From the NCBI GenBank assembly GCA_018609755.1, contig JAHENZ010000296.1, positions 1 to 34,493 of the forward strand: a stretch of 34,493 nt of DNA, written 5' to 3'. Positions 1-34,493 of this stretch are shown here, piece after piece. The translations under genes and the position numbers were made by a program. This stretch comes from Salinivenus sp. (GTDB lineage: Bacteria; Bacteroidota; Rhodothermia; Rhodothermales; Salinibacteraceae). Below the pieces are notes generated by a model that was not told the DNA's origin, made no database searches, and was given only the letters and a program-made list of their open reading frames with translations. Position 1 is the stretch's first letter. Each line of letters begins with the position of its first letter.

Positions 1-1
1 C

Positions 2-94
2 ATGGCCGAGTTCCAGAAGTGGAAGAAGCAGGCCAACAGGCCTGAATCTGAACCTGACGATTCAACTGAACGACAACCAGCGATGGCTACCTAA
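2..94 (+). CDS. C-terminal end of an unidentified protein (partial)
   Basis: An open frame runs from the window edge to a TAA at 92-94 and encodes about 30 residues, ending PESEPDDSTERQPAMAT. It is Lys-rich at first (FQKWKKQ) and then acidic and disordered-looking, which suits the tail of a longer soluble protein. An ATG at position 2 sits on the window edge, so I cannot tell whether it is the start or an internal Met. No family is recognisable from this fragment. Confidence 0.4.
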   Translation: MAEFQKWKKQANRPESEPDDSTERQPAMAT

Positions 95-101
95 CCGAAC
101 C

Positions 102-254
102 TCACGCAGTGCACTTTTGCACAAGAAATCGGACTTGATCGTTGTCGGAAGCCTGCGTTTGTTGAGGACCTGTGATTGTAGCATCACATCCGACCAGACC
201 CGAGAGCGGAAGGAGAAGAATAAGCGTAGCTGCAAACGAACGAAGAGATTTCAC
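102..254 (-). CDS. Candidate small lipoprotein (50 aa)
   Basis: From a GTG at 254 the minus strand encodes VKSLRSFAATLILLLPLSG followed by LVGC and then DATITGPQQTQASDNDQ. This is a textbook lipoprotein signal: two basic residues, a Leu-rich core, a lipobox (LVGC) and then a short polar tail. The mature part would be only about 25 residues and ends shortly after VRFLVQ. It could be a real micro-lipoprotein or the truncated start of a former larger one. It is convergent with the partial gene that ends at 94. The GTG start is chosen because it precedes the basic N-region; upstream in-frame codons (TTG at 314) would give a long non-signal extension. No clear Shine-Dalgarno is seen. Confidence 0.42.
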   Translation of the reverse strand: MKSLRSFAATLILLLPLSGLVGCDATITGPQQTQASDNDQVRFLVQKCTA

Positions 255-608
255 AGCGAGATTACTTTGTGTAGGGTTATTTAAACTTAAAAAAAGGATA
301 GAAAGCGTAAACAATCAAGTCGACGTATAAGGGTGCACGGCAATTGCATCTTCCACCCACGGACTTATCTTTGTCTTCGATTGAGGCAGTACGACCGTGC
401 GCTCCACTCCCACTCTCCCTTTCTCCCGCGCTTCTACGGCAGTATTTTCCATCGGAGACAGTCGAGCCTCCCGTCCTCAACAGAGACTTTTTAACATACG
501 ATTGCTCTGTATAAGGGTGTCCTGAGGTTTTTCCTGAACTTTGAAAGCAGGCGAATCCCTCCTACATTAAAGTAAAACGTGTTCCCCTGCCCACCGCTGC
601 GGCGTTTC
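255..608. other. Intergenic region upstream of the hybrid sensor
   Basis: This stretch of about 350 bp has no convincing gene. Positions 280-310 are AT-rich, with runs of T and A, and could hold the promoter of the small minus-strand lipoprotein. The 10-mer GTATAAGGGTG-like motif occurs twice (near 327 and near 510) in the same orientation. I see no hairpin followed by a T tract. The promoter of the downstream sensor cannot be fixed by eye. Confidence 0.4.
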
Positions 609-3600
609 ATGTTGTCCTGTCTTTTTCGTCTCTCGGCTCTCTCCGTCCTCGTCGGACTGCTCGGCGTGGGGCAGGCGTGGGGGCAGTCGCTTCCCTCCGA
701 CACGACGCGTCCGACGACGTCCCATCTGTACGATTCCAATGCGGGGGAGCTCCCCCATCGCTACGTGTCGCCGGAAACCTATGACGCCGACGTGCAGAAC
801 TGGGGCGCCACCCAGGATACGAGTGGCAATTTCTACGTGGCCAACACCAAAGGCGTGCTGATCTACGATGGGCACACGTGGCGCACCGTGCTTCCGGCCA
901 ATCGTAGTCTCGTCCGCTCGGTTGCGGCCGACGACCAGGGACGTGTGTTCGCCGGGGCGAAGAGGGAGTTCGGCGTGCTGCGACGCGACTCGAGCGGGCG
1001 GCGGGAGTACGTGTCTCTGCTCGACCACGTGCCGGAGAAGCATCGCTCCTTCAATGACGTCTGGAATACGGAGGTTACAAGTAAGGGTGTATACTTTCAC
1101 TCCTATCGGCGGCTCTTTCGCTGGAACCCGGAGACGAAGACGATGCAGTCCTGGGCCCCACCGGGAGACACGGAGTTCTATCAGGGCGGCGTCGCGCGCG
1201 ATACGTTTTTTGTGGGCGCCCCGGAACGCGGACTGATGGCCGTGCAGGACGACTCGCTGCGGATGGTGGCGGGCGGAGAGGCTTTTGCGGATCGGAGCGT
1301 CGTCTTTGTCACGTCTCATCCCCAGCACGGCGTTGTCGTGGGCACCTACGGCGGCCTTTTCGTGCGGGACGGGGGGGCGTTTCAGCGGTTGCCGACCGAG
1401 ATCGATCGGATCTTGGACGAAGGATGGCTGGCCGAAGGGACAAGCCTCTCGGACGGCACCCTTGCCATCAGCACCATTGAAGCGGGGCTTCTGCTCGTCG
1501 GTCCAAACGGTACGCTCCGGCGTCACCTCCACCCCCGTAACGAAGAGGTGCCGGACGTATACGTGGACGACGAGGGCGGACTTTGGGCCCTCCTCGATGG
1601 AGGATTGATGCGGTATGACCTCAAAGCACCGTTCACGGAGTACGGAGCCCAGGTCGGACTGGACGAAAACGTCAGGGACGTCGCCTGGCATCGCGGCTCC
1701 TTCTACGTGGCAACGCTTCAGAGCCTGTATCGCCGGCAGGTCACGGACGACACCCTGGCCATGGTGCCCGTGTCGACGGAGGAACAGAGTTGGTCGCTCG
1801 TCTCCATGGGAGACGATCTGCTCGTGGGCATCACACAGGGGCTGGAGCGGATTCGGCCCGACGGGACCGTGGACCGCCTCTTTGACGCCAATTATGTGTA
1901 TAAGCTCCGTCGCTCCCGGCACGATTCGTCGTTGGTGTACGCCGGAACCGATCGGGGCGTGCGCCTCGTGCGGAAGGCGGACACGGGCTGGGCCGTGAGT
2001 CCGCAGGTGCCGGGCCTTGATACCGAAGCCCGAACGCTTGCGGAAGCCAACGACAGCACCCTCTGGGTAGGGACGACGCACGACGGCGTGTATCGCGTTC
2101 GCCTGGGGGACCCCCTCGACTCGACGACCGTCGACCACTTTGGGACCGACCACGGTCTGCCTCCCGACCGCGTCGATCCGCAGCGATGGAACGGGAAGCT
2201 GGTGTTTGGGACCAGCACGGGCCTGATGCGCTTCGTAGAGACGCCCGCGCCCCACTTCGAACCGATGTCGTCGGTTGAGATGCCGCCCCTCGAACGCAAT
2301 GAGGGCGTCACGCGGTTGCAAACCGTCAAGACGGGAGAGGCCTGGGGCTTTACCGGATGGGGGCCGGGCCGGTGGGTCCAGCGCGACACGACGTGGCGGT
2401 GGACCCCCGGTCCGCTCCATCGGCTGCGGGGGCGATCACTCGTAACGTTTCACCCAGAGGAGAACGGAGAGGTGTTCTGGTTCGGGACGGAGAGAGGACT
2501 CCTGCGCTACGTGCCCGATGCCCCTCGTCCCAGTGCCCCGCCGCCCCCCCGTATTCAGGCGGTGCGTGTGCTCAACTCCGACTCCCTCCTTCCCCTCGCG
2601 GCGGTCTCAACTCCGTCCCTGTCGTACGCCTCCAACAACGTGACCATCGCCTACGGCACGCCGAGCCTTGCCCGGCCGTCGGCCATCGAGTACCAGTACC
2701 GCGTCCCCAGCCGATCGCCGGAGTGGTCTGACTGGACGTCCCAAACCGAACGGGAGCTGCAAAACCTGTCGCCGGGCCCGGTCACCTTTGCGGTACGGGC
2801 CCGCACCGCCTACGGCGATACGACCCGCACGGCCCGGGTGTCCTTCACCGTCCTGCCCCCCTGGTACCGCACCGGGTGGGCCTACGGCGGGTACCTCCTG
2901 CTCACTCTCGGCCTGATCGCGGGGGCTGTCCAGTGGCGCACCCGGCAGCTGCGCCGCCGCCAGGAGGAGCTGGAAGCAACCGTTGCCGAGCGGACCGACG
3001 AGATCCGCCAGCAGCGCGATCAGTTGGAAACCCAGGCCGAGCGCCTCAAGGAACTCGACGAAGCGAAGAGCCGCTTCTTCGCAAACCTGAGCCACGAATT
3101 TCGGACGCCGCTTACCCTCATCCGAGGGCCCGTGCAGGAGGTGCGCGAGCGTCTGCGCCGACGCGGCGACGGGCTCGATGAGGAGACCGAGCAGCTGGCC
3201 GTCGTCGAGCGCAACACCGACCGTCTCCGTCGCCTCGTGGACCAGCTTCTGGCCCTTGCCCGCATGGATGCCGGGGCCTACGAGTTGAGCGCTCGTCCCA
3301 CGGCCCTGAGCGACGAGACTCAGCGCATCGTTCAGGCCTTCACGCCCCTCGCCGAACGCAACGAGCTGACGCTCACCCTCGAGACGGAGGAGACAGAGGC
3401 CGCTGCTGAGCCGGTGGTCGTGGACCGCGAGGCCCTAGAGCACATCCTGGGCAACCTGCTTTCGAACGCCGTCAAGTTTACGCCGGAGGGGGGCCGCGTG
3501 ACCGTCACGGTGACGGACCACGAAGACCACATGGCAATCGCCGTGGCTGACACCGGCCCCGGCATTCCGGAGGAGGAGCAGGACACAGTGTTCGATCGGT

Positions 3601-4832
3601 TCGAGCGGACCGACGAGAAGCAGTCCGGCGACCAGGAAGGCGTGGGCATCGGCCTCGCGTTTGCGAAGGATCTGGTCGACCTGCACGGAGGCACCATCGA
3701 GCTGGACAGTGCGGCGGGCGAAGGCACAACCGTCACCGTCCGCTTCCGCCGCGGCACCGACCACCTGGCCGACGAGCATGTGGCCCAGGCCCCCGCGTCT
3801 GATTCGAGGGGGGATGCGCCACTCGAAAATAAAACGCCAGGGGACGGGCTGGCCGCAAGCGAACCCGACGCCGCGCCCCCCATACCGTCTGCCGCCAGCG
3901 ATGCTCCGGCAGGGGAGTCCGGTGTTTCCTCCGAAGAGGAGACGCCGGCAGATCGAGAGCAGACGGCCCAAACGGTCCTCGTCGTCGACGACAACGCCGA
4001 CGTGCGGCGCTACGTGCGCTCGGTGCTGGCACCGGACTACGCCGTGATTGAGGCCGCGGACGGACGAGAGGGCCTCGTCCGTGCCCGGGAGGCGAGGCCC
4101 GACTGCATCCTGGCCGACGTCATGATGCCGGAAATGGACGGGGTCACGATGGTCCGACACCTGAAGTCCGATCGTGCCACCGCCCACATTCCCGTCGTGA
4201 TGCTCACCGCCCGAGCCGGCACCGAGCACGAGATTGAGGGCCTGGAGGCCGGGGCCGACGACTACGTCACCAAGCCCTTCGACGCTAACGTGCTGCGGGC
4301 CCGTGTGGCCGGCATGATTGAGGTGCGTCGGCGCCTGCGCCGCCGCATCCAGGCGGAATTGGAGCACCGGCGCGGGGACGGGCCGGCCGGTGAGCGTGCA
4401 GAGGAGGGGGCTCCAGGGAGCGACGGCCCGGTTGCGGAACGAGCGGGCGGCGACCAGGCCCCCGACACCGCCCCGCCCCGGCTGGTGGTGTCCACCGCCT
4501 CGGACGACGAGCCCGACTTCGTGCGCGAGGTGCGATCTACCATCGAAGAGCACCTGGCCGACCCTGACCTCAGCGTCGAACGGCTGGCGAGCGCCGTGGC
4601 TGTAAGCCGGTCTACCCTCTACCGCCGACTTAAAGACCACGTCGACCAAACCCCCTCCCAGTTCATCCGGCAGGTCCGCATCGAGCACGGCGCCCGGCTG
4701 CTGCGGCAGGGCGAGGGCACCGTCAGTGAGGTTGCCTACGCCGTCGGCTTCGAGAGTCTCTCCTACTTTAGCAGTCAGTTCCGCGAGCATAAGGGCCAGT
4801 CGCCGTCCGCGTACGTCGAGGCGATGGAATGA
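609..4832 (+). CDS. Hybrid two-component system (HTCS): sensor kinase, receiver and AraC regulator in one protein
   Basis: A one-piece signal transducer of about 1407 residues. The ATG at 609 is preferred over a GTG at 579 because a signal peptide (LSALSVLVGLLGVGQAWG) follows it directly. Residues about 30-660 form a Reg_prop-type beta-propeller sensor in the periplasm. Residues about 671-754 are a Y_Y_Y domain, and 756-776 a transmembrane helix leading into a coiled coil. HisKA has the phospho-acceptor His829 in NLSHEFRTPL. The HATPase has an N box near 944-957 (GNLLSNAVKF), G1 DTGPGIP near 981 and G2 GVGIGLAF near 1011. After an acidic linker, a receiver (about 1118-1235) carries VVDD, phospho-acceptor Asp1170 in ADVMMPEMDG and the KPF lysine. 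The AraC/XylS helix-turn-helix domain fills 1309-1407. In Bacteroidota such proteins sense glycans and switch on polysaccharide loci. No SusC/D or glycoside hydrolase gene is visible here, so target and ligand are unknown. Confidence 0.95.
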   Translation: MLSCLFRLSALSVLVGLLGVGQAWGQSLPSDTTRPTTSHLYDSNAGELPHRYVSPETYDADVQNWGATQDTSGNFYVANTKGVLIYDGHTWRTVLPANRSLVRSVAADDQGRVFAGAKREFGVLRRDSSGRREYVSLLDHVPEKHRSFNDVWNTEVTSKGVYFHSYRRLFRWNPETKTMQSWAPPGDTEFYQGGVARDTFFVGAPERGLMAVQDDSLRMVAGGEAFADRSVVFVTSHPQHGVVVGTYGGLFVRDGGAFQRLPTEIDRILDEGWLAEGTSLSDGTLAISTIEAGLLLVGPNGTLRRHLHPRNEEVPDVYVDDEGGLWALLDGGLMRYDLKAPFTEYGAQVGLDENVRDVAWHRGSFYVATLQSLYRRQVTDDTLAMVPVSTEEQSWSLVSMGDDLLVGITQGLERIRPDGTVDRLFDANYVYKLRRSRHDSSLVYAGTDRGVRLVRKADTGWAVSPQVPGLDTEARTLAEANDSTLWVGTTHDGVYRVRLGDPLDSTTVDHFGTDHGLPPDRVDPQRWNGKLVFGTSTGLMRFVETPAPHFEPMSSVEMPPLERNEGVTRLQTVKTGEAWGFTGWGPGRWVQRDTTWRWTPGPLHRLRGRSLVTFHPEENGEVFWFGTERGLLRYVPDAPRPSAPPPPRIQAVRVLNSDSLLPLAAVSTPSLSYASNNVTIAYGTPSLARPSAIEYQYRVPSRSPEWSDWTSQTERELQNLSPGPVTFAVRARTAYGDTTRTARVSFTVLPPWYRTGWAYGGYLLLTLGLIAGAVQWRTRQLRRRQEELEATVAERTDEIRQQRDQLETQAERLKELDEAKSRFFANLSHEFRTPLTLIRGPVQEVRERLRRRGDGLDEETEQLAVVERNTDRLRRLVDQLLALARMDAGAYELSARPTALSDETQRIVQAFTPLAERNELTLTLETEETEAAAEPVVVDREALEHILGNLLSNAVKFTPEGGRVTVTVTDHEDHMAIAVADTGPGIPEEEQDTVFDRFERTDEKQSGDQEGVGIGLAFAKDLVDLHGGTIELDSAAGEGTTVTVRFRRGTDHLADEHVAQAPASDSRGDAPLENKTPGDGLAASEPDAAPPIPSAASDAPAGESGVSSEEETPADREQTAQTVLVVDDNADVRRYVRSVLAPDYAVIEAADGREGLVRAREARPDCILADVMMPEMDGVTMVRHLKSDRATAHIPVVMLTARAGTEHEIEGLEAGADDYVTKPFDANVLRARVAGMIEVRRRLRRRIQAELEHRRGDGPAGERAEEGAPGSDGPVAERAGGDQAPDTAPPRLVVSTASDDEPDFVREVRSTIEEHLADPDLSVERLASAVAVSRSTLYRRLKDHVDQTPSQFIRQVRIEHGARLLRQGEGTVSEVAYAVGFESLSYFSSQFREHKGQSPSAYVEAME

Positions 4833-5110
4833 GCGAGCACGTCCCCGAGGGCGCAATTCTCTAAACAGCGTGGCATGTGGCGTATTTCGTGCGGCATACT
4901 TTCCAATCACGATTACGCAATATGAAATACACAATCGAAGCCCTTCGGTCGCCTCCATCGGGCCTCGTTCGTTCGGGCCTGCAACATATGCGGCAATGAC
5001 TACAACATGTGAGACAGCATTTCTGCGCGGCCTCGGGTAGGCTGTGAAGCGCGTCAGGTCGAACGACGGTTCCGTTCCACCGAATGTACTTCCAGTCCCC
5101 CCCCCTCAGC
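4833..5110. other. Intergenic region after the hybrid sensor
   Basis: About 280 bp, of lower GC than the genes on either side in its first 180 bases. I see no terminator hairpin with a T tract and no convincing gene. A run of nine C residues at 5097-5105 lies just before the small acidic reading frame. The promoter for the downstream secreted protein may lie here or inside that frame. Confidence 0.35.
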
Positions 5111-5335
5111 ATGTCGAGTGCCGCTGACCGAGACGATTCAGATCATCGGAGAGAGCGTCGTCACGAGACCCCGTCCGGTTCGGATGCGACCCCCGATGAT
5201 TCGGATGACGACACCGCGTCACCCGATCCCGACGAGGCGTCCGTTTCTTCCGGCACGCTCCGCACGGCCCTCGGGGCCCTCCGCGCCCGCCTCGCACCCC
5301 CCTCAGCGACCGATGATGACGAAACGGACGGTTGA
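5111..5335 (+). CDS. Possible small acidic protein (74 aa)
   Basis: An ATG-started frame encodes a Ser/Asp/Pro-rich, strongly acidic peptide (for example PDDSDDDTASPDPDEAS). It also has one short amphipathic helix candidate, GTLRTALGALRARLAP. The composition fits a salt-in halophile proteome, which is the main argument for it. There is no recognisable domain and no Shine-Dalgarno site; a C run lies just upstream. It lies 77 bases before the start of the secreted beta-helix protein and could instead be part of that gene's leader. Confidence 0.3.
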   Translation: MSSAADRDDSDHRRERRHETPSGSDATPDDSDDDTASPDPDEASVSSGTLRTALGALRARLAPPSATDDDETDG

Positions 5336-5412
5336 CCCAACCCAACACTCTCTAACGTAAAACCTTCGCCTCTCAACCGCCCAACGTTCAACCTTCCAAC
5401 CATTTCACCGTC
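5336..5412 (+). promoter_or_regulatory. G-poor, CAAC-rich 5' leader of the secreted protein
   Basis: The 77 bases before the ATG at 5413 are almost free of G (five by my count). They carry repeated CAAC/TTC units such as TCAACCGCCCAACG and TTCAACCTTCCAACC. No Shine-Dalgarno is present. An unstructured leader of this kind would favour ribosome loading without an anti-SD contact, as is common in Bacteroidota-like bacteria. That function is inferred; only the composition is seen. Confidence 0.35.
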
Positions 5413-7926
5413 ATGACCCACGCCTCCCGCTTCTCCCTTCTGCTCGTCCTCCTCGCCGGTCTTATGGGCCTCGCCGCGCCCGCCCAGGCCCAGACCTTTG
5501 TCATCTACGTCGACAAGGACGCGACCGGGGCGAACGACGGCTCCTCCTGGCAAGACGCCTACACCGACCTGCAGACCGCCATCGAAAACGCCTTTTTTTC
5601 AGATGTGCTGTGGGTCGCGGAGGGGGTCTACACACCCGACAGCGAGGGCAGCTCGTTTACGATTACCGGCAACAAGAACGGCATTGAAATCTACGGCGGC
5701 TTCGACGGGACCGAGTCGAGATTCTTTCAGCGTGCCCCGAGGCAGCATCGCACGATCCTCTCCGGTGACCGGAACGGCGACGACACCGACCCGGACGGGG
5801 ACGGCATCATTGAGGACGCCGACCCCAACCAGGACGGCACGCCGGAGAACCTGAACGGCGGGGAGAACGCCAACCATGTTCTCGTGCTCGACGGGGGAGG
5901 AGACACCTTCGGCGCCGATGTTAGTGCCAACATCACGAGCAGTACCGTGCTCGACGGGCTGGTTGTGACCGCCGGACACGCTGACGGATCCGCATATTTT
6001 GGTGGTACTGGCGGCGGCCTCTTCTGCGACGGGAGAGGCAGAGGCAACGCGTGCAACCCCAAACTCCGCAATGTGGTCTTCGCCGGAAACGCGGTGGCAG
6101 ACAACGGCGGGGCGATCTACAACGGAGGCGTCGACGGCACCGCGAGCCCGTCGATTATGAATGCCACGTTCACCGGCAACTCGGCGGAGAACGTCGGTGG
6201 GGCAATCTTCAACAAAGGGTTTTCCGATGGTGTCAGCAGTCCCTCCATCACCAACGCCACATTCATCGGCAACGCAGCGGGAGATGAGGGCGGGGCGATC
6301 TACAACGACGGCTCATCTTCTGGCACCGCGAGCCCACAGATTACGAACGCGACGTTCACCGGCAACGCGGCGGGATTCGGCGGCGGGGCGATCTCCAACA
6401 TCGGCACTGAGAGTGGCACCTCGAGCCCGCGAATCAGAAATACGATCCTGTGGGGAAACACGGCCGACTTTGGTGCAGAGATGAAGAATGAGAAGACCCT
6501 CAACGACCCACCGGTTCTTATCCACACGATCATAGAGGGTGGGGTCAACGGCTCCGGCGTGTCCGGCACCTCGAATACCGACGGCGACGACAATTTCGCC
6601 CGGGACCCGCAGTTCGCCGACGCGTCCGACCCGGACGGGCCAGATGGCGTCTTCGCTACGCACGACGACGGCCTGAATGTGATAGATTCCTCTCCCGCCC
6701 TCGACGCGGGCGACAACGCCGAGATTCCCTCGGGCGTCACCGAAGACATTACCGGGGCCGACCGCACGCAAGACCGAGACGGAGATGGCTTTTCCGACGT
6801 GAACATCGGGGCGTACGAAGTGTCTACGGTCGTAGACGTGGCGATTACTGGGGGCGGCTTCGGGGGCCTGGACCGCACGTTTAGCGCCACGCCGGGACAG
6901 GTGGATCAGCCGGTGGGCGTCATCCGGCTCACGCCGGGCCAGAGCGGCGTGGACCTGACCGAGGTGTCAGTGACCCCGGACAATCCCGGTGTCGAAGGGG
7001 TTGACCAGGTTCGCCTCTGGATCTCCGACGACGATGCGTTCAGTCCCGCCGACGACCGGAAGCTGGCGAGCACCGACCTCGACCCGCAGACCGATCTGCC
7101 GAGCCCGATGACATTTAGCAACCTTACGGAGGGGCTGCCGGGATCGGCGCGCACCCTGTTTGTGACCGTCACGCTTACGAGCAACGCCTCCGGCGAGGTC
7201 ACCGGTTATCTCGCCGACGAGACGGCCGTGTCGATGAGCGGGGGAACAATCACCGAGGTCAACGGCAACGCCGGCCAGGATCAATTCTCGAACCTGCCGC
7301 TGTCGAAGAGCGCCTCGGCGCTTCCGGTCGAGATGGCTTCGTTTGAGGGACGGGCGACCGAGGGGGGCGTGCGGCTGCGCTGGAAAACCGCCTCCGAGCA
7401 GAACAACGCGGGCTTCCGGGTGGAGAGGAGAGCGCGGGAGCGTGGGGGCGTGGGAGAAAGAGGGCAAGTGGGAGCGGGTGCATGGATCAAGGTCGGCTTC
7501 GTGGAGGGGAGTGGCACGACCTCGGAGGCGCGGAGCTACCGGTTTGCGGACGAGGATCTGCCCTACGCGGCGGACACGGTGGCCTATCGGCTCAAGCAGG
7601 TGGACACCGACGGCAGCACCGCGCTCACCGACCCGGTGACCATCGCCCGGAGCGGGCCCAATGGGCTAGAGCTGCTGGGAACGGCGCCGAATCCGGTGCG
7701 GCACCGGGCGACCATCCGCTACGCGATTCCCGAGGGCACGGACGGCAATGTCACGATCCGTCTCTACGACGTGCTGGGCCGACAGGTGCGCACGCTTTCC
7801 GCTGACGCCGCGCCGGGACGGCACGACCGAACGTTGGACGTGGACGGCCTGTCGAGCGGGGTGTACGTGGTACGGCTCACCGCCGGGGGGCAGACGAAGA
7901 CCCGCAAGCTTACGGTCGTACAGTGA
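5413..7926 (+). CDS. Secreted beta-helix surface protein with T9SS type A sorting domain
   Basis: An 837-residue exported protein. A signal peptide (LLLVLLAGLMGLAAPAQAQ) starts at the ATG at 5413. Residues about 30-470 form a parallel beta-helix module. It opens with IYVDKDATGANDGSSW, runs through repeats of the type FxGNxAxxxGGAIYN (about 220-350), and closes with SSPALDAGDN and VNIGAYE, the signature of 'choice-of-anchor Q' proteins. An Asp-rich, calcium-loop-like stretch (DPDGDGIIEDADPNQDG) lies within it. A beta-sandwich region follows (about 475-640), then a common T9SS-cargo linker (RLRWKTASEQNNAGFRVERR). The C-terminal sorting domain (about 752-837) holds PNPV, LYDVLGRQVRTL and SGVYVVRL. 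The family is exported through the outer membrane by T9SS and cleaved or anchored; an adhesin or matrix role is inferred. It is a paralog of the larger gene downstream. Confidence 0.9.
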   Translation: MTHASRFSLLLVLLAGLMGLAAPAQAQTFVIYVDKDATGANDGSSWQDAYTDLQTAIENAFFSDVLWVAEGVYTPDSEGSSFTITGNKNGIEIYGGFDGTESRFFQRAPRQHRTILSGDRNGDDTDPDGDGIIEDADPNQDGTPENLNGGENANHVLVLDGGGDTFGADVSANITSSTVLDGLVVTAGHADGSAYFGGTGGGLFCDGRGRGNACNPKLRNVVFAGNAVADNGGAIYNGGVDGTASPSIMNATFTGNSAENVGGAIFNKGFSDGVSSPSITNATFIGNAAGDEGGAIYNDGSSSGTASPQITNATFTGNAAGFGGGAISNIGTESGTSSPRIRNTILWGNTADFGAEMKNEKTLNDPPVLIHTIIEGGVNGSGVSGTSNTDGDDNFARDPQFADASDPDGPDGVFATHDDGLNVIDSSPALDAGDNAEIPSGVTEDITGADRTQDRDGDGFSDVNIGAYEVSTVVDVAITGGGFGGLDRTFSATPGQVDQPVGVIRLTPGQSGVDLTEVSVTPDNPGVEGVDQVRLWISDDDAFSPADDRKLASTDLDPQTDLPSPMTFSNLTEGLPGSARTLFVTVTLTSNASGEVTGYLADETAVSMSGGTITEVNGNAGQDQFSNLPLSKSASALPVEMASFEGRATEGGVRLRWKTASEQNNAGFRVERRARERGGVGERGQVGAGAWIKVGFVEGSGTTSEARSYRFADEDLPYAADTVAYRLKQVDTDGSTALTDPVTIARSGPNGLELLGTAPNPVRHRATIRYAIPEGTDGNVTIRLYDVLGRQVRTLSADAAPGRHDRTLDVDGLSSGVYVVRLTAGGQTKTRKLTVVQ
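7436..7464 (+). other. Predicted G-quadruplex motif inside the T9SS linker
   Basis: Four G runs of at least three bases are separated by loops of 5, 3 and 7 bases (GGG-AGCGT-GGGGG-CGT-GGG-AGAAAGA-GGG). This meets the usual G3+N1-7 rule on the coding strand. It sits in a purine-rich stretch encoding a low-complexity insert (RARERGGVGERGQVGAGAW) right after the conserved linker. Whether it folds in a halophile cell, with high K+, is untested. Confidence 0.5.
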
Positions 7927-8400
7927 TCGTCCGTCGTTTCCTGCACAGCGTCTTCCGTCTGTAGTACATTTGACTCCCGCCATTCCAGTGCACATCCCCA
8001 TAATTTTTGCGAAGGAATCCCGTAGGAGAGCGCCTTTCGAGGGGTACGGTCGGGGGACGCAATGCCCCGTGGGCTCAACTTCGCATGCGTCCAGGGGAAC
8101 TGAGACCGGTGTAGGTCGCCGGTGGAATTGCGGGGAAGGAGGACCGACCAGACGTCAGCCCCGGCACGGCATGTTCGAAACGTCGAGCCGAATTACCCGC
8201 TCAATTTTCCTTGTTGCAACATGGTGAAAAGGAATTGCAACGTGTGTGCAAGTAATTTTCCGAGGCGGTGTGTATTTACTGGTGAGAACCGCCTTCTCTG
8301 AAGTCCTCGAGCAGAGGCGGGACGAGACAGCTGGATTGTCAGAGGAGGCTTCGCTGAGAGCTGTGAAATCGTTGTCTACAAGTCACTTCTCTTGGTCGGC
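7927..8400. other. Intergenic region between the two secreted paralogs
   Basis: About 470 bp with no convincing gene. The first 250 bases look like ordinary GC-rich spacer. Positions 8190-8280 are AT-rich and contain repeated TTGCAA words and two AATTTTCC copies, so the promoter of the giant gene probably lies here. I see no terminator for the upstream gene. The start at 8401 has no Shine-Dalgarno. Confidence 0.4.
8262..8295 (+). promoter_or_regulatory. Hairpin in the leader of the giant secreted gene
   Basis: AGGCGGT at 8263-8269 pairs with ACCGCCT at 8288-8294, extended by one G-T pair, around an 18-base loop. It lies about 105 bases before the ATG at 8401. It could be an operator or a leader stem; no T tract follows, so it is not a typical terminator. 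Support is the base pairing only. Confidence 0.3.
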
Positions 8401-11400
8401 ATGTTTTTATTGAACGGGTTTTTTTCGAAGCACTGGAGCGGCGGGGCCTCGTTGCTGCTCGTCGCGGCCCTTCTTCTCGGGGCGTCGCCTGCGTACGGTC
8501 AGATCTACGTGGACAAGGATGCGAGTGGCGCCGGCAACGGCTCCACCTGGGCTGACGCCTACACCGACTTGCAGACGGCCATTGACAATGCCACGGGCAG
8601 CGACGAGCTCTGGGTGGCCGAGGGCATCTACACGCCGGACAGCGAGAGTGACAGCTTTACGCTCCCTGGTGCGAAGGACGGTCTTGAGGTCTACGGCGGG
8701 TTCGAGGGGACAGAGTCGACCCGTTCGGAGCGAGACGCTGGGGATCATCCGACGGTTCTGTCCGGCGACGTAGACGGAGATGACAACACCAGCGCGGTCG
8801 GCGTGACGGAAGCGCCCGGGGACATTAACGGCACCAACAGCAATCACGTGCTGGTTCTAGACGGCACGACCGACGCGATCACGACGGCTACTGTGTTCGA
8901 CGGTCTCACTGTCACGGCAGGACAAGCGACGGGGACTGGAAGCGAAGATAGTGGGGCCGGACTTTATTGTGATGCGGGTGCATCCGCAGCCGAGTGTAGT
9001 CCGACGCTTCGGAATGTGGTGTTTGTGGGGAACACGGCCGATCAGGGAGGAGGGGCTATTTACCTCAACTCGGATGGGGGCGATGCGAGTCCTCGCATCG
9101 TGAACACCCTGTTTGTCAACAATGCCGCCCAGAACGGGGGGGGCATCTACACCGTATCATTAGCCGGAGGCACGTCAAAGCCCCGCATCCGGACGAGTGT
9201 GTTTACCAATAACACGGCCTCTGGAAGCGGAGGGGCGCTCTACGTTCCTGAGTCTGCCACGGAGCCGGGGACGGGATTTCCGCAGATCTCAAACAGCATT
9301 CTATGGGGGAATGCCCCGGATCAGGTCGACATCGTCAATAGCGCCGACGTGGCGTTTTCCCATTCAATTGTCGAAGGCGGGATTCCGGGAACTGACAATG
9401 GGGGCAACAGAACAGCGGATCCACAATTTCAGAATGCAGCCAATCCGGCCGGCCCCGACGGGCGCTTCGCCACGCGAGACGACGGTGTGAGGGTGCAGCG
9501 CTCGTCGCCTGCAATCGACGCCGGAACCAATGATTCGGTGTCTGTCGCTGTGGACTTAACGGGGATAGAGCGTATTCAAGACCGGGAATTGAGCGGCACG
9601 GCGACTGTGGACATCGGGGCCTATGAGAGTGCAATCTTCCGGGTTGAAGCCGGAAACAGTGGACCCCAGGACGGCGCCTCATGGAGCACTGCGTACGCGA
9701 GTTTGCAGGACGCTCTCGCGCAGAGCGGCCCGACGGACGAAATTTGGATCGCTGAAGGGGTTTATTACCCGGATGTGGGTGAGGATGTCTCTGATGGAAA
9801 GACTGACACCAGCTTTGTGATTGGGGGGCGACAGGACGGGTTGGGCCTCTACGGGGGCTTTTCGGGGACCGAGTCGAGCCGATCCGCGCGGGATCCCGGT
9901 AGCAATCCGACGGTGCTTTCGGGGGATGTGGACGAGAATGACGATCCGTTCGAGCCCAACACGGACAGCGATGGAGACCCCGACACGCCGACACAGACGG
10001 ATCACATCCGTGGGAATAACAGCAACCACGTCCTTTTCCTCGATGGAACGTCCAACGCCCTTACGGAGAAGACCTTGATCGACGGGGTCACCGTAACCGC
10101 GGGCGAAGCAACTGGGTCAGAACAGGCCGGCGGAGGATTGTATTGTGATGGGGAGGGAAATGGATCAGGGACATCGAGCAGCAAATTCACCTGCAGCCCG
10201 ACGTTAAGAAACGTCGTCTTTGCCGGGAATAGGGCCGAGTTTAGCGGCGGGGCCCTCCAGAACAACGGGAGGAATGATGGGGGCAGCAGTCCGCGGCTCA
10301 CGAATGTCGTCTTTGTCGGAAATGCCACGTACCGAACGGCGGGGGGAACGAAAGGAGGGGCCCTTTATAATGATGCGGTTGGCGGCATCGACGGCGGCAC
10401 GAGTAGTCCCGTGATCACGAACACGACCTTTTATGCCAATCGTGCTGCAAAGGGCGGTGTGATGTTCAGTGATGCATTCGATAATGCGACGGCCCAGCCC
10501 CAAATTACGAACTCTATTCTGTGGGACAACTCTGCTTCGGGTTCGGGAGACGAGATCAACAACGCCAACGGGGCCTCGCCGGTCCTTGCTCACACGATTA
10601 TTCAAGGCGGCGTCAATGGCACGGGCGTCGCCGGAGACCCCAATACTGATGGGGGTAACAACCTTGACCAAGATCCGCTTCTGGAGTATGCACCCTTGCC
10701 AGCGGGCGACGACGGCACGTTCGGCACGGACGACGACGGCCTCCACCTCACGCCCGGCTCGCCCGCGATCGATGCGGGGGACGGAACGGCCGTCAGTCTC
10801 GCCAACGACCTGACGGGGGCGAGCCGCGTGCAGAACGGGACCGTCGACATTGGCGCGTACGAAGGTGGACGCGACTCAGCGCGCACCATTTACGTCGATT
10901 CGGGGAACACGTCGGGTACCGTCGACGGCACGTCCTGGACGACGGCCGATACCACGCTGCAGGACACCACCAGCCTGGCCAGCGGAGCCCTCGGCTACGC
11001 CACCGGCAACGACGAGATCTGGGTGGCCGAGGGCGTGTACACCCCGGCGGGATCGGAGACCAGCCTCACAATCACCGGTCGCCAGGACGGGCTCAAGATC
11101 TACGGGGGCTTCGAGAGCGGCGACGCGTTCGCCGACCGCGCTCCGGGCGACCATCCCGTCGTCCTCAGCGGAGACGTGGGCGGGGACGACGACAATAAAA
11201 CCGCCAGTGGTGTGACCCCTACGGCTGGTGACATCAAAGGAAGCAACAGCCACCACGTCCTGACACTGAACAGCAGTGCGCAGGACATCACACCCAGTAC
11301 CGTCATCGAGGGACTGACGATCACCGGCGGACAGGCCAATGGATCGGGCCCCGCGACGCAGGGAGGCGGGCTCTACTGCTCCGGAGTGGACGGCGTGTGC

Positions 11401-14400
11401 ACCCCGGTACTGCGCAACCTTGTGTTTGTCGGCAATACGGCCGATGGTGGGGGAGCCATCTACAACGCTGCCGTGGGCTTCAACAGAAGCGGCGCGGCAA
11501 GCCCCACGATCGTAAATTCGGTATTTGCGGAGAACCGTGCCCAGGATGGGGGAGCGATCCTCAACAGTGCACAGAGCCCCGGCGCCACCGCCGCCACTGC
11601 AAGCCCGACAATAACAAACACGACGTTTGTTGGCAACACGGCGTCGAACAACGGGGGAGCGCTCTTTAATGGAGAGTCCTCCGACGAAGGAACCAGCAGC
11701 GACCCCGACCTCACCAATGTTATTCTGTACGGCAACACCGCTGCCAGCGGAGGCCAGAGCTACAGCGTGAATGGAGCGACGCCGTCGCTTGACTACACGC
11801 TCGTCGAGGGAGGCTGCCCGTCCGACGCCAACTGCTCGAATCTCGTTACCGACGACCCGCGCCTCGCCGACACCACCGACGCGGACGGCCCCGACGGCAC
11901 GTTCGCCACCGTCGACGACGGCCTCAATCTCACGCCGGGCTCCCCGGCCCTCGACGCCGGAGACAACAGCTCTGTTTCCGCGAGTACAGACTTGACAAGG
12001 GCTCCTCGAACGCAGGACTTCGATGGCGATGCCACGGCCACCGTCAACATCGGCGCCTACGAACCCCCCTCCCCGATTGCCCCCGCCGTCGTCGATGCAT
12101 CCACGTTCGACATATCGCAAAACGACGCGAGCATTACTGGGAGCGTCAATCCGGGGGGGCTTCCGACCACCGTACGGGTCCAGTACGGTCGGGACACCGC
12201 CTTTGCAGCCGACTCCGTGACGACGGCTGCCAGCGATATGACGGGCTATGTGGCTCAGTCCGTCAGCGGTCAAATTACGGGTCTCGATCCTGGAACCACG
12301 TACAGCTTTCGTCTCCAGGCTGAAAACAGTGCTGGGATCACCACCGGGAACATACGCACCTTCACAACAAAGGTGGCGGTCCCGCAAGTGACGACCCGGG
12401 CACCTGTGTCCATCACCGACACCAGTGCTTTGGTTCGAGGAACACTCAATCCAAGAGGAGGAGCGACCCGTCTGTACGTGGCCCTTTCGAGAGCGAGCAG
12501 TGGCACCACCATGCTTTCTCCGATCGATACGGTCCGGACGAACCTGCTTTCCGATCAGTTGGTGAGTGTGACGATTGACACCTTGCGGTCCAGCACCGAG
12601 TACCGCTACGAAATCGTGGCGGCCAACGCAGCGGACTCACTGAAGGGAGGACAACAGTTGTTCAAGACTGCTAATGTTCTACCGAAAGCGGTCGATGATA
12701 CCGCCACGACCATCGAGGCTCAGTCGGTGATTATCGATGTGTTGGAGAACGACACTGATGAAGATGGGACCCTTGATACGACCTCTGTTGAAATCACTCA
12801 TGCTCCGGAAGCAGGAACGGCCTCGTATGAGGGAGAAGGAGCGGTTCAGTACCGTCATGACGGCAGCTCGACGCTGAGCGATCAATTCCGATACCGAGTC
12901 GCGGACGACGCCGGTCGGTACGACACAGCGGCGGTCGACGTGCAGGTTCAAGAAATGGCTCTCACCGCGCAGTCGGACACGGTCGAGCTTGGGGGGCAGC
13001 GGGTGGAGCAGCCCGGAGATACGACCGACGTGACAATTGAGAATACGGGGGAGGTGCCGCTGACGGGGCTGGAAGCCGCCATACAGGGGGCAGGGAGCGG
13101 GGCCTTTGCCTCGGTGGTCGACACGGGAGAGGACTCCCTGGCGTCCGGGCAGACCCGAACGGTCGAGGTTGCGTTTCGCCCGGAGGAGGTGGGGGGGCGG
13201 CAGGCGGTGCTGACGGTCACCTCGGCGGACGGGCCGGAGGCCGTTGCTCGCCTCACGGGACGAGGGGTTTCGGTCGACGTGCAGACGGCGTCGCTGGTTC
13301 GTGGAACGGAGGCCTCCGTATCGGTGACCGTGGACGGCGGATTCGTTCCAAAGGGACGCAGCGAGCTCTTCGTTCGGAAAGGAGGGACGACAGCATACCA
13401 GTCCGTGCCCCTGCAGATCGAGGAGATTGAGACGAGCGGCCGGGTGTTGCTGACCGGCACGATCCCGGCGGGCCTGATCACAGAGAGGGGCATTGACTAC
13501 TATGGGGTGCTTTCGGACGAGACGAGTACGATTGCTGTGCCGGGAGCTTCCCCCGCACAAGCGGCCGCGGCGCCCCGGCATCGTTCGGTACACGTTGAGG
13601 CGATCACAGCTCAAGGCCCGCTTGTGGCCGAAGAGTACCGCATGATCTCCGTCCCGATGCGGCCCGAGGAGCGAGGGATCCGGGAGGTGTTTGAGTCGAA
13701 TTACGACTCGTACGACCCGTCAACCTGGCGGCTCTTTCGGTGGGATCCCTCGTCGGGGGACTACCGGGAGTATCCGGAGATCGACACGCTGCGTCCCGGC
13801 GATGGGGCGTGGCTGGTAACGTCGGACAGCAGTGCCCTCACGCTCCGGGATGCGCACACCGTCGAAGCGAGCACTCCGTATCGGATCCCGCTGTCCGAGG
13901 GATGGAATCAGGTGGGCGTTCCTTTCGGGTTTGCAGTGCCGTGGGACAGCGTGCAGGCCGCGACGGACATCGCCCCGGCTGATCTCGGGGGGCCGGTCGC
14001 TTACGGAGATACCAGCAGCGGGACGAGCAGCCAACGGACCTACCAGTACGACCGGTCGGCCCTGCGGCCCTGGCAGGGATATTTTGTGTATAACGGCACG
14101 GGGGCACCGGATACGCTCGTCGTGCCTCCGGTGGGAGAAGGGACCGGCGGGACGCAAATGTCGACGGCCCAAAACGGGAGCGACGAGGGGATGCGCAAGG
14201 CTGCCAGTGAATCCTCGTATTCCCTTCGAGTCACGGCGCACGCGGACGAGACAACGCAGCGGATCCGGCTCGGACTCAGGTCCGGGGCAGCGCCGGGCCG
14301 CGATCGGTTCGACCGCGCGCAGGCGCCCCCGATTGGGAAGTCGGTCCGACTTGCGATTATGGAAGAGGTGCACGGAGAGCCCATCCCCCACGCCAAGAGC

Positions 14401-14952
14401 GTGAAGCCGTCAGACACGCAGGGACAGTCCTGGCGTCTCATGCTTTCGGGGGGCGGAACCGGCAACGAAGAACCGTCGGTCCGGCTGCACCTGCACGAGC
14501 AGGGCACGCTGCCGGAAGGGTATGAGCGATACGTACTGGATCCTGCCACCGGCCGCCGACTGGCACCGGGAGCCCCCCTCTCGCTGGCAGAAGGGGAGGA
14601 ACGGACCCTAAAGGTCATACTGGGAACGAAGTCGTATGCGCAAGCCGAGAGTGAAGGAATCGGCTTAGAGGCATTTGCCAACGAGCTCCGGGGCAATTAT
14701 CCGAATCCGTTTAGGGACGAAACGACGATCGCCTACACGTTGAAGGAGGAGCAAGAGGTGACCGTCACAGTGTACAACGTGCTGGGGCAAACCGTGCGCA
14801 CGCTCGTTGAGGAGGAGAAGGACGCAGGGCGTCACCGCGTTCGATGGACAGGGGACAACCGGTACGGGGACCCGGTCGGGAGCGGGGTGTACTTCTACCG
14901 GATCGACGCTGGGGACTTTACGGCGACCCGCAAGATGATGGTGGTCCGATAG
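8401..14952 (+). CDS. Giant modular secreted beta-helix protein with T9SS type A sorting domain
   Basis: A 2183-residue exported protein. The ATG at 8401 is preferred to a TTG at 8392; a hydrophobic export signal ends near SPAYGQ. Three copies of the same roughly 400-residue beta-helix module follow (about 34-406, 413-820 and 829-1221). Each opens with a xxVDxxxxxxxGxSW block and DE(L/I)W(V/I)AEG(I/V)Y. Each carries VFVGNxAxxGGAIYN-type repeats and closes with SPA(I/L)DAG and (D/N)IGAYE. Then come fibronectin-III-like repeats (about 1225-1420), a cadherin/VCBS-like domain (1427-1518, with DVLENDTDEDG), a choice-of-anchor-D/ASPM-like sandwich (about 1520-1620) and a long T9SS-cargo region. The sorting domain (about 2094-2183) has YPNPF, VYNVLGQTVRTL and GSGVYFYRI. 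It is probably a surface adhesin or matrix protein. Its stop lies only 4 bases from the end of the convergent membrane-protein gene. Confidence 0.9.
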   Translation: MFLLNGFFSKHWSGGASLLLVAALLLGASPAYGQIYVDKDASGAGNGSTWADAYTDLQTAIDNATGSDELWVAEGIYTPDSESDSFTLPGAKDGLEVYGGFEGTESTRSERDAGDHPTVLSGDVDGDDNTSAVGVTEAPGDINGTNSNHVLVLDGTTDAITTATVFDGLTVTAGQATGTGSEDSGAGLYCDAGASAAECSPTLRNVVFVGNTADQGGGAIYLNSDGGDASPRIVNTLFVNNAAQNGGGIYTVSLAGGTSKPRIRTSVFTNNTASGSGGALYVPESATEPGTGFPQISNSILWGNAPDQVDIVNSADVAFSHSIVEGGIPGTDNGGNRTADPQFQNAANPAGPDGRFATRDDGVRVQRSSPAIDAGTNDSVSVAVDLTGIERIQDRELSGTATVDIGAYESAIFRVEAGNSGPQDGASWSTAYASLQDALAQSGPTDEIWIAEGVYYPDVGEDVSDGKTDTSFVIGGRQDGLGLYGGFSGTESSRSARDPGSNPTVLSGDVDENDDPFEPNTDSDGDPDTPTQTDHIRGNNSNHVLFLDGTSNALTEKTLIDGVTVTAGEATGSEQAGGGLYCDGEGNGSGTSSSKFTCSPTLRNVVFAGNRAEFSGGALQNNGRNDGGSSPRLTNVVFVGNATYRTAGGTKGGALYNDAVGGIDGGTSSPVITNTTFYANRAAKGGVMFSDAFDNATAQPQITNSILWDNSASGSGDEINNANGASPVLAHTIIQGGVNGTGVAGDPNTDGGNNLDQDPLLEYAPLPAGDDGTFGTDDDGLHLTPGSPAIDAGDGTAVSLANDLTGASRVQNGTVDIGAYEGGRDSARTIYVDSGNTSGTVDGTSWTTADTTLQDTTSLASGALGYATGNDEIWVAEGVYTPAGSETSLTITGRQDGLKIYGGFESGDAFADRAPGDHPVVLSGDVGGDDDNKTASGVTPTAGDIKGSNSHHVLTLNSSAQDITPSTVIEGLTITGGQANGSGPATQGGGLYCSGVDGVCTPVLRNLVFVGNTADGGGAIYNAAVGFNRSGAASPTIVNSVFAENRAQDGGAILNSAQSPGATAATASPTITNTTFVGNTASNNGGALFNGESSDEGTSSDPDLTNVILYGNTAASGGQSYSVNGATPSLDYTLVEGGCPSDANCSNLVTDDPRLADTTDADGPDGTFATVDDGLNLTPGSPALDAGDNSSVSASTDLTRAPRTQDFDGDATATVNIGAYEPPSPIAPAVVDASTFDISQNDASITGSVNPGGLPTTVRVQYGRDTAFAADSVTTAASDMTGYVAQSVSGQITGLDPGTTYSFRLQAENSAGITTGNIRTFTTKVAVPQVTTRAPVSITDTSALVRGTLNPRGGATRLYVALSRASSGTTMLSPIDTVRTNLLSDQLVSVTIDTLRSSTEYRYEIVAANAADSLKGGQQLFKTANVLPKAVDDTATTIEAQSVIIDVLENDTDEDGTLDTTSVEITHAPEAGTASYEGEGAVQYRHDGSSTLSDQFRYRVADDAGRYDTAAVDVQVQEMALTAQSDTVELGGQRVEQPGDTTDVTIENTGEVPLTGLEAAIQGAGSGAFASVVDTGEDSLASGQTRTVEVAFRPEEVGGRQAVLTVTSADGPEAVARLTGRGVSVDVQTASLVRGTEASVSVTVDGGFVPKGRSELFVRKGGTTAYQSVPLQIEEIETSGRVLLTGTIPAGLITERGIDYYGVLSDETSTIAVPGASPAQAAAAPRHRSVHVEAITAQGPLVAEEYRMISVPMRPEERGIREVFESNYDSYDPSTWRLFRWDPSSGDYREYPEIDTLRPGDGAWLVTSDSSALTLRDAHTVEASTPYRIPLSEGWNQVGVPFGFAVPWDSVQAATDIAPADLGGPVAYGDTSSGTSSQRTYQYDRSALRPWQGYFVYNGTGAPDTLVVPPVGEGTGGTQMSTAQNGSDEGMRKAASESSYSLRVTAHADETTQRIRLGLRSGAAPGRDRFDRAQAPPIGKSVRLAIMEEVHGEPIPHAKSVKPSDTQGQSWRLMLSGGGTGNEEPSVRLHLHEQGTLPEGYERYVLDPATGRRLAPGAPLSLAEGEERTLKVILGTKSYAQAESEGIGLEAFANELRGNYPNPFRDETTIAYTLKEEQEVTVTVYNVLGQTVRTLVEEEKDAGRHRVRWTGDNRYGDPVGSGVYFYRIDAGDFTATRKMMVVR

Positions 14953-14956
14953 ACCG

Positions 14957-15388
14957 TCACGGCAGCACGTTCCTCAGCATCCACAAGACGAGGCCCGCAC
15001 GCAGAGTCCAGGCGCCCGTTCGGAGCCAGTTGGACCGCACGAGGTGGCGATGCGTCGGGGCGTCGAACCCATCGCTGAGACGGGTGTGAAGAGGAACCTG
15101 CACCAGGCCCGTCGTGGCCCAGATGAAGAGCACCAGCGCGAGTCCCGTCCAGACCTGCCACGCGGAGACGTTCGGGGGCGTCTGCCAAACCAGTCCGACA
15201 GCCGTTGCGAGCTCGGTCGTCATTGCGGGCGCAACGATCCAGGTGATGCGGCGCATGTGCTCGGCCTGATAGGTCTCGTAGGAGGCGGGACCCACGTGGC
15301 GGAAGAGGGGGTAGTGCACCAGTTGCACGATGAGAATCACGCCCAGCATGGTGAGCGTGGCGGCGGTATGCACCAGGAGGAGCATCAT
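14957..15388 (-). CDS. Conserved membrane protein, four predicted helices
   Basis: An integral membrane protein of about 143 residues. Hydrophobic segments can be read at the N-terminus (LLVHTAATLTMLGVILIVQL), near residues 50-66, around 75-97 and at the C-terminus (LRAGLVLWML). Polar signatures include VHYPLF, Y-x-AEHMRR and LVRSNWLRT. I recognise the general look of an uncharacterised bacterial family but cannot assign a function. It is the last gene of a minus-strand operon, 27 bases after the FAD enzyme's stop. A TTG at 15406 is an alternative start that would add six residues. The 3' end nearly touches the convergent giant gene. Confidence 0.75.
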   Translation of the reverse strand: MMLLLVHTAATLTMLGVILIVQLVHYPLFRHVGPASYETYQAEHMRRITWIVAPAMTTELATAVGLVWQTPPNVSAWQVWTGLALVLFIWATTGLVQVPLHTRLSDGFDAPTHRHLVRSNWLRTGAWTLRAGLVLWMLRNVLP

Positions 15389-15415
15389 CCGGGACGAAGG
15401 AGACAAGTGGCCGGG

Positions 15416-16666
15416 TCAGGACTGATCCGCAATCACGGCTCGTGCCGCGTCCCGTCCCGCCGCGATGGCGCCGTTGATGGAGCCGGTGCGCCGATGATCG
15501 CCGCATACGTAGAGGCCGGGACGGCGCCGCACGTCGCGTTGCGGGGGAGAGAGGAAGGGGGGCGACTGGTCGGGCAGGGCGTACGGAATGCGCATCGTGT
15601 CGAGGTGTGTCCAGCCGCCGGCGCTGAGACCAAACCAGTCGATCAGTTGCTCGCGGACGGTTCGTTCAAGCGTCGCGTCATCTTCGGACGGATTGCCCAC
15701 GACCACGGCGGAGACGAGTGCCTTATCGTTTGGGGCGTAGCCGGGAGCCACGTCGGAGGGGACGGCAATGTTGTTGATGGGACCGACGCCGTCGCCATTG
15801 AGAACGAGAATCGGATCGTCGAGCGGGGAGTCCGAAGCCGCGTAGTAGAGGCAGACCGTTGAGCAGCCATTGCCCGAACCCATCCCGCCGACGAGCCGGT
15901 CAGCCATCGGAGCCTCCGTCGCCACCACGATTGATTCCGCGTCCATCGTTTCGCCGTCGGCCAGCGTCACGGTGTGGCCGTCCACCGCTTCCACCGGGGC
16001 GTTCAGCCGGATCGCATCGTCGGGCAGGTGGGAGCGCATCTGTTGGGGAATTCGGGCCATGCCTCCCGCTGGGAGGACCGTTTGCCCCTCCGTGAACATC
16101 TTGAACAGAAACTCGAACATCCGGCTGGAGGCGTCCAGTGTTCGGTCGAGAAAGATGCCGCCGAAGAAGGGACGGAAGAACCGGTCGATCATGCTCGACG
16201 AGAAGCCCCAACGGCCTTCCAGGGCCTGCTGGGCGGTTTGCTCCTCTCGCTCCATAATTTCCGGCACCGTACGCCGCCGGAGTCGGCTTCGGATGCGGGC
16301 CACGCGGATTTTGTCGGCCGCCGTGCCGATGGGGCTGAAGAGCGTCTTTGGGGCGTCGAACGGGTGCCGGAACGGGTCGGCGATCCGGTGGAAGCGGCCG
16401 TTGTAGCGCACCAGCGCCCCGTCGTAGAAGGCGTGGAAGTCGAGGGCCTCGTAGTCGAGTTCGAGCTGCGCCTCCGGATAGGCCGTCAACATCACCTGAA
16501 AGCCCCGATCCAGCCGAAAGCCGTCAACCGTTTCCGTGCGGACCCGCCCCCCCACGCGGTCGGAGGCCTCTAGCACCTGAACGGACCGGCCGCGACGGTG
16601 GAGGTGACGGGCGCAGGCCAGCCCGGCAAGGCCGGCCCCGATGACGAGTACGTCGGGGTCGTTCAT
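15416..16666 (-). CDS. NAD(P)/FAD-dependent oxidoreductase (amine oxidase / phytoene desaturase-like)
   Basis: A 416-residue flavoprotein. The N-terminal Rossmann motif is [14 protein letters not shown] (Gly10, 12 and 15), with Glu33 ending beta-2 to bind the ribose. The [10 protein letters not shown] motif typical of amine oxidase and carotenoid desaturase flavoproteins follows. The C-terminal FAD contact is GLYVCGD followed by [13 protein letters not shown]. Families of this type oxidise amines or desaturate polyenes, and the substrate cannot be read from the sequence. It lies 64 bases downstream of the SRPBCC-SDR gene on the same strand and 27 bases upstream of the membrane protein, so the three probably form one operon. 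The ATG start has no strong Shine-Dalgarno. Confidence 0.88.
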
Positions 16667-16730
16667 GATGCAGGGAAAACGGAGATTCGACAGACGACAG
16701 TAGAAATGCGGAGGACAGTCTGTTGGTTTG

Positions 16731-18113
16731 TTACGTTTCCGTGCCGCGGCCCAAGACGTGCCGGAGGCCCTCCTCTAGTGCACCGTAGCCGAACTCATAG
16801 CTGCTCTCTTGCAGTTTCTGCGGTACAACTCTCGCGCTTTTGAGGGCCATCTCCTCCGCCACTTCCCCGGCCAGGGATCGGAGGAGCGAGGCCGGAATAT
16901 GCAGCGGTGCTGGACGGTTGAGCACATCCCCGAGTGTGCGGGCATAGTCGGCCATCCGGGCCGGATGGGGAGCCGTGAGATTGACCGGTCCGTCTAGGTC
17001 GTCGGTCCAAAGCATGTGGTAGAGTCCTCCGATCACGTCGTCGATCGTGACCCACGGGAAATACTGGTCCGGCGCCCCGACGCGTCCCCCCAGTCCCAGC
17101 CAGAAGGCCGGCAACATGAGGCGCAGCGCGCCGCCCGCCGGCGAGAGAACGACGCCGATCCGAGCCTGAACGGTGCGGATGCCCGCCGCTGCCGCGGGCT
17201 TGGTGGCCGCCTCCCACGCCTGGCAGACCTCGGTCAGAAAGCCCGCTTCATTCGGTTCGCTCTCTTCCGTCACGACCTCCGTGCCGTGATCGCCGTAGTA
17301 GCCGATGGCGGAAGCTGAAATGAACGCTTCCGGTGGATCTTCAAGGTCGGCGAGGGCCTCGGCCAGCAGTCGCGTCCCGGCGGCCCGGCTGTCGTAGATG
17401 CGCTGTTTCTTGGCAGCGGTCCAGAGCCCAAAGACGCTCTCTGCCGCGAGGTGGATCACTGCGTCGACTCCCTCCAGCTTTTCCGTCTCCACGGTACCAG
17501 ATTGCGGGTCCCACAGAATCTCATCATCCCCGACGGGCCGGGAGCGCACGAGTGGCTTCACGGTGTGGCCGCCGGTAGTGAGAAAGGGCACCAGCTGCGA
17601 GCCGACGAGGCCGGACGTGCCACTCACGGCAATTGTACGTGACGGAGCATCGGAGGTATAGTGCCGATGCAGGGCCAAGTCGCGGCGCGTCACGCGGTGG
17701 CGATAGGCAAACTGTCGGTGCAGCTCCGGCTCCAGCAGGTACGGCGCTACGGCGTCTCCCAGTCCTCCGGCCGGCGGTGCGTACTCGATTGTATCGACGA
17801 GTCGGCAGCCCCGGTCGTCCAAAGGCTCGAATCGGTGCGTGTGATCCCAGTGAGAAAACGGGCCTTGTACCTGCCGATCGCAGAACTGCTCTCCCTCAAT
17901 CACGTCGTGGTGTTCGGCCACCCAGCGAAGGGCCAGCGGCCCCGGACCGATCCGAAGGACCGCCCGATCCCCCTCCCGAACTCCCTCGAAGGATTCGAGT
18001 CGCACCGGGGCCCACGGCGGCACGAGGCGTTGAAACGCACCGGGCCGGGCGTGCCAAGCAAATACAGTGTCGGAGGAGGCCTCCAGATCGGTCGTGAACG
18101 TCAGGGTGTTCAT
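16731..18113 (-). CDS. SRPBCC domain fused to TIGR01777 family SDR epimerase
   Basis: A 460-residue fusion. Residues 1-150 form a SRPBCC lipid/ligand-binding fold ([17 protein letters not shown] near the start, later [13 protein letters not shown]). From about 160 an NAD(P)-binding SDR begins with SGTSGLVG (Gly165, 168 and 171). It continues with [12 protein letters not shown], the active-site-like YYG motif of the TIGR01777 family. The end is a DUF1731 domain ([19 protein letters not shown]). Members are often mislabelled as a SulA-like cell-division inhibitor; the real reaction is unknown. This SRPBCC-SDR fusion is an established architecture. It is the first gene of a minus-strand operon with the FAD enzyme and the membrane protein. 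A possible minus-strand -10 (TACAAT) lies at 18141-18136, but no matching -35 is seen. Confidence 0.9.
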
Positions 18114-18247
18114 AGAGGGAGACGGTCCGTGGAGAATTGTACTGCGACACGAAGGAGTGCGAGGGGGACAGTTTTTCCCTCAGCAGACGATTTTTATCCG
18201 TCCGAGGGGGTTCTAAGGGACTGTTTCCGGAAAACGCATCGTGTCTG

Positions 18248-18273
18248 AGTGCTGACGTGAGGCCAACAGCACT
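18248..18273. promoter_or_regulatory. Inverted repeat, 7 bp arms
   Basis: AGTGCTG at 18248-18254 is the exact reverse complement of CAGCACT at 18267-18273, with a 12-base spacer (arm centres 19 bp apart). It lies in the divergent promoter region and could be a dimeric regulator site. Only the symmetry is seen. Confidence 0.3.
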
Positions 18274-18317
18274 GAGTCCGTTCAGATCCCAATTTTGTTT
18301 ACAGAAAACCCACACTT

Positions 18318-18367
18318 TTTGCTGTTACCCGAAAGGTTTGTTCTGCGACATAGTAACGGTCAGCAAA
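18318..18367. promoter_or_regulatory. Bulged 11-bp inverted repeat
   Basis: TTTGCT-GTTAC at 18318-18328 pairs with GTAAC-(GGTC)-AGCAAA at 18353-18367, giving an 11-bp stem with one 4-base bulge around a 24-base loop. It lies in the AT-rich core of the divergent region, about 150 bases before the GT4 gene. It may be an RNA stem in the leader or an operator. No T tract follows it. Confidence 0.3.
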
Positions 18368-18457
18368 GCAAGTTGTGGCCTTGCCTTCTTTATCGAGTAG
18401 TGCTTTACGGGCAGATTTCCTCAACCCGGGAGAGCACTCCTCCCTCTGAGGAAGGCA

Positions 18458-18479
18458 TTCGGTCGCTTGCACGACCGGA
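18458..18479 (+). promoter_or_regulatory. Leader hairpin before the GT4 operon
   Basis: CGGTCG and CGACCG form a perfect 6-bp stem around CTTGCA, extended by one G-T and one T-A pair. It ends 39 bases before the ATG at 18519, so it is probably within the 5' leader. It could affect translation or be a small operator; the function is not shown. Confidence 0.3.
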
Positions 18480-18518
18480 GTTAGCATTTGGCTTTCCCCT
18501 ACCGGTGCACTGTTCCCG

Positions 18519-19763
18519 ATGGCTCTTGCTTCACCCACTTCCGAGACGCTTCGACCGTCCCGTTCGTCGAGTCGCCTGCGGCCCTCCGTTCCGAAACGCG
18601 TCGCACTCTTCACCGGGGCGTACAATCATATTGCCGACGGCGTGTCCCTCACGCTGAATCGGCTGGTGGACTACCTTGAGCAACAGGGAGTGTCGGTGCG
18701 CGTCTTTGCCCCCACGGTCGACGATCCGGCGATCGATCACGCCGGGACGCTCATCCCAGTTCCGTCCGTTGCCCTCCCAGGCCGTTCCGAGTACCGGTTT
18801 ACCCTCGGCATCACGCCTTCGGTGCGAGAAGAGTTGGAGGCCTTTGATCCGACGCTTTATCACATCGCCACGCCGGATCTGTTGGGCAGCCATGCGCTTA
18901 GTTATGCGCAGGATACGGGCACGCCGGTGGTGGCGTCGTACCACACTCACTTTAGCTCCTACCTGAAGTATTACCATCTCGATCTGTTCGAGTCGGCCCT
19001 CTGGAGCTATCTGCGAAACTTCTACGAGCAATGTGAGCAGGTGTACGTGCCGTCTAGGGCCATGGCCGAAATTTTGAAGGAGCATGGCATCACGAACGGG
19101 CTTCGCCTCTGGGAGCGAGGGGTGAACACCGATCGGTTTACGCCGCAGCGTCGCTCGATGGACTGGCGACAGGCACACGGAATTGAGGACAATGAAGTTG
19201 TTGTGTCGTTCGTCAGTCGACTCGTGTGGGAGAAGGGGCTCGACGTGTACGCGGACGTGATTCGCCGGCTGGAACGACAGGGCGTGCCGCATCGGAGTAT
19301 GATCGTGGGGGACGGTCCGGCGCGGGACGAGCTGGAAGAGCGACTGCCGAATACGGTGTTTACGGGCTTCCTTGAGGGAGAGGAGTTGGCCCAAGCATAC
19401 GCGTCCTCCGACGTGTTTCTTTTCCCTAGCGACACGGAAACCTTCGGGAACGTCACCCTTGAGGCGATGGCTTCGGGTCTCCCCACCATCTGCGCCAACG
19501 CGGTGGGGAGCCGCGATCTGGTGTCCGACGGCACGACGGGGCGTCTTTGTCCTCCCGAGGATATAGAGGCGTTTGCCGACGCCACGCGTCGGCTCGTGCT
19601 CGACGATGACCTGCGTGCGCGTGTGAGCAGGGCAGCTCACAACCGCGCGAAGGACTTCACGTGGGACGCCATTCTTGGGCGAATGAATGGGTATTACGAT
19701 GAGGTGCTCGCCCGCCACGCCGGGACGCCGTCGTCTCGCCCCGCCCACGCAGCTCTCTCGTAA
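18519..19763 (+). CDS. GT4 family glycosyltransferase (MgtA / alpha-mannosyltransferase-like)
   Basis: A 414-residue GT-B fold retaining glycosyltransferase. The N-terminal domain starts after a Ser/Arg/Pro-rich leader with KRVALFTGAYNHIADGVS and continues with VVASYHTHFSSYLKYY. The donor-binding half has WERGVNTDRF, VSRLVWEKGLD and VGDGPARDELEE. It also has the EX7E motif (Glu307 and Glu315 in ETFGNVTLEAMASG). The closest families I recognise are GDP-mannose-dependent or SqdX-like enzymes acting on lipid acceptors. The sugar and acceptor are not readable from the sequence. It has no export signal, so it works in the cytoplasm or at the inner face of the membrane. The next GT4 gene starts 12 bases after its stop, so the two are an operon. 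Confidence 0.9.
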   Translation: MALASPTSETLRPSRSSSRLRPSVPKRVALFTGAYNHIADGVSLTLNRLVDYLEQQGVSVRVFAPTVDDPAIDHAGTLIPVPSVALPGRSEYRFTLGITPSVREELEAFDPTLYHIATPDLLGSHALSYAQDTGTPVVASYHTHFSSYLKYYHLDLFESALWSYLRNFYEQCEQVYVPSRAMAEILKEHGITNGLRLWERGVNTDRFTPQRRSMDWRQAHGIEDNEVVVSFVSRLVWEKGLDVYADVIRRLERQGVPHRSMIVGDGPARDELEERLPNTVFTGFLEGEELAQAYASSDVFLFPSDTETFGNVTLEAMASGLPTICANAVGSRDLVSDGTTGRLCPPEDIEAFADATRRLVLDDDLRARVSRAAHNRAKDFTWDAILGRMNGYYDEVLARHAGTPSSRPAHAALS

Positions 19764-19775
19764 TCCTGGTCGCCC

Positions 19776-20981
19776 GTGCGCCTCTGCTTCGTTTCTCATT
19801 CGCTCCCCCCCGTGGGCCGTCCGATGGCCAATCTCGGGGGCATGCAGCGTGTGGCGCTCAAACTGCACGAGGCGATGACCCGTCGTGCCCGGGGGGACGA
19901 TGTGCTTCACTACGACTCGTGTCTCCTGCGGAGCAGCTGGCGCTGGGTGCACGTGCGCACGCCCCTTTTTCTGATCCGGACCGCCCTGCGTCTGGTCACA
20001 GCGGCCCGGCGCGAGGAGGTGGACGTGGTCCTTTTCTCGTCGATGGTGACTGCCAGCCTGGCCGTTCCGCTCCAGGGCCTGTTTCGGCACTACGGGGTGC
20101 GGACCGCGGCCATCACGCACGGCCTCGACGTGACGACGCCCTTCCCGCCGTATCAGTGGTTCGTGCCGAAGGTCTTTTCGGCGCTGGACGCTGTGTTTCC
20201 CGTGAGCCGGGCCACGGCCGAGGCGTGTTTGCAGCGCGGCGCCACCACTAGGCAGGTCCACGTCGTACCCAACGGCATCGACGCCGACCGCTTTGAAGCA
20301 CCGCAGGACCGGGCCACCGCTCGCGAAGCACTTACAGAGGAACGTCATTCGTCACTTTCCTCCGACGCGCTTCTGCTCTGCAGCGTCGGGCGGCAGGTGA
20401 AGCGGAAGGGCACGGCCTGGTTCGTCGATCAGGTGATGCCCACGCTACCGTCGGACGTGCACTACTGGATTGCGGGCGACGGCCCGCAGGACGAGGCAAT
20501 TCAGGCCGCCATCGATCATAACGGCCTCGGGGACCGCGTGCGTCAGCTCGGCCGCATCTCCAACGATCACCTCGCCCGTCTCTACCGGGGCGCCGACCTG
20601 TTTGTGATGCCCAACGTACCGGTGGAGGATGACATGGAGGGGTTTGGCATCGTGCTGCTGGAGGCTGGGCAGTGCGGGACCCCCGCCATCGCGGCCCGCC
20701 TGGAGGGCATTCAAGACGTGATTACGGACGGTGTGAACGGCCACCTCGTGGAGCCGCAGAATCCGACAGCGTTTCGGGACGCCATTCTCCAGTACCGCCA
20801 GGCCCCGGAGGCCCTCGCCGACGCTGCGGAGCGGGTGCGAACACACACCATGACCACGTTCAGTTGGCCATCAGTCGCGGATCTCTACCTCTCCGCCCTG
20901 CGTGCGTTGCATGAGTCGGGTACCCCTCCAGCCCCAACGGTGTCGGATCCGGTGGGGGCACCCGTGCCCAGTGCGGCTTAG
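19776..20981 (+). CDS. GT4 family glycosyltransferase, second gene of the pair
   Basis: A 401-residue GT-B glycosyltransferase that starts at a GTG 12 bases after the previous stop. Motifs in order: RLCFVSHSLPPVGRPMANLG (acceptor domain), AAITHGLD, VVPNGIDADRF, VGRQVKRKG (donor phosphate contact), AGDGPQDEA. The EX7E pair is Glu288 and Glu296 in EGFGIVLLEAGQCGTP. It probably acts in the same pathway as its neighbour, adding a second sugar to a glycolipid or exopolysaccharide unit. That is inferred from the operon. The last 20 residues are Pro/Ala-rich and disordered-looking. No polymerase or flippase gene lies nearby, so a short glycolipid headgroup is at least as likely as a polymer. Confidence 0.9.
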   Translation: MRLCFVSHSLPPVGRPMANLGGMQRVALKLHEAMTRRARGDDVLHYDSCLLRSSWRWVHVRTPLFLIRTALRLVTAARREEVDVVLFSSMVTASLAVPLQGLFRHYGVRTAAITHGLDVTTPFPPYQWFVPKVFSALDAVFPVSRATAEACLQRGATTRQVHVVPNGIDADRFEAPQDRATAREALTEERHSSLSSDALLLCSVGRQVKRKGTAWFVDQVMPTLPSDVHYWIAGDGPQDEAIQAAIDHNGLGDRVRQLGRISNDHLARLYRGADLFVMPNVPVEDDMEGFGIVLLEAGQCGTPAIAARLEGIQDVITDGVNGHLVEPQNPTAFRDAILQYRQAPEALADAAERVRTHTMTTFSWPSVADLYLSALRALHESGTPPAPTVSDPVGAPVPSAA

Positions 20982-21436
20982 CGGTTCGACTGCTAGAGGA
21001 GGGCCTCGGAAACCGGCTGGGCCGTCGTGTTCTTGTTTTGGCCCCCCGCGACCGGAATCTCTGCGGAAACGGTCGCTGAGCGTAGGTGCGTCTGGTCGTT
21101 GGAGGCCACCGTCAATGCGGGCTCGGCGTTTTGCCGGAACGGTGTTGCAGCGATAGAAGAATCGGCGTGCGCCCCGTCTACACGTCTAACGAGTCATGGC
21201 ATAGTCGAGTGTGAGGCAATGCCCCCCCCGCTGTCATTCTGTGCCCTTCAGACGGGTCCTCTTTTGTGATCTCGGGAGAAGAAAATCGTGGTTTTTCCGA
21301 GTGTCTGAATATTCCCGACGCCCATTCGTGGCACTTCTGAGACGTTAATTCTGCTTCGGCACAATCGTGAGGCAAGAATCGTAGAGGTTCTTGTATTTAT
21401 TATTCGTTGATACATTTTCTCGTCTGGGATTCACCC
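20982..21436. other. Intergenic region before phoU
   Basis: About 455 bp without a convincing gene. The first half is GC-rich spacer with only weak GGCC inverted repeats and no T-tailed hairpin. The last 90 bases are AT-rich (around 21385-21420) and probably hold the phoU promoter. I could not find a clean -35/-10 pair with standard spacing and saw no Pho-box-like direct repeats. Confidence 0.4.
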
Positions 21437-22135
21437 ATGCCTCCTCGTCTCACCCGCGAGATTGCCGAACTGCGCAGTCGCCTGCTCGACATGGCCACCA
21501 TTGTGGCTGAGCAATTTACCGACGCCATGGAGGCCCTGCTCGCTCACGACGTAGATCTTGCCGACCAGGTGGTGGCCCGCGACCGGGAAGTCGATCGGTT
21601 GGAGCTGGAGGTGGACAAGTCCTGTGAGCGCATCATGGCTCGCCATCAGCCGGTGGCCACGGATCTGCGCACCTTGCTCACCGTCGAGAAAATCAACACC
21701 GACCTTGAACGGATCGGCGACCACTGTCGCAACGTGGCCCGCAATGCGGAGCACGTAACGGAGGTGCCCAGTATTCTGGATTCCCTCCACCTTCGGGAGA
21801 TGAGTGAAATCGCCCGACGAATGCTGGACGATGCCAAGCAGGCCTTCTTGGATCAGAACGCCGAGCTCGCGCGGCGCATTCCGGAGCTCGACGACGAGGT
21901 GGATCGCCTGCACGAGGAGAATTTTCGGGCCCTCGTGGACTACATCAAGGCGCATCCCGAGCACGCAGAGGTGGCCGCGCACCTCATCACGGCCAGCAAG
22001 GCTGTCGAGCGCATTTCCGATCACTCCATCAACATCGCGAAGGGCGTGGTTTTCCTCATCGAAGGGGTCGACATCCGCCACGCCAGTATTCAGGACGAGG
22101 CCGCGTCCAATAGCAACGGAGCGCCGTCCCAGTAG
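21437..22135 (+). CDS. phoU: PhoU domain-containing phosphate regulator
   Basis: A PhoU of about 232 residues (the family is usually 215-240). It starts at the ATG at 21437, which gives MPPRLTREIAELRSRLLDMA, a standard PhoU start; an in-frame ATG-less extension to 21407 is unlikely. Two three-helix PhoU repeats are visible. The metal-binding-type signatures EKINTDLERIGDHCRNVAR (first repeat) and SKAVERISDHSINIAKGVVF (second repeat) are both intact, with the E/D-R-I-x-D-H pattern. PhoU links the PstSCAB transporter to the PhoR kinase and lowers phosphate uptake when phosphate is plentiful. No pst, phoR or phoB gene is in this window, so here it stands alone. It is convergent with the EEP gene. 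Confidence 0.95.
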   Translation: MPPRLTREIAELRSRLLDMATIVAEQFTDAMEALLAHDVDLADQVVARDREVDRLELEVDKSCERIMARHQPVATDLRTLLTVEKINTDLERIGDHCRNVARNAEHVTEVPSILDSLHLREMSEIARRMLDDAKQAFLDQNAELARRIPELDDEVDRLHEENFRALVDYIKAHPEHAEVAAHLITASKAVERISDHSINIAKGVVFLIEGVDIRHASIQDEAASNSNGAPSQ

Positions 22136-22199
22136 TCCATCCGAAGGCCGAAGTCGATGAGACCCCGGGACACCCGTGCATGGTCAAAAGCGCCGGTTA

Positions 22200-23309
22200 T
22201 TACTTCCACCGGAGATATGCCATCACAGGTCGGTGGTCGGAAAGTGGCGGCTCAGTGGTCGGCACTGGAATACGCGCCGCCGTGACCTGCCATGCCGGCC
22301 CCACCAGCACGTGATCGATCTGTACTAGGGGACGGCGGGCGGGAAACGTGGCGCCCCAGCCCTGCACCCGCCGACGCACGGCGCTCTGCAGGCCCTCTGC
22401 GAGATGCTGGTAGGCCCACTGGTGTGGGGTGCTGTTGAAGTCGCCGACGATAAGAATGGGATTCGATTCGCGAGCAAGCCGCCGGCGGAGGAGCCGGGCT
22501 TGCTGGGCGCGCCGGAGGGCGCCTTGTCGATACGTCCGGAGGAACGTTTTCCAGCGCGACCATGACGTCCATTCTTCCGGAAGCAGCGTCCAGGGTCGGG
22601 CTTCACCCACAGAATGAAGGTGCACGTTGTAGAGTACGGCGGATCGGCCCTGCCAGGTGAAGACCGTCCGCGTGTAGCGAGCCCGGGCACTTTGTTCTCC
22701 ATCCGGCGGTAGAGGATGCACGCTCATCGAGTCGAACTGCACCCGACCCAGCACAGGTTGCTGAAGGGAGGTGGCGCCGGGCAACTGGGGCAGCCTGTAT
22801 CCCATCGAATCGTCGAGGAGGCTCTGGAGTGTGGGCGAGACGCGCTGGAGGACCGCAGGAGTGCCGCGCGCCGTCCGAAGCGGCAGTTCCTGAAACGCCA
22901 TCACGTCCGGGGACTCGTGCCGAACGAAGTGAGGCATGGCGTTCGGGGAGTGCGACCGAGCGGCTGCGTTTGGAACGTTGAACGTCATGATCCGCAGGGC
23001 CGTCGGGTCCGGAACCGTCGGGGTCCACGCTACGAGTCGGGGGCCGAAGCGAAGGAGGAGGAGCCCGAGAAGCCCGGTGCCGAGGAGGAGGCGTCCCCAT
23101 CGGCCCCGGTACCATCCCCACCCACACAGGAGAAGCCCGAGCGGCCCAACGAGCATGCCGAGGGCCGGTACCCCCACTGCGAAGAGGTCGGCCCACCAGA
23201 ACCGGGTTGGCGAGAGGTAGGGCGCCGCATACCCCACGAGAAATGCACCGACGAGAAGCGTCGACAACCCCCAGCCCAGCGTCCGCAGCGTGCGACGGAG
23301 AGTGATCAC
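22200..23309 (-). CDS. Membrane-anchored endonuclease/exonuclease/phosphatase family protein
   Basis: About 369 residues from a GTG at 23309; a GTG at 23372 directly after the upstream stop is an alternative that adds 21 poorly coding-like residues. Three hydrophobic helices come first (STLLVGAFLVGYAAP; a VPALGMLVGPLGLLLCGW segment; LLLGTGLLGLLLLRFGP). An EEP catalytic domain follows: RIMTFNVPN (Asn), VMAFQELP (the metal-binding Glu), LYNVHLHSVG, ILIVGDFNSTP (Asp/Asn), IDHVLVG and LSDHRPVMAY (catalytic Asp-His). All key residues of the fold are present, so it should be an active metal-dependent phosphodiesterase or phosphatase. The orientation relative to the membrane is unclear. It follows arsN2 closely and may be co-transcribed with it. 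Confidence 0.85.
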   Translation of the reverse strand: MITLRRTLRTLGWGLSTLLVGAFLVGYAAPYLSPTRFWWADLFAVGVPALGMLVGPLGLLLCGWGWYRGRWGRLLLGTGLLGLLLLRFGPRLVAWTPTVPDPTALRIMTFNVPNAAARSHSPNAMPHFVRHESPDVMAFQELPLRTARGTPAVLQRVSPTLQSLLDDSMGYRLPQLPGATSLQQPVLGRVQFDSMSVHPLPPDGEQSARARYTRTVFTWQGRSAVLYNVHLHSVGEARPWTLLPEEWTSWSRWKTFLRTYRQGALRRAQQARLLRRRLARESNPILIVGDFNSTPHQWAYQHLAEGLQSAVRRRVQGWGATFPARRPLVQIDHVLVGPAWQVTAARIPVPTTEPPLSDHRPVMAYLRWK

Positions 23310-23372
23310 GAAAGGGACAACTGATTGAACGGACGAGCGGCATCCACACAGGTGCTGCAACGTGCCCACCAC

Positions 23373-23810
23373 CTACGAGATCAGTGATTTTTGCATGCAC
23401 GTTGCCGAGTCGGGGCAGAGCCGGGAGAACTCGTCCGTTTGGGCAATCGCCGGGGGCACGTCGTCTCGCGACGTTGATTCGTAGCCCCGTTCTCGAAAGA
23501 ACGCGGCCGCCGTGGTCGTGAGCAGGTACAGCACCTCCACGCCGTGCGAGCGGCCGTGTGCCTCAATTGCCTGTACCAGGGCCGTTCCGTGTCCGGAGCC
23601 TTGTGCCGAGGGGAGGACGGCGAGAGACCGAAGGAGCGCCGCTCGGCCAACGGGCTCTAGCCCTACGACGCCCTGAATCGTTCCGCGGGAGCGGAGGACG
23701 CAGAAGTGCGGCAGCATCCCGTCCGAAAGATCCTCGTGCGGAAGACCGACGGAGGCCAGCAGGTCTACAATCGAAGCACGATCAGTAGGCGTGGCGGGAC
23801 GAATAGGCAT
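23373..23810 (-). CDS. arsN2: ArsN2-type GNAT N-acetyltransferase
   Basis: A 145-residue GNAT protein. The acetyl-CoA loop is read in LRSLAVLPSAQGSGHGTALV (an R/Q-x-x-G-x-G/A type loop). Further on, FFRERGYE and the distinctive tail RDDVPPAIAQTDEFSRLCP, then CMQKSL, match the ArsN2 group of arsenic-operon acetyltransferases as I know it. Members occur beside arsR genes; the substrate of ArsN2 is not firmly established. The gene starts 27 bases after the stop of the ArsR regulator, which supports one operon. The next gene starts at or shortly after its stop. No arsenate reductase or arsenite pump is present in the window. Confidence 0.82.
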   Translation of the reverse strand: MPIRPATPTDRASIVDLLASVGLPHEDLSDGMLPHFCVLRSRGTIQGVVGLEPVGRAALLRSLAVLPSAQGSGHGTALVQAIEAHGRSHGVEVLYLLTTTAAAFFRERGYESTSRDDVPPAIAQTDEFSRLCPDSATCMQKSLIS

Positions 23811-23837
23811 AGTGGAGAAGAGAGACCGTCAACACGT

Positions 23838-24170
23838 CTATGCGGGGTTCGGCGTGGGGGCTGGTTCGAGGGACAAGAACGACCGGAGTTCCTCCAGTCG
23901 GTCGGCATTGACGGAACAGCGAACCTGACGCCCGTCCCGCTCTCGCTCGATGAGTCCCGCCTGACGGAGTACCTTCAAGTGATGAGAGACCGTTGACTTT
24001 CCGACGCCAATTTCGTCGGCGAGCTCTCCGAAGTCGCAGCAACTGGTGCCGAGCGCATCGGCCTCCTCGGGAGGGGTCTCACACGTCACCGCCTGATCGA
24101 TGAGGCGACGGATGAGGGCCAGCCGGTGTGGGTGGCCGAGTGCTTTAAAGGCCTGACTCAGATTCTCCAT
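23838..24170 (-). CDS. arsR: ArsR/SmtB family metalloregulator
   Basis: A 110-residue winged-helix repressor, near the usual length. Residues 5-20 (SQAFKALGHPHRLALI) and the recognition helix GVGKSTVSHHLKVLRQAGLI are typical, and the wing is ERERDGRQVRC. Candidate metalloid ligands are Cys30, Cys44, Cys45 and Cys85. The vicinal pair at 44-45 sits just before the helix-turn-helix, about where classical ArsR proteins carry their As(III) site. An AAGGA Shine-Dalgarno lies about 9 bases before the ATG. It is probably an autorepressor that is released by arsenite or antimonite and controls arsN2 and perhaps the EEP gene. Its promoter and operator should lie in the 124 bases at 24171-24294. Confidence 0.92.
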   Translation of the reverse strand: MENLSQAFKALGHPHRLALIRRLIDQAVTCETPPEEADALGTSCCDFGELADEIGVGKSTVSHHLKVLRQAGLIERERDGRQVRCSVNADRLEELRSFLSLEPAPTPNPA

Positions 24171-24294
24171 GGGGCGTATTCCTTTCGGATAAACACTTCG
24201 ATACCAGTCAAACAGTTGGGGCAGGTTTCGTTCCCGAGACGATCGGGGCAGCAGGGCGTCGGTGGGGCGAGCGATCCGTGCGGCTTCGGAGGCA

Positions 24295-25449
24295 CTACTG
24301 AACGGGCTCTACGATCGACAGCTCGGGGTCGGGCACGGCGGTCGATTGCGGAACGGTGCGGCGTGCCGCTGCCTCGATCTGATTTACGAATTGTGCACGC
24401 GAGCGCTGGAGCCACTTCCGAAAGCCGGAGGTGTTCGCGTCGTAGTGCGGGAGGAAGGCCTGCAGTTGACTGAGGTCGAAGTGCGTGCTTCGAATGCCGG
24501 CCCGGGCGCGAACGGTATCAAATGCGTTGCAGAGCTGCTCAAAATGACCATCTACCGGTACCACCTGCACCGGCGTCCCCAAGTACAGCGCTTCGGCAAC
24601 CGACTCGAACCCCGCCGTGGAGACGAAGCCCTGGCAGCGGGCCATGAGTGACAGAAATTTCTCGTCGTCGAGTTGATGGAAGGTGAGCGTGTCGTCGTAG
24701 GCCTCCACGTCCGCGGCGTCGGGCCGGTCCCAGAAGCAGTGCAGGGACACGTCGGGATTTTGTTCGTGCCACCGGATGATAGCGTCTGCATAGCCGCTGT
24801 TGAGGATGTAGACCAGGAAGAAGGAGTCCCGTTGTTGCGGCGACTGCTGAACTACTGCCTCGCGGAGCAAGGGCGGAAGGACCACGAGGTCGTTCACGGA
24901 TTGCTCGACCGGATACAGCGAGAGGGCCAAGCGGCGGGACGCGCCCCACGCCGTGACCGACGCGAAGGCTCGGGCGACGGATCGTTTCCACCATCGTCCC
25001 GGAGGAAACCGATAGTCCGGATGGTGAAACATGTACTGGTGTCCGATCGCAACGATGGGCACCGTAGGGCGGTAGCGAGCCGCGAAAAAGCCGGACAGAG
25101 GCTCGAAGAAGTTGACGATCACGTCCGGATCGTGCCGCTCCACCGCCGCTTGAATCGTAGCCAGACTATCGAGGAATGTCGGCGTACGGGTCGCTTCGTG
25201 CACCAGCGTTAGCCACGGACGGACCGAGCGATCATCTTCGTCGGGGACAAAGCTGGGGCTATCGACGAAGGTCACCGGGGCCTCGAACCCCTTGCGAAAG
25301 AACGACGGGACAGTTCGGCACTGGCTCTTTCCGACGATGACCTCAGCAATCTGGTGACCAGCCTCCGTCAACTGGCGACGCAGAGAGAGTGCCTGCGTAA
25401 GATGCCCTCGCCCCTCTCCTTGAACGATAAAGAGGCAATGCACAGACAT
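24295..25449 (-). CDS. Glycosyltransferase of the GT28 / Glyco_trans_1_3 type
   Basis: A 384-residue GT-B enzyme starting at the ATG at 25449. The N-terminus CLFIVQGEGRGHLTQALSL is the glycine-rich acceptor loop of MurG/GT28-like proteins. The C-terminal donor site has FVSTAGFESVAEALYLGTP and VPVDGHFEQLCNA, in which the GHFEQ-x-x-N-A block contacts the nucleotide sugar. Middle elements include PIVAIGHQYMFHHPDY. It probably transfers a sugar to a lipid or secondary metabolite in the cytoplasm; the substrate is unknown. It is followed after 124 bases by arsR on the same strand, but a functional link with arsenic is unlikely. Its upstream region contains a MITE-like element. Confidence 0.85.
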   Translation of the reverse strand: MSVHCLFIVQGEGRGHLTQALSLRRQLTEAGHQIAEVIVGKSQCRTVPSFFRKGFEAPVTFVDSPSFVPDEDDRSVRPWLTLVHEATRTPTFLDSLATIQAAVERHDPDVIVNFFEPLSGFFAARYRPTVPIVAIGHQYMFHHPDYRFPPGRWWKRSVARAFASVTAWGASRRLALSLYPVEQSVNDLVVLPPLLREAVVQQSPQQRDSFFLVYILNSGYADAIIRWHEQNPDVSLHCFWDRPDAADVEAYDDTLTFHQLDDEKFLSLMARCQGFVSTAGFESVAEALYLGTPVQVVPVDGHFEQLCNAFDTVRARAGIRSTHFDLSQLQAFLPHYDANTSGFRKWLQRSRAQFVNQIEAAARRTVPQSTAVPDPELSIVEPVQ

Positions 25450-25576
25450 CCAACTACGGATCCACTACGGTGAAAACGATGCATTGACCACAGTTTACAA
25501 AAGGCGTACGGAAGTTGCAGAACTGGAGAGACCCTCTTCGGGGCAATCGTGAGGGCAGATTTTGGCCGAGCGAGGG

Positions 25577-25708
25577 ACTAGTGGTGCGTCAAGTTTTCCA
25601 TGTCGAGTAGAACACCGATCAATGAACGGTATTCAGGCCGTCGAAGCGGCATTCAAATGGGCGTATTCAATTCGGCACCCGACACCTTCGGCTTGACTGA
25701 CCACTAGT
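25577..25708. mobile_element. 132-bp MITE-like element with TA-flanked terminal inverted repeats
   Basis: ACTAGTGGTGCGTCAAG at 25577-25593 matches the reverse complement of 25692-25708 (ACTAGTGGTCAGTCAAG) in 15 of 17 bases. If the outer TA is the target duplication, as in IS630/Tc1-mariner elements, the core has terminal repeats of about 13 bp starting GTGGT. Inside is only a 35-codon frame from the ATG at 25600 to a TAG in the right repeat, so the element cannot encode a transposase. It sits in the 280-bp gap between the GT28-like gene and the CMD gene and may be a deleted relative of a full-length element elsewhere in the genome. Confidence 0.55.
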
Positions 25709-25729
25709 GGTGGGAATCACGTACGGGGC

Positions 25730-26251
25730 TTACAGCTCAAACTGCGGGTCGACCTCCGTCTGGGCCACGTGGTTCACGTAGTTGCTAAACGTTTTGATGC
25801 CGATGAGGGCGTTGATCTCATATAGCTGGGCTCGGTCCACCCCTTTCTGCTGGAGACTGTCGAGATCCTCGTCGTCGAGCCAGCCGCGCTTGTCGAGCAT
25901 CAGGCGCGTGGCCTGCACGAGCACGCGGAGCCGGTCGTCGGAGGGAAGACCGCCGCTGTTGATGGTGTTGACCGTTTCGCGGTCGAGACCCGCGGACACC
26001 GCCATTTTGCCGTGGGCACTGGTGCAGTAGTGGCAGTCGTTATAGCGCGAGACTGCAAGGAGCACAGCCTCCTGTTCCGGTTTCGTGAGTTCGCTCCCCT
26101 CTTCAAGAAGATTGGTCGTCGCCAGGTAGAGTTTGGCGGCGGCCGGATTGTGTTCACTCAGCTCCTTGATGAGGTTGGGCAAGAAGCCGAGGGCCTCTCG
26201 GGCCGAGTCCTGGACCTCCTGGGTGGCAGACGCAGAAGCAGCACGGGGCAT
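25730..26251 (-). CDS. Carboxymuconolactone decarboxylase (AhpD-like) family protein, intact CxxC
   Basis: A 173-residue all-helical CMD/AhpD-like protein. The catalytic set is readable as Glu61, Cys73, Cys76 and His80 in PEQEAVLLAVSRYNDCHYC followed by TSAHG. This has the same spacing as Glu118, Cys130, Cys133 and His137 of mycobacterial AhpD, with Tyr75 at the place of AhpD His132. Proteins of this type act as peroxidase partners or thiol-disulfide redox enzymes, so a role against peroxide is likely. No AhpC lies nearby. It is the second gene of a two-gene operon, 44 bases after its Cys-less paralog. The substrate and electron donor are not readable. Confidence 0.9.
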   Translation of the reverse strand: MPRAASASATQEVQDSAREALGFLPNLIKELSEHNPAAAKLYLATTNLLEEGSELTKPEQEAVLLAVSRYNDCHYCTSAHGKMAVSAGLDRETVNTINSGGLPSDDRLRVLVQATRLMLDKRGWLDDEDLDSLQQKGVDRAQLYEINALIGIKTFSNYVNHVAQTEVDPQFEL

Positions 26252-26295
26252 AGGCGGAGTAGATTGAAGACGAAGGTCGAGCGGGCGAGGGAGGA

Positions 26296-26871
26296 TTATC
26301 CGAGCACAAGTCTTCGCATTTCCATGGTCGACGGTTCTTCGGGAACGTTCTCGAGTGTGTCGGCGGTGGACTGAAGGCGATCGTCAATCTCCGGGTTCGC
26401 AATGTGGTTTACGAAGCTGCTGAAGGTTTTCATGCCGTAGAGCGCAAAAATCTCATACAGTTCTCCGCGACTGACGCCTCGCTCTTCCAGATCCGTCACC
26501 GTCTCCGGGTCGAGCCATCCGCGTTCGTCGTAGGTCTGGCGTGTGGCCTCAACGAGGGCCCGCAGTCGCTCGTCCTGCGGCAGTTTGCCGGCGAGAAGAC
26601 GGTCAATGACGCTCGGGGAAAGTCCTGCGTCCAGCGCGAGGCGAGCATGCGCCACACCGTCGTATCGGCTGTCGTGATGGGCCGAGATTGCTAGAAGAAC
26701 GGCCTGTTGCTCGGCAGGCGAAAGCAATCCATCCATGAGCGCCTCGTCGGCCGCCACGTACACAGCGCCCGGTACACCGGAGTGCGCGTTCATGGCTTCC
26801 AAAAAATTCGGTAGGCCTCCATACGCCTGTTCCGCGTTCTGGCGCACGTCGTCGGTGAGAGAAGAAGACAT
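26296..26871 (-). CDS. CMD/AhpD-like paralog lacking the catalytic cysteines
   Basis: A 191-residue paralog of the adjacent CMD gene; the ATG at 26871 gives MSSSLTDDVRQNAEQA. Upstream in-frame codons would add 55 residues with no similarity, so I reject them. The alignment is continuous along the whole length, for example LPNF/LPNL, DERGWLD/DKRGWLD and GMKTFSSFVNHIA/GIKTFSNYVNHVA. At the active site AEQQAVLLAISAHHDSRYD replaces PEQEAVLLAVSRYNDCHYC. Glu becomes Gln56, the two Cys become Ser68 and Asp71, and only His75 is kept. It therefore cannot do CxxC redox chemistry. It may be a structural partner forming mixed oligomers, or it may have another activity. It is translated first in the operon. 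Confidence 0.85.
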   Translation of the reverse strand: MSSSLTDDVRQNAEQAYGGLPNFLEAMNAHSGVPGAVYVAADEALMDGLLSPAEQQAVLLAISAHHDSRYDGVAHARLALDAGLSPSVIDRLLAGKLPQDERLRALVEATRQTYDERGWLDPETVTDLEERGVSRGELYEIFALYGMKTFSSFVNHIANPEIDDRLQSTADTLENVPEEPSTMEMRRLVLG

Positions 26872-27143
26872 AATGGTAAGACGGTTGAGGAGGGACGGAT
26901 TCCACCTCGGCGTGGTGAGGACAGACTTTGAGCAGTTTCTATGTCTGATCCATGCCGGAGTTATTGAAAGTTTGTCAAACCAAGGAGTTTGATTGAAGAA
27001 CGACGCCGAGTGCGAGGCGTGCATTCGCGTTCTCAACGAGACGTTGCTCCTGCCCCGCGTCCCGATGATTCTGTCTAAGATTCAGGACACGGAGTTACGT
27101 TCAGCAGATACGTGTTGCTCGATCGTTGATCGGAATGTTACTT

Positions 27144-27172
27144 TTCTCAATTACGCGGAGGCAGTATATAAT
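27144..27172 (+). promoter_or_regulatory. Candidate sigma-70-like promoter for the lipoprotein gene
   Basis: A perfect TATAAT at 27167-27172 is preceded at exactly 17 bases by TTCTCA (27144-27149), which matches four of six -35 consensus bases. It lies about 187 bases before the ATG at 27359, which would give a leader of roughly 180 nt that includes the inverted repeat at 27280-27308. No other good promoter is seen for this gene. Confidence 0.5.
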
Positions 27173-27279
27173 GCATCCGCAGTTGGCCGTACGGAGGCGT
27201 GCGGCGGCAGTGAGAGCGATTATTTCAATGAGGTCAAACTTTTTTGCGAGTCAAAACGTATAACGGGAGCAAGTTATTA

Positions 27280-27308
27280 AGTAGTACGATGCCGAATTGA
27301 GTACTACT
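27280..27308 (+). promoter_or_regulatory. Perfect 8-bp inverted repeat in the lipoprotein leader
   Basis: AGTAGTAC at 27280-27287 and GTACTACT at 27301-27308 are exact reverse complements with a 13-base spacer, so the arm centres are 21 bp apart, two helical turns. It is about 50 bases before the ATG. It could be an operator for a dimeric regulator or an RNA stem. No T tract follows. Confidence 0.4.
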
Positions 27309-27358
27309 GAATTCCTCCCCGTATGTCCCATTGACCAAGGCTGGAGGCCCACACTACC

Positions 27359-28468
27359 ATGAATGATTTCTATCGCACCGTCTCGGCCGTCGCTTCTCGA
27401 GCCCGCCTCCCTCTCGTTGTGGGGCTTCTCGCGTTTGGGCTCACGGGATGTTATACCCAACTGAAGACCGCGGATCCGGGGTATCGAACCCAGGCCGCAG
27501 AGACGCAAAAGAAGGCGCAAGCCGAGGAGCCGGTCTACGCCGACGAGTACCGACGGGCGTATCGAACGGACGGGTATGAAGGCTACGGGGAGAGTAGCGA
27601 CCTGTACGAGTATAAGTACCAGTACAAATACAAGTACGGAGCGCCCTATCAGTACCGTGCACGCTATGGCGGCTATGGCGGATGGTGCGAGGACGCCTTT
27701 TTCCACGACCCGTGGTACTACGACTCCTGGTGTAGCCCGTCGTACGGCTCCCGGTTCTCGTTGTCGTTCCACTACGGCTCGCCGTATTATCACCACCGGT
27801 CCTGGGGGCGGCGCTACTACTCGTCGAGGTACGGCTACGGCTATGGCGGAGGCCCGTACTCGAATTATTACTTCGGGGATCAGTATTACTACTACGGGGA
27901 CGTGGACCGAGACGCTGACGAAGACGACTACCTGTCTCGGCGTGCCACCATTCGAGGGACGACCAATGCGGGGCAGTCCCCTGGCCGCGATGGGGGAGGC
28001 ACGACGAATGCTTCGTCCGAACGGGGCATCCACTCGTCCTCTTCCGGAGGGCGCATTGGGCGGACGCGTGGCACCTCTGCGTCGGAGCGTGAGCGTGCGA
28101 CGCGCACGGCGAGAACCCGTACGGATCGAAGCTGGGCCGTCGAACGGTCGGACCGCACGAGGGACGGACGCATTGGCCGCTCCCGCGAGGCGACCGTCGA
28201 CCGCTCTCGTGACGCTCGTACCCGATCGGACGACCGGACCCGCACGCGGCGGGCTCGACCCGCCGACACCCCCAATTCGCGCGTTCGCGACCGATCGTCT
28301 CGGTCGAACAGAGGACAGTCGGCCGGCCGGTCACAGACGAGAGACCGATCCTCGTCCAGTACTCGGACGAGGACGCGCTCGTCCTCAGATAATGGCTCAC
28401 AGTCCTCCTCGTCCGGCTCGTCCGGTCGCTCGCGGGATCGCGGAAGCGATGACGGGGACTCGCGGTAG
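27359..28468 (+). CDS. Lipoprotein with Tyr-rich middle and Arg/Ser-rich C-terminal half
   Basis: A 369-residue predicted lipoprotein. The start ATG has GGAGG 11 bases upstream. Residues 16-31 give a signal peptide with lipobox LTGC (Cys31). Residues about 55-180 are very rich in Tyr and Gly (EYKYQYKYKYG, YGYGYGGGPYSNYYFG, YYYYGDV) and include two Cys. Residues about 185-369 are low-complexity Arg/Ser/Thr/Asp with RS and RT dipeptides throughout (for example RTARTRTDRS, STRTRTRSSS). After about residue 93 there is no lysine; the positive charge is all Arg. No conserved domain is recognised. The basic tail stands out against the acidic proteins around it. It could bind polyanions (DNA, acidic polysaccharide or peptidoglycan) at the periplasmic or outer face; this is inference. 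The FadL-like gene follows after 114 bases. Confidence 0.8.
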   Translation: MNDFYRTVSAVASRARLPLVVGLLAFGLTGCYTQLKTADPGYRTQAAETQKKAQAEEPVYADEYRRAYRTDGYEGYGESSDLYEYKYQYKYKYGAPYQYRARYGGYGGWCEDAFFHDPWYYDSWCSPSYGSRFSLSFHYGSPYYHHRSWGRRYYSSRYGYGYGGGPYSNYYFGDQYYYYGDVDRDADEDDYLSRRATIRGTTNAGQSPGRDGGGTTNASSERGIHSSSSGGRIGRTRGTSASERERATRTARTRTDRSWAVERSDRTRDGRIGRSREATVDRSRDARTRSDDRTRTRRARPADTPNSRVRDRSSRSNRGQSAGRSQTRDRSSSSTRTRTRSSSDNGSQSSSSGSSGRSRDRGSDDGDSR

Positions 28469-28473
28469 GAAGC

Positions 28474-28499
28474 GACCGGGGACGCCGTTTCCGCCGGTC
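28474..28499 (+). terminator. Hairpin just after the lipoprotein stop
   Basis: GACCGG at 28474-28479 pairs exactly with CCGGTC at 28494-28499 around a 14-base loop, starting five bases after the stop codon. No T run follows, so it is at best a weak or factor-assisted terminator or an RNA-protecting stem. Confidence 0.25.
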
Positions 28500-28582
28500 C
28501 AGATCGGCCGTTAAACAGTCACACCCGTAGTATGTCTGTTGGGGGCGGGGCCGCTTCACTTCTCTTTAATTTTCCACAATTC

Positions 28583-30253
28583 ATGTCGCTTCGTTCTCCT
28601 CGATTCTTGTTGATTCTCTTGCTGGGATTTGGTCTGGCCGGTGCGGCCACAGGGCAGACCCCCAGAGATGTAACCTTCGAAGATGTCACACGATATTCGG
28701 AGCGCCTTCCGGTCGCTGGAGGTCCTCAGGCGGGCATGGCAGGGGCGGGGCTGTTTGCAGGAATAGATGGGCCGGGAACGCTCTTCGGCAATCCTGCAGG
28801 ACTCGGATGGCTGTCGGGCTCCGTCATTGAGGGAGATTTTGCCGTACAGCGGGCCCAGTCAAATACGCAGTTCGAGACTCCAACTGCTCGCACCTCGGCG
28901 GATCGCACTGTGAGTGACTATCAACTCGGATCGCTCGCGGGGGCCTATTCCTTCCCGACGGAACGCGGATCGCTGGTCATTGGGATCTCGCTTCACCAGG
29001 CGAACACGTACGAGCGCGGCTTTGACGTCTCCGGGGCCAATGACGCTACCTCCATTACCGGCACGTTTCTTCCGAACAGCTTTGAGATCGACGGGGACGA
29101 GATCGTATTCGACGACGTGCGCTCCCGCATCGCCTACGAGGCCGGAGCCATTGACTATTCACAGGCGGTGTTTGACGACGGGGACTATCCGTTTTTCGCA
29201 GCGGCGAATCCCAGCACCCCGGCCGTAGATGATCAACTGGAGCTTCGGCAGCAGGACAACGTCCGCACGTCGGGACAGCTGAACGAGCTGGCGTCCGGGG
29301 TGGCCGTGGAGGTAGCTCCGGGCATCATGCTGGGCGGCGGGCTGAACCTCCAGTTCGGCACGTACACGTCCGAGCGGTTCTACCGGGAGATGGACGCGAG
29401 TAATATTGAGAGGGACCAGATATGTACGTCGGAGTCTAATCCTCTCGGACTGTGCCCTCCCGACGATCCCAGTAATCCGCAAACCCCTTATGACCCCTAC
29501 TTTTTGGAAGGAACCAGTCTGGAGGGCTTTCGGGAAGTACAGATGGAGGAGCGCATCGACACCGAAGTCAGCGGCGCCAACTTTCGGTTTGGTCTTTCGG
29601 CCCAAATGACCTCCTCTTTGCGCGGGGGGCTCCTCATCGAGTCGCCAACGTGGCTGGACTTAACGCGGGAGTACGGGACGGAAATCCGGACGAGATTCGA
29701 CTGTGACTTCTCTTCGTCCCCAAATTGTCCGCAGGGAGGCGTCGAGGGATTGGAAAGCGGAGATCTCACCGGGGAAGATCGCGAGTATCGAATTCGCACG
29801 CCGTGGCGGCTTGGGGGAGGACTGCAGTACACCTTTGCTGGACTGACGATTGCGGGAGACGTGGAAATGATCGATTGGACGCAAGCCGACGTGAGCGCCG
29901 ATGACGCGAGCTTCACGGGGCTCAACCGGCAGATTGAGGACCTGGAGGCGACCTTCAACACCCGGGTGGGAGCCGAGTACGCGATTGACCAGGCGGCTTT
30001 CCGGGTCGGAGTGGCCCGTCGGCCGACCCCCGGAACCCGGGAGTTTGAAGACATTGACGGCCAGACGACGAACGGAGATCGCCTGTTTCTCTCCGGGGGA
30101 GTTAGCTACATGCCCAGTGACCTGTTTGCCCTTCACCTGAACTGGCTCCAGGAGCGGTTCGACAACCAGTTCGCTTCGTACGCCCAGGGTCCGGTCGTGC
30201 GTGAGCGGTTGGCCCGGAACCAGTTCCAGATTGGAATTACATACCGCCCGTAG
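28583..30253 (+). CDS. Outer-membrane beta-barrel protein, OmpP1/FadL/PorV-like
   Basis: About 556 residues. The ATG at 28583 is chosen because a signal peptide (RFLLILLLGFGLAGAATG) follows at once; an ATG at 28532 would add 17 odd residues. After the signal, AGGPQAGMAGAGLFAGIDGP and TLFGNPAGLGWLSG form the N-terminal hatch motif typical of FadL/OmpP1-type barrels. The rest alternates in barrel strands and ends in FQIGITYRP, a terminal strand with an aromatic residue near its start. Two predicted loops each carry a Cys pair (residues around 285-300, CTSESNPLGLC, and around 372-385, CDFSSSPNC), suggesting disulfide-stapled loops. FadL relatives pass hydrophobic molecules; PorV relatives serve T9SS. 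I cannot decide between these from sequence alone. Confidence 0.8.
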   Translation: MSLRSPRFLLILLLGFGLAGAATGQTPRDVTFEDVTRYSERLPVAGGPQAGMAGAGLFAGIDGPGTLFGNPAGLGWLSGSVIEGDFAVQRAQSNTQFETPTARTSADRTVSDYQLGSLAGAYSFPTERGSLVIGISLHQANTYERGFDVSGANDATSITGTFLPNSFEIDGDEIVFDDVRSRIAYEAGAIDYSQAVFDDGDYPFFAAANPSTPAVDDQLELRQQDNVRTSGQLNELASGVAVEVAPGIMLGGGLNLQFGTYTSERFYREMDASNIERDQICTSESNPLGLCPPDDPSNPQTPYDPYFLEGTSLEGFREVQMEERIDTEVSGANFRFGLSAQMTSSLRGGLLIESPTWLDLTREYGTEIRTRFDCDFSSSPNCPQGGVEGLESGDLTGEDREYRIRTPWRLGGGLQYTFAGLTIAGDVEMIDWTQADVSADDASFTGLNRQIEDLEATFNTRVGAEYAIDQAAFRVGVARRPTPGTREFEDIDGQTTNGDRLFLSGGVSYMPSDLFALHLNWLQERFDNQFASYAQGPVVRERLARNQFQIGITYRP

Positions 30254-30341
30254 CGATCCGGAAATGTAGCAGGAGTCGACGTGGTGCGCTCACTGCCGCC
30301 GAATCTGTCGGCTTCCTCAAATGTGTGTGGCTTCCGATTAA

Positions 30342-30400
30342 CGACTGTCAGTAGCACCGCTGGAGTCCAGCAGCGCTACATGGAGGCATTCTGACAGTCG
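30342..30400. repeat. 59-bp nested palindrome between convergent genes
   Basis: CGACTGTCAG at 30342-30351 and CTGACAGTCG at 30391-30400 are perfect 10-bp reverse complements. Immediately inside, TAGC (30352-30355) pairs with GCTA (30375-30378), and GCTGG (30359-30363) pairs with CCAGC (30367-30371) around a 3-base loop. Twelve bases on the right side stay unpaired. It lies in the 189-bp gap between two convergent genes, where a bidirectional terminator is expected, but there is no T tract on either strand. A REP-like or other structured mobile remnant is also possible. Confidence 0.55.
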
Positions 30401-30442
30401 AATTCGCAGGTGCTTCTCCACGGATACGCTTTGGCAGTCTTC

Positions 30443-31207
30443 TCAGCGGTTCAGGGCGGGAGGGCTCGGAATCCTTTCCGGGCGGAATACCTCAGAGAAT
30501 TGGGGGAGGGTCGAATCCTTCGCAGCGGCCTGGACCACCCGATCATACTTCGTAGACAGGACGTATGTGCTGTAGCCAAATCCGGTGCGATCCTCGAGGA
30601 ATTCTAAGAACGTCGCCCGTTCAGCCATGAAATCGTCTCGGAGGGCACGCCCTGCCATCTCAACCATAGCGGTTTCCTCCTGCTCTTGAAGAATGGGGAA
30701 GGCCATAAGCTGCCGGAAGGGTGTGAAGGACTTCATATTCATCATGCTCGGGATTCCCCGCTCCACGAGGACCTGGTGTATGACCGGGTCTTGAGTGTTA
30801 ATGTGAAGCATAGGGGTGTCGGAGTAATTCTCGTCGAATCGGGTGATGAACGTAATGCTTTCGATGGACTCGACGAGTTGGGATGTTTGGTTGTCGAGCG
30901 TGAAACGGTACCGAATGAAGGCGTGGGTTGCACTTTGCAGATCCATCCCGTCCCTCAAAAGTGTCCCGAGAAGTTCGTCGTAGGAAAGCGTATCAGGAGC
31001 TTCGGCCGAGCGGCGGAGCCGAACGCCGGGCGTCCGCTTAAGTGCGTCGTCCAGTGAGTCGAGAAAGACGTGGATTGGCTCACCGGGCCGAACGGGCGTA
31101 ATGATCTCGACCTCTTGTTGCCACTCTTGAGCCTGTGAAACGGGAACGAGCAGCGTGAGGAGAAGGCACGTGAGGCCTATGGAACGGGAGAGAATACGGA
31201 AGGTCAT
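30443..31207 (-). CDS. Secreted protein of unknown function
   Basis: About 254 residues. The ATG at 31207 gives MTFRILSRS and a signal peptide core (LTCLLLTLLVPVSQAQ); upstream in-frame residues from 31276 do not look like a signal and are rejected. The mature part is soluble-looking, with mixed helix and strand. It has phrases such as LSYDELLGTLLRDGMDLQS and MADVAxx-free Met-rich SMMNMKSF, and ends in YSTYVLSTKYDRVVQAAAKD. No domain is recognised. It is probably periplasmic or outer-membrane-associated. It faces the FadL-like gene (convergent, separated by the nested palindrome) and is divergent from the MFS transporter. Confidence 0.7.
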   Translation of the reverse strand: MTFRILSRSIGLTCLLLTLLVPVSQAQEWQQEVEIITPVRPGEPIHVFLDSLDDALKRTPGVRLRRSAEAPDTLSYDELLGTLLRDGMDLQSATHAFIRYRFTLDNQTSQLVESIESITFITRFDENYSDTPMLHINTQDPVIHQVLVERGIPSMMNMKSFTPFRQLMAFPILQEQEETAMVEMAGRALRDDFMAERATFLEFLEDRTGFGYSTYVLSTKYDRVVQAAAKDSTLPQFSEVFRPERIPSPPALNR

Positions 31208-31449
31208 GGAGAAAGGTGGGGCGAGTCCGAAAGAAGGAAGGCGCTTGGAATCACTGTAGAGAGGATACCCCTTCACAAGGGAAGGGCCGTCAGTTTACAG
31301 TGTGCCTGACGTCCCGCGTAGCCCTGTCTTTGTGAGTAGTTACGGTGCAGCGGAGGGTACGCCAACTCGTATTCGAAGTGGGACACCGAAAGATTGGAGG
31401 GAGCTGTTCCAAAGGATCCATCGACCGGAAGAGTCGTTTCGGAGGGGCA

Positions 31450-32703
31450 GTGTCGTCAAGACAGTCACCGCCTTCCGTGAATTCGAACGACCGGTCCATT
31501 GTAGGGCTCGTGATGGTTGCGCACGGTCTCGTGCACACCTACGAGCTGTCGATCCCGATCTTTATGACCGTGTGGCTTGCGGAGTTTGGGGTGTCCGAAG
31601 CCGTCCTCGGGGGGCTGGTCGGCACCGGGTATTTCCTGTTTGGCGTTGGTGCGCTTCCAGGCGGGGTGTTCGTCGACCGGTTTGGGGCACGGCGCCTCAT
31701 TGCGGGATGTCTTGCCGGAATGGGTGGGGCCTTTGTGCTTCTCGGAGTGGCTCCGGGCGTGTGGACGGTGGCGGGGGCGCTTGTGCTATGGGGGGCCGCG
31801 GCAAGCGTCTACCATCCGGCCGGCCTCTCACTCATCAGTACCGGGGTGCAGCAACGCGGGCGGGGCTTGGCCTGGCACGGCATTGCCGGAAACGTGGGAA
31901 TTGCCGGCGGGCCGCTCGTGACGGCCCTCCTCCTGCTCGCTTTTGACTGGTCGGTGGTGGCGTGGATGCTCGCAGTGCCCGCGCTCGGCGGGACGGTGCT
32001 CGCCCTTCGAGCGTCGTTTGACGAGCGGGCCGCCGTCCGGGCCGACTCGCCGGAGACCCCGTCTCCCAGCGGCCCCCGGATCTTCTGGCAGCGGACGGCG
32101 ACGCTCTTCACTGTCGGGTTCGCGGTCGTCTTTGCGGCCGCTGCTCTCTCGGGACTGTACTACCGCGGAGTGCTCACCTTTCTGCCCGACCTCCTAACTC
32201 CGCTCGTGACGATCGATCTGCCGATTGACGTCGAGGCCGGGCGGTACGTTTATGCGGGGCTGTTGATGGTCGGCATTGGGGGGCAGTACGTGGGCGGGCG
32301 GCTCACCGAATGGGGGCGTCCGGAGCGTGGACTCGCAGGGGCGTTTGGGGGGCTGGCGGTCGTCGCCCTCTTGTTCCTCCCGGTTTCGGAAATGGGCACG
32401 GCGGGCCTGCTTGGGGCAAGCGTCGTGCTTGGGTTCGTCCTGTTCGTCATACAGCCGCTGTACCAGGCCACCGTGGCGGAGTACAGCCCCGCCGACGCCC
32501 GAGGGCTGTCGTACGGGTACACGTATCTGGCGGTCTTTGGGGTGGGGGCGCTGGGGGCCGTGCTTGCGGGCACGCTGCTTCAGTACGCAGGACCGGTTTT
32601 GCTCTTCGGCGTTCTGGCCGTCATCGCCGGCGGTGGGGGAGGGCTGAGTGCCTGGCTGGCCCTGCATCGTCCTTCGGGCGGGCGTACGGCGGAAGCATCG
32701 TAG
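31450..32703 (+). CDS. MFS transporter (Fsr / fosmidomycin-resistance-like)
   Basis: About 417 residues with roughly twelve hydrophobic helices. The GTG at 31450 is chosen because GGAGGGG lies 3 to 9 bases upstream and the first helix (IVGLVMVAHGLVHTYEL) follows 20 residues later. An upstream GTG at 31345 adds 35 non-membrane residues and lacks this site. The MFS A-like motif can be read as GGVFVDRFGARRLI after helix 2, and its second-half counterpart as GGRLTEWGRPERGL. The N-terminal AHGL-x-H-x-Y motif recalls Fsr-type exporters. It is probably a proton-driven drug or metabolite exporter in the inner membrane; the substrate is unknown. It is divergent from the secreted unknown, with 242 bases between starts. 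Confidence 0.88.
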   Translation: MSSRQSPPSVNSNDRSIVGLVMVAHGLVHTYELSIPIFMTVWLAEFGVSEAVLGGLVGTGYFLFGVGALPGGVFVDRFGARRLIAGCLAGMGGAFVLLGVAPGVWTVAGALVLWGAAASVYHPAGLSLISTGVQQRGRGLAWHGIAGNVGIAGGPLVTALLLLAFDWSVVAWMLAVPALGGTVLALRASFDERAAVRADSPETPSPSGPRIFWQRTATLFTVGFAVVFAAAALSGLYYRGVLTFLPDLLTPLVTIDLPIDVEAGRYVYAGLLMVGIGGQYVGGRLTEWGRPERGLAGAFGGLAVVALLFLPVSEMGTAGLLGASVVLGFVLFVIQPLYQATVAEYSPADARGLSYGYTYLAVFGVGALGAVLAGTLLQYAGPVLLFGVLAVIAGGGGGLSAWLALHRPSGGRTAEAS

Positions 32704-32837
32704 CGCGCCGGGAGACTCGAAGGGAACGGAGAGGGAACGTCTCTTCAACTGACGTCCGGGCTCTGCTGGAGGAGGGGCTGTGTCGGAACCTCCCGTTGGA
32801 TGTCGCAATACGGCGCATCGCTCTGGTTTAATCACCG

Positions 32838-33545
32838 ATGCCTCCGGCCATGTCTTATCGCTTGGTGTTCGCTGTTCTGTGTGTCGGATTGCTCTCCGGC
32901 GTTGGAGCGTCGCCCGCCTCTGCGCAGCAGGTGCTGGTAGACGATCCGACGAGCGTCTCTGCCGGGGCCGCCCAGCTGGAGGCGTGGCACAGCCCGGAAG
33001 AGTCCTGGATCGCGCCTGCGATTCGGGTGCATCCGGCGCTGGAGTTGGCCGCCGGGGCCGCCTTTTTACGGATGGGCCCCATAGATCGACGCAGCGTTGA
33101 GTACAGTCTGGAGGGGAAGATGCTTCTCCGGTCCGGTTCTGCACACCGCATTGGGGTGGCGGCGGTGGGGGGCACGGGCCTCCGACAACTTGGCGTGCCC
33201 CGGGGGCGCCCGGCGAGCGTCTACGGATACGGAATTGTGAGCCAGGATCTTTTGCCCGGCACCCTCACCGCTTACCAAAACGTGGGCTGGATTCATGAAC
33301 AGAAGGGGGGCCACGAGTTCACGTGGGGCGCACGGCTCGACTGGGCTCCCGTGGAGCGATTCGCCGTCATTGCGGAGACGTACGGCGAGGGCCGGTCGGA
33401 TCCCTCGTTCCAGGCGGTGCTCCGCACCGTATTGCTGCCCGACCGCATCGAGATGGACGTGTCGGTGACGCGGGGCGGTCCGTTCGAGGATCGGAATACG
33501 TGGGCGACGGTCGGGCTCACGTTCATGTCCACACCGCTGTACTGA
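32838..33545 (+). CDS. Putative outer-membrane beta-barrel protein, unknown function
   Basis: About 235 residues. The ATG at 32838 (or the ATG at 32850) is followed by a signal peptide (LVFAVLCVGLLSGVGASPASAQ). The mature part shows alternating strands with aromatic girdle residues (WIAPAIRVHPALELAAGAAF; GYGIVSQDLLPGTLTAYQNV; FAVIAETYGE; WATVGLTFM). It ends shortly after a strand, as small barrels do. It looks like the uncharacterised transporter/porin-like family sometimes called 'alpha-amylase-like' or 'phenol degradation MetA-like' barrels, but I do not assign it. It lies 134 bases after the MFS gene in the same direction; no terminator is seen between them. Confidence 0.7.
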   Translation: MPPAMSYRLVFAVLCVGLLSGVGASPASAQQVLVDDPTSVSAGAAQLEAWHSPEESWIAPAIRVHPALELAAGAAFLRMGPIDRRSVEYSLEGKMLLRSGSAHRIGVAAVGGTGLRQLGVPRGRPASVYGYGIVSQDLLPGTLTAYQNVGWIHEQKGGHEFTWGARLDWAPVERFAVIAETYGEGRSDPSFQAVLRTVLLPDRIEMDVSVTRGGPFEDRNTWATVGLTFMSTPLY

Positions 33546-33686
33546 ATCCCGGGGGGGCTGTTGTATCGTACGTGTAGAGTTCAGGGGAACTGGGAGGTTT
33601 GGCCTATAACCCCTTGTGCCAACCGATTGGGCGTGAGCGTGCGTGCCGCCGAGATGTCGTAGAAGTCTAGCGTCTCTCCCGAGACA

Positions 33687-34493
33687 CTACTGGAGGGCGC
33701 GGGACAGTACGTAACTGATCCGAAATCGAACGCGAGTCTGAAAATTCGACACTGTTTCGGAAGGCTGGGTCCCGTCGTAACGGTACGTCACTTCAGCCCC
33801 GGTGGTCAGTCTCAGGCTGTTCTCGACGAAAACAACGAGATCGGACGAAAGGGTGTACCGATTCTCAGGACGGAAAGCCTCGCGACCCAGTGGATTTTGC
33901 CGGTAGTTGAGGGAGGTCGACATCCGAGTGTCGAGACGGAACCGGTCGGCGAGGACCCAGAGCCACTCCCCCTCTGCGTGAAAACCGACTTCATGATCGA
34001 CCGAGCTCTGGATGTCATTTAATTCATACGGCGCCTCATTTTCCAGAAAGTACTCGTACGAGGCCGAGAAGTCGGCTCCCAATTGATGTCGGAGCGTGAC
34101 GTTGCGGTACCAGCGACCCTGGACGAATCCGCCGATCGTCGCCTGGGTCGCCAGGGTGCGGTCCGTGAGTTGATCATCTTCAGAGTCACGTTCCAGCCTT
34201 CGGTCATAGGAAGCCGACGGTCCGATTTGGAGCTCCGCTCCCTCCCGCCGGAGGCCGACCGACTCCTCCAACACGTCCGCCACGTAGAACGTCTCGAACG
34301 GCGACCGGTCGGCCGCGTCGATCTGATCGAAGAAATCACGCCAGAAGACCTTGTCGGATCGGTCATAGACGGCCTCGTATCCCGGGCGCCGGGCCAGCTG
34401 GTGCGCTGCCTTTTGTACCTGTTCGTCGGACAGCGACGTACCCGGGGCCACCGATCGAAGGCGTTCTCGCACCCGAAGGGCGCGCACCACGGG
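33687..34493 (-). CDS. Outer-membrane beta-barrel protein, C-terminal part (partial)
   Basis: The last 268 or so codons of a gene that continues beyond the right edge of the window. The first visible part (about 100 residues) is helical and charged, with DEQVQKAAHQLARRPGYEAV. The rest is a run of beta-strands: TQATIGGFVQGRWYRNVTLR, LGADFSASYEYFLEN, VGFHAEGEWLWVLADRFRLD, TRMSTSLNYRQNP, SLRLTTGAEVTYRYDG, TRVRFRISYVLSRAL. A barrel or porin-like protein is likely. The true start, any signal peptide and the full family are outside the window. It is convergent with the small barrel gene; the 141-base gap between them has no clear terminator. Confidence 0.75.
   Translation of the reverse strand, partial: PVVRALRVRERLRSVAPGTSLSDEQVQKAAHQLARRPGYEAVYDRSDKVFWRDFFDQIDAADRSPFETFYVADVLEESVGLRREGAELQIGPSASYDRRLERDSEDDQLTDRTLATQATIGGFVQGRWYRNVTLRHQLGADFSASYEYFLENEAPYELNDIQSSVDHEVGFHAEGEWLWVLADRFRLDTRMSTSLNYRQNPLGREAFRPENRYTLSSDLVVFVENSLRLTTGAEVTYRYDGTQPSETVSNFQTRVRFRISYVLSRALQ

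Follow-up and report, generated by a model that had tools for sequence, protein, structure and literature searches.

A tyrosine-rich, arginine-tailed lipoprotein family encoded beside a FadL-fold outer-membrane protein gene in most sampled Bacteroidota

At least two described arrangements join a FadL-type outer-membrane protein (OMP) to a dedicated partner. The Marinobacter operon aupAB encodes a FadL-type OMP, AupA, and an interacting second envelope protein, AupB, which resides in the inner membrane and is encoded downstream (PMC5989066). BamG and the BamG2–BamH2 pair are likewise cases of a FadL-fold OMP whose gene neighbours that of a lipoprotein (PMC12578637, PMC12611786), and bamG2-bamH2 is a putative operon (PMC12578637). 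Surface-exposed lipoproteins of Bacteroidota carry a lipoprotein export signal (LES) of acidic residues soon after the Cys, e.g. K-(D/E)2, a rule derived in Bacteroidia and Flavobacteriia, which do not include the class studied here (PMC5080379). Phase separation of the eukaryotic sticker protein FUS is driven by contacts between Tyr residues in one block and Arg residues in another (PMC8847598).

We analysed one contig stretch of 34,493 nt from Salinivenus sp. (hereafter the window) that encodes a Tyr-rich, Arg-tailed lipoprotein followed by a FadL-fold OMP (Table 1). The locus resembles BamG and BamG2–BamH2 in its gene neighbours and the Marinobacter system in joining a FadL-type OMP to a second envelope protein; unlike AupB, this partner is an upstream-encoded lipoprotein, and no Tyr/Arg layout was seen in the text on AupA–AupB. 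The Tyr-rich loop described for BamA (PMC12578637) should not be confused with the Tyr-rich lipoprotein. Our literature search on VolA–FadL found nothing relevant.

Table 1. Coordinates of the lipoprotein–OMP gene pair and its parts in the window
Feature	Position	Strand	Basis
Tyr-rich, Arg-tailed lipoprotein gene	27359..28468	+	ORF, ATG start, 369 aa; homologue searches
Signal peptide, aa 1–30, lipobox GLTG before Cys31	27359..27448	+	Sequence
Mature N-terminal half, aa 31–191, Tyr-rich, net about −5, predicted disordered	27449..27931	+	Composition, AlphaFold2
Arg/Ser/Thr tail, aa 192–369, 44 Arg, 0 Lys, net +23	27932..28465	+	Composition; tail dN/dS 0.22 against L002
FadL-fold OMP gene, listed with 573 aa; probable start at ATG 28583	28532..30253	+	AlphaFold2, VIA Z, NPA motif, adjacency

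The layout of the lipoprotein is as the preliminary description had it: a lipobox followed by CYTQL, with cleavage before Cys31; a Tyr/Gly-rich middle (residues 71–185, Tyr 26%, Gly 16%); and an Arg/Ser/Thr-rich half devoid of Lys (residues 186–369, Arg 24%, Ser 21%, Thr 11%, Gly 11%, Asp 10%). Signal peptide, lipobox and invariant Cys identify the product as a bacterial lipoprotein. The mature protein contains 36 Tyr and 56 Arg, and the family is a diblock, the centre of mass lying at 0.22 of the mature length for Tyr and at 0.60 for Arg. Depending on the boundary chosen, the low-complexity tail is 178–184 aa long with 24–25% Arg. It had been called long and basic; the length stands, and the basicity is modest rather than extreme (44 Arg and 25 Asp/Glu in residues 186–369, giving a net charge of +19). 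The charge and disorder profiles that had been proposed as a check showed opposite net charges in the N-terminal half (about −5) and the tail (+19 to +23); the mature front half is predicted to be disordered, its AlphaFold2 pLDDT being approximately 40–59 over most of its length and about 45 for the half with a 61-row alignment. Two antisense ORFs overlie the gene (27441–28559 and 27251–28033, minus strand) and are probably by-products of GC-rich sequence, because all homologues found retain the sense frame.

This family is real, conserved, and unnamed. The window lipoprotein matched no Pfam or NCBIfam model, in keeping with the earlier remark that no named family has this layout; 61 and 10 of its homologues gave only stray sub-threshold matches to curated models, a PDB sequence search gave no significant match, and a literature search on Tyr/Arg-rich Bacteroidota lipoproteins found no description. 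A literature search on the annotation 'vitellogenin II' of flavobacterial homologues yielded nothing relevant, and a scan of contigs of named organisms found no relatives. Within the genus, single-sequence searches detected homologues in 11 of 12 other genomes, and they did so in 19 of 60 relatives, some other families included. A profile of 61 N-terminal halves, with 25 tail residues included, detected members in 134 of the 164 class genomes. Cys31 and Tyr32 are invariant in all 61 aligned sequences, and G30, T33, and Q34 are conserved in at least 90%. The suggested search for homologues keeping both halves was positive, since lipobox, Tyr middle, and Arg tail are all retained in 72 homologues of the order at genomic G+C contents of 45–72%. 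Their mature front parts measure 133–276 aa with 14–31% Tyr and are net negative in 59 cases, and their tails measure 178–395 aa with 13–31% Arg, 0–3.7% Lys, and a net charge of +22 to +78 (medians per protein, 35 Tyr and 64 Arg). Eighteen distant loci from other orders of the class (G+C 39–64%) mostly encode tails with 14–22% Arg and few Lys, the exceptions being L201 with 7% Arg, L196 with 9% Lys, and L198 with a weaker tail. Because the profile held only 25 tail residues, retention of the tail at these loci is largely independent evidence.

Such a composition could in principle be drift, i.e. low-complexity sequence set by G+C content behind a signal peptide, and the preliminary description had named alignment over the signal peptide only, with the rest varying with G+C, as the outcome that would point this way. 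The opposite was found: homologues align further, and across the 72 homologues the net charge per residue shows no correlation with G+C (rho −0.13, p 0.27). Nei–Gojobori dN/dS between close pairs is 0.07–0.43 for the tail (0.22 for the window against its nearest relative) and 0.02–0.66 for the middle, and both halves are under purifying selection. The other window proteins are acidic, as had been assumed (D+E 12.5% vs R+K 8.1%), with an R/(R+K) of 0.85, given which the absence of Lys from the window tail alone is modest evidence (probability of 0 Lys among 44 basic residues about 9e-4); the family-wide evidence is strong, with a mean tail Lys content of 0.7% over the 72 homologues at G+C contents down to 45%. 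Outside the class, in genomes below 45% G+C, R/(R+K) is 0.92 in the last 100 residues vs 0.43 in the adjacent OMP, and Arg is strongly favoured over Lys at 30–45% G+C, even in genomes favouring Lys. Drift would fit the partial rise of the tail Arg fraction with G+C (rho 0.40, 72 homologues) and the Gly- or Asn-richer tails of relatives outside the class, but given the dN/dS values, the G+C-independent charge, and the R/(R+K) of low-G+C genomes we reject it as almost certainly wrong. The odd tail is a selected feature, because similar proteins adjoin the same FadL-like OMP gene in most sampled Bacteroidota, and an extreme Tyr-then-Arg composition can evidently be maintained by selection outside the cytoplasm. 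The proposed connection to a salt-in, halophilic lifestyle is not supported, as the layout is equally present outside the genus, low-G+C Bacteroidota of other classes included.

The conserved FadL-fold OMP gene downstream is new here and was absent from the preliminary description. Its AlphaFold2 model is a confident barrel (pLDDT 84.7) with FadL, TodX, and TbuX of the FadL/Toluene_X family as structural neighbours at Z 32–34.5 (E. coli FadL, VIA Z 34.5), followed at lower rank by BamG (Z 30.9–31.6) and PorV (Z 25). The NPA hatch motif (N87, P88, A89) is invariant and, together with the FadL-type barrel, places the protein structurally in the FadL family. It differs from the known members in its low identity (approximately 12–17%), in a Toluene_X score of 20.2 bits for the window copy, under the Pfam cut-off of 29.7, and in being paired phylum-wide with a Tyr/Arg lipoprotein. 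Within the order, 84 of 94 genomes encode a homologue, and within the phylum 310 of 392 do (E up to 1e-10); none was found in the viral contigs and plasmids searched. Identity with the canonical FadL of the genome was rejected because a third locus (C257) fits Toluene_X far better. The AupA model (NCBIfam NF041571) did not match the window OMP and matched one of 30 OMPs at 3.6e-4, which leaves the group outside that family.

Counted from the predicted cleavage site, the OMP N-terminus before NPA appears to share with BamG an extension of about 10 residues over that of FadL. An alternative is that the OMP is a BamG-like paralogue forming, with its lipoprotein, a specialised outer-membrane assembly module similar to BamG2–BamH2. 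The putative bamG2-bamH2 operon provides a precedent (PMC12578637), 25 of 30 OMPs weakly match the BamG model (best 4e-11), and BamG chains are among the structural neighbours. All bit scores are nevertheless well under the cut-off (30.4 bits for the window OMP against 250; NCBIfam NF053685), and each of 13 genomes has its best BamG match at another locus (220–278 bits), which in this genome is G000 C141 (219.7 bits), so the OMP was rejected as the BamG of its genome. In the structural comparison the scores of FadL and TodX are no lower than those of BamG, and the lipoprotein is predicted to be disordered and lacks an LES, whereas BamH is a folded surface protein. We consider an assembly role rather unlikely. 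The OMP would add to FadL and BamG a third FadL-fold type that has a partner of its own.

In the first 18 loci compared, the next same-strand gene was invariably homologous to the window OMP gene. Across Bacteroidota the two genes are adjacent at approximately 142 of 155 OMP loci vs 1 of 118 control neighbouring gene pairs, counting as paired any exported Tyr-containing protein upstream of the OMP whose C-terminus has more Arg than Lys; this criterion is compositional and matches distant phylum-level proteins without alignment, such that individual assignments may be wrong. Pairing was scored at 74 of 79 loci in the order automatically and at 73 after a false match (L113) was dropped (three misses are contig ends), at 17 of 18 loci in other orders of the class (18 with L196 added by eye), and at 51 of 58 elsewhere in the phylum, where 39 of the 51 paired proteins have a lipobox. 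The intergenic gap is 63–114 nt, and a weak terminator-like match in it is not above chance; promoter and terminator scans gave signals too faint to be informative. A proS gene adjoins 17 of 19 loci but is missing from the window, from L020, and from all 18 loci in other orders; it was therefore rejected as a functional partner, and the pair persists where the neighbourhood has changed. Within the class, the genes lie apart in two genomes (G014, G015), one (G021) has the OMP without a lipoprotein directly upstream, and two (G036, G038) retain a lipoprotein-type gene with no recognisable OMP beside it. The lipoprotein may thus act without the OMP, as judged from the separated and the OMP-less cases. 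No described function was found for this gene pair of most sampled Bacteroidota, and its lipoprotein partner has no family model.

Tyr follows the Cys directly (+2) in all 72 homologues of the order, and 71 of the 72 have no acidic residue at positions +2 to +7, i.e. no LES. By a rule that was derived outside this class, the missing signal speaks for the periplasmic side of the outer membrane rather than for the surface location suggested previously. That the rule comes from other classes (PMC5080379) leaves room for a surface adhesive or coat, exported by a signal of another kind, whose Tyr/Arg chain would bind polysaccharide, DNA, or neighbouring cells. Its composition is like that of sticky low-complexity polymers; set against the missing acidic residues, we regard a surface role as rather improbable. 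On the periplasmic side, the lipoprotein could be a tether between outer membrane and cell wall, the Arg tail binding peptidoglycan carboxylates non-covalently and stabilising the envelope, with the OMP an incidental neighbour. The lipobox, the absence of an LES, and a tail that is long, basic and presumably disordered in every member of the order would suit such a tether, as would mltG-like and proS-like neighbours in some lineages and the OMP-less genes of G036 and G038. It leaves the Tyr-rich half and the phylum-wide adjacency to a FadL-fold OMP unexplained, however, and the Pfam search revealed no known peptidoglycan-binding domain in the lipoprotein; we deem it unlikely.

With layout, selection on both halves, OMP fold, and adjacency across Bacteroidota established computationally, we tentatively prefer, as possible rather than probable, an outer-membrane-anchored, likely periplasm-facing, disordered lipoprotein that is a conserved partner of the downstream FadL-fold OMP. 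This channel-partner role is the most economical reading because some other FadL-type OMPs also have a partner of their own (aupAB, bamG2-bamH2). Tyr and Arg would serve as stickers through which the chains self-associate and/or collect round the channel below the membrane, the Arg tail may hold an anionic envelope polymer or surface, e.g. peptidoglycan, and the pair might thereby organise or serve a FadL-type route for a hydrophobic compound. The sticker role is suggested by analogy with FUS-type proteins, in which a Tyr-rich block also precedes an Arg-rich one. The likeness is one of composition and block order: the window protein is an exported lipoprotein in which no RNA-binding domain was found, and its tail is of the RS/RT rather than the RGG kind. 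A further-reaching version, an ancient phylum-wide Tyr/Arg diblock lipoprotein forming a FUS-like condensate or gel at the inner side of the outer membrane and working with a FadL-type channel, seems improbable to us; if true, it would be an envelope assembly of a previously undescribed kind. With this pair one could test directly if disordered proteins of the sticker type organise a bacterial outer membrane.

Several loci depart from the common arrangement. At L254, L260, L264, L278, and L299 a second, short lipoprotein of the GCYTV or GCYVQ type is encoded between the Tyr-rich lipoprotein and the OMP. The lipoprotein beside the OMP carries a CxxCH-like motif at L246–L252 (CKSCHE, CGSCHE, CKSCHD), which suggests a haem or metal site in this lineage. 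Outside the class, L283, L286, and L295 encode Gly-Arg-rich tails nearer to RGG repeats than to the RS/RT tail; the L283 and L286 genomes are probably Flavobacterium-like. Either decay or an assembly error would account for L285 (G318), where the lipoprotein is encoded in two separate frames and a TAG falls within the OMP match. In the window itself, two neighbouring carboxymuconolactone-decarboxylase-like genes (25730–26251 and 26296–26871, minus strand) precede the lipoprotein gene and point away from it, and two very long plus-strand ORFs (579–4832, 1417 aa; 8392–14952, 2186 aa) presumably encode the T9SS-related proteins mentioned in the preliminary description.
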